From assembly GCA_016342345.1 (NCBI GenBank), contig JAEINO010000001.1, forward strand, positions 248,001-312,000: a stretch of 64,000 nucleotides of DNA. Direction: 5' to 3'. The position numbers and the translations under genes were made by a program. This DNA comes from Pseudodesulfovibrio sp. Its GTDB lineage: Bacteria > Desulfobacterota > Desulfovibrionia > Desulfovibrionales > Desulfovibrionaceae. The notes under the pieces were generated by a model. That model was not told the origin of the DNA, did not search any database, and saw nothing but the letters and a program-made list of their open reading frames with translations. Below are positions 1 through 64,000 of the stretch, one piece after another. Numbering within the stretch: the stretch's first letter is position 1; the number at the start of each line of letters is the position of its first letter.

Positions 1-545
1 ACTGTTCCGTCATGGGGCAGGAAGCTCTGGAGCAAGCCATCAAAAACATGCGCGGAGAGGCTCCACCCAAGGCAGAACATTCTCACGAAGGCGAATTGAT
101 CTGTGAATGCTTCGGCATATTCGATGAAGAAATACTGCACGCCATAAAGGAAAACAATCTCAAGTCCGTTGAAGACATCACGAACTTCACCAAGGCTGGC
201 GGCGGCTGTGGCAAATGTATTGATGATCTGGAACGACTTCTTGCCGAAGCACAAGGGGAAGGCGTCTGCCCAACTCCATCAGATCAACCTTCTTTCCCGG
301 CCCAGGGCATGACCAACATCCAACGCATGCACCTTATTGAATCCGTTATCGACGATGAGATCCGCCCCATGCTCCAAGCCGATGGTGGCGATATCAGGCT
401 CATGGATATCGACCGCTCAACGGTTCTCGTCAAATTCATGGGCATGTGTTCCAATTGCCCATCCAGCCAATTAACTCTGCATAATGTGGTCGAAGCCAAA
501 CTTCAGGAAAAAGTCGATCCAGATCTGACAGTGAAGGAAGGATAA
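1..545 (+). CDS. nifU: NifU Fe-S cluster scaffold protein, 3' part
   Basis: This is the C-terminal part of a NifU-type scaffold on which [Fe-S] clusters are assembled from sulfur supplied by NifS. The frame is open to the left edge: the first codons read CSVMGQEAL, the conserved end of the IscU-like domain, so the internal ATG at 12 is not the true start. A central BFD-like [2Fe-2S] domain follows, with CEC and then GGGCGKC. The C-terminal NifU domain carries GGDIRL and CSNC, the cluster-transfer site. The gene ends 4 bp before nifS, which fits an operon. Modular NifU of this kind is the general Fe-S system in sulfate reducers and need not imply nitrogen fixation, as no nif structural gene is visible here. 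Confidence 0.93.
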   Translation, partial: CSVMGQEALEQAIKNMRGEAPPKAEHSHEGELICECFGIFDEEILHAIKENNLKSVEDITNFTKAGGGCGKCIDDLERLLAEAQGEGVCPTPSDQPSFPAQGMTNIQRMHLIESVIDDEIRPMLQADGGDIRLMDIDRSTVLVKFMGMCSNCPSSQLTLHNVVEAKLQEKVDPDLTVKEG

Positions 546-549
546 CTAC

Positions 550-1746
550 ATGAATACCATATATATGGACAATAACGCCACCACCCAAGTGGACCAAGCT
601 GTATTCGACGAGATGAAGCCGTTTTTCACGGAAATGTACGGCAATCCCTCCTCCATGCACCGATTTGGTGGACAAGTTGGCGTTCATCTCAAGAAGGCAC
701 GCCAACGCGTCGCCACGTTGCTCAACTGCGAGCCAGATGAAATAATCTTCACTTCCTGCGGGTCGGAGTCAGACAACACGGCTATCAGATCCGCTCTCAA
801 TGCCCAACCGAACAAACGGCACATCATCACAACCAGAGTGGAACATCCTGCCATCCTGAGTCTGTGCAAGTTCCTCAAAAAAAAGGAAGGGTATGATGTT
901 ACCTACCTTGGCACAGACGCACACGGCAGAATTGATCTTGATGATCTAAAAAACAGCATCCGCAAAGAGACCGCAATTATTTCAATAATGTGGGCCAACA
1001 ATGAGACTGGCAACATATATCCCATTGAAGAAATTGCCAAAATTGCCACGGACAATGGCGTCATATTCCATACTGATGCAGTCCAGGCCGTTGGAAAAAT
1101 TCCCATCGACTTAAAAAAGACCCCCATCGACATGCTGTCTCTTTCAGGCCATAAACTCCATGCCCCCAAAGGGGTTGGTGCACTCTTTGTGCGCAAGAAA
1201 CTCCCCTTCCGGCCATTTCTTATTGGAGGGCATCAGGAACGCAGTCGCCGTGCCGGAACAGAAAACACCACCGGTATCATCGCACTTGGAAAAGCTTGTG
1301 AACTGGCGCAAGATCACATGACAGCGGAAAACATCCAAGTCAAAGATCTCCGAGACAAACTGGAAACAGAACTGCTCAACAGCATCCCGGATAGCATTCT
1401 CAATGGAGACAAGGAAAACCGCCTGCCAAATACATCCAATATCTCATTTGGTTACGTCGAAGGCGAAGCCATCTTGCTCATGATGGACCAATTCGACATC
1501 TGCGCCAGTTCCGGGTCTGCCTGTACTTCCGGCAGTCTGGAACCGTCCCATGTCCTGCGTGCAATGGGCATTCCCTTCACATTTGCTCACGGTTCCATCA
1601 GATTCAGCCTGAGCCGTTTCAATACGGAACAGGAAGTCGACTTCGTTATTAAGACCATGCCCGATATCATCAAGAACCTGCGCAAGCTTTCTCCATTCTC
1701 CGCTGAAAAGGCAGCTCCGGCCTGCACCAAAAGTTATTCGGAGTAG
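550..1746 (+). CDS. nifS: NifS-type cysteine desulfurase
   Basis: A PLP enzyme of 398 residues that removes sulfur from L-cysteine, giving alanine and a protein persulfide for cluster assembly on NifU. The start is the ATG after GAAGGATAACTAC. Visible motifs are the N-terminal YMDNNATT, the PLP lysine K202 in SGHKLHAPKG, GGHQERSRRAGTENT, and the persulfide cysteine C325 in ASSGSACTSG. The short active-site loop and overall length fit the class I NifS/IscS group. It sits 4 bp after nifU and 3 bp before cysK, so cysteine made by CysE/CysK can feed the desulfurase from the same transcript. The assignment to the NifS family is firm; NifS versus IscS naming rests on the NifU partner. Confidence 0.95.
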   Translation: MNTIYMDNNATTQVDQAVFDEMKPFFTEMYGNPSSMHRFGGQVGVHLKKARQRVATLLNCEPDEIIFTSCGSESDNTAIRSALNAQPNKRHIITTRVEHPAILSLCKFLKKKEGYDVTYLGTDAHGRIDLDDLKNSIRKETAIISIMWANNETGNIYPIEEIAKIATDNGVIFHTDAVQAVGKIPIDLKKTPIDMLSLSGHKLHAPKGVGALFVRKKLPFRPFLIGGHQERSRRAGTENTTGIIALGKACELAQDHMTAENIQVKDLRDKLETELLNSIPDSILNGDKENRLPNTSNISFGYVEGEAILLMMDQFDICASSGSACTSGSLEPSHVLRAMGIPFTFAHGSIRFSLSRFNTEQEVDFVIKTMPDIIKNLRKLSPFSAEKAAPACTKSYSE

Positions 1747-1749
1747 ACA

Positions 1750-2670
1750 ATGAAAATAGCCAAAGACATGACTGAACTGGTAGGAGGCACTCCACTGGTT
1801 CAAATCAACAAACTCACGAAAGGACTTCCGGCCACAGTTGTCGCCAAACTGGAGTTCAACAATCCGTGTGGGTCAGTCAAGGACCGTATCGCAAAGAACA
1901 TGATCGAGACCACCATTGCCGAAGGGAAAATAACTGAGGACACAATCCTCGTGGAACCCACCAGCGGCAATACGGGAATTGGCCTGGCCTTTATCTGTGC
2001 CGTCAAAGACATCCGACTCATCCTGACCATGCCAGAAAATATGAGTGTCGAGCGACGCAAGCTCCTCAAGGGATTCGGGGCTGAAATCATATTGACCCCT
2101 GCTGATTTGGGCATGAAAGGCGCAATTGCCAAAGCACGAGAAATAGTTGAACAAAATGACAATGCATTCATGCCCATGCAATTTGAAAACCCGGCAAACC
2201 CCGAAATTCATCGTAAAACAACTGTCGAAGAAATATGGACAGATACGGATGGCAAGATAGACATTTTCGTTGCAGGCGTGGGGACTGGCGGCACCATTAC
2301 CGGCGTTGGTGAAGTGCTGAAAAACCGAAAACCCTCAATACATATCGTGGCCGTCGAGCCTGAGTCCTCCCCTGTCCTGTCAGGTGGCCTCCCGGCTCCC
2401 CACATGATTCAAGGTATCGGTGCCGGTTTTATCCCTGCAACCTTGAACACTAATATCGTTGATGAAATAATCAAGATAGATAACGAAACAGCCTTTGAGA
2501 CCGCCAAGAATCTGATCATGAAGGAGGGTATCCTTTGCGGAATCTCTTCCGGCGCAAACTGCGCAGCTGCTCTTGAGTTGGCGCAACGTGAAGAAAATGC
2601 TGGAAAAATGATCGTCTTCATCGTCTGTGATACAGGCGAACGGTACTTAAGCACTGCACTTTTTGAATAA
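1750..2670 (+). CDS. cysK: Cysteine synthase A (O-acetylserine sulfhydrylase)
   Basis: A PLP beta-family enzyme of 306 residues that makes cysteine from O-acetylserine and sulfide. K44 in NPCGSVKDR is the PLP Schiff-base lysine. [13 protein letters not shown] is the substrate loop, [10 protein letters not shown] binds the PLP phosphate, and GISSGAN lies near the C-terminus. Length matches CysK and there is no CBS extension as in cystathionine beta-synthase. It lies 3 bp after nifS and 12 bp before cysE, the enzyme that makes its substrate, so the operon links cysteine synthesis to Fe-S assembly. In a sulfate reducer sulfide is plentiful, so control at the CysE/O-acetylserine step is likely; this last point is inference. 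Confidence 0.95.
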
Positions 2671-2682
2671 GGAAAATCAAGC

Positions 2683-3603
2683 ATGACAGATGAAGACTAC
2701 ACGCTCGCCGATGTGGTGGCGCTGCTGGTCGAATCGGGCGACAGTGGGCCAACCTCACATCGCTACTCCGATGACATACCAATGCCATCCGTTGAAATTC
2801 TCTCGGAAATAGTCGAGAGTTTGCGATGCGTATTATTTCCAGGATATTATGGCCCTTCGGAAATAACACCGGACACCATGCCCTATTATATAGGCTCGAC
2901 TCTGGACCGTGTGGAACGCCAACTGGCCGACCAGATCAACCGCGGCTACTGCTTTATCTGTGACAAGACGGAAATTAACAAATGCGCTGACTGCAAGGCT
3001 CGCGCCAAACGCATGGCGCGTAAATTCATAACAAAACTCCCTGAAATCAGAACGCTGTTGCTTGCGGATGTGGAAGCCGCTTACGATGGAGACCCAGCTG
3101 CCAAGACCCATGGGGAAACCATCTTCTGCTATCCCTCGGTCAGAGCCTTGACCAATCATCGCATAGCCCATGAATTGTACAAACTCGGGGTGGATATCAT
3201 CCCCCGCATCATAGGGGAGATGGCTCATTCCGACACCGGCATCGACATGCATCCCGGTGCCACCATAGGCAAAAGTTTCTTCATGGATCATGGTACTGGA
3301 ACCGTCATCGGTGAAACCTGCATAATCGGAGACAATGTCCGTATTTATCAAGGGGTTACCCTTGGTGCAAAAAGTTTCCCCAAAGGTGATGACGATCGCC
3401 TGATAAAGGGACTCCCCCGCCATCCGATCGTTGAAGACGACGTCATCATCTATGCTGGTGCAACGATCCTTGGCCGCGTAACCATTGGGAAAGGTGCAGT
3501 TGTCGGCGGCAATGTCTGGATTACCAGAGATGTCCCGGCTGGAGCCCAGATTGTCCAATCCCGCGCCCTGCATCAATCATTTGTGGATGGTAGCGGAATC
3601 TAG
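2683..3603 (+). CDS. cysE: Serine O-acetyltransferase with Cys-rich N-terminal extension
   Basis: Makes O-acetylserine from serine and acetyl-CoA, the first committed step to cysteine. The C-terminal half is a left-handed beta-helix of hexapeptide repeats (about residues 185-295), with DMHPGA at 188-193 and the catalytic-type histidine H203 in MDHGTG. At 306 residues it is longer than the usual 170-275. The N-terminal part holds C90, C93, C101 and C104 in the pattern CX2CX7CX2C, which looks like a small metal knuckle and is not part of the standard fold. The ATG is preceded by AAGGAAAATCAAGC. A clear hairpin terminator follows the gene, closing the nifU-nifS-cysK-cysE operon. Confidence 0.92.
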   Translation: MTDEDYTLADVVALLVESGDSGPTSHRYSDDIPMPSVEILSEIVESLRCVLFPGYYGPSEITPDTMPYYIGSTLDRVERQLADQINRGYCFICDKTEINKCADCKARAKRMARKFITKLPEIRTLLLADVEAAYDGDPAAKTHGETIFCYPSVRALTNHRIAHELYKLGVDIIPRIIGEMAHSDTGIDMHPGATIGKSFFMDHGTGTVIGETCIIGDNVRIYQGVTLGAKSFPKGDDDRLIKGLPRHPIVEDDVIIYAGATILGRVTIGKGAVVGGNVWITRDVPAGAQIVQSRALHQSFVDGSGI

Positions 3604-3620
3604 AAGTTCAATAACAAGAA

Positions 3621-3653
3621 AAAGGAAGGATGGTATGCCATCCTTCCTTTTAT
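3621..3653 (+). terminator. Rho-independent terminator after cysE
   Basis: A perfect 13-bp stem (3621-3633 with 3638-3650) encloses the loop TATG. The right arm ends in TTT and runs on as TTATATT, so a short T tract follows. It closes the cysteine/Fe-S operon, and its A-rich left arm could also serve the convergent TPR gene. Confidence 0.85.
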
Positions 3654-3719
3654 ATTAAACGTATCAGCCAACCTTCAGGCCAACGCCCCAATCCTTATTC
3701 TTCCGACTATTTCCACAAA

Positions 3720-4346
3720 CTATTTATCAAGTCCTTTCAATAGATCAGAGACTTTCTGGCCTGTTGGAGTCTTGGCGTCGGGATCTATGACCAGAACCTG
3801 GTTCCAGGCCTTCGCTGCCCCGACCTTGTTATTGAGATCATGAAGATAGACTATTCCCATATTGAACCAGGATGTCACGTGCTTCGGATCAAGTGATACG
3901 GCATGACCAAAGGCATCAATGGATTTTTGAAATTGTTTCGTCCGCCGATACATGACACCGAGATCTGACCAGACACCAACCTTCATGGGAGACAACTCCA
4001 GGGCGCGCTCATAAGCCTGAACAGCTTTTTGCGAAAGATCATGGTCAAAACAGAAATTTCCAAGCTTGATCCATGCGTCAGCATTGGTGGGATTGGCGGC
4101 AGCCTCATTCTCAAGCTTTGCCAATGCAGCAGGATTAGCCGTATGCGGAGCAACTTCTTCCGGACCAGCCGTTGAAGATGAAACTGATTCCCGCTGTTGC
4201 TGCTGCCCAATATATATCATTGTAATGGTATTCCCAATGAAGGCTCCGCCAAACAAGGCCATCAGCACGAACAGGATGCACGACGATTTCTTAACATAAT
4301 GATCTTTCAATTCATCTACAATCCGCTCTCTTTTGTGAACTCCCAT
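3720..4346 (-). CDS. Membrane-anchored TPR-repeat protein
   Basis: A protein of 208 residues with a short basic N-terminus, one membrane segment (about residues 22-47), a low-complexity Ser/Ala/Pro linker, and then three TPR units (about 72-190). A typical repeat reads AWIKLGNFCFDHDLSQKAVQAYERALELSP. The start codon follows AAGGAGAAT at good spacing. The layout suggests a cytoplasmic-membrane protein with a TPR scaffold on one side, like the TPR proteins of cytochrome biogenesis or envelope complexes, but no specific partner can be named. It stands alone between convergent cysE and divergent ileS. Confidence 0.8.
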   Translation of the reverse strand: MGVHKRERIVDELKDHYVKKSSCILFVLMALFGGAFIGNTITMIYIGQQQQRESVSSSTAGPEEVAPHTANPAALAKLENEAAANPTNADAWIKLGNFCFDHDLSQKAVQAYERALELSPMKVGVWSDLGVMYRRTKQFQKSIDAFGHAVSLDPKHVTSWFNMGIVYLHDLNNKVGAAKAWNQVLVIDPDAKTPTGQKVSDLLKGLDK

Positions 4347-4557
4347 ATATTCTCCTTGAATTTATTTTCATCAAAAATGGTCAATTTATACTTTAGCAGA
4401 GGGTTCACCGATAGGCTAGTAGGAAATGCCCGGTTCCAGCTCAGCAATGCCCTGCAACACTTGACTTCCGGCCCATGTTATACCAGTCTACCTCGACTCA
4501 TTTAAACGGATACCATTCTCAAAGATAATATATCGTTCCCGGAGGATCGAAAAGCCA

Positions 4558-7371
4558 ATGAGCGACTATAAAAAGACCCTGCTTCTGCCCAAAACTAATT
4601 TCCCCATGAAGGCCAACCTCAAGCAACGTGAGCCTGAAATGCTCAAGTTCTGGGAAGAAAACAAGACCTATGACGAAATGATCGCTGCCGGAGACGAGAA
4701 CAACGAATACGTTCTCCACGATGGCCCACCCTATGCCAACGGCCATATTCACATGGGCACTGCTCTCAACAAGGTATTGAAGGACATCGTGGTCAAATCC
4801 CGCAACATGCAAGGCCAGAAGGCCCAATATGTACCGGGCTGGGATTGCCATGGTCTTCCCATTGAGCACAAGGTTGAACAGGAACTCAAGAAGAAGGATA
4901 AAGAGCTTGATACCCTGACTATTCGCAAAATTTGCCGTTCCTATGCCAGCAAATGGCTGGACACCCAGCGCAAGGAATTCAAACGCCTTGGCGTATTCGG
5001 CGTATGGGATGATCCGTACATGACCATGAAGCCGGAATACGAAGCTGCGACCGCCCGAGAACTTGGCCGGTTCATGGAACGCGATGGCGTTGTCCGAGGC
5101 AAAAAGCCTATCTACTGGTGCTGCGATTGCCGCACGGCCCTGGCCGAAGCCGAAGTCGAATATGAAGATCACACCTCACCATCTATCTATGTCCGTTTTC
5201 CCATGGCCGACGAAAGAGTCAAGGAAATCGCTGACATTGATGTAAACAAACTTTTCATCGCAATTTGGACCACCACTCCGTGGACCATTCCAGATAACAT
5301 GGGCGTGGCTGTTCACCCCAACTTCGACTACGCACTTGTCGAAGTTAACGACGAATACTACATTCTGGCCGAAGGACTGCTTGAGGACTGCGCCACCAGA
5401 TTCGGATGGGAGTCCCCCAAGACACTGGCTATCGTCAGTGGTTCCAAACTCGAAGGACTCAAAGCCAAGCACCCAATTTACGATCGGGAATCCCCTGTTG
5501 TCCTGGCCGACTACGTCACACTGGAAACCGGTACAGGTTGTGTCCACACTGCCCCAGGCCATGGTCGCGAAGACTTTGAAACCGGCCTCAAATATGGACT
5601 GGAAATTTACTCGCCCATGAATGACCGAGGTGAATTCCTGCCAGAGGTCGAGCACTTCGCAGGGCTGAATGTCTGGGACGCCAACCCCAAGGTCATCGAG
5701 AAGCTCACAGAACTTGGCAACCTGCTGGCTTCCGAAGACATTACCCATTCATATCCTCATTGCTGGCGGTGTAAAAAACCCGTCATATTCCGTGCAACAA
5801 CGCAGTGGTTCATCGGCATGGACGAGAACAACCTGCGCAAACGTGCGCTTGACGCCATCCGCAACGATGTCAATTGGGTACCAGCCTGGGGTGAAGAACG
5901 AATTTATAACATGATCGAAAACCGGCCTGATTGGTGTATCTCACGCCAGCGCAATTGGGGCGTACCCATTTCTGCACTGATCTGCGAAGATTGTGACGAA
6001 ACATGGTTTGACGCTCAATGGGTCTATGATATCTGCGACAAATACGCCGAACACGAAACCGGATGCGACTACTGGTTCGAGGCTCCGCTGGAGGAAATCG
6101 TACCCAAGGGACTGAAATGTGCCAAATGCGGCGGAACCCATTGGAAACGTGAAACCGACATTCTGGATGTCTGGTTCGATTCCGGCACAAGCTATGCCGC
6201 AGTCGTTGAACAGCGCAAGGAAACACGTTTCCCCGCAGATTTGTACCTGGAAGGTTCGGATCAGCATCGCGGCTGGTTCCACAGTTCCCTGCTGGCCTCT
6301 GTCGGCACTCGTGACACACCTCCGTACAAGACTGTCCTGACTCACGGCTACGTCGTTGATGCTGATGGACGCAAGATGTCAAAATCCATAGGCAATGTTC
6401 TCGCTCCTCAGGAAATCATCGATAAATACGGTGCTGAAATCCTGCGCATGTGGGTCTCGGCATCCAATTATCAGGAAGATATCCGTATCTCCGACGAAAC
6501 GTTGAACCGATTGGTTGACGCTTATCGTCGTATCAGAAACACGTGCCGCTACCTGCTCTCCAATCTGAATGACTTCGAACCGAAGAATAAAGTAGCAGTC
6601 AAAGACATGCTGCCCCTTGATCGCTATGCACTGGATATGGTCTCACGTCACCATGCAAACATTCAGGAAGCATACAAGAGCTTTGAATTCCACAAAGTTT
6701 ACCACACTGTGCACAATCTTTGCGTGGTTGATCTTTCTGCATTCTACCTGGATATACTCAAGGATCGCCTGTACGTTGAAGAGCAGGAAGGGATAAAACG
6801 ACGGTCGGCTCAGACTGTCCTGTGGCAGACCCTGCTGATGCTGCTTCAGGATATGGCGCCAGTTCTGTCATTCACGGCAGAAGAGGCTTTCCAGAATCTG
6901 CCCGATGCAATCAAGAACAATCTGCCCCAGAGCAAGACCGTTTTTGCCCTGCGCTTCAAACCTGAAGCCACCGGCATGACCGACGAGGAACGGAGCCGTT
7001 GGGAACAACTGGTCACAGTCCGTGCCGAGGTCAACAAATCCATTGAACCAAAACGCAAAGACCGTGTAATCGGTAAATCCCTGGACGCTCAGGTAACACT
7101 CTACACAACAGAAGGAATTCGGAACCTCATCGCCTCAGATGATATAGATCCACGTGAATTCTTCATTGTCTCCAAGCTGACACTTGAAGATATTGCAAAT
7201 GCTCCGGCAGATGCCTTCCAAAGCGATGAAGTCGAAAACCTCAAGATCTCAGTAGAACCTGCAACTGGCGACAAGTGTGAACGCTGTTGGCGCATCAGTG
7301 AGGACCTCGGAACCGATGCACAATTCCCTGACGCCTGTCCGCGTTGCACTGAAGTCCTGAAAACACTGTAA
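4558..7371 (+). CDS. ileS: Isoleucyl-tRNA synthetase
   Basis: A class I synthetase of 937 residues that charges tRNA-Ile and edits misactivated valine. The HIGH-type motif is GHIHMG at 62-67 in the first Rossmann half and the KMSKS loop is at 606-610. The CP1 editing domain lies between them with [10 protein letters not shown]. The C-terminus carries a zinc site (CERCWR and CPRC). The bacterial type is clear from length and this zinc tail. The start follows CCCGGAGGATCG. It heads a run of seven same-strand genes ending with cheZ; ileS followed by lspA is a widespread bacterial order. I saw no T-box-like leader in the roughly 200 bp upstream. Confidence 0.97.
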
Positions 7372-7383
7372 GCCTGTACAAAT

Positions 7384-7869
7384 ATGAATCGTTATACGTT
7401 GGCATCCATTTGGGCGGTGGGCATGATCGCGCTCGACCAGGCCACCAAGCTATGGGTGTCCAACGTTATGGAAGTCTGGACAGGTAAACAGGTAATTCCC
7501 GGCTTTTTTAACCTCGTACACGTACTCAATAGAGGCGCGGCATGGGGTTTTCTGGATAGCGAAACCATTGATTGGCAAAGACCTCTGTTCATTGCCATCA
7601 CGTTCATTGCGCTTGGCTTCATCGTCTACATGCTCAAAACAACCAACAAATCAGACACATGGATGATTACAGGCCTTGGACTCATAGCAGGTGGGGCAGT
7701 CGGCAATCTCATTGACCGCATCCGTTTGGGCGTGGTTGTTGATTTTCTGGATTTTTACGTAAATACAGCCCATTGGCCGGCATTCAATATTGCTGACTGC
7801 GCCCTGACTATCGGTGCCGGTTGCATTCTTCTTTCCATGTTCTTGAACCGAAACGCGGAAACGGATTAA
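7384..7869 (+). CDS. lspA: Lipoprotein signal peptidase (signal peptidase II)
   Basis: An inner-membrane aspartyl protease of 161 residues that cleaves the signal peptide of lipid-modified prolipoproteins. The catalytic aspartates are D111 in GNLIDR and D138 in FNIADC, which match D114 and D141 of the E. coli enzyme. NRGAAWGF near residue 55 is the conserved asparagine-bearing segment. Four hydrophobic helices are visible. It follows ileS by 12 bp, a common linkage. Its substrates in this window would include the CpoB-like protein, the PpiC lipoprotein, the ABC binding protein and the unknown lipoprotein at 46 kb. Confidence 0.95.
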   Translation: MNRYTLASIWAVGMIALDQATKLWVSNVMEVWTGKQVIPGFFNLVHVLNRGAAWGFLDSETIDWQRPLFIAITFIALGFIVYMLKTTNKSDTWMITGLGLIAGGAVGNLIDRIRLGVVVDFLDFYVNTAHWPAFNIADCALTIGAGCILLSMFLNRNAETD

Positions 7870-7900
7870 CCCTCTTTCCGATTTACAAGGAGCATTAACA

Positions 7901-8128
7901 ATGTTCGCGAATATATCTGCAGTAACTCCGACACAATGGATCATCGTTCTCTCTGCGGTCGCTGTCTGTTTTTGCTTCAGTGCCTGGACGATTCTTGATG
8001 CCTGGAAACGGGACTTTGAATCCGGCAATGAAAAAGTTTTATGGATGCAGATATGTATTTTCATTCCCATTCTCGGTTCTCTCGCGTATATTTTCTTCGG
8101 TAAAAAGAGAGGAAACCCACGCATATGA
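7901..8128 (+). CDS. Small membrane protein with PLDc_N-like domain
   Basis: A 75-residue protein with two hydrophobic helices and the pattern AWTILDAWKRDF followed by IPILGSLAYIFFGKKR. This matches the short phospholipase-D nuclease N-terminal domain (PLDc_N), often found as a stand-alone inner-membrane protein. Its role is not known. The start follows ACAAGGAGCATTAACA, a strong ribosome site, and the stop overlaps the start of the CpoB-like gene in ATGA, so the two are likely translated together. Confidence 0.72.
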   Translation: MFANISAVTPTQWIIVLSAVAVCFCFSAWTILDAWKRDFESGNEKVLWMQICIFIPILGSLAYIFFGKKRGNPRI

Positions 8129-9045
8129 ATAAAATAGCACACAATTTCAGCCTGATACTGGCATTCATCGCACTTTCCATGTTTTTTGGATGTGTGACCA
8201 AGACAGACATGGAAACCATGCAACTGGAACGCCAACAGGACGTGAACAGAGTCAAACAACTTGAAGCAGAGTTGGAAGAGTCCAAAAAACTCCTCAAGCA
8301 GGACATCGAAAAATCCCAATCCCCTGTCCGTGAAAGGGCTGCTGACATGTGGGCTGAAATTCAATCTCTGAGAGCGGATTTCGCAAAACTTCGTGGAGAA
8401 ATAGACACAATCAATATCCGCATGGATCGCCAGATGGGTGATTCGAACTCCACCATGACAATGGGAAATCTTGATGAACATATTAAAGAAATTGAATTTG
8501 CCCTGGAAAACCAGCTTCAAATCGATCTCCCCAAGGTCCGCGAAGAAAGAGCTGCTGCCCTGATTGCAACATCCGCTGCTGCAACCACACTTTCTGATTC
8601 CAATGCAACCGAAACAATTGCAGCCGCTCAACCCGGGCCTGCAACAGAATCCGCTCCCAAAGCCAACACCGATCCGGCAAAAGCTCTTTATGACAAAGCC
8701 TACGCTCTCTACAAGAGCGGCAAATATGAAAAGGCACGGTCGTACTGGGCTGAATTCGCTGACACGTTCAAGGGAAACTCTTATTCAGCCAGCGCAGTCT
8801 TTTGGCAAGGCCAGTGTTATTACAAACTAAAAGACTATGCCCGAGCCGTCATTCTCTTTGAAGACGTTATTGAAAAACATAAAAAGAGTTCCAAATACAA
8901 AGCCGCTCTGCTCAAGGCCGGATATTCTTGGAACTATCTCGGAAAACCTGAACTGGCCAAAATGCGAATGACGGAAATCATCAAAAAATTTCCTAAATCC
9001 GTGGAAGCCACACAGGCAAAGCGTACTCTCGACAAAATGAAATAG
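8125..9045 (+). CDS. CpoB/YbgF-like lipoprotein with coiled coil and TPR
   Basis: A periplasmic lipoprotein of 306 residues. The signal peptide ends in the lipobox FFGC, so C23 would be lipidated. Residues about 28-150 form a heptad-rich coiled coil, then comes an Ala/Thr/Pro linker, and the C-terminal 120 residues are TPR/YbgF-type repeats starting at DPAKALYDKAYALYKSGKYEKA. This is the plan of CpoB (YbgF), which links the Tol-Pal system and peptidoglycan synthesis at division; E. coli CpoB is not a lipoprotein, so that detail differs. No tol or pal gene is nearby, so the Tol link is family knowledge only. It overlaps the upstream gene by 4 bp. Confidence 0.75.
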   Translation: MNKIAHNFSLILAFIALSMFFGCVTKTDMETMQLERQQDVNRVKQLEAELEESKKLLKQDIEKSQSPVRERAADMWAEIQSLRADFAKLRGEIDTINIRMDRQMGDSNSTMTMGNLDEHIKEIEFALENQLQIDLPKVREERAAALIATSAAATTLSDSNATETIAAAQPGPATESAPKANTDPAKALYDKAYALYKSGKYEKARSYWAEFADTFKGNSYSASAVFWQGQCYYKLKDYARAVILFEDVIEKHKKSSKYKAALLKAGYSWNYLGKPELAKMRMTEIIKKFPKSVEATQAKRTLDKMK

Positions 9046-9105
9046 AAATCAACGGGCTTGTGATGGTCCGCCACACTGTCCCATATTCAAGAATCAGGAT
9101 ATCCC

Positions 9106-9549
9106 ATGAAAGAAATTGTCAAAAGCTTTAGAAAAATTGTCTATCTGTCCTTCCCGCCAGAAGTTTCCGGTCGTCCGGTGGTCTGCAACCTGACTCGACT
9201 GTTCGACCTCAGCTTCAACATTTTAAAAGCAGACATCAGCCCTCGTCACGAAGGAACCATGACATTGGAACTCTCGGGCCTGGAAGTCGATTTTCACAAA
9301 GGCATTGGCTACCTCAAGGAAAACGGCATCCGAATTACACCGGTGGCCCACAAGATTTTCCGCAATGAAGAATCCTGCATCCATTGCGGTCTGTGTACCG
9401 CCATGTGTCCCACAGATGCCCTGCTTTTGGACAAGAATACTAAAACCGTTGTTTTTGACGTAGACAAATGCTCGGCATGCGGTATGTGTACTCGCGTATG
9501 CCCGGTCAAGGCCATGACACTTGATCTCGAAGAAAACGGAAGACAATAA
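9106..9549 (+). CDS. NIL-domain protein with two 4Fe-4S clusters
   Basis: A 147-residue protein with an N-terminal NIL domain (about residues 5-75), a ligand-binding fold first seen in methionine ABC ATPases. The C-terminal ferredoxin domain has two CX2CX2CX3C motifs, CIHCGLCTAMCP and CSACGMCTRVCP, suited to two [4Fe-4S] clusters. NIL-ferredoxins are common in anaerobes, and some have been tied to sulfur-amino-acid or homocysteine metabolism. The role here is not established. It sits between the CpoB-like gene and the PilZ gene, and the start follows CAGGATATCCC. Confidence 0.82.
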   Translation: MKEIVKSFRKIVYLSFPPEVSGRPVVCNLTRLFDLSFNILKADISPRHEGTMTLELSGLEVDFHKGIGYLKENGIRITPVAHKIFRNEESCIHCGLCTAMCPTDALLLDKNTKTVVFDVDKCSACGMCTRVCPVKAMTLDLEENGRQ

Positions 9550-9567
9550 AACCGCGCGGGGAAATTC

Positions 9568-10086
9568 ATGAGCGACGAAAAACGGTCTTTTTCACGCATC
9601 GATGTCAGACTGAAAGCGCATGCCAGAATCATGCAGTATATCGAATCACCACAACGTTTCACCGGAGACATTGTCGGAGAGACATCATGCCGGGATGATC
9701 TGTTCCGCAGCAGCAAGCTCCCGGAAGATCTGACGACATTTCTAGCCGAAATGGACAGGAAACTTGACCGAATTCTCGGACTCTTGAGCCAGGATCATCT
9801 CAAAACCGATTTTTCAATTGAACTCGAAGTAATGGAATTGTCTGCCGCTGGAATCAAATTTCGCTCCAAGGAACAATTCGAGACTGACACCCCCCTTGAA
9901 ATCGTTCTTGTACTCAGCCAGGTACCTTTGCGCATGGCTGGAGGCAAAGGCCGCATCCTTGATAAGGATGCAGAGACCGAACTCTACAGGTTTGAATTCA
10001 TGGACACACGAGGATCGGACATGGAAGCAATTGTTCAATTCGTTTTCCAACAGCAGCGCGAACAGATTCGCAATTCCAAAAAGTAG
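9568..10086 (+). CDS. PilZ-domain protein (probable c-di-GMP receptor)
   Basis: A 172-residue protein. The N-terminus RSFSRIDVRL matches the RxxxR loop of PilZ domains, but the second conserved segment, here MELSAAGIKF in place of D/NxSxxG, comes only after an insert of about 70 residues (25-95) with a possible coiled coil. A beta-barrel-like C-terminal half follows. PilZ proteins bind c-di-GMP and often act on flagella or on exopolysaccharide. The gene directly precedes cheZ (23 bp apart), which supports a motility role. Whether the spaced motif still binds the nucleotide is uncertain. Confidence 0.68.
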   Translation: MSDEKRSFSRIDVRLKAHARIMQYIESPQRFTGDIVGETSCRDDLFRSSKLPEDLTTFLAEMDRKLDRILGLLSQDHLKTDFSIELEVMELSAAGIKFRSKEQFETDTPLEIVLVLSQVPLRMAGGKGRILDKDAETELYRFEFMDTRGSDMEAIVQFVFQQQREQIRNSKK

Positions 10087-10109
10087 CACAAGACCCGCAG
10101 GAGTGAAAC

Positions 10110-10847
10110 ATGACCAGCAATGAAGATCTTGTAAAAGAAATGATGGAAAAGGTCTCCGAGCAGCTTGTCGTGAGTCTGCATGAATCCATTACCGCCTCTG
10201 TAGAAAAGGAAATCGCCAAAAGTCTTTCAAAATCCCTCCTGGAGGGTGAATTTTATCGCCGCGTCAACGAAGACCTTCAAGGTGGCCTGAAACAGATATA
10301 TCAGGAAGTCAAAGAGGCCAAAGGCGGTAAGGAAATCAAAAGAATCAAGGCAGACATCGATCCAGACGAATTATTCAGTGAAACATCAGATCAGCTGGAC
10401 GCCGTGCTCCATACGACTGAAAAAGCAGCAGTTGAAATCATCGACATCGTCGAGAAGCTTCAGGAACTACAGGGAACAGTCGCAACTATCGTCAAGGGAT
10501 TCGAATCCGGCGGCGTCACAAAAGACAACCGTGTGAAACTCAAGGAAATCAACAACACCCTTGGGACAGACCTGTCCAATATCATGGTATCACTCAGTTT
10601 TCAGGACTTAACAGGCCAACGTATAAAAAAAATCATCACATCCATCAGGCACATTGAAAAAATTGTTCGCGAAGTCATGCTCTCCGCAGGCCTGATGATC
10701 CAGCAACGCAATGAAGAGCCGGAAAAGGATATTATTTCGCTATCCGAGGAAGCCAAACACAAAGCAACTTCCAAACTCGAAGGCCCGACCGAAGGAGCCA
10801 ATCAGGCCGATGTTGACGACCTGCTCGCGTCACTCGGCCTTGACTAG
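10110..10847 (+). CDS. cheZ: Chemotaxis phosphatase CheZ
   Basis: Dephosphorylates CheY-P. The 245-residue protein is largely helical. The catalytic signature FQDLTGQ carries D166 and Q170, with the D-x3-Q spacing of E. coli D143/Q147. The last residues, DVDDLLASLGLD, form the C-terminal CheY-P binding peptide seen in enterobacterial CheZ, tied to the helical body by a loose linker. The start follows GCAGGAGTGAAAC. It is the last gene of the ileS operon and is followed by a strong terminator. A CheW gene (35.1 kb) and a CheY-like protein (62.2 kb) lie elsewhere in the window. Confidence 0.88.
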   Translation: MTSNEDLVKEMMEKVSEQLVVSLHESITASVEKEIAKSLSKSLLEGEFYRRVNEDLQGGLKQIYQEVKEAKGGKEIKRIKADIDPDELFSETSDQLDAVLHTTEKAAVEIIDIVEKLQELQGTVATIVKGFESGGVTKDNRVKLKEINNTLGTDLSNIMVSLSFQDLTGQRIKKIITSIRHIEKIVREVMLSAGLMIQQRNEEPEKDIISLSEEAKHKATSKLEGPTEGANQADVDDLLASLGLD

Positions 10848-10861
10848 ACCAACCAGACCCC

Positions 10862-10900
10862 AAAAAAGCCCGCTCTCCAAAAGGAAAGCGGGCTTTTTTT
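10862..10900. terminator. Bidirectional terminator between cheZ and mgtE
   Basis: A 13-bp stem (10862-10874 with 10887-10899) has A-run and T-run flanks, so it can end transcription on both strands. The GC-rich core is GCCCGCT/AGCGGGC. It lies between the convergent ends of cheZ and mgtE. Confidence 0.9.
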
Positions 10901-10924
10901 GAATTTGGTAAAATACTTGAAAGA

Positions 10925-12259
10925 CTAATTCAACAACATGAATCCAGCCAATCCCAGGAATCCCCAGAAACCGACAGCATCAGTAATGGTTGTGAGAAAA
11001 ATGGATGATGCCTGCGCCGGGTCACGACCAATTTCCTTGAGAATGAGTGGAATTGACGCGCCTGATACTGCCCCGATGAGCATGTCGAATATCAATGCTA
11101 TTCCCATGCATGATGCAAGTTTATAATCACTTGTAAAAGCAAATACCGTCAACATAACCATACAGGCTATCAACAATCCGTTGATAAAACCAATTCTGAA
11201 TTCACGAAACACGGCTAACCAAGCTTTCTTGCGATCGAATTTCTCCATGGCAAGTTGCCTGATCATGACTGCGAGAGCCTGTTGCCCGGTATTACCAGCC
11301 TGATTGGTAACGATGTGCATAAGTGCAGCCAATATTGCCATTGCTGCAATGGTGTCATCATAAAGATGAATAACATAAGCGGCCAGAGCAGAATTGATAA
11401 CGTTAAGAATCAACCATGGGAGCCGCTTTTTAACAGAAAAAACAACAGGAGAATCCGTGGTTTCGTCCGCACCGGCACCAACCATTGTCTGCATGTCTTC
11501 ACTGGCTTCTTCGTGAATGATGTCAATAACATCATCAACCGTAACAACACCCAGAAGACGATTTCCAAAATCAACAACAGGCAATGCCAGAAAATTATAG
11601 TGAGCAATGAGGTGAGCGACTTCTTCCTTATCTATATTATAGCCGACAGAGATAAGACTTTGGGTCTTGATCAATTCCTTGAGAGTGACCCCTCGTTTGG
11701 CAAGCAGAAGATCGCGTAAAGAAACAACACCAACGAGACGATCTTTCTTATCCGTCAGATAGGCGTAATACGGAATCTCCTTATCTTCGACCTCTTCACG
11801 AATTTTGGCAACAGCCTGGTCGGCATTGAGATCCTGATCCAGAATGACCACTTCGGTGTTCATGACACCACCAGCCGTATCAGGATCAAAAGTAAGCAAA
11901 GTCTTGAGTTCAGCTCTGTCTTCCGCAGGGACACGGCTCAACAGCGCCTTTCTCAAATCCTCATCCATGCCTTCCAGAAGATCAGTCGCATCGTCAGGAG
12001 CCATCTGCTCAAGTACGCGAGCAGCCAGTCCGACATTCAGGTTAGCCATAAGTGCTTGCTGATCGAGATCGTCCATCTCGGCAATGGAATCGGCAGCATC
12101 CTTGATAGGAAGTTGCTTAATGAATTTGACCTGATCAGCGATGTCGAGACCTTCTATGGTGTCGGCAGCATCTGCAGGGTGCTGGGCTTCGATATCCGTG
12201 GCTGTCAAACCATCGAATTCATCGCCTTGCTGATTATTCATTTTTTCTTTCACACTCAT
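10925..12259 (-). CDS. mgtE: Magnesium transporter MgtE
   Basis: A Mg2+ channel of 444 residues. The N-terminal superhelical MgtE_N domain (about 20-135) is followed by a CBS pair (about 140-265) that senses cytosolic Mg2+, then five membrane helices (about 285-444) with the pore segment AILAALMHIVTNQAGNTGQQ. All three parts are present at the usual length. The chosen ATG has only AGGGA eight bases upstream; a stronger GGAGGTG lies 22 bases upstream but leads to no in-frame start. Single gene, convergent with cheZ. Confidence 0.94.
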   Translation of the reverse strand: MSVKEKMNNQQGDEFDGLTATDIEAQHPADAADTIEGLDIADQVKFIKQLPIKDAADSIAEMDDLDQQALMANLNVGLAARVLEQMAPDDATDLLEGMDEDLRKALLSRVPAEDRAELKTLLTFDPDTAGGVMNTEVVILDQDLNADQAVAKIREEVEDKEIPYYAYLTDKKDRLVGVVSLRDLLLAKRGVTLKELIKTQSLISVGYNIDKEEVAHLIAHYNFLALPVVDFGNRLLGVVTVDDVIDIIHEEASEDMQTMVGAGADETTDSPVVFSVKKRLPWLILNVINSALAAYVIHLYDDTIAAMAILAALMHIVTNQAGNTGQQALAVMIRQLAMEKFDRKKAWLAVFREFRIGFINGLLIACMVMLTVFAFTSDYKLASCMGIALIFDMLIGAVSGASIPLILKEIGRDPAQASSIFLTTITDAVGFWGFLGLAGFMLLN

Positions 12260-12418
12260 GGCCCAATTCCCTAGCCCAAATCACCTCCAAGGTCAAAGAA
12301 ATCTCACGTGATTTACATTATATTATTGTGAAATATTTCATCAAGTATCCCACCCCTTGACGAAAGCACATCCGTGCCTTACTCCCATCTTCTACAACAA
12401 TTACATTGGATAAAAACT

Positions 12419-13288
12419 ATGCTCACCAACACTTTTGACAATTTTTTCCAAACCGAAGCCCGAATGTTCCTTTTGGCAACCATTCGCATAGCACTGGCCG
12501 AAGACGGTTCCGACCTGACCAGTTTGGGATTGTTCACGGAAAGCGATATGGCCCAGGCAATGATCGTTGCAAAACAGGATACGATCGTGGCCGGTTTGCC
12601 CATTATTCCAATGGTTTTTGAGTTTGGTGGAGAGCAATGCCAAACCCATCTCAATGTGGATGACGGAGACAAAGTTTCTGAAGGAACCATGGTGGCGGCC
12701 CTACAAGGCCCGGCTTTGCAATTACTGAAAGCCGAACGGGTTATCATGAATTTTCTCTGTCACCTGTCCGGCATCGCCAATATGACTGCCCAGTATGTCG
12801 AAGCTCTCAAGGGAACCGGCACACAACTCCTCGATACCAGAAAAACACTCCCGGGGCTGCGTTTTCCCGAAAAATATGCAGTCCTTGCAGGCGGCGGCCT
12901 GAATCACAGGCTGACCCTGTCCGATATGCTGATGCTCAAGGACAACCACATTGATCGTGCTGGTGGCATCACCCAGGCAGTAGACCAACTCCACAGCGTC
13001 CATTCTCCCTGCCCTCCCATTGAAGTCGAATGCCGTACCCTTGAAGAAGTCGAGGAAGCATGCCAGTGTGAAATACAGCGCATCATGCTCGACAATATGG
13101 ATGCCAAAACTATCAAGACGGCTCTGGGGGCTATTCCAGACTCAATCGAAACGGAAATCAGCGGAAATATCTCGTTGGACAACATCCGAAAGATTGCCGA
13201 GCTTGGACCCAATTTCATATCCGTAGGCAAGCTGACACATTCAGCGCCATCTTCTGATTTCAGTATGCAATTCATACCTTTAAGTTAA
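12419..13288 (+). CDS. nadC: Nicotinate-nucleotide pyrophosphorylase (quinolinate phosphoribosyltransferase)
   Basis: Converts quinolinate and PRPP to nicotinate mononucleotide, the third step of de novo NAD synthesis. The protein of about 289 residues has the dimerisation half first (ALAEDGSDLTSLGLF), then the barrel with the TRKTLPGLR substrate segment, LMLKDNHI, VECRTLEE, and the phosphate-binding ISVGKLTHS. I placed the start at ATG 12419, which gives the usual short N-terminus; a GTG at 12374 would add 15 residues but has no better ribosome site. The gene is 11 bp upstream of nadA, and nadC-nadA-nadB forms one operon. Confidence 0.93.
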   Translation: MLTNTFDNFFQTEARMFLLATIRIALAEDGSDLTSLGLFTESDMAQAMIVAKQDTIVAGLPIIPMVFEFGGEQCQTHLNVDDGDKVSEGTMVAALQGPALQLLKAERVIMNFLCHLSGIANMTAQYVEALKGTGTQLLDTRKTLPGLRFPEKYAVLAGGGLNHRLTLSDMLMLKDNHIDRAGGITQAVDQLHSVHSPCPPIEVECRTLEEVEEACQCEIQRIMLDNMDAKTIKTALGAIPDSIETEISGNISLDNIRKIAELGPNFISVGKLTHSAPSSDFSMQFIPLS

Positions 13289-13299
13289 AAAGGAACACT

Positions 13300-14340
13300 G
13301 TGGAAAAGTCCATTGATCTCATTACACGAATCAAAAGGGACATGGGCGACAAGCTGGCCATTCTTGGGCATCATTACCAGTCCGACAATGTCATAGCCCA
13401 CACCGATATTCGTGGCGATTCCCTGGAGTTGTCACGCAAGATAAGTGATCTCGACGCCAAACACATTGTCTTCTGCGGTGTCTATTTTATGGCCGAATCA
13501 GCAGCCATCCTGCGCCGGTCAGGCCAGAAGATTCATATTCCCGACACCACCGCCACCTGCCCCATGGCAGACATGGCTGAAGCCGGGCGTGTAGAAAAAA
13601 CGCTTGATATCCTGCAAAAGAATGGCCGTAAAATCACCCCGCTCACCTACGTCAATTCATCCGCAGCAGTGAAGGCTGTTGTAGGCAGATGCAACGGGTC
13701 TGTCTGTACCTCTGCCAATGCCCGAATCATGCTCGAATGGGCTCTGAAACAAGGTGATGCAGTTCTCTTTCTGCCTGACAAGCATCTGGCAAACAACACG
13801 GCAAACACACTAAACATCCCCAAAGAATCTCGCAGGATGCTCCCCGAAGGGGTTATTAACGGAGACCCGGAGCTGTTCCTTGCCCCGGACATAACCGAAA
13901 ACAAGCAACTCATCATCTGGCCCGGCTACTGCCCCATTCACGAAGAATTCACTCTTGACGCCATCGATCGCATTCGTGCAAACGAACCAGATGCCAGAAT
14001 CATCGTCCATCCTGAATGCAATCCGGCAGTAGTCCAAGCTTGCGATGGCAATGGCTCCACGACATATCTTATCAAATATGCCGAAAAAGCCCCTGCCGGA
14101 TCAACTCTCTACATCGGAACCGAAAACAATCTTGTCCAACGTCTGGCAACACGATTCAAAGGCGAAAAGACCATAAAACCATTACTGGTTAGCTTGTGCG
14201 AAGACATGGGCAAAATCACAGTGGACAATCTGGCTTTACTGCTTGAAAATATTGAAGAATCAACGCCCATCGATGTCATCGACGACATCAAGAAACCGGC
14301 CAAACTGGCCCTTGAACGCATGCTTGAAGTTTGCTCATAA
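13300..14340 (+). CDS. nadA: Quinolinate synthase A
   Basis: A [4Fe-4S] enzyme of 346 residues that condenses iminoaspartate (from NadB) with dihydroxyacetone phosphate to quinolinate. GHHYQSDNV near the N-terminus is a family signature. The three cluster cysteines are best assigned to C87 (TATCPMAD), C211 (GYCPIH) and C300 (SLCEDMG), matching the spacing in the short NadA type. The start is GTG, supported by AAGGA five bases upstream. The cluster is oxygen-sensitive in studied members, which suits an anaerobe. Confidence 0.94.
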   Translation: MEKSIDLITRIKRDMGDKLAILGHHYQSDNVIAHTDIRGDSLELSRKISDLDAKHIVFCGVYFMAESAAILRRSGQKIHIPDTTATCPMADMAEAGRVEKTLDILQKNGRKITPLTYVNSSAAVKAVVGRCNGSVCTSANARIMLEWALKQGDAVLFLPDKHLANNTANTLNIPKESRRMLPEGVINGDPELFLAPDITENKQLIIWPGYCPIHEEFTLDAIDRIRANEPDARIIVHPECNPAVVQACDGNGSTTYLIKYAEKAPAGSTLYIGTENNLVQRLATRFKGEKTIKPLLVSLCEDMGKITVDNLALLLENIEESTPIDVIDDIKKPAKLALERMLEVCS

Positions 14341-14355
14341 GCAAACAAGCATGCT

Positions 14356-15957
14356 ATGGATAATGCCATGAATGATTTCCGTTTGCACAGTGATGCTCTC
14401 ATTATCGGCTCTGGAATTTCCGGTTCCGTGGCCGCTCTCACTCTGGCCGAACAGGGACTTGACGTCATATTGATCACTTCCGGGAGTGAGTTGGGAAACG
14501 GCAATACGTCGCTGGCCCAGGGTGGCATTGTCTATCGCAGCACAGACGACGATCCTCGCATTCTGGAAAAAGACATCTTCACGGCAGGCTGGAAACATAA
14601 TTTCACTCGCTCCGTGCGTTATCTATGCCGCAAGGGGCCGGAAGTTCTTCAGGAAGTATTCCTGGAAAAATACAAAATCCCCTTCAATCAACGCAAGCCA
14701 GGCGACTGGTTCCTGACCAAAGAAGGTGGACACTCGCTGGCCCGCATTCTCTATTGTGATGATCATACCGGCAAGAATATCATGGAAGTTCTCAGCAACG
14801 AGGTCAAAAAACATGCAAATATCCGCGTGTTGACCAAGCGCACTGCCATTGACCTTCTAACGACTCAGCATCACGCAAAACACATGGATTTCAAGTACAA
14901 TCTTTCCAATCAATGTGTTGGGGCATATGTTTTCAATGAAGAACTGGACAAAGTTGAAACTATCCTTTCCAAATTCACCATGCTTGCCACAGGTGGAATC
15001 GGACAGATCTACCTGCACACAACCAATACCCAAGGCTCCATCGGTTCCGGTCTGGCAATGGCCTCTCGCGCCGGAGCAAAGCTCCTGAACTGCGAATATG
15101 TCCAGTTCCACCCCACAGCCCTGTATGACGGGTCAAAACGCGGCGAGAGGCGTTTTCTGGTCTCTGAAGCGGTACGTGGAGAAGGAGCCATCCTCATTGA
15201 TTCCAAAGGGGAACCGTTCATGAACCGCCATGACCCCCGTACAGATCTGGCACCTCGCGACATCGTCACCCGTGCAATCATGGAAGAGATGCTGAATTCC
15301 GGAGACGACTGCGTGTACCTTGACGTTTCCAAAATCAAGCATGACGTTGCCAAGCGATTCCCCACCATTTATGAAAGATGCAGCCAAATGGGCATCGACA
15401 TGAAAAAAAATCCCGTCCCAGTAGTTCCGGCAGCTCATTACTTCTGCGGAGGCATCCTTGTTGACAACCGTGGACGCACGGACATTGAGCGACTTTATGC
15501 CGTTGGCGAATGCAGTTGCACCGGTGTTCACGGAGCCAATCGACTGGCAAGTACATCTCTTCTTGAAGGACTTCTCTGGGGTTACAGTGCAGGACATGAC
15601 ATCAAGTCACGCATGAACCGAAGTGCAGGACTCAGTCGCAAGCTCAATGAAAGCATTCCCGACTGGATCAGCAATGGACATGTAAAAAACGAAGACCCAG
15701 CGTTGATCGCTCAGGACTGGGTCAACATCCGCAACACCATGTGGAACTATGTTGGCGTCACCCGAACCAACGGCCGCCTCAACCGCGCCTTTTCGGACTT
15801 GCGGAAGCTCACCAAGGATCTACAGGACTTTTACAAAGAGACCGCAATCAGCAAACCAATCATCGATCTGTTCCACGGTTCCAAGGCTGCCTATATCATC
15901 ACGCTGTCAGCTTTGCGCAACCGTGAAACCAAAGGATGCCACTTCAGAATCGATTAA
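14356..15957 (+). CDS. nadB: L-aspartate oxidase
   Basis: A flavoprotein of 533 residues that oxidises L-aspartate to iminoaspartate for NadA. The FAD site is ALIIGSGISGSVAAL near residue 20, followed by NTSLAQGGI. Other family marks are EYVQFHPTAL, the active-site segment SEAVRGEGAILID, HYFCGGI, and the C-terminal FAD motif GANRLASTSLLEG. In anaerobes fumarate can serve as electron acceptor (family knowledge). Two ATG codons compete, 14356 and 14368; the second has a slightly better GGAT upstream. A 13-bp hairpin follows the stop. Confidence 0.93.
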   Translation: MDNAMNDFRLHSDALIIGSGISGSVAALTLAEQGLDVILITSGSELGNGNTSLAQGGIVYRSTDDDPRILEKDIFTAGWKHNFTRSVRYLCRKGPEVLQEVFLEKYKIPFNQRKPGDWFLTKEGGHSLARILYCDDHTGKNIMEVLSNEVKKHANIRVLTKRTAIDLLTTQHHAKHMDFKYNLSNQCVGAYVFNEELDKVETILSKFTMLATGGIGQIYLHTTNTQGSIGSGLAMASRAGAKLLNCEYVQFHPTALYDGSKRGERRFLVSEAVRGEGAILIDSKGEPFMNRHDPRTDLAPRDIVTRAIMEEMLNSGDDCVYLDVSKIKHDVAKRFPTIYERCSQMGIDMKKNPVPVVPAAHYFCGGILVDNRGRTDIERLYAVGECSCTGVHGANRLASTSLLEGLLWGYSAGHDIKSRMNRSAGLSRKLNESIPDWISNGHVKNEDPALIAQDWVNIRNTMWNYVGVTRTNGRLNRAFSDLRKLTKDLQDFYKETAISKPIIDLFHGSKAAYIITLSALRNRETKGCHFRID

Positions 15958-15979
15958 GCTGGTACTCTTCCTTTCAGCA

Positions 15980-16008
15980 GACGTCAGGAAACCATGTTTC
16001 CTGACGTC
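15980..16008 (+). terminator. Perfect hairpin downstream of nadB
   Basis: A 13-bp perfect inverted repeat (15980-15992 with 15996-16008, arm GACGTCAGGAAAC) closes a 3-base CAT loop 22 bp after the nadB stop. No T tract follows on either strand, so it may be a weak terminator or an mRNA 3'-end stabiliser. Confidence 0.5.
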
Positions 16009-16220
16009 AATCACACCCGGCAAGACCTGTCCCCATACAGCAATAAATACAGACAGCACCTCGACTCTCCAGCTTCCAGCAAAGCTGAATTCGACCGCAA
16101 TTTCACACATCCCTCTTAATTTTAAGGCTCAATCATTGACTTATGAGGCCTGAAGAGCCAGTTCCTCTCAACGAAAGGCACACCTTCATATCAGCAGAAA
16201 AAAACAATTAAAACAGCCGG

Positions 16221-16251
16221 TTGACAGAACTCTAGAAAAAGTCATTATTTT
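16221..16251 (+). promoter_or_regulatory. Possible sigma70 promoter in the nadB-trkH gap
   Basis: TTGACA at 16221-16226 is a perfect -35 box; TATTTT at 16246-16251 is the best -10 candidate, at a long 19-bp spacing. It points toward the terminator at 16354-16393 with no gene between them, so the transcript would be a short noncoding RNA. Confidence 0.3.
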
Positions 16252-16257
16252 TACATG

Positions 16258-16393
16258 AATTTTCGCCCTCAAAAAGCCCTCTTCCCTCTCTCTCATCGAA
16301 TCTAAAAATTAACTATGGGAAAGGTGGTCCATGGACTGTTCCTTTCAACAAACAAAAAAGACCGCCCACATAAGTGAACGGTCCTTTTTTTTA
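16258..16393 (+). ncRNA. Candidate small RNA (unproven)
   Basis: The segment runs from just after a promoter-like sequence to a Rho-independent terminator, about 135 nt, and holds no convincing open frame. Nothing in it matches an RNA family I recognise. The call rests only on promoter plus terminator geometry. Confidence 0.22.
16354..16393 (+). terminator. Rho-independent terminator in nadB-trkH gap
   Basis: The stem GACCG/CGGTC is flanked by an A run on the left and an eight-T tract on the right (CCTTTTTTTT). The inner part CCCAC-ATAA-GTGAA pairs partly. It points rightward. It is about 400 bp from nadB, which is far for that gene. Confidence 0.7.
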
Positions 16394-16402
16394 TTGTTCT
16401 AA

Positions 16403-16528
16403 GGAAGCACTGCATAATTGTCCGCTGGCTTCGTTGCTTTAAAAACCTCAAATCCTAGCGTACAGGAAGTACGCGTCGGCCTTGAGGTTTTCTTGCGCCC
16501 TACCAGTGAATAATTCTACAGCACTTCC
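16403..16528. repeat. 126-bp imperfect palindrome (MITE-like or structured RNA element)
   Basis: The two ends, GGAAGCACTGCATAATT and AATTCTACAGCACTTCC, are near reverse complements. The inner arms AAAACCTCAA/TTGAGGTTTT match exactly, and the centre is the perfect hairpin GCGTAC-AGGAA-GTACGC (about 16459-16475). The whole segment can fold as one long interrupted hairpin. A further partial copy of the right end lies at 16537-16554. It lacks coding capacity. This is typical of a non-autonomous inverted-repeat element in a gap between convergent genes. Confidence 0.6.
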
Positions 16529-16563
16529 TGAAAATTGAATTAATCAGTACTTCCCTAAAGCGA

Positions 16564-18021
16564 TTATTTTCGCCAGAATTCCGGTACAAAAAGAATAATG
16601 ACGGTATAGATTTCCAGCCGTCCAAGAACCATACAGAATGTCAGAACCCATTTGGCGGTGTCAGGCAACCACGCGAAGTTGTCCGTGGGACCAACCCCTC
16701 CGATGCCCGGCCCGATGTTACCTATGCAAGCCAAGGATGCTGCAAAAGAAGTCACCACATCTACACCGGTTCCAGCCACAATAAAGGCAGCAAGGACAAA
16801 CAATCCGATCCACAGGATGAAAAAACCCCAAACGCCGCTGACAACATCATCCTGAACAACTGTCTTACCCATCTTCACATGGCTGACAGATCTGGGATGA
16901 ATGAGTCGAAAAAGCTCCTGATAGGACTGCTTAAGAAGCAACATGATACGCATGACTTTCATGCCGCCGCCAGTCGAACCTGCGCAGCCACCGACAAACA
17001 TGCAGAACAGGAGTATGGCCTGGGTTAGCCCTGGCCACAATTCATAGTCGGCAGTTGCAAATCCTGTAGTGGTCAGAATGGATGCAACCTGAAACGAAGT
17101 ATATCGAACGGAATCAGCTACAGTTGGGTAATTTCCACCAGCATAAACGGCAATGGTGATCACGATAATGAAAAAGACAACCATCCCGGCAAAAACCCGG
17201 AACTCAGGATCTTTGAACAATACACTGGGACGCCATTTGAGTAACAGGTAATGCAGGGAAAAATTAATACCGGCAATGAGCATGAAAATGGTAATGACGT
17301 AGTCGATATACACACTGTCATAAGCCGCCACAGAGGCATTTCTCGTGGAAAAACCTCCCGTGGCCATCGTGCCGAATGTGTGACACAGAGAGTCAAATAA
17401 ATCCATACCTCCGAACATCAGGAGAACGGTCTCAATGGCACTGAAAAGAAGGTAGACCTTCCACAGAGTCACAGCCGTATCCTTGATGCGTGGCTTGAGC
17501 TTATCAGGAGCAGGACCGGGCACTTCTGCCCTGTAAAGCTGCATGCCGCCAACACCTAGAAACGGCAAAATAGCCAGGGAAAGAACAATGATCCCCATGC
17601 CACCGAGCCAATGAGTCAGACTGCGCCAAAAAAGGATACCACGCGGAACAGCTTCGATGTTGGTAAGGACAGATGATCCTGTCGTACTGAAACCTGACAA
17701 TGATTCAAAAACACAATCGACAACGGTCTCGAAAGTTCCTCCGAGATAAAACGGCAACCCTCCGAATGCACCGGCTGCAAACCATCCGAGAGCAACAATT
17801 GCTATGCCTTCTCGATGGGACATAGGTGATTTCGAAGCTTCCGGGTCACGGAAAAGAAAGAACATCACTCCGCCAGTAAGCACGGTAATGCCCATTGAGA
17901 GCATCATGGGAGTAGCCGTTCCATCGGCGTAATACAGCCCCCATGCCAATGGAAAAATCATGGTCATGCCAACACAGGCAACAAGTGCGCCGATTATATG
18001 AAGCACATATTTCCACCGCAT
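16564..18021 (-). CDS. trkH: Trk potassium uptake protein TrkH
   Basis: The K+-translocating membrane subunit, 485 residues, with the four-repeat membrane/pore plan of the Trk/Ktr/HKT superfamily. Pore-loop segments visible are SLSGFSTTGSSVL, FGTMATGGFSTRN, ASILTTTGFATADYELWP and ACIGNIGPGIGGVGP, each with the filter glycine. The ATG directly abuts the trkA stop (TAG then ATG), so translation is likely coupled. It works with the cytosolic gate TrkA encoded just upstream. Confidence 0.95.
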   Translation of the reverse strand: MRWKYVLHIIGALVACVGMTMIFPLAWGLYYADGTATPMMLSMGITVLTGGVMFFLFRDPEASKSPMSHREGIAIVALGWFAAGAFGGLPFYLGGTFETVVDCVFESLSGFSTTGSSVLTNIEAVPRGILFWRSLTHWLGGMGIIVLSLAILPFLGVGGMQLYRAEVPGPAPDKLKPRIKDTAVTLWKVYLLFSAIETVLLMFGGMDLFDSLCHTFGTMATGGFSTRNASVAAYDSVYIDYVITIFMLIAGINFSLHYLLLKWRPSVLFKDPEFRVFAGMVVFFIIVITIAVYAGGNYPTVADSVRYTSFQVASILTTTGFATADYELWPGLTQAILLFCMFVGGCAGSTGGGMKVMRIMLLLKQSYQELFRLIHPRSVSHVKMGKTVVQDDVVSGVWGFFILWIGLFVLAAFIVAGTGVDVVTSFAASLACIGNIGPGIGGVGPTDNFAWLPDTAKWVLTFCMVLGRLEIYTVIILFVPEFWRK

Positions 18022-19389
18022 CTAGAAGAACTCCACCTTGGTGGTCAATGCCTTCTCGACCTTGGGAATATTCTTTCTGGTTGAAACAATAATCAACTGG
18101 TCCTGAGGTTCAATAACCGTGTCACCACGGGGGATGACAACTTCATCGCCACGCTGGAAACACAGGACAAGACAACCGCGCGGAAAACCAAGATCCTTGA
18201 TGGCCTTGCCCACAATGGGAGAATCCTCCTGGGCGATGGCTTCCAAGGCTTCCGCCTCCTCTCCCTTGATACTGACCGTGGAAATAATCTTGCCACGCCT
18301 GATGTAATGCAAAATTGAATTGATAGCAGACTGCCGAGGACAGACCACGTAATCGATGCCAATGGGTTCTATAAGCGGCATATAACCAAAATTATTGACT
18401 CTGGTAACCGTACTTTTGGCTCCAAGGCTCTTGGCAAGAAGGCAGGACAGAATGTTGGTTTCTTCATCTCCGGTTACGGCAATGACCATATCCATTCCCT
18501 GAATATTTTCTTCACGCAAAATTTCCTGATCAGTAGAGTCACCCATGAGAACGATGGGACGATCAAGGCGCTCGGACAGGAATTCACACCGCTTCTGACG
18601 TTTTTCCAGCAAACGAGTATGATAATATTTATTATCCAATGCTTTTGCCAGCTTGTAACCAATGTTACCACCGCCAATTATCAATACTTCCCGTACTGGT
18701 TCAGCAGAAATACCGAGTCGCTTGAGAATTTCATCCTGATCCAGAATATCGCAAACAAAATAGACGACATCGTCTTTCTTAATCACATCAAGACCACTCG
18801 GAATAATCAATTGCCCATCACGAACCAGAGCAGCGATAACAATGCCCAATTCTTCACCAATCTTGTCTCGCAGGTGAATAAGTTGAGTTCCCACAACCGG
18901 ACTGTCATCTGGAAGATTGATACCGATCAACCGAATCTTGCCATCGGCAAACTCGTTAATCTCTACGGCTCCCGGCACGCTCATGAGTCGGAGAATCGAG
19001 TTCACCACTTCCTCATCCGGATTGATAATCTTAGTTATTCCGGCACTTTCACCCAACAACAAATGCTTATAATTCGTATACATACCCGCCCGAACCCGAG
19101 CGAGCTTGGTCACATCCTTATTGAGCATATTAGCAAAAAAGCAGGCAATGAGATTTATCTCGTCGCTATCCGTGACAGCCAGAAAAATATCTGCGTTGAC
19201 GATTCCGGCATCCTCCAGAATCTTCGGGCTGCTGCCAGACCCCTGAATGGTCTGCACATCTGAAGTTTCTGCCAATTTCCTGAGTGCATCCGCACTCTTG
19301 TCTATGACAACAACTTCCTTGTTCTCAACAGCCAATCGCTGAGCAATATGAAATCCGACCTCTCCGGCCCCTATGATAATAATCCGCAA
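18022..19389 (-). CDS. trkA: Trk potassium transport regulator TrkA (TTG start)
   Basis: The cytosolic NAD(H)-binding gate of the Trk K+ transporter, about 455 residues. It is a tandem of two RCK units, each a Rossmann TrkA_N domain (IIIIGAGEVGFHIA at the N-terminus and LIIGGGNIGYKLA near residue 235) followed by a TrkA_C domain. The open frame extends upstream to 19482, but those residues match nothing, while a TTG at 19389-19387 follows CAGGAGATATCA and starts the protein exactly at the Rossmann strand. I therefore use TTG. The stop abuts the trkH start. Confidence 0.93.
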   Translation of the reverse strand: MRIIIIGAGEVGFHIAQRLAVENKEVVVIDKSADALRKLAETSDVQTIQGSGSSPKILEDAGIVNADIFLAVTDSDEINLIACFFANMLNKDVTKLARVRAGMYTNYKHLLLGESAGITKIINPDEEVVNSILRLMSVPGAVEINEFADGKIRLIGINLPDDSPVVGTQLIHLRDKIGEELGIVIAALVRDGQLIIPSGLDVIKKDDVVYFVCDILDQDEILKRLGISAEPVREVLIIGGGNIGYKLAKALDNKYYHTRLLEKRQKRCEFLSERLDRPIVLMGDSTDQEILREENIQGMDMVIAVTGDEETNILSCLLAKSLGAKSTVTRVNNFGYMPLIEPIGIDYVVCPRQSAINSILHYIRRGKIISTVSIKGEEAEALEAIAQEDSPIVGKAIKDLGFPRGCLVLCFQRGDEVVIPRGDTVIEPQDQLIIVSTRKNIPKVEKALTTKVEFF

Positions 19390-19502
19390 ATGATATCTCC
19401 TGTAAGAATGGACTACTAAACCACTTGGGTTGTACGCATCTTTTCTGAACTGTGCAACATCGTGAAAATATATACGAGTCAATTATACAAGGTTGTTACA
19501 AA

Positions 19503-19531
19503 TAAAAACGGTCCTGATTTCATCAAGACCG
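19503..19531 (-). terminator. Terminator of the redox (siroheme) operon
   Basis: Read on the minus strand, a 10-bp stem with one G-U pair (CGGTCTTGAT/ATCAGGACCG) closes a 3-base GAA loop and is followed by TTTTTATT. It lies 39 bp after the last gene of the operon. Confidence 0.8.
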
Positions 19532-19569
19532 CTCATGTTTTTACCATGTATTTCAACGAGCCGACAATT

Positions 19570-20229
19570 CTACAGAATAGCTTCCTTGACCGCATCAATC
19601 CCGATTTTCTTCAGCATCTGGGCTGAACGGCTACGCTTCCCGGAATTATCACGATAGAATTCAAGAAACCTGTTCACCAATTCAATAGCTTCCTTGCGAG
19701 ACAACTCTTCAGCCAGGACATCACCGATCCGAGGTCTGCCAGAGGCATTACCACCGACAACCATGGTCCATCCTTTTCGCTTGCCGATAAGACCAACATC
19801 ACGAACATAACTCTCGGCGCAGCACATGGTACACCCGGATACTCCCACTTTCAACTTGGCCGGAAGCTCCTTTCCCACGAACATTTCCTCAAGCTCAAGA
19901 CCAAGCCCCAGAGAATCACGGACCCCAAGTTTGCAGACCGCAGTGCCAGGGCACGCCTGGACATAATGCACACACAAACCAACGGCAGGTCCGATATCCA
20001 TCTTTAAATCGTCCCAGACCTGATCCACCTGCTCTTTCTCCAATCCGACCAAGGCAATGCGCTGCCCTGACGTGATCTTCATCACAGGGATTTCATATTT
20101 TCTGCCAACACGAGCCAGAGCTTCAAGGACATCCGGTGTCACAAGCCCGACCGGAGTCCGGGGGACAATGGCATACGTTTTCTGGTCACGTTGAAGGATT
20201 GCTCCCTTCGGGATATCGTTCTCAGCCAT
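19570..20229 (-). CDS. Small siroheme/4Fe-4S sulfite reductase-like protein, copy 2
   Basis: A single-unit nitrite/sulfite reductase protein of 219 residues, the size of the assimilatory-type low-spin sulfite reductase (P590) of Desulfovibrio. The ferredoxin-like N-terminal domain carries TSGQRIALVGL. The cofactor cysteines are in ACPGTAVCKLG (CX5C) and GCTMCCAES, placed to bind a [4Fe-4S] cluster coupled to siroheme. It is the downstream of two tandem paralogs (18 bp apart) and the last gene of the operon. The reaction of this family in vivo is still debated: it reduces sulfite to sulfide in vitro. Confidence 0.85.
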   Translation of the reverse strand: MAENDIPKGAILQRDQKTYAIVPRTPVGLVTPDVLEALARVGRKYEIPVMKITSGQRIALVGLEKEQVDQVWDDLKMDIGPAVGLCVHYVQACPGTAVCKLGVRDSLGLGLELEEMFVGKELPAKLKVGVSGCTMCCAESYVRDVGLIGKRKGWTMVVGGNASGRPRIGDVLAEELSRKEAIELVNRFLEFYRDNSGKRSRSAQMLKKIGIDAVKEAIL

Positions 20230-20247
20230 GGTGCAAACTCCAATCTA

Positions 20248-20922
20248 TTATTTTTGCGCAGATCCGAAAACAGCCTTTTTGACTGCATCTATGCCAACTC
20301 GCTTGACAAAACGCGCTGTACGTTCTTTGATTTTTGCGTTTTCAGAATAAAAATCAAGGGCTTTGCTGATAATTTCAAAGACTTTTTCTTCCGAAACATC
20401 CTCGGCCAGAATATCAGCCTCGCGTACATGCTTGCCCGCATTGCCTCCAAAGGCAACAGTCCATCCATTTTTCTTACCTATCAACCCAACGTCGCGAACA
20501 AGACTCTCGGAACAACACATGGAACATCCGGCCACACCGGTTTTGAGTTTTGTCGGCAGACTGTATCCATTGAGAAAATCTTCGAGTTTTGCACCAAAAG
20601 CCATGGAATCCTGCATACCAAGACGACATGCCGTCGTTCCAGGACAAGCCTGCACATAATACTTGCAGGACTCCCCTACAGGACCAAGCTGATCAAGCAC
20701 AGCGCTGAGCGTATCTTTGGGAATCCCCTGAATCTTCAACCGCTGCCCTGCGGTGACCCGTACGCCGGACAAATTGAATTCCTGAACCACGGAATTGATA
20801 CTGTTCAACTGATCCGGCGTGATCTGCCCCAACGGCATGCGGGGGGTAATCGAATATACCCCACCGCCACGCTGAACAATGGCCCCTTTGGGCAACTCTT
20901 CAATTAACTTCGCATTATTCAT
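20248..20922 (-). CDS. Small siroheme/4Fe-4S sulfite reductase-like protein, copy 1
   Basis: A 224-residue paralog of the next gene, with the same fold. It has TAGQRLKIQGI in the N-terminal domain, ACPGTTACRLG and GCSMCCSES as cluster ligands, and RDVGLIGKKNGWTVAFGGNAG as the conserved C-terminal core. The two copies are clearly related yet well diverged, so the duplication is old and both cofactor sites are kept. It starts 3 bp after the cupin stop, so the cupin and both siroheme proteins are likely on one transcript with the ferredoxins upstream. Electron donors could be those ferredoxins; this is inference. Confidence 0.85.
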   Translation of the reverse strand: MNNAKLIEELPKGAIVQRGGGVYSITPRMPLGQITPDQLNSINSVVQEFNLSGVRVTAGQRLKIQGIPKDTLSAVLDQLGPVGESCKYYVQACPGTTACRLGMQDSMAFGAKLEDFLNGYSLPTKLKTGVAGCSMCCSESLVRDVGLIGKKNGWTVAFGGNAGKHVREADILAEDVSEEKVFEIISKALDFYSENAKIKERTARFVKRVGIDAVKKAVFGSAQK

Positions 20923-20925
20923 ATT

Positions 20926-21243
20926 TTAAATCGGGGGTGCTATAGTTACAAGTACACGCATATCCGTAATGGCCCTGACTCCATGAGGTTCACGGATCTC
21001 CGTGACCAGCACGTCACCTGTCTTTGCAGGCATGGTTGCGCCGTCCGCTGCCAAGAATTCACCCTCACCTTCAAGAATGGCAAGATTCAACTCTCCATCC
21101 AAATCATGGGAATGCACGGGAAGCTTCTGCCCGGCCTTGAAGTTGAAATTAATCACCTTCATGTGCTCAGACTCGTGAACCAGATAATTAGAAAAAGTCA
21201 AATCCTTGAAACCGTGTTCTTCAAACAATTCAGTCTTCTTCAT
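20926..21243 (-). CDS. Single-domain cupin protein
   Basis: A small cupin of 105 residues. Motif 1 reads GQKLPVHSHDLDGELNLAILEGEGEF, with two histidines and an acidic residue as metal ligands. Motif 2 reads KTGDVLVTEIREPHGVRA, supplying a further histidine. The fold suits a metal-binding sensor or enzyme but the ligand is unknown. Small cupins are often found beside Crp/Fnr regulators and ferredoxin genes in sulfate reducers. The ATG follows AAAAGGAGTCTGTCTC at workable spacing, and the stop is 3 bp before the first siroheme gene. Confidence 0.8.
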   Translation of the reverse strand: MKKTELFEEHGFKDLTFSNYLVHESEHMKVINFNFKAGQKLPVHSHDLDGELNLAILEGEGEFLAADGATMPAKTGDVLVTEIREPHGVRAITDMRVLVTIAPPI

Positions 21244-21261
21244 GAGACAGACTCCTTTTGG

Positions 21262-22035
21262 CTAGAACTCAAGAGGCACTGTTTCCAGAACTCCACCGCT
21301 CCGAGCCACAGTGACTCGAACGATATCAACCTTCTTGCCCGCACGTTTAACGGCTTCGGACAGAATAGTACTCATGGAAGAGCAGCACGGTACTTCCATT
21401 TCCATGATGGTAATGAATTTCAAATCATTCAGCTCTATGATCTCGGCAAGCTTTTCAATATATTCCATCTGGTTGTCGAACTTGGGGCATCCAAGCAGAA
21501 CAACCTTGCCGGGCACATATTCACTGTGATAGCCGGGCATGGCCACGGGCACACAGTCTGCGGTCAAAAGCAGATCAGCCCCTTTCAGAAAGGGAGCATT
21601 CGGCGGAACCAACCGCAACTGCACCGGCCAATGAGACAATGCGGAACCGCCTGTGGGTGAAGCCATCGGGATATTTGCCCTGTCGCACGGTGTCATGGTC
21701 TTCAACGCAGATCCCGGACAACCACCAACTGTTTTTTTGTTCAAACGCAAACTCTCGGGACTCGGCATGTGATCCGGAACCACTCGACCCTGGGCCTTCA
21801 GAGACTCCGCAACAGCCTCTGGATCGAAATCTTCAGCCTCACGCACAATCACCTTCAGCGCACCTGTTGGACAATCGCCCAGGCACGCACCCAAACCGTC
21901 ACAATATATATCCTTGACCAATCTGGCCTTGCCATCAACTATAGCAAGGGCTCCCTCTTCACATGAAGGAACACATTCCCCGCAACCATTGCACAACTCT
22001 TCATCAATACTGATCATTTTTCTGCTACCAATCAT
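21262..22035 (-). CDS. Two-cluster ferredoxin-like protein with C-terminal Cys domain
   Basis: A 257-residue protein. The N-terminal ferredoxin domain has CNGCGECVPSCEEGAL and CDGLGACLGDCPTGAL, suited to [4Fe-4S] clusters, the second with a five-rather than two-residue first gap (CX4C). The C-terminal 150 residues are less common and carry further cysteines in LLGCPKFDN and EVPCCSSM. Proteins of this plan occur near hcp and Crp-family (HcpR) genes in anaerobes. I start at ATG 22035 after GAGGGTACCATA; an upstream ATG at 22107 would run into the polyferredoxin gene. It lies 28 bp after that gene, within the redox operon. Confidence 0.78.
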   Translation of the reverse strand: MIGSRKMISIDEELCNGCGECVPSCEEGALAIVDGKARLVKDIYCDGLGACLGDCPTGALKVIVREAEDFDPEAVAESLKAQGRVVPDHMPSPESLRLNKKTVGGCPGSALKTMTPCDRANIPMASPTGGSALSHWPVQLRLVPPNAPFLKGADLLLTADCVPVAMPGYHSEYVPGKVVLLGCPKFDNQMEYIEKLAEIIELNDLKFITIMEMEVPCCSSMSTILSEAVKRAGKKVDIVRVTVARSGGVLETVPLEF

Positions 22036-22063
22036 TATGGTACCCTCTTTTTTCAATTGTATC

Positions 22064-23380
22064 TTATATTCTTGCCACACCAAGGAAAATGGCATGGAGA
22101 CTTGCAACTATGACAATAAACATTTTTCGCGCTGTATCGGAAGTCAAACCCGGAAAATGATATCCGATCTGTTTGTGAACGCAGGCGGAAACACAATCAC
22201 CACACAAAGTGCAGGAGAGAGCAGGCTTGCCCAGCATCACCCTACTCTCGTCCAACGCATTATATCGGCATCGACTGAAACAGGCACCGCATTGGGTGCA
22301 ATCTGTACCAATTCGAATACGCCAGGGAGAAATTTTGCCGAAGACATTGGCAACAAGCCCCATGGGACAAAAGGCTGTGCAATGGGTCATCATTCCAGCC
22401 TTGCGGGACACAAAAACCATGATACCAACTCCCACCAAACCGAAAACCCCAGCAAACAGGATGGCAGACACTCCAGGAACTCCCATGGAACGCAACAGCA
22501 GGGCTGTTCCAACAACCAGTATCATGGTTGTAACACGTCCAGTGATACTCAGACGCCTCAGGACTGCATTGGAGGCCGGACGTTTGCCCAGGCGACTCAT
22601 GGCATCATCCCATGCCCCAATATAGCACAGATGACTGCACCAGGCAGGACCAACCAGCAACACTGTGACAATAAACAAGATGAGCATGAAAAAGCCGTTA
22701 CCTCGAAAGACCGGACCAGCAACTATCAAGGCTGGAACCGGAAGGTGAAGCGTGCCTGTCATGAGCATGGATTCCATACCCAACAATCCCAAAACAAATT
22801 GAAGAAAAAAGACGACCGAAAAGAAACCCCATATGCGTGGACGATACGTGCGATGCCCTTTGGGTATCAGCATCATCCCTCCAACCCATTGGGCATAGAA
22901 ACCAAGTATGGAAATTTCAAGCCACCCCCAGCCCGGAAAATATCGATCAGCCAGCAAAATCGGAAACGGAACATTGAACCGAACCAGAGCAAGACCCAAA
23001 ATTGCCAGAAAAAAAATTGCAGCGCGTGGAATTGCCTGTTCGATGTTCTTATGAAAAAAATCGCGAGAAAACTTGCCAACCAGAACAAGCAATGCCAGAG
23101 CATTCAAACCGATAACACCTGTCATAATTGCGGCCAATCGGGTCCAGGGTAAATCGAAGGCTTGACGAAAACCAATAAAATCCACGGTGGCATCAGCCCA
23201 GATATAACCTCCCCATACAAGGGCGGCGACAGCAACCAGTCGCACCCATGCCTGACGAATAAACACAAGGCCTACCACAAAAATAAATGTCACAGCCAAA
23301 CCAAAATCATTGCTCCTGAGCGCGTGTGCACCCAAAAAAAACAATGCAAGAACAGGAATGACTAAAACAAACTTCTTCAT
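22064..23380 (-). CDS. Membrane polyferredoxin, NapH/NosR-like
   Basis: A membrane iron-sulfur protein of 438 residues with about ten hydrophobic helices. The family mark is the membrane-edge motif GPAWCSHLCYIGAWDD, with a second CX3C in THCTAFCPMG. The cytoplasmic C-terminal part has two ferredoxin motifs, CTQCGACFSRC and CTLCGDCVSAC. NapH/NosR/RnfB-like proteins of this kind pass electrons between the quinone pool and soluble ferredoxins. As the first gene of the operon it could feed the ferredoxin-like protein and the two siroheme proteins downstream. The start follows CACGGAGACAAGAAAA. A long open frame on the opposite strand is a shadow. Confidence 0.83.
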   Translation of the reverse strand: MKKFVLVIPVLALFFLGAHALRSNDFGLAVTFIFVVGLVFIRQAWVRLVAVAALVWGGYIWADATVDFIGFRQAFDLPWTRLAAIMTGVIGLNALALLVLVGKFSRDFFHKNIEQAIPRAAIFFLAILGLALVRFNVPFPILLADRYFPGWGWLEISILGFYAQWVGGMMLIPKGHRTYRPRIWGFFSVVFFLQFVLGLLGMESMLMTGTLHLPVPALIVAGPVFRGNGFFMLILFIVTVLLVGPAWCSHLCYIGAWDDAMSRLGKRPASNAVLRRLSITGRVTTMILVVGTALLLRSMGVPGVSAILFAGVFGLVGVGIMVFVSRKAGMMTHCTAFCPMGLVANVFGKISPWRIRIGTDCTQCGACFSRCRYNALDESRVMLGKPALSCTLCGDCVSACVHKQIGYHFPGLTSDTARKMFIVIVASLHAIFLGVARI

Positions 23381-23430
23381 TTTTCTTGTCTCCGTGATTC
23401 ACACATTGAACATTTTTTTTGACGAGAGCC

Positions 23431-23444
23431 ATGACTTAGGTCAA
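23431..23444. promoter_or_regulatory. FNR-like palindrome between polyferredoxin operon and crp gene
   Basis: ATGAC-TTAG-GTCAA keeps the TTGAY-N4-RTCAA layout of Fnr-family operators with one mismatch. It is centred between the two divergent genes, 39 bp upstream of the regulator ATG and 51 bp upstream of the polyferredoxin ATG. On the regulator side it overlaps the likely -35 region, with TATAAC at 23453-23458 as -10. Confidence 0.5.
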
Positions 23445-23482
23445 TTTATCAATATAACAATGCAAATGGAGTACATTTTTAC

Positions 23483-24157
23483 ATGGATAAACTTGCAGCA
23501 GTAAAATCCGTCATGTTTTTTGATGGGTTGCCTGAAGAAAAATTCAACAAACTTCCCGACATCTCTATCGTCAAAAAATACAGAAAGGGCGAAACCCTTT
23601 TTGTTGCCGACGTCCTTGCCAACGGCTTCTTTGCTCCAATCAAGGGAAGAGTGAAGATTTTCAGAACATCCCCGTCAGGCAAGGAACAAATACTCCACGT
23701 CTTCGGTCCGGGCGAAGCCTTTGGAGAAGTACCTGTATTCGAAGGCGGAACCTTCCCTGCCAATGGACAGGCCATTGAACCATGCGAAGCCCTTTTCTTT
23801 CCTCGCCGCGACTTTAAAAACATGATCAAGGAAGATCCTGACCTGGCTATGAAAATGATGGCCATGCTCTCTCAGAAGCTCAGGATTCTGGTCAACAAGA
23901 TTGATGACTTGAGTCTCAAGGAAACTCCAGCTCGTGTGGCATCCTATCTTCTGCTGCTCCGTTCCTCACAGGATTCCGACACCTTCAAACTTGACCTGCC
24001 AAAAGGTCAAATCGCCTTTTATCTCGGCACGATTCAGGAGACTCTGTCACGCATATTCAAACGATTTACCGAACAAGGCATTATTGCACTCAACGGCAAT
24101 GAAATTACCATACTCGACATGGATCAACTCAAAGACATCGCAGACGAAGGCCGCTAA
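23483..24157 (+). CDS. Crp/Fnr family transcriptional regulator
   Basis: A DNA-binding regulator of 224 residues. The cNMP-like beta-barrel sensor (about 10-115) includes GPGEAFGEVPVFEGG, followed by the long dimer helix and a winged helix with LPKGQIAFYLGTIQETLSRIF. The recognition helix has E-x2-SR (ETLSR), the residues that in this family read TGA half-sites. No N-terminal cysteine cluster for an Fnr [4Fe-4S] sensor is present, so the signal may be haem/NO, a small molecule or something else. It is transcribed away from the redox operon, and the palindrome at 23431-23444 suggests control of both and of itself. HcpR is one possible identity. Confidence 0.85.
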   Translation: MDKLAAVKSVMFFDGLPEEKFNKLPDISIVKKYRKGETLFVADVLANGFFAPIKGRVKIFRTSPSGKEQILHVFGPGEAFGEVPVFEGGTFPANGQAIEPCEALFFPRRDFKNMIKEDPDLAMKMMAMLSQKLRILVNKIDDLSLKETPARVASYLLLLRSSQDSDTFKLDLPKGQIAFYLGTIQETLSRIFKRFTEQGIIALNGNEITILDMDQLKDIADEGR

Positions 24158-24182
24158 AAACAATTTACACCAAATCAACGCT

Positions 24183-24213
24183 AAAAGCCCGCCACACATT
24201 CGTGCGGCGGGCT
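24183..24213. terminator. Terminator between crp gene and rpsT
   Basis: A 12-bp stem with one mismatch (24186-24197 with 24202-24213) has a GCCCGCC core. Read on the minus strand it is followed by TTTTAG, so it mainly ends the rpsT transcript; on the plus strand it lacks a T tract. Confidence 0.7.
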
Positions 24214-24242
24214 ACATGACATAGCAGCTGTAAAAAAGGAAA

Positions 24243-24509
24243 CTACTCGGCGATCTTGTTGATAGCCAACTGAAGACGGGCAACGCGACGCTGAGCCTGA
24301 CGCTGATGAATGACCTTCTTGCGAGCAGCTTTGTCCAGAATGGACATAACGTCTTTCAAAGCTTCCTGTGCCTTGGCAACGTCTTTTGCCTCGACGGCCT
24401 CGCGAACAACCTTAACGGTGTTCTTAATGCGGGTCTTGGAAATGCGGTTACGGGCGCGACGCTTCAAGCTCTGACGGTGCCTTTTCAGGGCGGACTTGTG
24501 ATTAGCCAA
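24243..24509 (-). CDS. rpsT: 30S ribosomal protein S20 (TTG start)
   Basis: A small basic helical protein of 88 residues that binds 16S rRNA early in 30S assembly. It starts MANHKSALKRHRQSLKRRARN and ends LQLAINKIAE, typical S20. The start codon is TTG, with AGGAG eight bases upstream. Escherichia coli rpsT also uses TTG and is autoregulated at translation, so the rare start may serve the same end here (inference). It has its own strong promoter just after the glyS stop. Confidence 0.96.
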   Translation of the reverse strand: MANHKSALKRHRQSLKRRARNRISKTRIKNTVKVVREAVEAKDVAKAQEALKDVMSILDKAARKKVIHQRQAQRRVARLQLAINKIAE

Positions 24510-24581
24510 GGTTGGTACTCCTGATCTTTTGTATCGTATTAAAACGGCTTTTACTTACTTTTATTTCCAAAGGGAGTGCCT

Positions 24582-24609
24582 TTTATATGGACTATCCCTC
24601 TGATGTCAA
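24582..24609 (-). promoter_or_regulatory. Sigma70 promoter of rpsT
   Basis: On the minus strand TTGACA (24609-24604), a 16-bp spacer, then TATAAA (24587-24582). The start of transcription would fall about 65 bases before the rpsT TTG codon. The promoter sits just downstream of the glyS stop, so rpsT can be transcribed apart from the operon. Confidence 0.65.
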
Positions 24610-24616
24610 GACTTTT

Positions 24617-26725
24617 TTAAACCTGCAACGCATTGAAATCTGCAAGACGGCCAAGACGCTCGACAAGAGCCTTGAGCAAATTCAGTCTGTTCAGACGAAT
24701 ATCCTTATCGTCACACATGACCATGACATTGTCAAAGAACTCGTCAACCGATGGCCTGAGTTCCCTGAGAAGTCCCAGCAATCCTGCAAAATCATCATTC
24801 TCCCACAAACTGTCAAACCGAGGGACCATCTCTTCAAGCTTGGCACCAAAGGCTTCTTCATGCTCGCCTTCAAACAACTCAGAATCATAGTTGCCTGTGA
24901 GCATCTGCCCAGCCTCATCTCCCTGCTTGCGGATTATATTGGCAGCACGCTTGAAAGTGAGCATGGCCTGCTCAAAATCGCTCTCCCTGCTGAACTCGCC
25001 CAAAGCATCCAGGCGCGCCTTCAAGGTACGAATATCGTTAAACCCCGCGCCAAGGGCAGCATCAACAACACGGGTTTCAAAACCCTGCCCGATAAACAAG
25101 GCACGCAAACGTTGTCCAAAGAAATCCACGAGCTTGGCATGAGCCTCATCCTGATCAATCTTCCACTTGACGTCTTTATATGCTTCTCGGGACCAGGACA
25201 GAAGACCATCAAGATCAATATCCAAACCATGTTCCATGATGATACGAGAAACACCCAAAGAGCAACGTCTCAGAGCATATGGATCATTGGCACCGGTAGG
25301 CACTTTGCCTAGCCCGAAACAACCGGTCAGAGTGTCTATCTTGTCTGAAATGGACACCAGAGCACCAGCCAAACTGGATGGAACCGGAGAATCAGGGCCA
25401 GCAGGCAGATATTGCTCATACACACCCTTGGCGATGATATCACCCTTACCCGCACGTTCGGCATAAATGCCACCCATCTTGCCCTGAAGGCTGTCGAACT
25501 CGGTAACCATGTCGGAAACAAGATCAGCCTTGGCAAGACGACCAGCCATGGCATACTTTTCGAATTCTCCGGGCAGAATCCCCATGGATTGACCAAGGGC
25601 TTCGGCCAACTTGCCACAAAGAGTCTCGATACGACGGGACTTGTCACCCACAGACCCCAGAGGGCCGAGAAAAACGACATTTTCCAGTTTGTCCAACCAG
25701 ACGTTGAAATCAATCCTGCAATCAGCTTCCCAAAAGAAACGAGCATCTTCCAGGCGAGCCTTGAGGACACGCTCCCATCCTTTCTTGACCAGGGCGACAT
25801 CCAGCGGCTCGATATTCAAAGTTGTGAGAAAATGAGGCAAAAGCTTGCCGTCAGGACCCTGAACACCAAAACTCTTCTGATGAGACTGCATGGAGGTCAA
25901 CAAAACCTCACGCGGCAGTTCCAGATACAGACGGTCGATATCACCTATGATCGGCTTGGGAAACTCGACCAGATTGGCGACCTCCTCAAGCAAGGCGTCG
26001 CTCCAGACGATCTCGCCGCCAAGTTCACTGGCAAGTCTGTTGCCCTCGTTGACGATAGTCTTCTTGCGCTCTTCTGGATCAATAACGATCTTGCAATCAT
26101 TTCTGGCACGGACAAAATATTCCGAAGCATTGTCTATCGCAAAGGGACCAAAGCCCATGACACGATGCCCGCGAGTCTTACGGTCTGCCGTCATATTCTC
26201 AATCGAAAATTCAACCACGGTATTGTCCAGCAATGCCAGAAGCCAGCGAATGGGACGACCGAATGCATAATCATACCCACCCCAGCTCATCTTCTTGGGG
26301 AAAGAAAGAGATTCTATGGACGTAAGACAAATTCCAGGTAAGATATCAACGGTTCTGCCACCGCCGACGGACTTCTTGGCAGCCAGATATTCACCTTTGT
26401 CGGTCTCCATCCTGAACAACGCATCTTCACTGACACCCTGAGTTTTGGCAAACCCCTGTCCAGCTTTTGTCAGCTTGCCATCACCATCGTAAGCAATACG
26501 GGTGGGAGGACCGGTTACGGTCTCCTCTTCCTGTCGCTGGACATCTGCAAGACTGCTCACGTAAGCGATTATGCGACGCGGTGTGGCATAGGTCTCCACA
26601 CCGCCATTCTCGACCATCGCTTCATCAAGCTGTTTGGCAAAGATACCCTTAAGCTCTACTGCCAGTTTCGGCACAAAGCGGGCAGGCATTTCCTCGGTTC
26701 CGATTTCCAAAATGAATTCGGCCAT
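24617..26725 (-). CDS. glyS: Glycyl-tRNA synthetase beta subunit
   Basis: The beta subunit of the heterotetrameric bacterial glycyl-tRNA synthetase, 702 residues. It starts MAEFILEIGTEEMPARF, the family signature, and holds the tRNA-binding and HD-like middle region and a C-terminal anticodon-binding DALR domain (FFDNVMVMCDDKDIRLNRLNLL). It works with GlyQ, encoded 45 bp upstream, and ends the mfd-to-glyS run. Several long frames on the plus strand within it are shadows. Confidence 0.95.
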   Translation of the reverse strand: MAEFILEIGTEEMPARFVPKLAVELKGIFAKQLDEAMVENGGVETYATPRRIIAYVSSLADVQRQEEETVTGPPTRIAYDGDGKLTKAGQGFAKTQGVSEDALFRMETDKGEYLAAKKSVGGGRTVDILPGICLTSIESLSFPKKMSWGGYDYAFGRPIRWLLALLDNTVVEFSIENMTADRKTRGHRVMGFGPFAIDNASEYFVRARNDCKIVIDPEERKKTIVNEGNRLASELGGEIVWSDALLEEVANLVEFPKPIIGDIDRLYLELPREVLLTSMQSHQKSFGVQGPDGKLLPHFLTTLNIEPLDVALVKKGWERVLKARLEDARFFWEADCRIDFNVWLDKLENVVFLGPLGSVGDKSRRIETLCGKLAEALGQSMGILPGEFEKYAMAGRLAKADLVSDMVTEFDSLQGKMGGIYAERAGKGDIIAKGVYEQYLPAGPDSPVPSSLAGALVSISDKIDTLTGCFGLGKVPTGANDPYALRRCSLGVSRIIMEHGLDIDLDGLLSWSREAYKDVKWKIDQDEAHAKLVDFFGQRLRALFIGQGFETRVVDAALGAGFNDIRTLKARLDALGEFSRESDFEQAMLTFKRAANIIRKQGDEAGQMLTGNYDSELFEGEHEEAFGAKLEEMVPRFDSLWENDDFAGLLGLLRELRPSVDEFFDNVMVMCDDKDIRLNRLNLLKALVERLGRLADFNALQV

Positions 26726-26770
26726 TTTACTACTCTTTCTTATCTATTATTCGCATCGAATATAATTTCG

Positions 26771-27640
26771 TTACTTCTTGAGCATGGGGTAACCCATTTC
26801 TTCACGCTGATCAGCATATAGCCGAGCAATTCTGGATGCCAAATTACGAACACGCCCTATGTACGAAGCACGCTCGGTTATGGAAATTGCCCCGCGAGCA
26901 TCCAGCATATTGAAGGAATGAGAACACTTGAGACAGCAATCGTATGCAGGCCACGGCAAGCCCTCTTCACATAAATTCAGGCACTCGGCCTCAAACTTGT
27001 TGAAAAGGTCAAGCAGCATATCCACATTGGACAACTCGAAATTGTACTTGGACATCTCAACTTCATTCTGATGAAAAATATGTCCATAGGTAATGGAGTC
27101 ATTCCACATCAGATCATAGACTGATTCCTTTTCCTGCAAATACATTGAGATACGCTCAAGACCGTAGGTAATCTCTACGGAAACAGGCTTGAGATCGATA
27201 CCTCCAACCTGCTGAAAATAGGTAAACTGAGTCACCTCCATGCCATTGAGCCAGACTTCCCAACCAAGGCCCCAGGCTCCAAGGGTCGGAGATTCCCAGT
27301 CATCCTCCACAAAACGGATGTCATGGGCTTTGGCATCAATACCAATGGCAGCAAGGCTCTCAAGATACAACTCCTGAATATTGTCAGGAGACGGCTTGAG
27401 AATGACCTGGAACTGATAATAATGCTGCAAACGATTCGGATTCTCACCGTAACGTCCATCGGTCGGACGACGGGAAGGCTCCACGTAAGCCGTCTTCCAA
27501 GGCTCAGGTCCAATAACACGGAAAAAAGTGGATGGGTTGAAGGTACCCGCACCACACTCGATATCCATGGGCTGAACAACGGCACAACCGTAATCGGCCC
27601 AGTAGTCCTGCAATTTCAGTATAACATCCTGAAAATTCAT
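26771..27640 (-). CDS. glyQ: Glycyl-tRNA synthetase alpha subunit
   Basis: The catalytic class II alpha subunit, 289 residues. It starts [19 protein letters not shown] and includes [39 protein letters not shown] and [15 protein letters not shown]. The open frame reaches 27838, but ATG 27640 follows GGAGTTATTA and matches the known N-terminus, while the extra 66 residues resemble nothing. It follows recO by 13 bp. Confidence 0.96.
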
Positions 27641-27653
27641 TAATAACTCCAAC

Positions 27654-28412
27654 TCATACCTTTTTATACATACCATTGTCCCACGACAGGCCCAAATGAT
27701 ATGCAACGAACAACTCGACAAACTGACTGCTTTGCCGCCGAACCTCGCTATCCATGACGACTTTGGCCCAATCTGCGGGTTGGCTGTGCTGAATCCAATG
27801 AAGAGCACGCAGCACGCCTGTGGAAATTGGCCGAGCAAGTCCCTCTAACGGTTTCCCGCCTGAAAGACAAGTATGACAAGCTACATGGCCTTTTTCCACA
27901 CCAAATTGATAACCGCTTCGGAAAGCCACGGATTCGCCACAAACTCCACAAGTGAGAAAATCAGGCCTGAACCCCAACTCAAATGCCAACTTGGCTCGAA
28001 ACAGCCACGGCACAAAATCGGAGCTTCCACCGCCCTCTTCAAGCATGTGGAGAGTCTCCAGCAGTAATTCATAAGCGGGTTTGGCATCAGAGGGATCAAT
28101 TTCCACGGCTTCTATGAACTTTGAGCAGTTGACTGCAAGTCCAGTTTTGGCAGGATCAGCACGCAATCCCGGGAAATTATGCAGAAGAGAACCTTCTTCA
28201 AGCACTGTATATGTGCCTGACTTATTGGTTCCAATTGTAAAGAGAACATGACTAAGCGGATCGAGACATCCAACAAACCGACGACGGCTTCGACTGCCGC
28301 CAAAAGCAAAAGCATTGAACACGCCACGAGTTGGTGTAAGAAGTTTTAACCAGCAGTCAGCCTCTCGAAAACGCCCGACTTTCAACACCAGCGTTTTTTC
28401 GGTGGCATGCAT
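27654..28412 (-). CDS. recO: DNA repair protein RecO
   Basis: The RecF-pathway mediator of 252 residues that helps load RecA on SSB-coated gaps. The N-terminal OB fold starts [28 protein letters not shown]. The C-terminal helical part has a zinc site, CGVCG near residue 155 and CHTC near 180. The zinc cysteines are absent in E. coli RecO but present in many other bacteria. It lies between rodZ and glyQ in the operon. Confidence 0.9.
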
Positions 28413-28442
28413 GCCTGTATCCCTCTTCGCCAGTCAAACTAT

Positions 28443-29432
28443 TTAGTTCGTGCCAAAAAGAAGAGTCTGAATATTGCCGCTACTCTCATTGAGAGGGTAT
28501 GGTTTGCCATTGTAAACAACAGAAACTCCAGCGGCATTCCCTATCCGAATCCTGCGAGGGCTGTTAAACATCAACCGTAATGGCTCGCCGTCCTTCAAAA
28601 CAAAATCACGAGCCATTGCTGCTTCACCCTCTTTCCAAACACCAATCCAGCACCCTTTTTGGGTCGTGGCACGGATAATCAACACATGATCATATTTTGA
28701 TTTTTCCAGTTTATTATCCGAAACAACTTCTACATTCTTTTCAATCTTATCAACCGATTTTACTACCGGCTTCTCAGGTTTTGCTACCGGCTTCTCAGGT
28801 TCTGAAACCGGCTTCTCAGGTTCTGCAACCGGGACGACTGGCTGGGAAGCGGTTTGTTGTTCAACCGACTCCAACTCTTCTTCTACAAAACCATTGCCTT
28901 CATCGGCCTGCACTTCGGCAGACTCTTCTTCAGACTCAGAAACACTTGACTCCGGTACAACAGGAGCAACCTCCTCGATAGCTTCAGAGACAACTGGGGA
29001 TTCAACAAGTTGCTTCTCGTCACTTCTATTAAAACTGACAACGAGAACAAGAGTAAGACCAATCAAAAACACTACAGCAATAATCCAGAGCCACACAGAC
29101 TGTTTCTTGGAAGAAGATACCACAACCTCCTGACAGGCCTTCTCTGTCATCAAAGAACCATCGAATGACACGTCATCAGCATCTTGCTCTTCGGATTGAT
29201 ACTCACGATCAACAACCATGGATAATTCGTCAGCATCAAGACCAAGAAGCCTAGCATAACTCTTTACAAATCCCTTGGTATAAACAGGATGCGGAAGCAT
29301 CGAACTGTCACCCTTTTCAAGTGCAACAATATTGATCCGGCTAATTTTGGTGGTCTCCATGACCATCTCTATGCTGAACCCTTTTCTTTCTCGTTCGCGT
29401 TGCAATATCAAACCGAGTTCCTGAAAATTCAT
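28443..29432 (-). CDS. RodZ-like membrane protein (HTH + DUF4115)
   Basis: A bitopic protein of 329 residues. The N-terminal Cro-like HTH (about 1-70) has FSIEMVMETTKISRINIVALEKG and PHPVYTKGFVKSYARLLGL, the signature of RodZ. One membrane helix (about 111-132, VWLWIIAVVFLIGLTLVLVV) follows. The periplasmic part has an acidic region, a Pro/Glu/Lys stretch made of 7-residue repeats, and a C-terminal DUF4115 beta domain. RodZ couples MreB to the cell-wall machinery in rod-shaped cells. The start overlaps the surA-like stop in ATGA. No mreB is visible in the window. Confidence 0.82.
   Translation of the reverse strand: MNFQELGLILQRERERKGFSIEMVMETTKISRINIVALEKGDSSMLPHPVYTKGFVKSYARLLGLDADELSMVVDREYQSEEQDADDVSFDGSLMTEKACQEVVVSSSKKQSVWLWIIAVVFLIGLTLVLVVSFNRSDEKQLVESPVVSEAIEEVAPVVPESSVSESEEESAEVQADEGNGFVEEELESVEQQTASQPVVPVAEPEKPVSEPEKPVAKPEKPVVKSVDKIEKNVEVVSDNKLEKSKYDHVLIIRATTQKGCWIGVWKEGEAAMARDFVLKDGEPLRLMFNSPRRIRIGNAAGVSVVYNGKPYPLNESSGNIQTLLFGTN
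28765..28833. repeat. 21-bp tandem repeat inside rodZ-like gene
   Basis: Three full and one partial copy of a 21-bp unit starting ACCGGCTTCTCAGGTT (starts at 28765, 28786, 28807, 28828). On the coding strand each encodes one (E/K)PEKPV(S/A/V) heptad of the periplasmic linker. Such in-frame units can vary in number by slippage. Confidence 0.85.
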
Positions 29433-30400
29433 TGAGATACTCCAATTTCGGGCATGGCAGACTCATCCATATAGATTATAACCGAACTTTGTTTCAATTT
29501 TTCAAAATAATCATTAAAAACTGTTTCCCGTTTTTTTTGCATCAAATGCTCAAAGATATCGTCCTTCACTTCCTCAAGTGGAACCAGACGGTCTTCGACA
29601 GTTTTCACGGGAGACAGTAATGCTTCCTTTCCCTGAACAACAAGAGGAGTGCCAACACCACCATCTTCAACTCCGGTAATAGCCTCCTTCCAATCGTCTG
29701 CAAGATCACTCCAGTTCACTTCACCAATAGATCCACCCTGATCCTTGCCGGGACCAATGGAAAACTTTTCAGCAGCCTGAGCAAACGTCAGTTCTCCATC
29801 ATCAATACGTTTCCCGACTTCAACGGCAGATATTTCCGACGGCAAAAGAATTATGGCAAGATCAACCATTTTTTCGAGCAGATAGTCATCCCGTCTTGCT
29901 TCGTATTCCTTTTGAATCTCCGTATCCGTCACAAGCACCTTGCTATGAACCATATAGCCAAGAAGTTCCTGTTTCTGAATCATCTTTGTCAACATTTGAC
30001 GGAACTCTTCAATAGTCAGTCCATCCTGCTTGATCATGTCAATGAACTCTTCGTCTGAAAGACCACGTTGTTCCTTAACGGTTGCGATTTCCTTATCTAT
30101 GGCCTCATCCGAAATAACAATGCCATATTTAATAACTTCCTGAGCCAGAAGTTCATCACTTACCATATTTTCCAATGACTGCTTGCGCAACTGCTCAATC
30201 TGCTTCTTTTCCGTCTCACTCAATTGTCGATCCTTGACCTTCATGAGAATCGGTTTCATCTTTTCGTCCAGATCATATTGAGTGATGATATTATCGTTTA
30301 TTTTCACCAAAATACGATCGTAGACAACTTCCTTTGCCCACACAAAATTCATGGGTATAAAAAGTATGGCCACAACGAGCAAAGACACGAATCTCACCAC
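29429..30400 (-). CDS. SurA-like periplasmic chaperone / peptidyl-prolyl isomerase
   Basis: A protein of about 323 residues. I start at GTG 30400, which has AGGAG seven bases upstream and gives a clean signal peptide (VVRFVSLLVVAILFIPMNFVWA, cleaved before KEVVYD). The frame runs upstream to 30478 but that adds a hydrophilic N-terminus. The SurA N domain (about 25-170) is followed by one parvulin/rotamase domain with FSIGPGKDQGGSIGEVNW. SurA escorts outer-membrane proteins through the periplasm. It follows a second PPIase-related lipoprotein gene and overlaps rodZ in ATGA. Confidence 0.85.
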   Translation of the reverse strand: MVRFVSLLVVAILFIPMNFVWAKEVVYDRILVKINDNIITQYDLDEKMKPILMKVKDRQLSETEKKQIEQLRKQSLENMVSDELLAQEVIKYGIVISDEAIDKEIATVKEQRGLSDEEFIDMIKQDGLTIEEFRQMLTKMIQKQELLGYMVHSKVLVTDTEIQKEYEARRDDYLLEKMVDLAIILLPSEISAVEVGKRIDDGELTFAQAAEKFSIGPGKDQGGSIGEVNWSDLADDWKEAITGVEDGGVGTPLVVQGKEALLSPVKTVEDRLVPLEEVKDDIFEHLMQKKRETVFNDYFEKLKQSSVIIYMDESAMPEIGVSQ

Positions 30401-30498
30401 GCATATACTCCTTGGTCTCGACACGGAAATTATTTTTTCCATCATTTTTTTGACGAAGTCTAGTCTGTTTAAACACACTATGCAACGAACGCGCCGAG

Positions 30499-31509
30499 TT
30501 AAATTCCGGTAGAATTCCCGCCTTCATCAGTCAGAACAGACTCTTCCAACTCAACAGCACCAATTATTTCGGAATCCATATTTTTCTGAACCTTTTCAGT
30601 CGCAGACAGCAAATGTTCGCTGACTGATATTTGGGCTGAAGGAATGTTGCCAGCCAACCACGTTTCAAAAGCCTCATGCAACTTGCTTTCCAACAAGGCT
30701 TCCTCCACTAACGGATATGCCTGTGCCGGTTCAAGAACTTTTGCTCGACTGCGTTCCAACAGAACCAACGCCTCAAACCCGAACCGATCAGTCAAGACAC
30801 CACTGGATTGGCCTGGCTCCAGCCCTGTAATTGCATTACGCCAAGCAGCTGAAAGCCGCCCTTCGCGAACAACCACTTCTCGTGTTTCAACTTCACCAAA
30901 CGCTGTAGACAAATTCACCTGATCCTGTTCAGCCAAAAATTTTTTAACAGCTTTTTCCACGATTTCCCGACTTGGCCCACGAACAACGAGTATTCTCATG
31001 CTTTCTGGGAGATAGAAATCAGAAATATGATCCCGGTAATATTTTTCAGCCTCTTTGTAGTCGATTTTAATCTGCGGCCTGAGAACCTGATGATAGAATT
31101 TCTTCATGGCAAGATGATATTTCATCTGATGACGCCACGATTTGAGATCAATATACTCTTCAATGAGCATCTGCTCGAAAGCTCCCTCGGGATAATCAGC
31201 CCGAACAGCTTCCTCGGCCTTGAGCATCTCATGCTGTGTCACTGCCATATCCTGGTCATCAAGTCCCTGAACAACAAGTTCCTGAACAATAAGGTCGGCC
31301 AGGATATCACCATATTCGCTTTTCAGCTTTTCCACACTGGGAACATATGTGCCGACAGTATCCGCCTGAAACTGATCATGCTGAAATTCCAACTGCGAAA
31401 GATAGATAGGCGCACCATTGACACGTGCAACAATACCAATGTCTTCGGAATCACCCGCACACCCCAAAAAGGCCATCACCAACAAACATAAGAAAATATT
31501 ACGCAACAT
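30499..31509 (-). CDS. PpiC/SurA-like lipoprotein
   Basis: A protein of 336 residues with a type II signal peptide ending in FLGC (C17 lipidated) and a SurA-type N-terminal helical domain starting VARVNGAPIYLSQLEF. A degenerate parvulin domain follows (ESMRILVVRGPS and later FGFEALVLLERS). The lipid anchor suggests a membrane-bound folding factor that works with the soluble SurA-like protein encoded next. Pairs of this kind follow mfd in other Desulfovibrio-type genomes. The start is a plain ATG after CTTGAAGAGTATGT. Confidence 0.8.
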   Translation of the reverse strand: MLRNIFLCLLVMAFLGCAGDSEDIGIVARVNGAPIYLSQLEFQHDQFQADTVGTYVPSVEKLKSEYGDILADLIVQELVVQGLDDQDMAVTQHEMLKAEEAVRADYPEGAFEQMLIEEYIDLKSWRHQMKYHLAMKKFYHQVLRPQIKIDYKEAEKYYRDHISDFYLPESMRILVVRGPSREIVEKAVKKFLAEQDQVNLSTAFGEVETREVVVREGRLSAAWRNAITGLEPGQSSGVLTDRFGFEALVLLERSRAKVLEPAQAYPLVEEALLESKLHEAFETWLAGNIPSAQISVSEHLLSATEKVQKNMDSEIIGAVELEESVLTDEGGNSTGI

Positions 31510-31524
31510 ACATACTCTTCAAGG

Positions 31525-34500
31525 TTACGAGTCTTCCACAAAATGTTTTTCCATACCAAGCAATTCCTCAAATTCAACAGCAACATCTTCAAGGGCCTGA
31601 CGCATCGAGTCAGCGTTCCCGTATCTTATTTCCAGCTTGGACGGAGGCAATATCTTTGCCCGGTCACTTCGATCGCCAACCCACCCGATCATTTTTTCAG
31701 GACTCACTGCTATTGCATTATCCGACCAGGTTACGACAACCCTTCCAGGGTACAACTCGGCCCTTGCGGCCTGCATTTTGGACAATGTCTGCTTCAAGCG
31801 GAGAACGCCAAAAAACGACTCCAATTCTTCAGGCATGACACCGAATCTGTCTCGAATCTCCGCTTCAAACTCCCGTAAATCCATTTCGCTCTTGGCAGAA
31901 GATAATGCTTTGTAATACCGAAGTCTTTCCTTGGCATCCGGGATATATCCACCCGGAATATGCGCTTCGAAAACAAAATTGAGTTCAGGGTCGCTGGCTC
32001 TCGTATCTTCTTCGCCCCGAATACGTCGAACCTCTTCTTCCAGCATTTCCAGAAAAAGATCGAGACCTATCTTTGCAATCTGCCCGGACTGGGCTTCACC
32101 AAGAATATTACCGGCTCCACGAAGCCTGAGATCTTCCATGGCAACCTTGAATCCTGCCCCCAGATAATCCATGTCAAGAATGATACGCAAGCGTTTGCGT
32201 ACAATTTCTGAAATATCATCAATGGACGGAACCACAAAATACGCATAAGCCTGCCGCTCACTGCGACCAACCCGTCCCCGCAACTGATACAATTGCCCAA
32301 GTCCGAAAAGCTGAGCCTGATCCACAATGAGGGTGTTGGCATTAGGGAAATCAAGACCGGACTCAACAATAGCGGTACACACCAGCACATCGAGTTCACC
32401 ATGCCAGAAGCCCCTCATGGCATCTTCAAGTCCCTTTTCATTCATTTGACCATGAGCCATGCCTACCTTGGCATCGGGGACCAGTTCGCGTACGAATTCA
32501 GCCACACGCGACAGACCATTCACTCTGTTGTAGACCCAAAAGACTTGACCGCCTCGATCCAATTCACGACGCAAAACGGCCTTAAGCTTTATGGCATCCC
32601 TCTCGGTTATGGCCGTTTCAACAGGTTTGCGATCTTCCGGCGGAGTTTCAATGACTGAAAGTCCGCGTATCCCGGATAGTGACAGTTGGAGCGTTCGTGG
32701 AATCGGGGTCGCTGTCAGGGTCAAGACATCTATATTCTGTCTGAAATGCTTCAGTTTCTCTTTGTGCTTGACGCCAAAACGCTGTTCTTCATCCAAGACA
32801 AGAAGGCCGAGATTGGGCAACTCAACGTCTTTTGATAAAATCCGATGCGTCCCGATAAGAATGTCGATCTCGCCCCGTGCCGCAGCTTCAAGAATCGTTT
32901 TCTGACGTTTGGGAGAGACAAATCGGCTCAGCATTCCAATACGCACAGGAAATCCCTCCATGCGCTTGGTGAAAGTCTGATAATGCTGCTCTGCCAAGAC
33001 AGTTGTCGGACAGAGAAGGGCTGTCTGAAGACCTTCCAGGGCGGCCCGAAAAGCGGCCCGAAGGGCTACTTCCGTCTTGCCAAAGCCTACATCACCGCAA
33101 ACAAGCCGATCCATGGGTTCGGATTTCTCCATATCCCGAAAAACATCGTTAACCGCCTTTTCCTGATCCGGCGTCTCCTCAAACCCGAAGGTGGCTTCAA
33201 ATTCGGAATACATATCGTCCAGCGGGCCATAGCTAAATCCCTTGGCTACTCGACGGAATGCATACATTTCAACAAGATCATGGGCTATTTTTTCAACAGC
33301 CTTGCGCACGTTGGCTGTGGTTTTTGCCCAACGAATCCCCCCCAACTTGTCAAGGGCAGGACTCTTTGCCCCTTCCGGCCCCTTGAATCGCTGTACAAGG
33401 TTAAGCCTGTCAACGGGAAGGTAGAGCTTGTCTTCTCCCGAAAAAAACAACAAGAGATAATCATTAGCTGCATCGCCAATATTCATATGATGCAGACCAC
33501 CAAACTGGGTCAATCCGTATTCCCTGTGAACCAGCAGGTCGCCTTCTGAAAGATCTTCATATTTTTCGAGACCTTTGAAAGCCTTATCCCGATCGGAATG
33601 CACTCGTGAAATCTGAGGCTGAAGCACCTCTTCTCCGAGAATGCGAGTTTGATTCCAGCCAAGCTCCATCCCTTTTCTCAGGGGTGAAACCAGGGCAAAA
33701 ATGCCACTTTTTGCTGGCGAAAATTCCAGATTCATCGGCAGATTTTCCTGTTCAGCCAACGTCAGGAATTTATTTCGAGAACGATCAGAACGAAAACTGA
33801 GAATTGTCTGAAAACCAGATTTATTCCATTCCTTCAGACCAGCCATTAGCGCAGCCCATGGACGCCTGGAAGCCTCCGGCTGCCAAAAAATATCAATAAA
33901 ATCGCTATAAGGCGTCTCAGTCAGATCAATACCATTTTTTTCACGGCCAATGGTCAGTTCCTCAAAAACCAGCTGTCTGGCATTTTGCCAGACTATTCGT
34001 GCTCCTTCGTGGGAACGACAAAAGAACCGCTGAGGCCATCTAACGCCCTTCTTCCGCCCCTCTTCTTCCAGATAATCACGCCAAGCTTGATCCTGATCCT
34101 CCAAACGAGCTCTCAACGCACCACCTGAGGAGAGCAAAAATGGAGCACCGCTCGGGAAATAGGACTCAAGACCGACTGAATTCGCATAATACATGCCGGG
34201 CCAGAAGAAGCCGTCATTCGCTTCCAGGCGATCAGTCATGGCATGCTCTTCAGCTACCGAAATCTCTCCGGTTGTACGCAGTCTCTTCCACAGATCCCTG
34301 GCTTGACCAGCATACTTTTCTGTTATGATTCCAGGAGATACCGGTAACAAAGTGACTTCAGACAGATCAACCTTTGAACGCTGTGTTGCTGGATCAAATA
34401 ACCGAATTTCTTCAAGGATATCACCAAAAAATTCAAATCTGAGAGGTAATCCGTAACCAGGAGCATGAATATCAAGAATATCACCGCGCATGGCCATATC

Positions 34501-35019
34501 ACCAGGACCAGAAACCAGCTTTCGACGTACATATCCCCATGAAACCAGTTGTTCGAGGAGAATATCGGGAGACATTTCCTCGCCCTTGGTCAAGGATATC
34601 CAACTCTCACGCAAAACGGACTCATCAGGCCAATGTGGCAAAAGATTATCTGCGGTCAGGAGAATGCCACACGGCTTCTTCCCATATGTCATGGCATACA
34701 AGGCTGACCAACGCTCACTCCAACCTTGTGCCTCAGGTTTTCGCGGATGATATGGCGGCAAAAAAACCCACTCCCGTTCCCATGTCGGCTTGTGATCCTG
34801 TGATACCGGGCCAGCAGAAAACAACGCCAGTAACGCTCGCATTTCCTTGAACTCGGCAGCTCCGGGCACGACGATGACCACGCTGCTGCCTTTTGACAAC
34901 AGCGAGCTGGCAATAAACGCCTGAGTCCCCGGTCCGCTTTTGAACACGCGAACAGTATCGGTTACTCCCCTTATGAAGTCGGATACGCCTTTCGGAAATG
35001 TTGATGATGTGGGTTTCAT
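31525..35019 (-). CDS. mfd: Transcription-repair coupling factor Mfd
   Basis: A 1164-residue ATPase that removes RNA polymerase stalled at lesions and recruits UvrA. The N-terminal UvrB-like region is followed by the RNA polymerase interaction domain (SEGDLLVHREYGLTQFGGL near 500), then the RecG-like motor with Walker A GDVGFGKTEVAL near 650 and the DEEQRFG box. The TRG motif region and the C-terminal D7 domain (IPDAKERLRYYKAL) complete the protein. It is the first gene of the long minus-strand operon down to glyS. No strong ribosome site precedes the ATG. Confidence 0.96.
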   Translation of the reverse strand: MKPTSSTFPKGVSDFIRGVTDTVRVFKSGPGTQAFIASSLLSKGSSVVIVVPGAAEFKEMRALLALFSAGPVSQDHKPTWEREWVFLPPYHPRKPEAQGWSERWSALYAMTYGKKPCGILLTADNLLPHWPDESVLRESWISLTKGEEMSPDILLEQLVSWGYVRRKLVSGPGDMAMRGDILDIHAPGYGLPLRFEFFGDILEEIRLFDPATQRSKVDLSEVTLLPVSPGIITEKYAGQARDLWKRLRTTGEISVAEEHAMTDRLEANDGFFWPGMYYANSVGLESYFPSGAPFLLSSGGALRARLEDQDQAWRDYLEEEGRKKGVRWPQRFFCRSHEGARIVWQNARQLVFEELTIGREKNGIDLTETPYSDFIDIFWQPEASRRPWAALMAGLKEWNKSGFQTILSFRSDRSRNKFLTLAEQENLPMNLEFSPAKSGIFALVSPLRKGMELGWNQTRILGEEVLQPQISRVHSDRDKAFKGLEKYEDLSEGDLLVHREYGLTQFGGLHHMNIGDAANDYLLLFFSGEDKLYLPVDRLNLVQRFKGPEGAKSPALDKLGGIRWAKTTANVRKAVEKIAHDLVEMYAFRRVAKGFSYGPLDDMYSEFEATFGFEETPDQEKAVNDVFRDMEKSEPMDRLVCGDVGFGKTEVALRAAFRAALEGLQTALLCPTTVLAEQHYQTFTKRMEGFPVRIGMLSRFVSPKRQKTILEAAARGEIDILIGTHRILSKDVELPNLGLLVLDEEQRFGVKHKEKLKHFRQNIDVLTLTATPIPRTLQLSLSGIRGLSVIETPPEDRKPVETAITERDAIKLKAVLRRELDRGGQVFWVYNRVNGLSRVAEFVRELVPDAKVGMAHGQMNEKGLEDAMRGFWHGELDVLVCTAIVESGLDFPNANTLIVDQAQLFGLGQLYQLRGRVGRSERQAYAYFVVPSIDDISEIVRKRLRIILDMDYLGAGFKVAMEDLRLRGAGNILGEAQSGQIAKIGLDLFLEMLEEEVRRIRGEEDTRASDPELNFVFEAHIPGGYIPDAKERLRYYKALSSAKSEMDLREFEAEIRDRFGVMPEELESFFGVLRLKQTLSKMQAARAELYPGRVVVTWSDNAIAVSPEKMIGWVGDRSDRAKILPPSKLEIRYGNADSMRQALEDVAVEFEELLGMEKHFVEDS

Positions 35020-35054
35020 AAGAATATGGGTTCGACCTTCAAGTCGATTTTAAA

Positions 35055-35096
35055 ACAAAAAAGCCGCCTTCTCCCCTATCGGGAGTATGGCGGCTT
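35055..35096 (-). terminator. Terminator downstream of cheW
   Basis: On the minus strand the stem AAGCCGCC/GGCGGCTT (35096-35089 with 35068-35061) plus inner ACTCCC/GGGGAG pairing is followed by TTTTTTG. It ends the cheW transcript before mfd. Confidence 0.85.
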
Positions 35097-35116
35097 GTCA
35101 TTAACAAATTACAGAC

Positions 35117-35617
35117 TCAGACCCCGCTCAAGGCCTCCATCTCTGTATAATCAAGAAGCGAATCCATATTAAGAAGAATAAGCAAACGTTCGCCAAGCTT
35201 GCCTACACCGTCAATATATTCTGAATCCATACCGGCAACAACGGGTGGCGGGGGCTGTACCGAGTTGGCTGGAATCCGCAAGACCTCTGATACGGAATCA
35301 ACAACAAAACCGACAATAATCATGTCATTTTCGATGACGATAATACGAGTGCATTTATCGTGTTCCTTGGATTGAAGACCAAACCTGCGTCGCATATCAA
35401 CAATGGGAATGACTTTACCACGCAGATTTATGACACCTTCAATGAATTCAGGGGCACGGGGAACATTTGTAATCTCCATGGTGCGGATGATTTCCTGCAC
35501 CTGGAGGATATCAACACCAAACTCTTCCTCGCCAATGCTGAAGGTCACGAGTTGTATCAACTCCTGATCGCCTTCGGCTACTTCAATATCAGTAACGTCT
35601 TCGACATCAATGCTCAT
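35117..35617 (-). CDS. cheW: Chemotaxis adaptor CheW
   Basis: A 166-residue CheW that links chemoreceptors to CheA. The SH3-like fold starts at ELIQLVTFSIGEEEFGVDI, with EIIRTMEITNVPRAPEFIEGVINLRG and VIPIVDMRRRFGL as conserved blocks. ATG 35617 is preceded by GAGG at good spacing; an in-frame ATG ten residues upstream is less likely. A single gene with its own terminator and a possible sigma70 promoter. A proline run QPPPP sits in the second subdomain. Confidence 0.92.
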   Translation of the reverse strand: MSIDVEDVTDIEVAEGDQELIQLVTFSIGEEEFGVDILQVQEIIRTMEITNVPRAPEFIEGVINLRGKVIPIVDMRRRFGLQSKEHDKCTRIIVIENDMIIVGFVVDSVSEVLRIPANSVQPPPPVVAGMDSEYIDGVGKLGERLLILLNMDSLLDYTEMEALSGV

Positions 35618-35655
35618 TAGGTACCTCGTCGTGAATGACTCGATCATGAAAAATA

Positions 35656-35686
35656 TTTACAATTTTCAATGCATTCAACTTGTCAA
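35656..35686 (-). promoter_or_regulatory. Possible cheW promoter
   Basis: On the minus strand TTGACA (35686-35681), a 19-bp spacer, then TGTAAA (35661-35656). The spacing is long; the -35 box is perfect. Confidence 0.35.
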
Positions 35687-35852
35687 TAGAGGCCATTCTT
35701 GTCAATTGAAATATCCAGCCACATGAAATACTTGAAAAGAACAAAGCAATTACAAAACTCTGTGCATGACATTCGACTTTACAAAATACATTTTTTTCAT
35801 CAATGAATAGAATCTGTTGAACCAGTTATGATTTCAAGCTCACAAAGTGTTG

Positions 35853-35881
35853 TTGACGGTCTCAGGATAAAGGGCTAACGT
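35853..35881 (+). promoter_or_regulatory. Possible promoter of the 71-residue gene
   Basis: TTGACG at 35853-35858, a 17-bp spacer and TAACGT at 35876-35881. The -10 box is weak. Confidence 0.28.
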
Positions 35882-35949
35882 ATGTTTCACAAAGACCCTA
35901 TAGGGTTGAATTTCTTGTAATTTTTACATCACAGGACGGACCGCAGCAG

Positions 35950-36165
35950 ATGGGTCAATACGCTACTTTCAACGATCAGGGGTCCCTCGAAGAACAAGTC
36001 AAGAACTTGGCAGACGAAGAACTTTTGGACTTCTGGGAAGAAACTCAACAACTTGCCAAAATGCTGGATCAGGAAGAACAAACTGATCTTGAATACAATC
36101 CAGAATATGAGCGTGTGATCTTGCAGGAACTGCAATATCGTACCTGCTGTAAGGGCCAATTTTAA
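35950..36165 (+). CDS. Small acidic helical protein of unknown function
   Basis: A 71-residue, strongly acidic protein, mostly helical, with EEQVKNLADEELLDFWEETQQ and a CysCys near the end (RTCCKGQF). The ATG follows CAGGACGGACCGCAGCAG, a moderate ribosome site. A perfect terminator lies just downstream, which supports a real gene. I do not recognise the family. It is monocistronic between divergent cheW and convergent ugd. Confidence 0.65.
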   Translation: MGQYATFNDQGSLEEQVKNLADEELLDFWEETQQLAKMLDQEEQTDLEYNPEYERVILQELQYRTCCKGQF

Positions 36166-36186
36166 TACAGACCGTATAAAAAACTA

Positions 36187-36219
36187 AAATCCCCATCTCA
36201 TTGAGATGGGGATTTTTTT
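36187..36219. terminator. Terminator between the 71-residue gene and ugd
   Basis: A perfect 14-bp stem (36187-36200 with 36202-36215, core ATCCCCATCTCA) is followed by seven T on the plus strand. The A-rich left flank gives TTTTAGTTT on the minus strand, so it may also serve ugd. Confidence 0.9.
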
Positions 36220-36277
36220 ATACAACCAAAAGGAACCCATTCAAGGCTCCATTCCTATACACCAAATGCGTCTTCAC

Positions 36278-37615
36278 TTAAGCAACCGGCAACCTGCCAA
36301 TGCTGAAATACGCAAATCCGGCATGTCCCATGCGCTCAGGCTGGTACAGATTTCGGCCATCAAAGACCAAAGGAACTTTTAACAGGCTCTTGATCCGTTC
36401 AAAATCAGGGTCACGGAACTGATTCCAATCCGTCACCACGGCCAAGGCATCTGCGCCATCAAGAACGTCATACTGATTATCCAGAATTTCAAGATTCTCA
36501 AGATGGCCCACTTCTTCTCGGGCACGTTCGTTTGCCACAGGATCAAAAGCTTTCACCTTCATCCCAAGCGCTGTTAAATCCTTGATTATTTCAACCGAAG
36601 AGGCTTCACGAATATCATCGGTGTTTGCCTTGAAAGCGATCCCCCACAAAGCAAGCGTCTTTCCTCTGACCCCACCTTGCGGCTCAAAATAATTCTTCAC
36701 CTTTTCAGCAAGAACATGCTTCTGGGCATCATTGACCGCGTCCACAGCCTGAATCAATCGGGCCTCATAACCATTTTCCTTGGCTGTACCGATCAATGCT
36801 TTCACATCCTTTGGAAAACATGAACCACCGTAGCCAACTCCGGGATAAATAAAACTGTATCCGATGCGACTGTCGGAACCAATACCCGCACGCACCTCTG
36901 TAACATCAGCACCAACGCGTTCGCAGATATTAGCGACCTCATTGATAAAGGAAATCTTGGTTGCCAGCATGCAGTTGGCAGCATATTTGGTCATTTCGGC
37001 ACTACGCACACCCATGACGATAAGCTTTTCCCGACTGCGAGCAAACGGAGAATACAATGAACGCAAGACATTGGCAGATTTTTCGTCTTCCGTACCAACA
37101 ATCACACGATCCGGCTTCATGAAATCACTGACTGCATCGCCTTCTTTCAAAAATTCGGGATTGGAAACAACATCAAAGGGAATGACCGCATTACGCTTGC
37201 CAAGCTCTTCGGAAATAATGGATCGTACCCGGTCTGCCGTACCAACAGGAACAGTGGACTTATCCACCACTATTTTTGGCTCTGTCATCTTCTGACCGAC
37301 TTCGCGAGCCACGGCATCAACATACTTCAAATCGCAGGTACCATCATCGGCTTCCGGCGTGCCAACCGTAATGAACACAACAGTTGCAACATCCAGACCT
37401 TCGGCAAGTTGCGTTGTGAATTGAAGTCGTCCCTGTTCAATATTGCGCTTGACCAACTCCTCAAGTCCCGGTTCAAAGATGTGAACCTTGCCACTCTTCA
37501 ATGTCTCGACAACCTTGGGATTAACATCCACACAAAAGACGGTATTGCCCATTTCGGCAAAACACGCTGCAGAAACAAGCCCCACATACCCCGTACCGAC
37601 GATGCATACGTTCAT
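36278..37615 (-). CDS. ugd: UDP-glucose 6-dehydrogenase
   Basis: Oxidises UDP-glucose to UDP-glucuronate with NAD, a precursor for polysaccharides. The 445 residues start MNVCIVGTGYVGLVSAACFAE, the Rossmann NAD site. The catalytic cysteine is in GYGGSCFPKDV near residue 260, and FIYPGVG precedes it. The C-terminal UDP-binding domain has ASSVEIIKDL and VFDGRNLYQP. A single gene, with a possible promoter at 37659-37688. No other polysaccharide gene is adjacent. Confidence 0.94.
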   Translation of the reverse strand: MNVCIVGTGYVGLVSAACFAEMGNTVFCVDVNPKVVETLKSGKVHIFEPGLEELVKRNIEQGRLQFTTQLAEGLDVATVVFITVGTPEADDGTCDLKYVDAVAREVGQKMTEPKIVVDKSTVPVGTADRVRSIISEELGKRNAVIPFDVVSNPEFLKEGDAVSDFMKPDRVIVGTEDEKSANVLRSLYSPFARSREKLIVMGVRSAEMTKYAANCMLATKISFINEVANICERVGADVTEVRAGIGSDSRIGYSFIYPGVGYGGSCFPKDVKALIGTAKENGYEARLIQAVDAVNDAQKHVLAEKVKNYFEPQGGVRGKTLALWGIAFKANTDDIREASSVEIIKDLTALGMKVKAFDPVANERAREEVGHLENLEILDNQYDVLDGADALAVVTDWNQFRDPDFERIKSLLKVPLVFDGRNLYQPERMGHAGFAYFSIGRLPVA

Positions 37616-37658
37616 TAATCTATCTCCAGAAAGAGTTTCATTTTGTTTTCAGGTCAAG

Positions 37659-37688
37659 CCGATACATCTTGAGCTCTTTTCATGTCAA
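37659..37688 (-). promoter_or_regulatory. Possible ugd promoter
   Basis: On the minus strand TTGACA (37688-37683), an 18-bp spacer and TATCGG (37664-37659), about 45 bp before the ugd ATG. Confidence 0.4.
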
Positions 37689-37804
37689 TACGATCAGAAA
37701 AACAACTCCAATTGGCACAAGAGCACCCAACACGGTTGCCATTCCATTCAAGAAGGCTTAATAAATGAAGATATCATGCTATCACGCATCCGGAGGAAAC
37801 GCGA

Positions 37805-38530
37805 ATGCCCGTACTCGCAGTTAATGTTGATCATGTGGCCACTCTGAGACAAGCCAGAATGGGTATTGAACCCGAACCTGTCGCTGCCGCCTATATGGCT
37901 GAAATGGCCGGAGCAACAGGTATCACAGTCCATCTGCGCGAAGACCGCAGACACATACAGGACCGTGACGTAGAGCTGATCAGGAAGACTTGTAATACCC
38001 GTGTACATCTGGAAATGGCAGCAACAAAGGAAATGCAGGGAATCGCCCTTGGAATCGTTCCCGAATTCGTTTGTCTGGTCCCGGAAAAACGACAGGAACT
38101 GACCACCGAAGGTGGCCTGAACTGCATTGGCCGGGAAACTGAACTGGCCGAGTACCTGGCCCCACTGCACGAAAAAAAAATTCGCTCAAGCCTGTTCATC
38201 GATGCTGAACCAAAACAGATTGAAGCAGCCAGTGCAGCCGGAACCGAATTCATCGAAATTCATACAGGCCACTATGCAGATGCCAAAGAATTCACTGCAC
38301 GAAAAAAAGAACTCACCAAGATTCTTGACGGCATCAAACTCGCTCAGGACATCGGGCTCAAAGTCAATCTTGGTCACGGACTAAATTACCGGAACATCCT
38401 GGCTTTCAAGGATGTAAAAGGCATTCAGGAATATTCCATCGGTCACGCCATCATGGCCCGTGCCATTTTTAGCGGCCTTGACCGTGCCGTTCGTGACATG
38501 GTGACTCTGGTCAGAACATTTGCAGACTAA
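37805..38530 (+). CDS. pdxJ: Pyridoxine 5'-phosphate synthase
   Basis: Makes pyridoxine 5'-phosphate from deoxyxylulose 5-phosphate and amino-acetone phosphate (DXP-dependent vitamin B6 route). The 241-residue TIM barrel starts [18 protein letters not shown] and has [47 protein letters not shown] and [12 protein letters not shown]. The ATG follows GGAGGAAACGCG. It opens a seven-gene plus-strand run whose second gene is acpS, a common pdxJ-acpS pairing. Confidence 0.95.
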
Positions 38531-38675
38531 TGAGCTACTCTCACACTCCCATTTGCAACATCGCTTCAAGACACTCAACCCCTTGCACGCGAGAGTCATT
38601 CATCGATCTTGAAATCATATTGTTTGAAAAATTTGCACAAAACGACTTTTTCTACGGACTACATGGAGCAACAAC

Positions 38676-39047
38676 ATGATTAAAGGACTTGGAGTCGACC
38701 TTGCAGAGCTGGATCGCATCAGAACACTCTGGGACAAATACGGCCAAAAATTCGCTCAAAAAATTCTGACAGACCAAGAATTTGAGCAATTGCCAAAAAA
38801 GAATCCAGTCCCACGTCTGGCTGCCCTTTTTGCCGGAAAGGAAGCGGCAGTCAAAGCCCTCGGAACCGGATTCGCTGACGGAGTGCACTTCAAATGCATC
38901 GAAATACTGCATGCCAAAAACGGCAAGCCGGAAATATCCTTTCTTGATCGTGGACTTGAAAAATGCACTGCCATGGGCGTAACTTCGACTCACATATCCC
39001 TGACACACTCTCGTGACACAGCCGCAGCCACCGTAATATTGGAATGA
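38676..39047 (+). CDS. acpS: Holo-[acyl-carrier-protein] synthase
   Basis: Transfers phosphopantetheine from CoA to acyl carrier protein. The 123-residue protein has GVDLAELDRI at the N-terminus (Mg-binding aspartate) and FAGKEAAVKALG (Mg-binding glutamate and catalytic lysine), then HISLTHSRDTAAATVI. Length is usual for AcpS. The start follows ATGGAGCAACAAC. It lies 34 bp before nnr and after a 145-bp gap from pdxJ that could hold a small frame. Confidence 0.93.
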   Translation: MIKGLGVDLAELDRIRTLWDKYGQKFAQKILTDQEFEQLPKKNPVPRLAALFAGKEAAVKALGTGFADGVHFKCIEILHAKNGKPEISFLDRGLEKCTAMGVTSTHISLTHSRDTAAATVILE

Positions 39048-39080
39048 TGGACTTTGAACATCAGGCCTAGGAGAACAGCA

Positions 39081-40619
39081 ATGCTTCTGCCTCTTCCAAC
39101 TCCTGCCGAAATGGCAATCTGGGATCATGAAACCATTCATGCCATCGGCATTCCCGGCGTGACCCTCATGGAATCGGCCAGTCGTGAAGCTGTCAGAGTG
39201 CTGCTTGAAAAAGTTGGTTCCGTTACCGCCAAGGACATTTTCTGTTTTGCAGGTTCCGGAAACAATGGCGGAGATGCCTTTGCCATGGCCAGGCATCTGA
39301 TCGATCTTGGCGCAAACGTCACGATATTTCATACAAAACCCAAAAAAAAATACAAAGGCGAAGCTCGCACAAATCTGATGCTGGCTCAAAAACTGGATAT
39401 CCCTCTCAAGCATCTCGCACGAGTTGACATCAACAGTTTGTCACAACCAGACATCATACTTGACGGGTTGCTCGGCACTGGCTTCAAGGGAGAGCTCCGT
39501 CCTGACTACCTGAAACTCATCCGGGCCATCAATCGCATGGGGGACAAGGCTTTTGTCTTGTCCATTGATATCCCTTCTGGATTGGACGGACTGACTGGGA
39601 CAGTGCATCCCGAGGCCATTGTTGCCGATGCAACGGTCACCTTCCAGGCCATGAAACTCGGCCTTACCATGCCCAAGGCATCCCAAAACACAGGCGTGGT
39701 CCACGTTTGTCCCATTGGAATCCCGGAAAAAATTCAAAAAGACTATCCGGTCAAGCACTATCTCATCTCGAAGAATATCATGGCTCATATCCCGAATGCA
39801 GGACCGACCATGCACAAAGGCACTGCCGGACATGTCCTCGTGATCGGTGGCTCTCAGGGATTGACAGGAGCTCCGCACCTTACGGCACTCGGTGCTCTCC
39901 GTAGCGGAACAGGACTGGTCACAGTGGCCTGCCCTGGTGGCCTTGCTGACTCCATCAAATCAGGCTCACCGGACATAATGACACTCCCGCTGGGCACAGA
40001 AAGCGAATGGACTCCGAAGCTGGCGGGCACGATTCTGTCAGAAGCAGAACGATTTGACGCCATCGTTGTCGGTCCGGGCATGGGAAGAACAGAAAAAACA
40101 GTTGATTTTCTCAAGACCTTTATTGCAGATTGTCCATCAAACACCGTTCTGGATGCCGACGCTCTCTTTGCACTGGCTCAATTCCCAAAAGGAATTCAAA
40201 AAATTCCTCAACAAGCGGTTCTTACTCCACATCCAGGTGAAATGGCACGACTTTTAAAGATTCAATCGGCAAATATCCAAACAAACAGACTCGCAGCCGT
40301 ACAAACGTTCGTTGACAATTGTGCCGCAACACTGATTCTCAAAGGAGCCGGAACACTTGTGGCAAACCAGATAATGACCTGTCTCAGCCCATTCTCCGAA
40401 CCGAATCTGGCCGTTGGCGGTTCCGGCGATGTCCTTTCAGGCGTCATAGGCTCCCTGATGGCCCGGGGACTCTCTCCCATGCGCGCCTCCTGCCTTGGTG
40501 TCTATTGGCACGGTCTTGCAGGACACCTGCTCAAAAAAGAATTCCCGACCCGGGGCAATCTCGCTTCCGAAATCGCAAACATGCTGCCCAAGGCGGCAAT
40601 GGAGCATCGTTCATGTTGA
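39081..40619 (+). CDS. nnr: Bifunctional NAD(P)H-hydrate epimerase / ADP-dependent dehydratase
   Basis: Repairs hydrated NAD(P)H: the N-terminal YjeF_N domain (epimerase, about 1-210) has GSGNNGGDAFAMARHL, and the C-terminal ribokinase-like YjeF_C domain (about 235-512) has GHVLVIGGSQGLTGAPHL, VVGPGMGRTE and NLAVGGSGDVLSGVIG. The ATG at 39081 is preceded by AGGAG; an in-frame ATG nine codons upstream lacks one. 512 residues is the normal fused size. The stop overlaps the CBS gene start by 7 bp. Confidence 0.94.
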   Translation: MLLPLPTPAEMAIWDHETIHAIGIPGVTLMESASREAVRVLLEKVGSVTAKDIFCFAGSGNNGGDAFAMARHLIDLGANVTIFHTKPKKKYKGEARTNLMLAQKLDIPLKHLARVDINSLSQPDIILDGLLGTGFKGELRPDYLKLIRAINRMGDKAFVLSIDIPSGLDGLTGTVHPEAIVADATVTFQAMKLGLTMPKASQNTGVVHVCPIGIPEKIQKDYPVKHYLISKNIMAHIPNAGPTMHKGTAGHVLVIGGSQGLTGAPHLTALGALRSGTGLVTVACPGGLADSIKSGSPDIMTLPLGTESEWTPKLAGTILSEAERFDAIVVGPGMGRTEKTVDFLKTFIADCPSNTVLDADALFALAQFPKGIQKIPQQAVLTPHPGEMARLLKIQSANIQTNRLAAVQTFVDNCAATLILKGAGTLVANQIMTCLSPFSEPNLAVGGSGDVLSGVIGSLMARGLSPMRASCLGVYWHGLAGHLLKKEFPTRGNLASEIANMLPKAAMEHRSC

Positions 40620-41062
40620 AAGCAAAAGACATTATGACTACTGACTGTATTACCATGACTCCTGAAACTGATATTGCCACTGCAGCCAAGACCCTGATTG
40701 AAAACAAGATCAATGGTGTCCCGGTGATAGACGGAGAAAAAGTGGTTGGCGTTCTTTGCCAGGCCGACCTGATAGCCCAGCAGAAAAAAATCACCCTGCC
40801 TTCATTCTTCACTCTGCTCGACGGAGTCTTCCCCATTTCTTCCCATGAAGACCTTGAACGCGAAATGACCAAGATATCAGCCTTGAAGGTTGGCGATGCC
40901 ATGACTGCCGCTCCAACATTCATTTCACCTGAAACAGGCATCGAAGATATCGCCACCACCATGGCAAACGAGAAACTCTACACCCTGCCTGTCATTGACA
41001 ATGGCAAACTCGTAGGCGTGGTGGGCAAGGAAGATGTGCTCAAGACCCTCTTGAAGGGATGA
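40613..41062 (+). CDS. Two-CBS-domain protein
   Basis: A 149-residue protein made of a Bateman pair. CBS1 starts LKAKDIMTTDCITMTPETDI and CBS2 starts LKVGDAMTAAPTFISPETGI, each ending in the GVPVIDG or LPVIDNG strand. Such domains usually bind adenine nucleotides. A longer frame reaches back to 40319 inside nnr, but the ATG at 40613 follows TGGAGCATCGTTC and gives the natural domain start. It overlaps nnr by 7 bp, a sign of coupled translation. The regulated partner is unknown. Confidence 0.85.
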   Translation: MLKAKDIMTTDCITMTPETDIATAAKTLIENKINGVPVIDGEKVVGVLCQADLIAQQKKITLPSFFTLLDGVFPISSHEDLEREMTKISALKVGDAMTAAPTFISPETGIEDIATTMANEKLYTLPVIDNGKLVGVVGKEDVLKTLLKG

Positions 41063-41077
41063 CTACCGGACTTGGTA

Positions 41078-41566
41078 ATGCCAATACATATCCGTCTGAA
41101 AGACACTGACGAAACCATCGAACTGGGGCATATTCTGGCCAAGGCCATGGCGGAAACACTGAATCCTCCAGCTTTGCTCTTGCAAGGTGCTCTGGGATCA
41201 GGCAAAACCACTTTGGTCAGAGGTCTGGTAGAATCCCTGCCCGGCTCGGACATGGCAGAAGTTTCAAGTCCCAGCTTCAACATATTCAACCTCTATCCCA
41301 CGGTACCACCTGTGGCCCATTTCGATCTGTATCGCCTGGAAGGCATGCCACCGGATGATGCATTGTTTGAATATCTTGACGACTCCAACACACTGATCAT
41401 AGTGGAATGGATACAATTCCTGGACCGAGAAATGTGGCCTGACAATGCATTTTTTCTGGAATGGACCCCGTCAGAGGCTGGACGAAGTCTCACATTGCAT
41501 GCAATGGGAAAGACGGCTCAGAAAATAGTTGATATCCTGATAAAGCAATTGAAAAACTTCATGTAA
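41078..41566 (+). CDS. tsaE: tRNA threonylcarbamoyladenosine biosynthesis ATPase TsaE
   Basis: An essential P-loop ATPase in t6A37 tRNA modification, working with TsaB and TsaD. The Walker A is QGALGSGKTTLVRGL near residue 40; HFDLYRLE and IIVEWIQFLD are the later conserved blocks. About 162 residues, a usual size. The start is ATG 41078; a TTG two codons upstream is possible. It lies between the CBS gene and lysC. Confidence 0.93.
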   Translation: MPIHIRLKDTDETIELGHILAKAMAETLNPPALLLQGALGSGKTTLVRGLVESLPGSDMAEVSSPSFNIFNLYPTVPPVAHFDLYRLEGMPPDDALFEYLDDSNTLIIVEWIQFLDREMWPDNAFFLEWTPSEAGRSLTLHAMGKTAQKIVDILIKQLKNFM

Positions 41567-41582
41567 AAGCGGCAGAGCAAAA

Positions 41583-42820
41583 ATGAATATCGTCGTACAG
41601 AAATTCGGTGGAACATCCGTTCGCAACCTTGAATGCCAACGCCAGGTTCTGCAGAAAGTCCTTCGTCCCTACCGGGAAGGCAATAAAGTCATTGTGGTAC
41701 TTTCAGCCATGACCGGTGAAACCAACAGGCTTCTGGACCTCGCCAACGAATGGACAGACAACCCAGATCCAGCCGAAGTGGATTCCATACTCTCTACCGG
41801 GGAACAGGTTTCCTGCGCACTCTTTGCATTGCTACTCAAACAGCAAGGAATCTCTGCGCGTTCCGTTCTGGGCTTTCAGGTACCGATCCGCACGGACAGC
41901 ACCTTCGGGAAAGCCCGCATCATTGACATTGACGTTGACAATAATAAACTCACGAAAATGCTCAAAGAGCATGACATCCTGGTCGTTGCTGGTTTTCAAG
42001 GATGTGACGAAAACCAACGCGTCACCACATTGGGACGCGGTGGCTCCGACACCTCGGCAGTAGCCCTTGCAGCTGCGGTCAAAGCCGATATCTGCGAAAT
42101 TTACACAGACGTTCCGGGTGTGTTCACCACAGACCCGAACATGTGTACCGAAGCACGAAAAATCGATCGCATCGCCTATGATGAAATGCTGGAAATGGCC
42201 AGCATGGGCGCAAAAGTACTTCAGATTCGTTCCGTGGAATTTGCCAAAAAATACAATGTAACCGTTCATGTCCGCTCCACTTTTTCCAATGAGCCGGGCA
42301 CTATCGTCATGCAGGAGGATGAAACCATGGAAGCTGTTCTCGTTTCTGGTATTGCTTACGACAAGGATCAGGCCCGAATCACACTGGAACACGTCACCGA
42401 CACCCCCGGCGTATCCGCACAAATTTTCACTCCCCTGGCTGACAAGATGATTCTGGTTGACATGATCGTCCAGAACCCGAGCAAGGACGGCAAGACCGAC
42501 ATGACTTTCACAGTGCCACGCTCGGATGTGCAACAGACAATCAAGGTATTAGAAAAGCTGCAATATGAAATTGGCTTTGAAAAACTCAGCAGCAACCTCA
42601 ATGTCTCCAAGATATCGATTATCGGCGTCGGCATGCGTAACCACTCTGGAGTGGCTGCTCGGGCCTTTCAGGCGCTTGCCGATGAGAATGTCAATATCCT
42701 GATGATCAGTACGTCCGAAATCAAGGTCACTTGCCTGATCGACGACAAGTATACCGAACTGGCTGTACGCACACTTCACAAAGCCTTTCACTTAGACGAA
42801 GGCGAACCACTTGAGAAATT

Positions 42821-42824
<4 letters not shown>
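41583..42824 (+). CDS. lysC: Aspartate kinase
   Basis: Phosphorylates aspartate, the first step to lysine, threonine and methionine. The 413-residue protein begins IVVQKFGGTSV, has FQGCDENQRVTTLGRGGSDTSAVALA and TDVPGVFTTDPN in the kinase domain, and two ACT domains after about residue 260, the likely feedback site. The size fits the monofunctional class. Its last 4 bp overlap the cimA start in ATGA. Confidence 0.95.
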
Positions 42825-44425
<1,601 letters not shown>

Positions 44426-44432
44426 AACAAAT

Positions 44433-44465
44433 AAAGGCCGGACAACTCAAGTTATCCGGCCTTTT
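44433..44465. terminator. Terminator between cimA and the EAL-HDOD gene
   Basis: A 15-bp stem with one mismatch (44433-44447 with 44450-44464, core AAAGGCCGGA/TCCGGCCTTT) is followed by TT on the plus strand. It separates the convergent genes. Confidence 0.8.
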
Positions 44466-44482
44466 CCGTTAATAACGAAACT

Positions 44483-45745
44483 CTACTTTTTCATATCCGG
44501 CAATTGCTTTGCAGCCCAGCCAGCAGCCTTCATGTATTGATTGGCAGCCTGGGTCAAACATGCTCCGTATTTTCCAAGAATATCATTGGCAATGCCCCAA
44601 TTACCAACTTCCACAGCCTCGAGAAGTCTGAGCCAATCCCTGAATTCATTCAAAGTACCACACAAACCATCCTTCATTGCGTCATCCATCGGGATGCCTT
44701 CCAAAGCCTTTTTCATGGGAAAAGACAGCAAGGCATCAAGCTGGGAAAAAAGACCGAGCATAAACATGGTATTTGCCGAATGCGGAAATCCATTAATCGT
44801 TCCGGTCAACTTGCTCAGGAAACGTCCACGCTGAAGAGCCATGTAGGAAAGCTCCTCACCCTTGGGGGTGGAATCGAGATCACTCATGACCACAACCGTA
44901 GCCCAATGCCTGACTTCCTTGAGTCCGAGCAGAGCAACAGCTTGCTGGATTGACTTTATCTTGTTCTTGAGTCCAAAGGATGCCGAATTTATATATTTGA
45001 AAATTCTGTAGCTCAAAGAAACATCAGCTGCGATAATTGAGGCCAGTTCATCCATCTCGCAATCAGGATTTCCAAGCTCCCTGAGCAATTGCAATTTTGC
45101 AATGGAACTTGCCGAAAGATCCTTGTCTTCCTGAATCTGGGCAATAGCGAAAAAGGGCCCTTGGAAATACTTGAACCCAAGAGCACGGGTTCCTTCGTAT
45201 GCTTCCCAACTGGAAATATCGGTCGCAAGAAGTTCTCCCTTGAAATCCTTGTACTTGCGTCTTATTTGAACAATCTCAGGCGGAGTTTTTCCTGCCAGGG
45301 AGACCTTGATTATATCAGTATGATCAACAAATTCATTGAACATCAGGGGGTCAACGGAAGCATCAAGAGACATCATGCCACCAAAATGCTTCATAAAATC
45401 AACAAATTTCGGGCATTCGGGGGAACTCGCCGCCTGTTGGCAAACACCAAAAACACAATTCTCCCAACCGTTAGGCAACTCTTCGCTGCTCAAAAGGCTC
45501 TTCTCGGTAAGCGGGAGAAGTATTTTCTTGTCAGTTGACAGTTCGTCACCAAGACCCGACAAATTTTCCTGATAAGCAAGGATCAAACCCGACAGGGATG
45601 TTGCCTCAGTTCCATCAGAAAGCAATGGAATGGAATTGGTGAGCAACTCGTACCCCCAAACCATCTTGTCCCTGTCAAAAATTGGCTGCCTGACGATTAA
45701 AGCCTGTTCGACCTGAAAACCCGGGTCCGCCATACCTTCAGTCAT
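44483..45745 (-). CDS. Degenerate EAL + HDOD signalling protein (YuxH-like)
   Basis: A 420-residue protein. The N-terminal EAL-like domain (about 14-200) begins VRQPIFDRDKMVWGYELL; the catalytic EAL motif reads YELL and several metal ligands are missing, so c-di-GMP hydrolysis is unlikely. The C-terminal HDOD domain (about 205-400) starts LLRELGNPDCEMDELASIIAADVSLSYRI, with LLGLKEVRHWA. Such EAL-HDOD proteins act as regulators in motility and biofilm control. ATG 45745 follows AGGAGG; the frame upstream to 45970 has no ribosome site. Confidence 0.85.
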   Translation of the reverse strand: MTEGMADPGFQVEQALIVRQPIFDRDKMVWGYELLTNSIPLLSDGTEATSLSGLILAYQENLSGLGDELSTDKKILLPLTEKSLLSSEELPNGWENCVFGVCQQAASSPECPKFVDFMKHFGGMMSLDASVDPLMFNEFVDHTDIIKVSLAGKTPPEIVQIRRKYKDFKGELLATDISSWEAYEGTRALGFKYFQGPFFAIAQIQEDKDLSASSIAKLQLLRELGNPDCEMDELASIIAADVSLSYRIFKYINSASFGLKNKIKSIQQAVALLGLKEVRHWATVVVMSDLDSTPKGEELSYMALQRGRFLSKLTGTINGFPHSANTMFMLGLFSQLDALLSFPMKKALEGIPMDDAMKDGLCGTLNEFRDWLRLLEAVEVGNWGIANDILGKYGACLTQAANQYMKAAGWAAKQLPDMKK

Positions 45746-46122
45746 GGAAATCAGCCTCCTCAACGGACAAACTCTCTTTAACGACACAAATACAACAAAA
45801 AAACACTTGAACACATGCACATATACCAATAAATAAAACCTATGCACGGGTAAAGCATTATAATGCCATAATATAAAATATTGATATGTACCAGACAACT
45901 CCTCTGGTATGCACCAGATAAGCCCTCTGACATATAGACATGCTAAAAAAAGGACATGACGTCTAGCCAATAATCATATCGCTGAGCATCGAAAGGGGTA
46001 ATTACCATTTCCACGAGTCTAGAGGCGATATTGATTTACAAGTATTATACTGTTATATATTTAAAAAAATACATCGAATAAAAATTCCCTATCATGACGA
46101 TAGCACAACAGAAGTACCCAAA
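45746..46122. other. AT-rich gap before the unknown lipoprotein
   Basis: About 375 bp, visibly richer in A+T than its surroundings, between the divergent EAL-HDOD and lipoprotein genes. It has a promoter-like site at 46031-46059 but no other supported feature. Confidence 0.6.
46031..46059 (+). promoter_or_regulatory. Possible promoter of the unknown lipoprotein
   Basis: TTGATT at 46031-46036, a 17-bp spacer and TATATA at 46054-46059, 64 bp before the ATG. Confidence 0.38.
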
Positions 46123-47160
46123 ATGAACATTCGTTATCACATATTCTTATCCTTCTTCTTAGTAATCCTCGTTGGCTGTAGTTCAGATCAAATTATCCCT
46201 CAAAAAACAATCTATGTGGGAAGATTCTCGGTTAACATCCCGGAGCATTGGCGGATAACTGGGTGGAGTGCAGGTTCCTTTCAAGATGTTATGCTTATAA
46301 AATCTAAACCTGACGACCTTAGCGCACTATCCGACAGTGAACAACGATCGCTTCTATACAATCAATGGAAATTCTTATCGCACTACGAAAGTAATTCAAA
46401 AATCATTTCGCACGAAGAGATTACACAATCCACAAAGTATCCTGCGATAGCCACAATCTTTAGGCATAAATTCATCACACGACGTGGAGGCACAAAACTT
46501 CGATCTACGGAACTAGATACCATATGTGCTATCTATGTCACCCCCAATGGGCTAGTCGGGCTTCACACTAAAGATGAAGCTGGAGTAGCCCGGTACAAGC
46601 TAATACAAAAACTTGAACTCGTTCTCCGTGCATATCGCTTTGGCACACCGCCCACCCCTTCTTCCCAGTACTTTGTAACCCGAAGAGGCTACTTCGACAT
46701 GCCTCCCAAGAAAGTTCCGAAGAAATTAAACTTACGCAATTTTTCCGACTTTGATGAAAAATATTATTGCGATCCAAGCGGCACGGTACTTTCAAATATC
46801 CCAGAATCAAAAGTATCTTGTCGAGTGGAGACTAAGGTCGTTCCACAACCAAAACCATATCGCAGAAGAGCCGACGTTATCCAAATCATTTTATCCATAC
46901 GCAAAGGCGAACGCACAACCAATGGAATGCAAGGATGGGAGGACGTATATCTTGCCAAACACCACAGCCCTCGTGAAGAAGATCCTCCACACACAACACT
47001 TATTCTTCGATGGCATTTTCCTGGAAAAGCCTTCTCTGCGCAACAACCATGCATTGACATTTCATTTGAGACAGAAGATTTTGAAACCATTCATGACACT
47101 CTAGCAGTATGGGACATGGTTGTGAACTCATTGCATCCGTCAACTCCATTTAAGCCATGA
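46123..47160 (+). CDS. Unknown lipoprotein in an AT-rich patch
   Basis: A 345-residue protein with a type II signal peptide ending in LVGC (C19 lipidated). The mature part starts TIYVGRFSVNIPEHWRI and has RHKFITRRGGTKLRST and a C-terminal WDMVVNSLHPS. The opening and the two-part beta-rich look recall Tli4-type immunity lipoproteins of type VI lipase effectors, but this is a weak resemblance and no effector or T6SS gene is here. Codon choice is more AT-rich than in its neighbours and there is no clear Shine-Dalgarno, both suggesting transfer. No terminator follows. Confidence 0.65.
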   Translation: MNIRYHIFLSFFLVILVGCSSDQIIPQKTIYVGRFSVNIPEHWRITGWSAGSFQDVMLIKSKPDDLSALSDSEQRSLLYNQWKFLSHYESNSKIISHEEITQSTKYPAIATIFRHKFITRRGGTKLRSTELDTICAIYVTPNGLVGLHTKDEAGVARYKLIQKLELVLRAYRFGTPPTPSSQYFVTRRGYFDMPPKKVPKKLNLRNFSDFDEKYYCDPSGTVLSNIPESKVSCRVETKVVPQPKPYRRRADVIQIILSIRKGERTTNGMQGWEDVYLAKHHSPREEDPPHTTLILRWHFPGKAFSAQQPCIDISFETEDFETIHDTLAVWDMVVNSLHPSTPFKP

Positions 47161-47466
47161 CGTATAGACTCTGTCAAAAAGACAACAAGTATGCCATCGC
47201 CTAAATAAAATTCAAGAATTAGGAAAACACCATATCAATTATTACACTTAAAAAAACACAAATTTATATGATGCCCCCTAACTCTTAGTATCCCTCTAAC
47301 TTTATGAACAAAATTTCAATGAATTACAACCAACGCCAAAGAATTAGCGGACACATAACGGACACCGGCTATTTTAGATTTATACTATTAACTCCAAGGC
47401 AGGACCACAGACAAAAAAAACCGCCCAACACAAGTTGAGCGGCTTAATACTTTGTCAAAATGAAGC
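47161..47466. other. AT-rich gap downstream of the lipoprotein
   Basis: About 300 bp without a gene. It contains two CGGACAC direct repeats at 47348-47354 and 47359-47365 and, at its right end, the gap terminator. Confidence 0.55.
47413..47443 (-). terminator. Terminator downstream of gap
   Basis: On the minus strand the stem CCGCTCAAC/GTTGGGCGG (one G-U pair, TTGT loop) is followed by eight T. It ends the gap transcript. Confidence 0.88.
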
Positions 47467-48450
47467 CTACAGCATTCCTGCGGTCTTCCTGGTAAGCCGT
47501 AACAACTGATTGGTGAATCCGGCTTCGTTGTCATACCAGATGATCAGCTTGACCTGTGTTCCGCCCATGACACGGGTCAACTGGCTGTCCACGACACCGC
47601 CAAAAGTGGAACCCATGAAGTCCACGGACACCAACGGCTCTTCCGTATAGCCCATGGAGTCATTAGCCGCAGCCTTGAGAGACGCATTGACTTCCTCAAC
47701 ACTGGTCGGCGTTTTCAATTCACACACCAAGTCAACCAGCGAAACATTCGGAGTAGGCACCCGAATAGCCATACCATCAAGCACGCCACTGAGTTCAGGA
47801 ATAACCAGACCAACAGCCTTGGCTGCCCCGGTTGTGGTGGGAACCATGTTCACGGCGCAGGCACGAGCGCGACGCAAATCCTTGTGAGAACCATCCAGAA
47901 CACGCTGGCTCATGGTATAGGAATGTACGGTGGTCATGATGCCGTGCTTGATGCCAAACTTGTCGTTAATCACCTTGGCAACCGGGGCCAGGCAGTTCGT
48001 GGTGCAGGATGCATTGGAAATAATCTTGTGTTCGGGCTTCAAGAGTTCATCATTAACGCCCACAACGATAGTGATATCACTATCCTGTCCCGGAGCGGAA
48101 ATAAGTACCTTCTTGGCACCGCATGCGAGCATTTTCTCACAGTTTTCACGGTCGCGGAAATTACCTGTGGATTCGATCACAATATCACAACCAAGATCAC
48201 CCCAGGTCCATTCACCAGGAGCATTGCGGGTCACGGTCACAGGCTTGCCATTCATGATGAACCCGGTTGCAGTGGGTTTCACATCTGGAAAACGGCCATG
48301 GACCGAATCATATTTAAGGAGATGCGCAAGATCTTCATTCGATGCACGCGCATTGACCGCCACAAGCTCAAGGTCACTTTCTGCCGCCAATAAACGGGCA
48401 AGATACCGTCCAATTCGTCCAAATCCGTTCAGGCCGATTTTAGTCGCCAT
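47467..48450 (-). CDS. gap: Glyceraldehyde-3-phosphate dehydrogenase
   Basis: A 327-residue phosphorylating GAPDH of glycolysis/gluconeogenesis. The Rossmann start is KIGLNGFGRIGR, the catalytic cysteine C149 is in NASCTTNC, and the base H176 in TTVHSYT. After the second strand the sequence is VAVNARAS, where NAD-specific enzymes have an aspartate (VND); the loss of this acid fits the NADP-using GapB-like group, so the enzyme may favour NADP or accept both. The ATG follows AGGAGGGATCTGAC. It lies downstream of surE but has its own promoter. Confidence 0.94.
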   Translation of the reverse strand: MATKIGLNGFGRIGRYLARLLAAESDLELVAVNARASNEDLAHLLKYDSVHGRFPDVKPTATGFIMNGKPVTVTRNAPGEWTWGDLGCDIVIESTGNFRDRENCEKMLACGAKKVLISAPGQDSDITIVVGVNDELLKPEHKIISNASCTTNCLAPVAKVINDKFGIKHGIMTTVHSYTMSQRVLDGSHKDLRRARACAVNMVPTTTGAAKAVGLVIPELSGVLDGMAIRVPTPNVSLVDLVCELKTPTSVEEVNASLKAAANDSMGYTEEPLVSVDFMGSTFGGVVDSQLTRVMGGTQVKLIIWYDNEAGFTNQLLRLTRKTAGML

Positions 48451-48504
48451 GTCAGATCCCTCCTGGATGTCTGTTATTAGTCATTGGAATATTGAATTCA
48501 TAAT

Positions 48505-48533
48505 ACAATACGTTTGCAATTATTATCAGTCAA
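48505..48533 (-). promoter_or_regulatory. Possible gap promoter
   Basis: On the minus strand TTGACT (48533-48528), a 17-bp spacer and TATTGT (48510-48505), between the surE stop and the gap start. Confidence 0.5.
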
Positions 48534-48540
48534 CATCAGT

Positions 48541-49293
48541 TCAAACAATCTCTTTTTTTAACAGATCAAGCGTTTCTCGATCAGTGAAATCAAAATGAAG
48601 CGGAGTAAGGGTAATGTGCTTTTCAGTAAGCAAGGCACGATCGCGGTCCGCACTGATTCTTTCTGACGGGATTGCCCCATCAAGCCAGTAGTACGACCTG
48701 CCCCGAGGGTCCTCACGAGTATCATACCAATCGCGGTAGGAGGCTCGCGTATGAGGGCATATGACAAGTTCCTTGGCTTCTTCCATGGAACAATCAGGAA
48801 AATTCAAATTAAGAACACACTTGGGCGGAAGCTTGTTCCACGGAATTTTTGACAACAATTCTGCGCAGTACCGCGCTTGCCTGCTCAAATCCTCCGGATT
48901 AAAATTATCCATGGAAACAGCCATGGAAGGAATTTCCATAAGGGCTCCTTCCGTTGCTGCGGAGACAGTTCCAGAATACAGGATATCAACCCCGACATTG
49001 GCTCCGGCGTTGATGCCGGACAAAACAAGGTCAGGCTTCTCCGACAGAAGCGTGGACAATCCCAATTTGACGCAATCAACGGGAGTTCCATATACACCCT
49101 GCCCTTCAAATCCGTTCTCCTTGAACGTCCTGACCCGAATCGGCATGGAGAGTGTCACGGCATGCCCCACAGCGGACTGTTCAGTAACCGGAGCAACCAC
49201 GTGAACAGTGTGGCCGACTTCAATCAAGGCGGCATAAAGGGTTCTCAGGCCTATGGCCTGAATTCCATCGTCATTGGCAAGAAGTATATTCAT
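48541..49293 (-). CDS. surE: 5'-nucleotidase SurE
   Basis: A metal-dependent nucleoside monophosphate phosphatase of 250 residues. The N-terminus MNILLANDDGIQAIGLRTL holds the DD metal site; VVAPVTEQSAVGHAVTL, LVLSGINAGANVG and YSGTVSAATEGA follow in the family order. ATG 49293 follows GGAGAAGCC; the frame to 49329 is longer than the family. SurE acts in stationary-phase survival and nucleotide salvage in studied bacteria. Confidence 0.94.
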   Translation of the reverse strand: MNILLANDDGIQAIGLRTLYAALIEVGHTVHVVAPVTEQSAVGHAVTLSMPIRVRTFKENGFEGQGVYGTPVDCVKLGLSTLLSEKPDLVLSGINAGANVGVDILYSGTVSAATEGALMEIPSMAVSMDNFNPEDLSRQARYCAELLSKIPWNKLPPKCVLNLNFPDCSMEEAKELVICPHTRASYRDWYDTREDPRGRSYYWLDGAIPSERISADRDRALLTEKHITLTPLHFDFTDRETLDLLKKEIV

Positions 49294-49428
49294 GGCTTCT
49301 CCAATTTTGCCTAAAATTTGACAATCCAAGTGAAATCAGGTTCATAACCTGAAGCAGACAAAAACGTCCTGCAACCGCCCGCACATAATATTAATTATAC
49401 AAGGGCGAGGTACCTCAACATCAACCAG

Positions 49429-50469
49429 ATGGCAAGACAAGTGGCAAAAAAGTTTCAATATATCCACGACCTGGCACCAGGACAACCTGTAAACGACCTT
49501 TTTCTGCTGGCTGCCGCCAACATGGCACAGTCACGCAACGGACCTTACTGGAATCTTACCTTTCAAGATGCAACCGGCACCATTGATGGTAAAATATGGA
49601 GTCCCAAAAGCCTGGATTACCCCACACTGGACCCCGGACAGATGACCCGTGTTCAAGGTTTTGTCGAAAACTACCGCGAAAAGAATCAACTCAAAGTCGA
49701 TCACATGGATTTGCTGCCAACTTCTCATGAAGACGTGGATATTTCCGATTTCCTGCCCACATCATATGTACCACCAGAACAATTAATGGACGCCATCGAA
49801 GCTCTGGTTGCTAAACACATAACACACAAACCCTGGAAGACACTCTGTAAAAAAGTGCTCAATGATGAAACAGTCAGGGCACTCCTGATAACGGCTCCTG
49901 GCGCAAAAACAGTTCATCACGCATACGCCGGAGGATTACTGGAGCATACACTGCAAGTGGCTCGCGCCTGCATGGCCCTATGTGATGTCTACCCGACTCT
50001 TGATAGGGAAACCCTTCTGGTAGGAGCCATTTTCCACGATCTGGGCAAAGCATGGGAGTTGTCCGGAGGCCTGACCAACGATTACACGGACGAAGGCCGC
50101 CTACTCGGTCATATCCAACTGGGACAGAACAAGCTGGAACCATTCCTCAAGGGATGCAAGACGCTGGATGAAGGACTCAAGCTCCACCTCAGACACCTGA
50201 TAACCAGCCACCATGGCGAGCACGAGTTCGGAGCACCTGTCAGGCCAAAGACACCCGAAGCATTTGTCCTTCATTTCGCAGATAATATGGATGCCAAACT
50301 GAACATCATAGACCAAGCATATGATGAAATGGACAAAAACGGCCAGGAATGGTCGCCATACATGCGATACCTTGAGCGCAACATCTATCGCGCCCCATCC
50401 ACCCCGGACAAATCAAAAGCGAAAAACGAGAAACCGGAGAATCAATGTTTGTTACCTTTGAAGGCATAG
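49429..50469 (+). CDS. 3'-5' exoribonuclease YhaM-like (OB + HD)
   Basis: A 346-residue protein with an N-terminal OB fold (about 10-105; [23 protein letters not shown] is the strand region) followed by an HD hydrolase domain. [16 protein letters not shown] gives the first histidines and [12 protein letters not shown] the HD pair, with [11 protein letters not shown] later. This is the plan of YhaM, a Mn-dependent 3'-5' exonuclease known in Gram-positives. The tail overlaps tmk by 25 bp, so the two are translated together. Activity is inferred from the domain order. Confidence 0.85.
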
Positions 50470-51086
50470 AAGGCACTGGAAAAACTACACAAATCCAGAA
50501 AGTCAAAAAATATTTCGAATCCAGAGGCAAGGAAGTCTTCCTGACTCTGGAACCAGGCGGAAGCCGCGTTGGCCAGGAACTTCGCAAAATGCTTCTGCAC
50601 GTTGACAACAAGGACCTGACTCCCATTACAGAGCTCTTTCTCTATCTGGCAGACCGGGCGCAACACATCGCTCAGGTTATTCGCCCGGAACTTGAAGCCG
50701 GAAAAGTTGTACTCTGCGACCGATTCGCCGACTCCACCATTGTCTATCAGGGATATGGGCGTGGCCTGGACACCAAGATTCTTCAGCAATTCAACGAAGT
50801 GGCTGTGGATGGCTTATGGCCGGACTTAACTGTAATACTCGACATCGACCCGGAACTGGGTCTCAAACGAGCCACGCTGCGCAACATCGAGGATGGAAAG
50901 GCCGAGGAAGAAGGTCGTTTCGAAGCCGAACACATCTCCTTTCACAAACGAATTCGCGAAGGCTATCTGACATGGGCTGCACTCAACCGCGACAGAATCA
51001 AGGTCGCTGACGCTTCATCAACCCCGGACGAAGTTTTCAAACGCATCAAGGACATCATCGATACACGCTTCTTTACAGCCGACTAA
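50445..51086 (+). CDS. tmk: Thymidylate kinase
   Basis: Phosphorylates dTMP to dTDP. The 213-residue protein has the P-loop [17 protein letters not shown], then [15 protein letters not shown] (the motif is usually EPGGT; here Ser), [32 protein letters not shown] and [14 protein letters not shown]. The start lies inside the end of the upstream gene, with GAGAATCA as a weak ribosome site. The replacement of EPGGT threonine by serine is conservative. Confidence 0.93.
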
Positions 51087-51219
51087 CCATCGCCTGCCAT
51101 TGCTACCTTTGCCGCCTTTGTAATTCACACCGTGTCTGGATTCTTTTCAAGATTATGGTATGATGGGTATCCAATTGTTACTCATCAACATTCAAACTGC
51201 TGATTAAATTCAGATAACT

Positions 51220-52047
51220 ATGTCTATCAATTCATATCCGCCATCAGGGAAACCAGCCAGATTTCCGGTTGCGACCCTTGTTGATACAACCAAGTATCTT
51301 CTGGTCATGACCGGACTTGTCTGGTTCCTTGCCGTAGGGACAGAGCGACTCGGCTACAACTGGCAATGGTATCGCATTCCTCAATATCTCTGGCAACACA
51401 CCGAGCACGATTTCTCCTGCGGATTACTCATGCAAGGGCTCGGTGTCACCTTCCAGATCACCTGCATCAGCATGGTATTAATGCTCTTCATAGGATTGAC
51501 AACAGCCCTTCTGCGCATGACCGACTCATGGGCTGCCCGTGGTGTGGCCCGGGTCTACATGGAATTGATCCGCAACTCACCTCTGCTTATCCAGATATTC
51601 TTCATCTATTTTGTTGTTGCACCAATTCTGGACATGTCGGGATTCTGGGCTGCCGTCATCGCCCTGAGCCTGTTCGAAGGAGCTTATGCATCCGAAATAT
51701 TCCGGGCGGGCATCGTATCCATCGACAAAGGCCAATGGGAAGCGGCAAAAAGCCTCGGCATGGCCCCATACGCCATGTACCGCCACATCATCCTGCCACA
51801 GGCCATCAGACGCATATTGCCACCCCTAACAAGCCAGGCCGTATCCCTTGTCAAAGACTCTGCCCTGGTCAGCACCGTTGCCATCATGGATCTGACACAA
51901 CAAGGACGAATGATCGACGCAGAAACATTTCTAACTTTTGAAATCTGGTTTACGGTTGCCGCCATATATCTTGTCGTCACACTCACCTTGTCAGGTGTGG
52001 TACGAATTCTGGAACGACGATTCAACGGCAGCCAACAATCATTCTAA
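51220..52047 (+). CDS. Polar amino-acid ABC transporter permease
   Basis: A membrane permease of 275 residues, HisM/GlnP type. After a long N-terminal part, about five to six helices follow, with the EAA loop EAAKSLGMAPYAMYRHIILPQAIRRILPPL near 180-210 that contacts the ATPase. The motif ELIRNSPLLIQIFFIYF is typical of amino-acid permeases. It starts an operon with a binding protein and a second permease; there is no ATPase gene among them, so that subunit must come from elsewhere. Confidence 0.9.
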   Translation: MSINSYPPSGKPARFPVATLVDTTKYLLVMTGLVWFLAVGTERLGYNWQWYRIPQYLWQHTEHDFSCGLLMQGLGVTFQITCISMVLMLFIGLTTALLRMTDSWAARGVARVYMELIRNSPLLIQIFFIYFVVAPILDMSGFWAAVIALSLFEGAYASEIFRAGIVSIDKGQWEAAKSLGMAPYAMYRHIILPQAIRRILPPLTSQAVSLVKDSALVSTVAIMDLTQQGRMIDAETFLTFEIWFTVAAIYLVVTLTLSGVVRILERRFNGSQQSF

Positions 52048-52062
52048 AAAGAGGAGCAGATC

Positions 52063-52206
52063 ATGACAATCTGGAGAGCGATCAAAACAGGCAAGGGAAT
52101 CATGATTGCCATCTTGGGTGTATCCCACGTCACTTTTGCTCAAGCGTCATGCAAATCAGAACCAACAACCAACCGACCAGCAGTCGGACCAAGGAGAATG
52201 CCATGA
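52063..52206 (+). CDS. Possible 47-residue small protein coupled to the binding-protein gene
   Basis: A short frame that begins at ATG 52063 after a strong GAGGAGCAGATC ribosome site and ends in an ATGA overlap with the binding-protein gene. It encodes a short basic start, a hydrophobic stretch (IMIAILGVSHVTFA) and a Cys-Lys-Ser-Glu segment, so it could be a small membrane or secreted peptide. It may instead act only as a translational leader that couples the two genes. I know no family for it. Confidence 0.4.
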   Translation: MTIWRAIKTGKGIMIAILGVSHVTFAQASCKSEPTTNRPAVGPRRMP

Positions 52207-53042
52207 AATTTCTACGCATTACAGCCCTTCTGACATTTCTCAGTCTGCTCATCTTCACACTTGGATGCAACCAGGCTCCCACCCGAGCCGATTCAAAATC
52301 ATCTGCCATCCAAGTCAGCCAGCTTGAAACCATTCTGCAACGCGGCACCATAAAAGTCGGTTTCGACACCTTCAAACCATGGGCCATGAAGGACAAGGAT
52401 GGCAACTACATCGGTTTCGAAATCGACGTTGCCAATAAACTTGCCAAGGACATGGGGGTTCAAATCGAATTTGTGCCGACAAAATGGTCCGGCATCATCC
52501 CTGCACTGCTCACAGGCAAGTTCGATATTATTATCGGCGGCATGGGCATCACTCCACAGCGAAATCTCAAAGTGAATTTCTCAGTTCCCTATGAATTCTC
52601 AGGCATGTCCATTGTTGCAAGCCGAGAACTGGCAGGCAACCGGACCACACTTGCAGATTTCAACAATCCCGAAACTACTATCGTAGTCAGATTGGGCACC
52701 ACTGCTGCCGAAGTAACCAAAAACTTCCTTCCCAAGGCCAAAACCCTCTTCTTCGACGAAGAATCCCAAACCATACAGGAACTCCTGAATGGCCGGACAC
52801 ACGCCCTGGTCGCTTCCAACCCCCTGCCCCTGACCCTCGCCAAGGAATATCAGGACAAGATTTATCTGCCACTCAAGGAAGATTTTACCAAGGAACCCAT
52901 TTCATTTGCCGTGCGCAAGGGCGATCTGGACTATCTGAACTGGCTCAACAACTGGGTACTGGTCAACATGAGTAGCGGATGGCTTCAGAATCACTACCAA
53001 TACTGGTTTTTTTCCAATGAATGGAAAAGCATGATCCAGTAG
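52203..53042 (+). CDS. Polar amino-acid ABC transporter binding lipoprotein
   Basis: A 279-residue solute-binding lipoprotein (SBP_bac_3 family) with the lipobox FTLGC (C20). The mature protein starts TILQRGTIKVGFDTFKPWAMKDKDGNYIGFEIDVANKLAKDMG, the usual amino-acid-binding signature, with FDIIIGGMGITPQRNLKVNFSVPY next. ATG 52203 follows AAGGAGAATGCC; an in-frame ATG at 52149 has none. It delivers substrate to the two permeases encoded around it; the ligand cannot be read from sequence. Confidence 0.9.
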   Translation: MKFLRITALLTFLSLLIFTLGCNQAPTRADSKSSAIQVSQLETILQRGTIKVGFDTFKPWAMKDKDGNYIGFEIDVANKLAKDMGVQIEFVPTKWSGIIPALLTGKFDIIIGGMGITPQRNLKVNFSVPYEFSGMSIVASRELAGNRTTLADFNNPETTIVVRLGTTAAEVTKNFLPKAKTLFFDEESQTIQELLNGRTHALVASNPLPLTLAKEYQDKIYLPLKEDFTKEPISFAVRKGDLDYLNWLNNWVLVNMSSGWLQNHYQYWFFSNEWKSMIQ

Positions 53043-53054
53043 ACGGACGATTCA

Positions 53055-53945
53055 TTGAAGACACAACCACACAAACGCAACCTGCGCATCTCCCCGCTAG
53101 ACGCCAGTATAATTCTGGTTCTGGCGGGGATGCTCGGCTATGTCATATTCAAGGCAGCCACCGGTCTGAACTACCATTGGAAATGGGAAGTCATTCCGCA
53201 ATACCTGTTGCGCTTCAACACGAACACGCAGACATGGGGTCCCGGACTTCTGACCCAAGGTCTCATCACCACTATCAAATTAAGCCTCTGGTCAGGCATC
53301 CTGGCGACCATTCTCGGCACTGTCATGGGACTTTTCCGCGTCAGTCCAAGCCTCTTCAAACGCCAGATCGCTACCACATACGTGGGCCTGATCCGCAACA
53401 CACCGCCACTGGTGCTCATTTTCATCTTTTATTTCTTCATTGGCGACCAAATCATGGCACTCCTGCACATCGATGATTTCGTCTACTCACTTTCCAATGA
53501 AACCAAAGAATTCATGAGCATCTTTTTCGGACCCATGAACCGTTTCCCTCAATTTCTGTCGGCCCTGATTACGCTGGCCCTGTTTGAAGCGGCATACATT
53601 GCGGAAATCGTACGGGCAGGCATAGAATCCATTGAAACAGGCCAGTGGGAAGCTTCCACAGCACTGGGCATGAACCGGACCCAGACAATGCTCCATGTGA
53701 TATTGCCCCAGGCCATGCAACGCATGTTGCCAGCACTGGCCGGACAGTTTATATCAATAATCAAGGACTCGGCCATCGTATCTGTCATATCCATTGAAGA
53801 ACTGACGTTTCAGGCCCAGCAGGTCATAACCACAACGTACCGAAGCTTTGAAATATGGACGACAGTGTTGGTCATGTATTTCATCCTCACCTTCATGTGC
53901 TCCCTGGCGGTCAGAAAACTGGAACTCACGTTGCGAAGGAATTGA
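53055..53945 (+). CDS. Polar amino-acid ABC transporter permease (TTG start)
   Basis: A second HisQ/GlnP-type permease, 296 residues, with the EAA loop ETGQWEASTALGMNRTQTMLHVILPQAMQRMLPALAG near 200-235 and GLIRNTPPLVLIFIFYF. A long loop at about 140-165 (NETKEFMSIFFGPMNRF) is more hydrophilic than usual. The only upstream start is TTG at 53055 without a strong ribosome site. The stop lies 1 bp before the glutaredoxin ATG, so these are one transcription unit. Confidence 0.9.
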   Translation: MKTQPHKRNLRISPLDASIILVLAGMLGYVIFKAATGLNYHWKWEVIPQYLLRFNTNTQTWGPGLLTQGLITTIKLSLWSGILATILGTVMGLFRVSPSLFKRQIATTYVGLIRNTPPLVLIFIFYFFIGDQIMALLHIDDFVYSLSNETKEFMSIFFGPMNRFPQFLSALITLALFEAAYIAEIVRAGIESIETGQWEASTALGMNRTQTMLHVILPQAMQRMLPALAGQFISIIKDSAIVSVISIEELTFQAQQVITTTYRSFEIWTTVLVMYFILTFMCSLAVRKLELTLRRN

Positions 53946-53946
53946 C

Positions 53947-54309
53947 ATGTTCAATATGATAAAAGACTTTTTCAAAGGCATTACCGAAAAAGAAACAATT
54001 GAAATACCGGCGCCCAAAGAAACCACACGCGAACAGTTTGACATGGAGGCATTTCAAATGAGTGACGACATCAAAGTATACGCCCTTTCCACTTGTATTC
54101 ATTGCAGGAATGCAAAAAAATACCTCGACGAATGTGGGGTCAAATACAAATGTGTTCACGTGGACGAACTCAAAGGCGAAGAACGAAAAACAGTTGTTCA
54201 GGAAATCAAGGCACATAACCCGTCTGTTTCTTTCCCGACAATAGTCATCAGAAACACGGTCGTTGTAGGCTTCCACAAGGATAAAATAGACAAGGCTCTG
54301 AAGGGTTGA
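53947..54309 (+). CDS. Glutaredoxin-like protein with N-terminal extension
   Basis: A 120-residue thioredoxin-fold protein. The active site is the STCIHCRNAKKYLDE motif (CX2C), followed by FPTIVIRNTVVVGF with the cis-proline. A 40-residue N-terminal extension, helical and charged (FNMIKDFFKGITEKE), precedes the fold and is not usual for glutaredoxins. ATG 53947 follows GAAGGAATTGAC. It sits between the permease and an FTR-like gene, so electrons may run from ferredoxin through the FTR-like protein to this glutaredoxin. Confidence 0.85.
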   Translation: MFNMIKDFFKGITEKETIEIPAPKETTREQFDMEAFQMSDDIKVYALSTCIHCRNAKKYLDECGVKYKCVHVDELKGEERKTVVQEIKAHNPSVSFPTIVIRNTVVVGFHKDKIDKALKG

Positions 54310-54312
54310 AAA

Positions 54313-54645
54313 ATGGACGCAAAAAGACTCTACGAACATCTGAAAATGATTCAGGAACCCAAAGGGTATTATCTCAACAAGGACATGGACATGACCATGC
54401 CCCTGATTGAAAGTCTGCTGATCAACAAGGAACGACTGGGATACATGGCCTGTCCCTGCCGACTGGCAAACGGTGACTTCGCCGACGACAAGGACATTAT
54501 CTGTCCCTGCGTCTACCGCAATCCCGATGTCGAAGAATACGGAGCCTGCTTTTGCGCACTGTACGTCAGCAAGGAATACAATGAAGGAAAGACCGAAAAG
54601 AAAGTAGTTCCTGAAAGAAGGCCACCCGAAAAAATACTTTTCTAA
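54313..54645 (+). CDS. Ferredoxin:thioredoxin reductase-like catalytic subunit
   Basis: A 110-residue protein related to the FTR beta subunit, which uses a [4Fe-4S] cluster next to a disulfide to reduce thioredoxin-like partners. The cysteines fall in ACPCR, ICPCV and ACFC. The usual third motif is CHC; here His is replaced by Phe, and the spacings (14 and 12 between motifs) differ from chloroplast FTR (16 and 8). Three bases separate it from the glutaredoxin gene, so a joint role is likely. A strong terminator follows. Confidence 0.85.
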   Translation: MDAKRLYEHLKMIQEPKGYYLNKDMDMTMPLIESLLINKERLGYMACPCRLANGDFADDKDIICPCVYRNPDVEEYGACFCALYVSKEYNEGKTEKKVVPERRPPEKILF

Positions 54646-54672
54646 CGATTTCCCACCCCCCTTCTTCACAAA

Positions 54673-54700
54673 AAAAGCCTCGCGGGTCAGCGAGGCTTTT
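54673..54700. terminator. Terminator between FTR-like gene and metY
   Basis: An 11-bp stem (54673-54683 with 54690-54700, core AAGCCTCGC/GCGAGGCTT) with A and T flanks on the two sides, so it can act on both strands. Confidence 0.9.
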
Positions 54701-54726
54701 CATTATATTTTTCATTGGCAATCCAA

Positions 54727-56034
54727 TCACTTCAGGGATGACACCAGGGCCTGATCAAGGTCGGCTATTATGTCATCAACATCCTCTATACCTACGGATA
54801 TGCGAATCAGATCCGGCGGCACTCCGGCAATCATCTGCTCTTCCGGGGTTGACTGCGAATGCGTCGTGGTTGCCGGATGAATAACCAGAGTCTTTGCATC
54901 CAGAATATTGGCAAGATGCGAACAGAGCTTGACCGACTCGATAAATCTCCGGCCAGCTTCCAGACCGCCCTTTACCCCAAATCCGAAAACGGCTCCCGGC
55001 CCCATCGAAAAAGTGTTCATGGCCCGATCATGATCCTTGTGGCTCGGCAAACCAGCGTAATTGACCCAGTCCACTGCATAATGCGTTTCAAGGAACTGCG
55101 CCACTTTCTGGGCGTTTTCACAATGCTGCCGAGCACGAATCGGCAATGTTTCCAAACCCTGAATGATCAGGAAACTGTTCATGGGTGAAAGAGCGGCACC
55201 TGTATCACGCAACAAACCTATTCGAGCCTTGGTGACAAATACAGGACAAACCTTGCCATCCGCACCACCCAAAGCTTCCCACAAATTAAGGCCATTATAC
55301 GTCGGATCGGGTGCCGTAAGTTCGGGATATCTGTCTGATGCCCCCCAATTGAAATCACCTTTCTCCACAATGGCTCCACCTATGGCTGTTCCGTGTCCTC
55401 CAATGATCTTGGTCAGTGAATAAACCACAATATCGCAACCGACATCAAAAGGATTGAAAACCGGCGGAGGGCACACCGTGGAATCAAGCACGAACGGCAG
55501 ACCATGAGCATGGGCCACATCGGCTATTCCCCGAAGGTCGTCCACATTGCAACGGGGGTTGCCAATGGATTCGCTGTAGACAAGACGAGTGTTCTCGTCG
55601 ATGGCTGCCTCGAAATTGGCCGGATCAGACGAATCCACGAACCGGGCTTCAATACCAAACCGCTTAAGCGTATGCTCAAACAAAGTTTGGGTGCCGCCGT
55701 AGAGATTGGAACCGGTTACAAAGTTCTGTCCAGCAGAAATTATGTTGGTAATGGCATAAAAAATGGCGGCCATGCCGGACGACACAGCAAGCGCACCAAC
55801 TCCACCATGCAAGGCGGCAAGACGTTGTTCCAGAACATCGGTAGTCGGATTTGACAACCGGGTATAAATATATCCAATCTCCTTGAGGGCAAAGAGATTG
55901 GCGGCATGCTCTGTGTCATGAAAAACATAACTGGTCGTCTGGTGAATGGGGACGGCCCTTGAACCGGTGTCGCTGTCAGGAGTATGTCCGGCATGCAGTG
56001 CCAGGGTTTGCGGACCGAATGGTTTGTCAGCCAT
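54727..56034 (-). CDS. metY: O-acetylhomoserine sulfhydrylase (MetY-type)
   Basis: A PLP gamma-family enzyme of 435 residues that makes homocysteine from O-acetylhomoserine and sulfide. It begins FGPQTLALHAGHTPDSDTG, has TTSYVFHDTEHAANLFALKE, IYTRLSNPTTDVLEQRLAAL and the PLP lysine in YSLTKIIGGHGTAIGG. The 430-residue size and this start separate MetY from MetB/MetC. I saw no SAM riboswitch upstream. In this organism it supplies methionine directly from sulfide. Confidence 0.92.
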   Translation of the reverse strand: MADKPFGPQTLALHAGHTPDSDTGSRAVPIHQTTSYVFHDTEHAANLFALKEIGYIYTRLSNPTTDVLEQRLAALHGGVGALAVSSGMAAIFYAITNIISAGQNFVTGSNLYGGTQTLFEHTLKRFGIEARFVDSSDPANFEAAIDENTRLVYSESIGNPRCNVDDLRGIADVAHAHGLPFVLDSTVCPPPVFNPFDVGCDIVVYSLTKIIGGHGTAIGGAIVEKGDFNWGASDRYPELTAPDPTYNGLNLWEALGGADGKVCPVFVTKARIGLLRDTGAALSPMNSFLIIQGLETLPIRARQHCENAQKVAQFLETHYAVDWVNYAGLPSHKDHDRAMNTFSMGPGAVFGFGVKGGLEAGRRFIESVKLCSHLANILDAKTLVIHPATTTHSQSTPEEQMIAGVPPDLIRISVGIEDVDDIIADLDQALVSSLK

Positions 56035-56248
56035 AGTCTTGCTCTTGTGGTTACTGGTTAGACATTCTTTTTATACTACATAGTGCGCAAAAAATTAATA
56101 ATACGCAAGACTTCAGGCCAACACAATTCCTTGTCAATGGCATACGCACGCACCATGGAACGTATATTGCTGTATATCAAACGGGTATTTATTTCCGGGG
56201 AGACAGGCTGAAACAAAAAAGGCAAATCAACGCCAAGGAGGAACAGCC

Positions 56249-56479
56249 ATGTCAAGCATTAATCACGAACTTCCGGGCAAGAACAACCTCGAACAGATGA
56301 TGGAAGAGGCCAAAAGCAAGGACGTTTCCACTGCTGACGAGATGAAGAACATCCGCAAGCAGCGTCTGCAGCGCGAAGTGATGGTGGACCCGTCAAAGGC
56401 CAAAAAACTCATCAAGCTGGAAGCATCCCCTGTCTACAACGCACAGGGCAAGGTTATCCAATCCACAGGCTCTCTCTAA
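56249..56479 (+). CDS. Small charged protein of unknown function
   Basis: A 76-residue, charged, mainly helical protein (MMEEAKSKDVSTADEMKNIRKQRLQREVMVDPSKAKKL) with a short beta-like end (EASPVYNAQGKVIQSTGSL). CAAGGAGGAACAGCC gives a strong ribosome site. It lies alone, divergent from metY and convergent with trmFO. I do not recognise it; it is not FlgM by sequence. Confidence 0.68.
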   Translation: MSSINHELPGKNNLEQMMEEAKSKDVSTADEMKNIRKQRLQREVMVDPSKAKKLIKLEASPVYNAQGKVIQSTGSL

Positions 56480-56516
56480 GGGACTACTGTCCACTTCCAT
56501 GCGGTTGAACATATTC

Positions 56517-56549
56517 CCCCGCTCGACCATGAATCATGCTCGGGCGGGG
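56517..56549. terminator. Hairpin between the 76-residue gene and trmFO
   Basis: A stem with CCCCGC/GCGGGG at its base and CCATGA/TCATG-type pairing inside. It lies between two convergent genes but lacks a T tract on either strand, so terminator function is uncertain. Confidence 0.4.
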
Positions 56550-56550
56550 A

Positions 56551-57879
56551 TCAGCCGCCGATTTTCATTTTTTCAAGCCAGGCAGCAAAAGCTTCCTGCG
56601 CCCGTATCCCGTAGGCTTCCTTGCGAAACTTCTTTTTCATTTTCCTGTTCAACCCAGGCATGAGGCCAAAATTGACATTGGAGGGCTGAAATCGCTTGTC
56701 CGGCTTGGTACGCAAATGTCCAAGAAGCGCCCCCAGGGCCGTCTCCACCGGTGGTTCGACTATAACCTCATCCGAGAACCGTTTGGCAAGCGACAAGCCC
56801 ACCCAGAGACCACAGGCAGCCGATTCAAGATACCCTTCAACGCCCGTAAGTTGCCCGACAAGATAAAAACCGGACTTTGTCTTGAGTTGAAGACTCTCGT
56901 CCAAAACTTCCGGCGCATTGACATAGGTATTGCGATGAATGGAACCAAGCCGCAGAAATTCGGCATTTTCCAAACCAGGTATCATGCGAAAAATTCTTTT
57001 TTGTTCCGGGTACTTGAGCTTGGTCTGAAAACCGACAAGGTTAAAGGCGGTCTTGTCCTTGTTCTCGGTTCGCAACTGAATGACGGCAAAAGGCCGTTCT
57101 CCGGTCTTGGGATCTTCAAGACCGACCGGCTTGAGCGGACCAAAGGCAAGGGTCATCTCGCCACGCTCTGCCATGGCTTCCACGGGAAGACATCCCTCGA
57201 AATGAATTTCCTTTTCAAATTCGCGAGGCTGAACCTTATCTCCAGCCACCAACTCGGCCACGAATGCCTTGTATTCTTCCTCGTTCATGGGACAGTTGAG
57301 ATAATCGTCGTCTTCCGGTTTCCAACGAGAACCCCAGAATGCCTTATTAAAATCAATGGAATCACGGGACACAATGGGTGCAATGGCATCATAAAAATAG
57401 AGACGCTCATCACCAACAGTCGTGATCAGACTCTCAGTCAATTCAGGACTTGCCAAGGGACCAGCAGCAATGATGACACCGTCACAGCCTTGCAGTTCCT
57501 CGGCATCCAAGGAGGTAATCTCCTTGCGATGAACCGTGATATTCTGATGATTCTCGATTTTTCCCGTAATATATTCGGAAAACAAAGCCCTATCAACGGC
57601 CAAAGCCCCACCAGCGGGAACCTGCGTTTCAAACGCCGCTTCCATGATCAGGCTTCCAAGGGACACCATCTCTTCCTTGAGAAGACCGATGGCAGCAGCC
57701 GCACCCGTGGCACGAAAGGAATTGGAACAAACCAGCTCAGCCAGTCCGTCCTCTGTATGGGCCTCGGAATGCTTGCCCGGTTTCATTTCATACAATTCAA
57801 CAGACACCCCGGCCTCGGCCAACTGCCATGCACAATCGCATCCGGCCAAGCCACCACCGATGATACTCACCTTTGCCAT
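56551..57879 (-). CDS. trmFO: Folate-dependent tRNA (uracil-54-C5)-methyltransferase TrmFO
   Basis: A flavoenzyme of 442 residues that makes T54 in the TPsiC loop using methylene-tetrahydrofolate. The FAD motif is VSIIGGGLAGCDCAWQLAEAG at the N-terminus, then LVCSNSFRATG, PAGGALAVDR and QLTGVEGYLESAACGLW. ATG 57879 follows GGGGATATGAA; the longer frame to 58008 runs into the oppD promoter region and lacks similarity. Single gene, divergent from oppD. Confidence 0.94.
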   Translation of the reverse strand: MAKVSIIGGGLAGCDCAWQLAEAGVSVELYEMKPGKHSEAHTEDGLAELVCSNSFRATGAAAAIGLLKEEMVSLGSLIMEAAFETQVPAGGALAVDRALFSEYITGKIENHQNITVHRKEITSLDAEELQGCDGVIIAAGPLASPELTESLITTVGDERLYFYDAIAPIVSRDSIDFNKAFWGSRWKPEDDDYLNCPMNEEEYKAFVAELVAGDKVQPREFEKEIHFEGCLPVEAMAERGEMTLAFGPLKPVGLEDPKTGERPFAVIQLRTENKDKTAFNLVGFQTKLKYPEQKRIFRMIPGLENAEFLRLGSIHRNTYVNAPEVLDESLQLKTKSGFYLVGQLTGVEGYLESAACGLWVGLSLAKRFSDEVIVEPPVETALGALLGHLRTKPDKRFQPSNVNFGLMPGLNRKMKKKFRKEAYGIRAQEAFAAWLEKMKIGG

Positions 57880-57956
57880 TTCATATCCCCGATATCGTTT
57901 ACGTTCGCCGTGATATGCCGTATAGAGTGCAAAACGGTGAACCAGTGGAATCCATA

Positions 57957-58922
57957 ATGAGCAAAACGCTTCTGGACATACAAAAACTGACAACATGCTT
58001 TTCTTCACACCAAGGCATTGCCAAGGCGGTGGATACCGTCAGCCTTACCTTTATGCAAGGAGAAACCCTTGCCATCGTGGGCGAATCAGGTTGCGGAAAA
58101 ACCGTACTCGCGCTCTCCATTCTCGGTCTTATACCTGACCCGCCCGGTCGCGTCACTGACGGAAGCATTCTCTATCGCGGCCAGGACCTCCTGGACATGA
58201 CCGAAAACGAACTCAGAAAGATCAGGGGAAATGATATCTCCATGATCTTTCAGGAGCCAATGACCGCGCTGAACCCTGTTTTCCACGTGGACGACCAGAT
58301 CGCCGAACCACTCAGATTGCATCAGGGATTCAACAAAAACGATGCCCTGGAAAAGGCTGTGGAAGCTCTGGACCTGGTGGGCATCCCCAATGCGATCAAA
58401 ATTGCAAAAGCATATCCGCATGAGCTCTCGGGTGGCATGCGCCAACGGGTAATGATCGCCATGGCCCTGGCCTGCAACCCTGACATTCTCATTGCCGATG
58501 AACCAACCACGGCCCTCGACGTCACCATTCAGGCGCAGATTCTGGATCTCATGAACGATCTCAAATCACGCATGAACAGTTCCCTCATGCTCATCACCCA
58601 CGATCTGGGCGTTGTAGCCCGCATGGCCCAACGGGTTGCCGTTATGTATTCCGGCAAAATAATCGAGCTTGCAGAAGTCAGAAACTTGTACGCCACCCCC
58701 TTACATCCATACACGCAAGGCCTTCTCGCCTCGGTCCCCACCATGGGAGAAAAAACACAGCTGACTCCGATTCCCGGCATTGTGCCCAGCATTTTCAACC
58801 TGCCGGAAGGATGTCGCTTTCACCCGCGCTGCCCAAAGGCCTTTGCCAAATGCTCATCCAGTCTGCCTCCGCTCATCCAGGCCGCCCCCGGGCATCAGGT
58901 GCGCTGCTGGCTCTATGAATAG
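57957..58922 (+). CDS. Oligopeptide/dipeptide ABC transporter ATPase (OppD-like)
   Basis: A 321-residue ATPase of the OppD/DppD group. Walker A is [15 protein letters not shown], the Q-loop [10 protein letters not shown], the signature [16 protein letters not shown], Walker [13 protein letters not shown], and the H-switch [12 protein letters not shown]. The C-terminal oligo_HPY region has the four cysteine/zinc-like block [12 protein letters not shown]. It is followed by oppF in the same frame; only a TAG and 12 bases separate them. No permease or binding protein gene is near. Confidence 0.93.
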
Positions 58923-58934
58923 GAGGGACTTGCC

Positions 58935-59888
58935 ATCACTGCATTTCTTGAACTGATCAATGTTTCCAAGCACTTCAAAACAACCAGCGGAATGCTCGGA
59001 CTCAAGACCGGCTCCGTGCGTGCCGTTGACAGCGTCAGCCTTGACATCGAAAAAGGCAAAACCCTCGGGCTTGTGGGCGAATCCGGCTGCGGAAAATCCA
59101 CACTCGCCAAGTGCATCATGGGTCTGGAAAGTGTGACCTCAGGCGAAATACTCTTTCAAAACAAGCCGATAACAACATGGAATAAAAAGGAATTGCACCG
59201 AAAGATGCAAATGATCTTTCAAGATCCATATTCATCCCTCAATCCGCGACACAAAATAGGTTCCATCATCCGAGAAGGACTGGACATTCACTCCATTGGA
59301 ACATCAAGCGAACGCAAGGCCAAAGTCCATGAACTTCTGGGACTCGTCGGGCTCAGGCCCGAACATGAAACCCGGTATCCCCATGAATTTTCAGGAGGAC
59401 AACGACAAAGAGTGGCAGTTGCCCGCACCTTGGCCCTGAATCCACAACTCATTGTCTGCGACGAACCCGTATCCGCTCTGGACGTATCCGTGCAAGCACA
59501 GGTCCTCAGCATGCTCAAGGACCTGCAAGACCGATTCAATCTGACCTATGTCTTCATTTCCCATGACCTGTCTGCCGTCAGCCACATCTCAGATCATGTG
59601 GCGGTCATGTATCTGGGACGCATCATGGAGCTTGCACCCAGCGAGTTGCTTTTTGCCTCTCCAAAGCACCCGTATACCACAGCCCTGCTCTCTGCGGTTC
59701 TGTCACCCGATCCGAACAACCAGCCAGAGCGCGTCACCCTGACAGGCGACCTGCCCACTCCCATGAACCCGCCCACAGGCTGTCCATTCCATCCTCGCTG
59801 TCCCAAAGCGTTTGACAAATGCAAAGCCGAACGTCCTGAACTCTTGGAAATTACCCCCGGCGCCAAGGTCGCCTGTTGGCTTTACTAA
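58935..59888 (+). CDS. Oligopeptide/dipeptide ABC transporter ATPase (OppF-like), ATC start proposed
   Basis: The partner ATPase. Walker A is GESGCGKSTLAKCIMGL, Q-loop FQDPYSSLNPRHKIG, signature FSGGQRQRVAVARTLALNP, Walker B LIVCDEPVSALD, and [15 protein letters not shown] at the C-terminus. The first ATG (58992) would cut off the first beta strand. The upstream residues TAFLELINVSKHFKTTSG are normal for the family and in frame. Between the oppD TAG and 58992 the frame has no ATG, GTG or TTG; an ATC at 58935 lies seven bases after AGGAGGG, so I start there. Confidence 0.9.
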   Translation: MTAFLELINVSKHFKTTSGMLGLKTGSVRAVDSVSLDIEKGKTLGLVGESGCGKSTLAKCIMGLESVTSGEILFQNKPITTWNKKELHRKMQMIFQDPYSSLNPRHKIGSIIREGLDIHSIGTSSERKAKVHELLGLVGLRPEHETRYPHEFSGGQRQRVAVARTLALNPQLIVCDEPVSALDVSVQAQVLSMLKDLQDRFNLTYVFISHDLSAVSHISDHVAVMYLGRIMELAPSELLFASPKHPYTTALLSAVLSPDPNNQPERVTLTGDLPTPMNPPTGCPFHPRCPKAFDKCKAERPELLEITPGAKVACWLY

Positions 59889-59985
59889 TGCGAAATCTGT
59901 CCCACCCGAATTTATATGAATCTGTATCTGGACGCATGTCAGTTAAAACCATAAAATTATTATGTTAGTTTTAATAGCTAGTTGA

Positions 59986-59991
59986 TATAAT
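59986..59991 (+). promoter_or_regulatory. Possible -10 box upstream of HD gene
   Basis: A perfect TATAAT in an AT-rich gap, with no good -35 at the usual distance. A 15-bp palindrome, TAAAGTTTAACTTTA (60010-60024), lies between it and the ribosome site and could be an operator. Confidence 0.3.
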
Positions 59992-60047
59992 GAATCTATT
60001 TATTAAACCTAAAGTTTAACTTTAAGTTTTATCACAAGGGAAAAATC

Positions 60048-60611
60048 ATGATAACTCGCAAGGAAGCCTTGGAATTACTACACCTCAAGAACAGTGAAAA
60101 AAATCTGATCAACCACGCTCTGGAATCAGAGGCCGTCATGCGCGGACTGGCAAGAAAACTGGGCCAGAATGAAGAATTATGGAGTGTAACCGGTCTTTTG
60201 CATGATCTTGATTATGCGACCACAAAGGAAAATTATCCACGCCACGGTCTGGACACAGTCGAAATGCTGAAGGACAAACTCCCGGAAGAAGCACTTGCTG
60301 CAATACGGAGACACGCTTTCGAAATGAACGGCTCGGAAAAGCCTGAAACTCAATTCGATTATGCCCTACGCTGTGGCGAAACAGTAACCGGACTTGTCCA
60401 TGCCGGAGCATTGGTCCGACCGACCAAGATTGCTGGAATGAAACCCAAGAGCCTGAAAAAAAAGATGAAAGACAAAGCATTTGCCGCAAGTGTCAATCGC
60501 GACTGCATTCGTGAATGTGACCAAATAGGTCTTGAATTGGGCGATTTTCTTCAAATCGCAATTACCGCTGTTACGGAGATCGCCCCTGAAGTCGGATTAA
60601 TTGCCGAATAG
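60048..60611 (+). CDS. HD-domain phosphohydrolase
   Basis: A 187-residue protein with an HDIG-type metal hydrolase core. INHALESEAVMRGLARKLG carries the first histidine, GLLHDLDYATT the HD pair, and IRRHAFEMNG a later histidine. It belongs to the short single-domain HD proteins whose substrate is unknown, often nucleotides. AAGGGAAAAATC precedes the ATG. A terminator follows, so it is monocistronic. Confidence 0.82.
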   Translation: MITRKEALELLHLKNSEKNLINHALESEAVMRGLARKLGQNEELWSVTGLLHDLDYATTKENYPRHGLDTVEMLKDKLPEEALAAIRRHAFEMNGSEKPETQFDYALRCGETVTGLVHAGALVRPTKIAGMKPKSLKKKMKDKAFAASVNRDCIRECDQIGLELGDFLQIAITAVTEIAPEVGLIAE

Positions 60612-60623
60612 CATTTCAAGATG

Positions 60624-60646
60624 GGGGAGCGTCTGACTCCCCTTTT
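60624..60646 (+). terminator. Terminator of the HD gene
   Basis: GGGGAG/CTCCCC (60624-60629 with 60637-60642), a seven-base loop and TTTT. Short stem but GC-rich. Confidence 0.65.
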
Positions 60647-60739
60647 CCCCTTCAGCAAGTTGCACGAATTAATCCTTTGTATTACTTCTTCATATCCTGA
60701 TTGAATAATTCCCGTGTTTCATGGGACATAGGAGTATTC

Positions 60740-61510
60740 GTGGCCTCATTAGCCGACCCCATCACCGCAGGCGACTCATTCATTAGCCGCATTGATCCTC
60801 GCATCCGCCTTGTCTGTGCCGCTGCAATCACTCTGCCGGTCGCGGTTCTCAATATCATTGACCCGGCATGGATCGCCCTTGCCACAGGAATAGCATTTGT
60901 TTTCCTCGCTCGAATCACACTATCCAACCTGCTTAAACGATTATGCATAATCAATCTTTTCATCCTGTTCCTCTGGCTGTTTATCCCCTTTTCCCAGCCA
61001 GGCGAATTTTCCTTTTCCATCGGGCCATTCAATGCCACCCATGAAGGAATATCCCTTGCCCTGCTCATTTCAATCAAATCAAATGCCATTGTCCTAATCC
61101 TCATGTCCCTCATGGGAACCATCGCCATCCAGGACCTTGGACCAGCCATGCAACAGCTCAAAATACCAAATAAACTCTGCCACATTCTCCTATTCACCTA
61201 CCGCTATATCTTTGTCATTCATCAAGAATACACAACCATGTGCCGGGCCATGCAGGCGCGCGGGTTCAAACCGAAAACCAATACACACACTTACCGCTCC
61301 TATGCCTGGCTTGTAGGCATGCTGCTGATCAAAAGCTGGGACAGGGCCGAACGAGTTCATGGTGCCATGCGCTGCCGGGGTTTTCAGGGCCGTTTCTACA
61401 CTCTTGCGGAATTCAATACCGGCTTGAAAGACTACATTTTTCTTGCAGCCAGCCTGTTGCTTGCCCTGGGATTAATCTTTACGGAACTCGCACACAGGGG
61501 ATTGATATGA
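60740..61510 (+). CDS. cbiQ: ECF transporter T component CbiQ-like (GTG start)
   Basis: The membrane T subunit of an energy-coupling factor transporter, likely for cobalt or nickel, 256 residues with about five helices. The ATPase-coupling motifs are seen in MCRAMQARGF and VHGAMRCRGF, the two Ala-Arg-Gly loops. I start at GTG 60740, which has AGGAG five bases upstream; the longer TTG frame to 60701 lacks one. The usual cbiM and cbiN substrate genes are missing, so an S component must be elsewhere. Its stop overlaps cbiO in ATGA. Confidence 0.88.
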   Translation: MASLADPITAGDSFISRIDPRIRLVCAAAITLPVAVLNIIDPAWIALATGIAFVFLARITLSNLLKRLCIINLFILFLWLFIPFSQPGEFSFSIGPFNATHEGISLALLISIKSNAIVLILMSLMGTIAIQDLGPAMQQLKIPNKLCHILLFTYRYIFVIHQEYTTMCRAMQARGFKPKTNTHTYRSYAWLVGMLLIKSWDRAERVHGAMRCRGFQGRFYTLAEFNTGLKDYIFLAASLLLALGLIFTELAHRGLI

Positions 61511-62223
61511 ACCATGCAATCATCGACTTGAAAGATATAACGTACGCTTTTCCCAACCGTGAAAATGCTTTGAACGGACTCACCTTTCACTTACACCACG
61601 ATGATAAACTCGGTCTTTTCGGCCCCAATGGCGCAGGAAAGACCACTATGCTGCATATCCTCATGGGATTGATAAAACCTCAGAAAGGTAAAGTGGAGTT
61701 GTTCGGAAAAACCATGGCCGATGGCAAGGCCTTTGATGAAGCACGGCTCAGAATCGGATTCCTTTTCCAGCATTCAGACGACCAGCTATTCTGCCCGACT
61801 GTCTTGGACGACGTAACATTTGGTCCGTTGAATCAAGGACTTGCAAGGGATGACGCTCTGAATAGAGCCACCCAGGCACTTGAAATCGTAGGTCTGGCCG
61901 GTTTTGAAGACAGGGTGCCCTACCGTCTGTCAGGTGGTGAGAAAAAACTTGTGGCACTGGCAACAGTGCTCGCCATGAAACCGGAAATACTGGTGCTTGA
62001 TGAGCCAACCACCGGACTGGCCCCAGAGGCCAAAGACAGGCTGATCGAAATTCTGAAGGGACTCGACATGGCACGGCTGGTGGTCTCGCACGACCCGGAT
62101 TTCCTTGCAGCCACCACAGACCGGCTTCTGGTCATGCGTGATGGATGCATCCGACCGGGTGAACTCAAGCCGCACACGCATACTCATATTCACGAAGAAG
62201 GAGACATACCTCACCAACATTAA
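61507..62223 (+). CDS. cbiO: ECF transporter ATPase CbiO-like
   Basis: The ATPase of the ECF pair, 238 residues. Walker A is GPNGAGKTTMLHILMGL, Q-loop FLFQHSDDQLFCPTVLDDV, signature YRLSGGEKKLVALATVLAM, Walker B EILVLDEPTTGL and H-switch LVVSHDPDF. The C-terminus is rich in histidine (HTHTHIHEEGDIPHQH), which fits a nickel or cobalt role. The start overlaps the cbiQ stop. A longer open frame upstream is a shadow of cbiQ. Confidence 0.92.
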   Translation: MNHAIIDLKDITYAFPNRENALNGLTFHLHHDDKLGLFGPNGAGKTTMLHILMGLIKPQKGKVELFGKTMADGKAFDEARLRIGFLFQHSDDQLFCPTVLDDVTFGPLNQGLARDDALNRATQALEIVGLAGFEDRVPYRLSGGEKKLVALATVLAMKPEILVLDEPTTGLAPEAKDRLIEILKGLDMARLVVSHDPDFLAATTDRLLVMRDGCIRPGELKPHTHTHIHEEGDIPHQH

Positions 62224-62231
62224 AGGAAAAC

Positions 62232-62666
62232 TTATTTTCTCCGAGCGGCAAAAACCTTGAGAATCTTTTCTAAAAGCTGTACTGGGCTGAACGGTTTGAC
62301 AATATAATTGGAAACACCAAGTTTGACCGCAGCCATGACATTTTCCTTGAACGACTCCGCTGTTATCATGATAAAAGGAATATCCCTGTACTCTGCGCTT
62401 TCGCGAACCAGTTTCAGAAACTCTTCACCCGACATGTTCGGCATCTTGTGATCGGACAGAATAAGATCAATTTCATCTTGTTTCACGACTTCCCACGCGG
62501 CATCACCATCATCAGCACTGACAATGTTTTTCAACCCGATTTCCTTCAGTGCTGTTCCAATAATCCGTCTCATGGTGCTGGAGTCGTCCACCACGAGAAT
62601 ACGCATATTCATGTCAAGGACGTCTTCTATCTTCTCAGGAATTTGACCTACTGATGTTGTAACCAT
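62232..62666 (-). CDS. CheY-like single-domain response regulator
   Basis: A receiver-only protein of 144 residues. Phospho-acceptor Asp is in ILSDHKMPNMSG, the acidic pair in VVDDSS, Thr/Ser switch in MITAES, and the conserved Lys in VKPFSP. The N-terminal 20 residues (VTTSVGQIPEKIEDVLDMN) precede the fold. ATG 62666 follows AGGGGAAAAA. With cheZ and cheW in the window it may serve chemotaxis, but it is not with the other che genes. It is convergent with cbiO. Confidence 0.9.
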   Translation of the reverse strand: MVTTSVGQIPEKIEDVLDMNMRILVVDDSSTMRRIIGTALKEIGLKNIVSADDGDAAWEVVKQDEIDLILSDHKMPNMSGEEFLKLVRESAEYRDIPFIMITAESFKENVMAAVKLGVSNYIVKPFSPVQLLEKILKVFAARRK

Positions 62667-62851
62667 TTTTTCCCCTAAATCTTTATAACAAGTATACACA
62701 AAATACCCAAAGATCCACCACATGGCAATGGCACAAGAAACAACTGCAATTCCCTTAAAAAAACGAACAGTTCCCCTTGGCAATCAAGAATTAAGACCTA
62801 TTCTTTAATCATGGCTCACCACAACAGGTCCGCCTAAAACACACAACACAC

Positions 62852-64000
62852 ATGTCCAACCAACTCGATGCAGCAAATATGTCGCGGAATCCATACCGCA
62901 CAATCTGGAACCTCGCCTGGCCTCAAATCCTGATGATGTTCTTTCACTTTTTCATCGGCATGGCCGATGTCTGGGTGGCAGGACACATCGACCGGCAAGT
63001 TCAGGCCTCTCTGGGCCTCATATCACAATCATTATTCCTGCTTCTCGTTGTTGCCATGGCCATTGCCAACGGTGCCGTGGCCGCCATCAGCCAATCCATT
63101 GGTGCCCAAAAACACACACGAGTCAGACGTTATGTAGGACTGTGTCTCATTCTGGCTGCAATCCTCGGTGGAACATTTCTGATACTGGGCCTTCCCCTCA
63201 AAAACGTTCTCCTGAGCGCATTGCAAGTTCCAGAAGAAATGCGTCCCATTACGGAATATTTCCTCACTGTCTATCTTTTCGTCCTGCCACCCTACTATAT
63301 CATGATCATCACCAATGCCATATTCAGGGCCAGCAAAGAGGTCATGTACCCTCTTTATAGTATCATGGCCGTCACCATCCTCAATGGAGTCCTGGACATC
63401 GGCCTTGGTCTTGGATGGTGGGGATTCCCCAATATCGGCTTCAAGGGGCTGGCCTGGGCGACATTCGCTTCCGTAACCGTAGGTGCATGCATCAACTTAT
63501 TCATTCTGGCAAAAAAAGGACTTCTCAAACCAGAAAGCTTTGCTCCCTGGCGCTGGATGAAACGTGCGGCACCCTATCTCCTCAAAGTGGCATGGCCTGC
63601 CGGACTACATCAAATAGTCTGGCATTCAGGCTATCTGGTACTCTACGCCATAACCGCCAGCCTTCCTTTGGGAGAAATTGACGCATTGGCCGGCATGGCC
63701 ATCGGCCTGCGCATCGAAGCCCTGCTCTTCCTGCCAGCGTTTGCCTTCAACATGACCGCAAGCATTTTAGTCGGCCACTATCTCGGCGCACAACAACCAG
63801 GCGAAGCCAAAAAATTCGGCGTACGGATACTCTGTCTTGGCCTGATCACCATCACACTTTTCTCCATGATCGTATGGCAATTTGTTGTCCCATGGGTCGA
63901 CCTGCTGACCAGGGATGCCGCTGTTGCGGCCCAAGCTGTGAATTATCTCAAATGGAACATGCTTGCCATCCCGTTCACCCTGATCAGCATGATCATGGCC
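62852..64000 (+). CDS. MATE family efflux transporter, 5' part
   Basis: A multidrug/toxin efflux transporter cut by the window edge; 383 codons are present. After a short N-terminus, MATE helices follow, with IWNLAWPQILMMFFHFFIGMADVWVAG (helix 1-2), QSIGAQKHTRVRRY, and VAWPAGLHQIVW with VGHYLGAQQPGEA in the second half. About ten helices are visible, leaving two or so beyond the edge. The best start is ATG 62852; an in-frame ATG at 62879 is an alternative. Neither has a clear ribosome site. Confidence 0.9.
   Translation, partial: MSNQLDAANMSRNPYRTIWNLAWPQILMMFFHFFIGMADVWVAGHIDRQVQASLGLISQSLFLLLVVAMAIANGAVAAISQSIGAQKHTRVRRYVGLCLILAAILGGTFLILGLPLKNVLLSALQVPEEMRPITEYFLTVYLFVLPPYYIMIITNAIFRASKEVMYPLYSIMAVTILNGVLDIGLGLGWWGFPNIGFKGLAWATFASVTVGACINLFILAKKGLLKPESFAPWRWMKRAAPYLLKVAWPAGLHQIVWHSGYLVLYAITASLPLGEIDALAGMAIGLRIEALLFLPAFAFNMTASILVGHYLGAQQPGEAKKFGVRILCLGLITITLFSMIVWQFVVPWVDLLTRDAAVAAQAVNYLKWNMLAIPFTLISMIMA

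Follow-up and report, generated by a model that had tools for sequence, protein, structure and literature searches.

A candidate N-oxide defence operon in Pseudodesulfovibrio with a membrane polyferredoxin, an FrdX-like ferredoxin and small siroheme proteins

In Desulfovibrio and other deltaproteobacteria the regulon described for HcpR includes hcp and frdX among its targets (PMC545781, PMC1274295). The HcpR motif wyTTGACnnnnGTCAArw goes with a replaced CRP-type R180 (Rodionov 2004, 2005; PMC545781, PMC1274295), and lack of the FNR-type cysteine cluster is given as a criterion for this regulator (PMC1274295). The HcpR targets named for Desulfovibrio by 2004 already included a putative 'sulfite/nitrite reductase, polyferredoxin' pair (PMC545781). 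A 2026 study of the C. difficile frdX-hcp-hcpR system describes FrdX and hcp as HcpR-controlled and NO-induced and frdX knockdown as NO-sensitive, and calls the exact function of FrdX unclear (PMC12915319). In D. desulfuricans 27774 a NO-induced gene for a cupin-fold protein adjoins hcp (PMC5701242). Among small siroheme proteins, DVU_1597 is presented as a monomeric assimilatory sulfite reductase of small size, in a description that names no physiological donor (PMC3448663), and DEACI_1836 is reported to be up-regulated with nitrate and encoded next to a ferredoxin gene (PMC10949509).

The locus considered here lies within a 64,000-nucleotide stretch of a Pseudodesulfovibrio genome (the window) and comprises five minus-strand genes, PF, an FrdX-like ferredoxin gene (FrdX), a cupin gene, SirA and SirB, with the regulator gene Reg divergent from them (Table 1). 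It resembles the described HcpR regulon in its Crp/Fnr regulator, hcp and frdX, FNR-like motif and Sir/polyferredoxin pair (PMC545781, PMC1274295), but here a single locus combines Reg, PF and FrdX with the cupin and with either one or two Sir proteins, and hcp is unlinked from it. It shares an FrdX-type iron-sulfur protein with the C. difficile system, whereas the main text on that system gave no match for polyferredoxin, sulfite reductase or cupin (PMC12915319). SirA and SirB resemble DVU_1597 (PMC3448663) and DEACI_1836 (PMC10949509), as these are described, in combining PF03460 and PF01077 around one siroheme-[4Fe-4S] site; unlike them, they are tandem copies whose operon also encodes a membrane polyferredoxin and FrdX. 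The parts of the set and some of its regulation are already known. The original prediction knew of no description of the set as a system; the Sir/polyferredoxin pair had been reported in 2004 (PMC545781), and our literature search, with most subscription journals beyond its reach, found no paper recognisable as an account of the whole set.

Table 1. Features of the locus, in positions of the window
Feature	Position	Strand	Remarks
PF, NapH-like membrane polyferredoxin	22064..23380	-	438 aa
FrdX-like ferredoxin	21262..22035	-	257 aa; named from gene context
Small Cupin_2 protein	20926..21243	-	105 aa
SirA, small siroheme/[4Fe-4S] protein	20248..20922	-	224 aa
SirB, small siroheme/[4Fe-4S] protein	19570..20229	-	219 aa
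Reg, Crp/Fnr regulator, HcpR/DNR-like	23483..24157	+	224 aa
FNR/HcpR-like palindrome TGACTTAGGTCA	23432..23443	none	candidate operator common to Reg and PF
Terminator-like hairpin, 13 pairs	19506..19534	-	after SirB, before trkA

ORF and family checks confirmed all six genes of the original prediction in both position and family. Its claims of a single operon (as judged by spacing), an operator shared with Reg and an HcpR-type link also stood, while SirB as a fixed member and the ferredoxin C-terminus as a one-off did not. The five minus-strand genes are separated by 18, 3, 18 and 28 nt (with the FrdX start at 22035), and this close spacing supports their assignment to one operon. The hairpin after SirB has the longest stem among the 8 matches of a hairpin scan; the number of matches is by itself not significant (5.8, sd 2.0, in shuffles). 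A sigma-70 scan of the window gave no promoter-like match directly upstream of PF.

Reg consists of a cNMP-binding domain and a Crp-type HTH, and appears from its sequence to be an HcpR-type regulator. It contains a single cysteine and therefore no FNR-type Fe-S site, and the DNR structure 3dkw is its third-best PDB match. Its helix sequence reads GTIQETLSR in 31/32 genus loci, the remaining locus being unreadable, and GT[IS][PQS]ETLSR in all 18 outgroup loci. The position of CRP R180, set by eye against CRP, has a non-Arg residue, and this goes with a TTGACnnnnGTCAA-type site in the DNA. In the window genome the operon adjoining Reg contributes the FrdX-like gene and hcp is not adjoining, and Reg homologues are found near hcp in three loci outside the genus (L106, L217 and L230). 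With the motif common to hcp, these loci make the HcpR-type link stronger than had been claimed. Used as query against the genome, Reg had only two further matches, a CooA-like gene adjacent to cooS and a long protein of the cNMP-binding type. A second apparent hcp, on contig C68, was rejected, because by eye its sequence reads as cooS, with cooC next in line and a CooA-like regulator.

The FNR-like palindrome lies between Reg and PF in 33/33 genus loci, the window included, and is 96% conserved compared with 66% for the remainder of the gap (32 aligned Reg-PF gaps). The unlinked hcp gene is preceded by the same motif in 29/29 genus loci scanned; 30 of the genus hcp matches had been fetched, and one whose start was not recognised (L171) was left out. 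Only three exact copies of the motif core exist in the 4.15 Mb genome, one at the operon and one at hcp. The third (C10:24367) falls within a called ORF, upstream of no obvious gene, and was rejected as a target. When one mismatch was allowed, 33 genome sites were obtained (20 for the reversed pattern), and viewing 30 loci for context, 5 of them more closely, yielded no further convincing target; TGACN4GTCA alone gave 107 sites versus 63 for its reversal. Among the offsets tried, a TATAAT-like hexamer 32 nt from the palindrome centre ranks first for the PF loci and second for the hcp loci (mean match 3/6 bases; 2/6 for the window's own hexamer at the predicted -10 place). Such a distance would suit a class II activator. 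Neither the gap alignment nor the hexamer analysis included L067 and L101.

Outside the genus, 9 of the 13 loci with insert-type Sir were scanned (all but L099, L106, L202 and L243), and 8 of these 9 Sir-PF loci have a palindrome of the same type upstream; L220 and L239 are close relatives. Such palindromes were likewise present upstream of 4/4 hcp genes scanned among the 7 near PF (L104, L262 and L272 left out). For the outgroup Reg genes, 11/18 have an upstream palindrome and 7/18 have none within 300 nt.

PF is modelled with about 11 membrane helices, and its 12 invariant cysteines make up two CX3C pairs and two 4-Cys clusters, which loop charges place on the cytoplasmic side in 48/48 homologues. 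It is similar to the NapH/MauN membrane ferredoxins, in which we likewise assume two CX3C pairs along with two [4Fe-4S] motifs. Its match to the NapH model TIGR02163 is, however, partial and at 45.9 bits below the curated cut-off of 213, and no nap genes adjoin it in the window. A fold search with PF gave nothing above noise. FrdX has a 7-Cys ferredoxin domain, the resemblance of its N-terminus to ferredoxins being confirmed by fold search, and a C-terminal domain containing C106, C161, C183, C217 and C218. The Cys-rich C-terminus that had been called unusual is indeed present, but it is conserved across the family of this protein. Its fold matches are weakly beta-carbonic-anhydrase-like and within the tool's noise range (Z 7.0, 101 residues, rmsd 3.3), and were therefore set aside. 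FrdX-like genes are linked to hcp or Reg homologues both in the window operon and in outgroup loci.

We favour, with moderate confidence, the reading that this is an operon for defence against N-oxides (NO and nitrite) under an HcpR-type regulator, with Hcp co-regulated. Reg would bind the palindrome and activate both the operon and the distant hcp, as predicted from the sites, their conservation and their spacing. PF would draw electrons, probably from menaquinol, and transfer them on the cytoplasmic side of the membrane to FrdX, which would pass them to SirA, and to SirB where present, for the reduction of nitrite, perhaps also hydroxylamine, to ammonium. FrdX could possibly also supply Hcp, which would reduce NO, and the cupin would be accessory. 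In genomes that lack a typical NrfA in the periplasm, such a route would clear nitrite and NO from the cytoplasm. A strong NrfA match was found in 6/36 genus genomes, the window genome not being among them. The NrfA family search placed 12/36 above the cut-off, including the window genome by a weak partial match to a protein with 8 CxxCH motifs, and this genome may have another periplasmic nitrite-reducing cytochrome. Loss of SirB shows no clean relation to the presence of NrfA among the genus genomes. The favoured reading draws support from the palindromes at the operon and at hcp, the groupings of the partners outside the genus (Hcp-Frd-PF in the Myxococcota locus L262 among them), the NO responses of FrdX in C. 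difficile (PMC12915319) and of the cupin in D. desulfuricans (PMC5701242), the cytoplasmic placement of the PF clusters, the few strong NrfA matches and the residues kept in SirB. Against it count the poor hexamer of the window and the negative sigma-70 scan upstream of PF, the Arg losses in SirA, two genomes with only one of operon and hcp, the PF loci that showed no partner, the outgroup Reg genes with no palindrome and the weak NrfA-like match of the window genome. In those relatives that gave no strong NrfA match (30/36) the locus suggests a route to nitrite tolerance, a property that matters where souring is countered with nitrate or nitrite. It also puts forward donor, carrier, acceptors and regulator together, so that they are testable in one organism. 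More tentatively, a quinol-linked, cytoplasmic, ammonifying nitrite/NO chain of PF, FrdX, small siroheme reductases and Hcp, activated by an HcpR-type regulator, might replace NrfA in many sulfate reducers and recur across phyla with changed siroheme partners.

Other families of the order have hcp and frdX together with a Reg homologue, PF and a siroheme-family protein at a single locus, and subsets of this set share loci in other phyla. Genes come together again in part of the loci, but their order changes outside the genus: L230 is laid out as Reg | Sir-PF-Hcp-Frd, L217 as Reg | Sir-PF..Hcp, and L106 in map order as Hcp-PF-Sir | Reg | Frd. Three Zixibacteria records and one Ignavibacterium record have Reg, Frd, cupin and PF in one locus. 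Of 80 named PF loci, the cross-genus counts exclude 7 that repeat genomes of the genus; some of the remaining 73 also repeat order-level genomes. No partner was found at the thresholds used for 46 of these 73. An electron route chiefly serving Hcp and NO reduction, in which SirA and SirB scavenge NO/nitrite or play a minor part as side enzymes, would account for the grouping of FrdX, at times with a cupin, with hcp in several outgroup loci and for a Myxococcota record (L262) with Hcp-Frd-PF and no Sir detected. We regard it as unlikely, since hcp is unlinked in the genus, where all operons that could be observed contain SirA, and PF adjoins a siroheme-family protein in 11/73 loci outside the genus.

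The Sir proteins themselves contain PF03460 and PF01077 only, with a CX5C...CX3C cluster motif, and are of the small type without a ferredoxin insert, whereas the insert type adjoins PF in Desulfovibrio sp. A2 (L220). SirA is the core member, present at 31/31 genus loci where its position is visible; L067 ends before SirA, hence counts for both proteins are over 31 loci. SirB is present at 19/31 and gone from the locus in the other 12, so that of the two siroheme proteins in the predicted set only SirA is fixed. SirB keeps its cluster cysteines and basic residues in 19/19 sequences; SirA is more variable, losing one conserved Arg in 9/32 genomes and another in 7/32, with basic residues retained at the conserved basic positions in the window. 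The closest relatives of SirB are Sir proteins that other genera of the family encode away from PF (54-65% identity, 10 fetched loci), and DVU_1597 is, by its description, of the SirB kind (PMC3448663). Both observations would suit an operon for sulfite assimilation or detoxification with SirB as a small assimilatory-type sulfite reductase. We consider this improbable: the motif of the regulator points to hcp, and SirB is missing from more than a third of the loci. Two strong NIR_SIR matches on contig C129, which we take to be DsrAB, would mean that sulfide-making proteins are present, and electron transfer from menaquinol to sulfite is energetically poor.

Within the genus the order Reg, PF, Frd, cupin is kept in 32/32 fetched loci, and the original prediction there passes its own test of conserved order. 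This is weak evidence, because the neighbours glyS (30/32), rpsT (30/32) and trkA (26/32) also keep their places, and recurrence of the partners outside the genus is the stronger test. That the genes stay together through frozen genus synteny alone, with no joint function, would fit these neighbours but is very improbable given that the partners recur in other families and phyla, rearranged and accompanied by the same type of motif. Operon and hcp can occur separately: genome G031 (99% complete) has the operon and no true hcp match, and G020 (100% complete) has hcp and no PF operon.

The Sir proteins match the NirB model TIGR02374 only by its C-terminal siroheme part, at 181.8 and 167.8 bits (cut-off 578). 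A plasmid collection returned 338 records, all below 60% identity, those listed being nirB-like or unannotated.

All six genes of the original prediction are present in the window as described: a minus-strand operon encoding a NapH-like membrane polyferredoxin (PF), an FrdX-like ferredoxin, a cupin and the small siroheme/[4Fe-4S] proteins SirA and SirB, divergent from a Crp/Fnr regulator (Reg). The five operon genes are separated by gaps of 18, 3, 18 and 28 nt, and a 13-pair hairpin lies 3′ of SirB. A strong PF match was found in 33 of 36 genus genomes, window genome counted; of the remaining three, two are 81-82% complete and one (G020) is complete. The expected conservation of order held for Reg, PF, ferredoxin and cupin (32/32 fetched loci) and for SirA (31/31 observable), but not for SirB (19/31). 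Gene order within the genus proves little alone, because glyS and rpsT (30/32) and trkA (26/32) also keep their positions. A different family also has trkH/trkA no more than 4 kb from PF, as in the window (L103:9250-12199); chance or old synteny would explain this.

The Reg-PF gap is 102 nt long and contains TGACTTAGGTCA, confirming the Fnr-like palindrome described there. The palindrome TGA[CT]N4[AG]TCA occurs in 33/33 genus gaps including the window, 26 of them with the strict form TGACN4GTCA, and its mean conservation is 0.96 versus 0.66 in the rest of the gap (32 rows). In one locus (L067, genome G019) it lies ∼1.1 kb from Reg and still adjoins PF. The same motif is located ∼77-101 nt upstream of the start of hcp, an NO-detoxification gene on another contig, in 29/29 scanned loci including the window's own genome (23 strict), against a background over 884 kb of fetched loci of 0.07 (strict) and 0.17 (loose) per kb. 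Three copies of the exact core ATGACTTNNGTCAA are present in the genome: one at the operon, one at hcp and one within a called ORF. A Prismane family match on contig C68 (L140) was rejected as hcp and read instead as part of a cluster of a CooA-like regulator, cooS and cooC.

Scanning the window returned no sigma-70-like promoter match immediately upstream of PF. Among the offsets from the palindrome centre tried for a -10-like hexamer, 32 nt, the spacing of a class II activator, ranked first in the PF set (mean 2.97 of 6 versus an over-all mean of 1.65); at this position the window itself matches only 2/6 bases. In the hcp set this position ranked second (3.00) to 30 nt (3.03).

Reg has a single Cys and the helix GTIQETLSR, and its relatives in the PDB include P. 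aeruginosa DNR. When used as a query against the window genome, a search that could miss more distant Crp/Fnr proteins, it gave two other, weak matches: a CooA-like gene adjoining cooS and a long cNMP-binding protein. In Rodionov 2005, the FNR-like TTGACnnnnGTCAA motif goes with those HcpR proteins (Crp/Fnr-type regulators of NO-stress genes) that do not have the CRP-type Arg; Reg resembles them in both respects (PMC1274295).

PF scored 45.9 bits against the NapH model, far under the cut-off of 213. It carries two CX3C pairs and two four-Cys cluster motifs, whose 12 cysteines were invariant in 14/14 aligned homologues and later in 48/48. The model has ∼11 membrane helices; by loop charge the N-terminus and all Fe-S motifs are cytoplasmic in 48/48 homologues, a predicted topology in which the clusters face the cytoplasm. 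The FrdX-like protein has a 2[4Fe-4S]-type domain whose second motif (CDGLGAC) does not have the canonical second Cys in 47/47 sequences. Five C-terminal cysteines are conserved (C161, C183, C217 and C218 in 47/47; C106 in 46/47), and this domain gave a weak, beta-carbonic-anhydrase-like fold match.

SirA and SirB consist of PF03460 and PF01077 domains only. Searching the window genome with PF01077 gave four matches, these two and a pair on contig C129 taken to be DsrA and DsrB. SirB keeps its four cluster Cys and R24, K51, R57, K125 and K127 in 19/19 sequences; SirA keeps the cluster Cys in 32/32, with the equivalents of R24 and R57 lost in 9 and 7, respectively. SirA/SirB are the PF partners in Pseudodesulfovibrio, and the small type also occurs in L100, L102 and L120. 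At 13 outgroup loci the partner is instead a ∼215-aa siroheme-family protein with a 2[4Fe-4S] ferredoxin insert. No PF03460 half-domain was reported in the one scanned (L106), and the insert type may be a distinct reduced type. At L243, PF and the ferredoxin are flanked by an insert-type and a SirB-type protein.

Coordinates of features in the window and in fetched loci
Feature	Position	Strand	Remark
PF	22064-23380	-	membrane polyferredoxin
FrdX-like ferredoxin	21262-22035	-	gene of operon
Palindrome	23432-23443		Reg-PF gap
Insert-type siroheme protein	L106:8263-8910	-	also near PF in L206, L217, L220, L230, L242, L279
Rrf2-family regulator	L234:7558-7977, L235:4136-4597		PF directly downstream; Thermoleophilia MAG, deltaproteobacterial MAG
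Multihaem cytochromes (PF13447)	L224:1627-2802, L235:2724-4070		near PF
429-aa cytochrome, 8 CxxCH motifs	G000:C18, L285:1889-3178	-	window genome's only NrfA-family match, weak

Outside the genus, 27 of 73 named PF loci had at least one partner and 46 had none: a Reg homologue was near 14, a siroheme-family protein near 11, FrdX near 10 (one partial) and Hcp near 5. Separate clustering of PF neighbours within 4.5 kb gave Reg at 13, siroheme protein at 11, FrdX at 8, cupin at 7 and Hcp at 5 loci. Partners are combined at, among others, L230 (Desulfovibrio sp.), L217, L206, L106, L104, L262 (Myxococcota) and L272 (Desulfofustis). Reg, PF, siroheme protein and Hcp share one locus in L106, L217 and L230, all Desulfovibrionales; other phyla have subsets only. 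Other neighbours are Rrf2 regulators, multihaem cytochromes and DUF438-hemerythrin-PAS proteins. FNR-like sites were found upstream of Reg at 11/18 outgroup loci, of the siroheme-PF pair at 8/9 and of hcp at 4/4 scanned.

The site in Desulfovibrio sp. A2 (L220), TGTGACCTGCGTCAC, resembles those listed by Rodionov 2004 for a 'putative sulfite/nitrite reductase, polyferredoxin' pair (PMC545781). That pair is probably the same siroheme-PF operon. The pieces and the idea of HcpR control of the pair have been in print since 2004 (PMC545781), while the literature searched held no account of the six-gene form, of a motif common to the operon and an unlinked hcp across a genus, or of the siroheme-partner change or recurrence across phyla.

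Nitrite and NO are energetically favourable acceptors of electrons from menaquinol, whereas sulfite is not. Going beyond the observed gene set, the conserved motif, its copy at hcp and the cytoplasmic clusters given by the charge rule, we propose that NO or nitrite would activate the operon, that electrons would pass from menaquinol to PF, then to FrdX and on to the Sir proteins, perhaps also to Hcp, and that nitrite would be reduced to ammonium. In support of this mechanism we count three reports: C. difficile FrdX is induced ∼150- to 220-fold by NO and its knockdown is NO-sensitive (PMC12915319); NO induces a cupin gene adjoining hcp in D. desulfuricans (PMC5701242); and nitrate raises a related two-domain protein encoded beside a ferredoxin gene in A. 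acetoxydans (PMC10949509). We also count the scarcity of the periplasmic nitrite reductase NrfA, strongly matched in 6/36 genus genomes, the window genome not among them. The search cut-off was passed by 12/36, including the window genome through a weak partial match; because this match has eight CxxCH motifs, the window genome may encode another type of periplasmic cytochrome that reduces nitrite.
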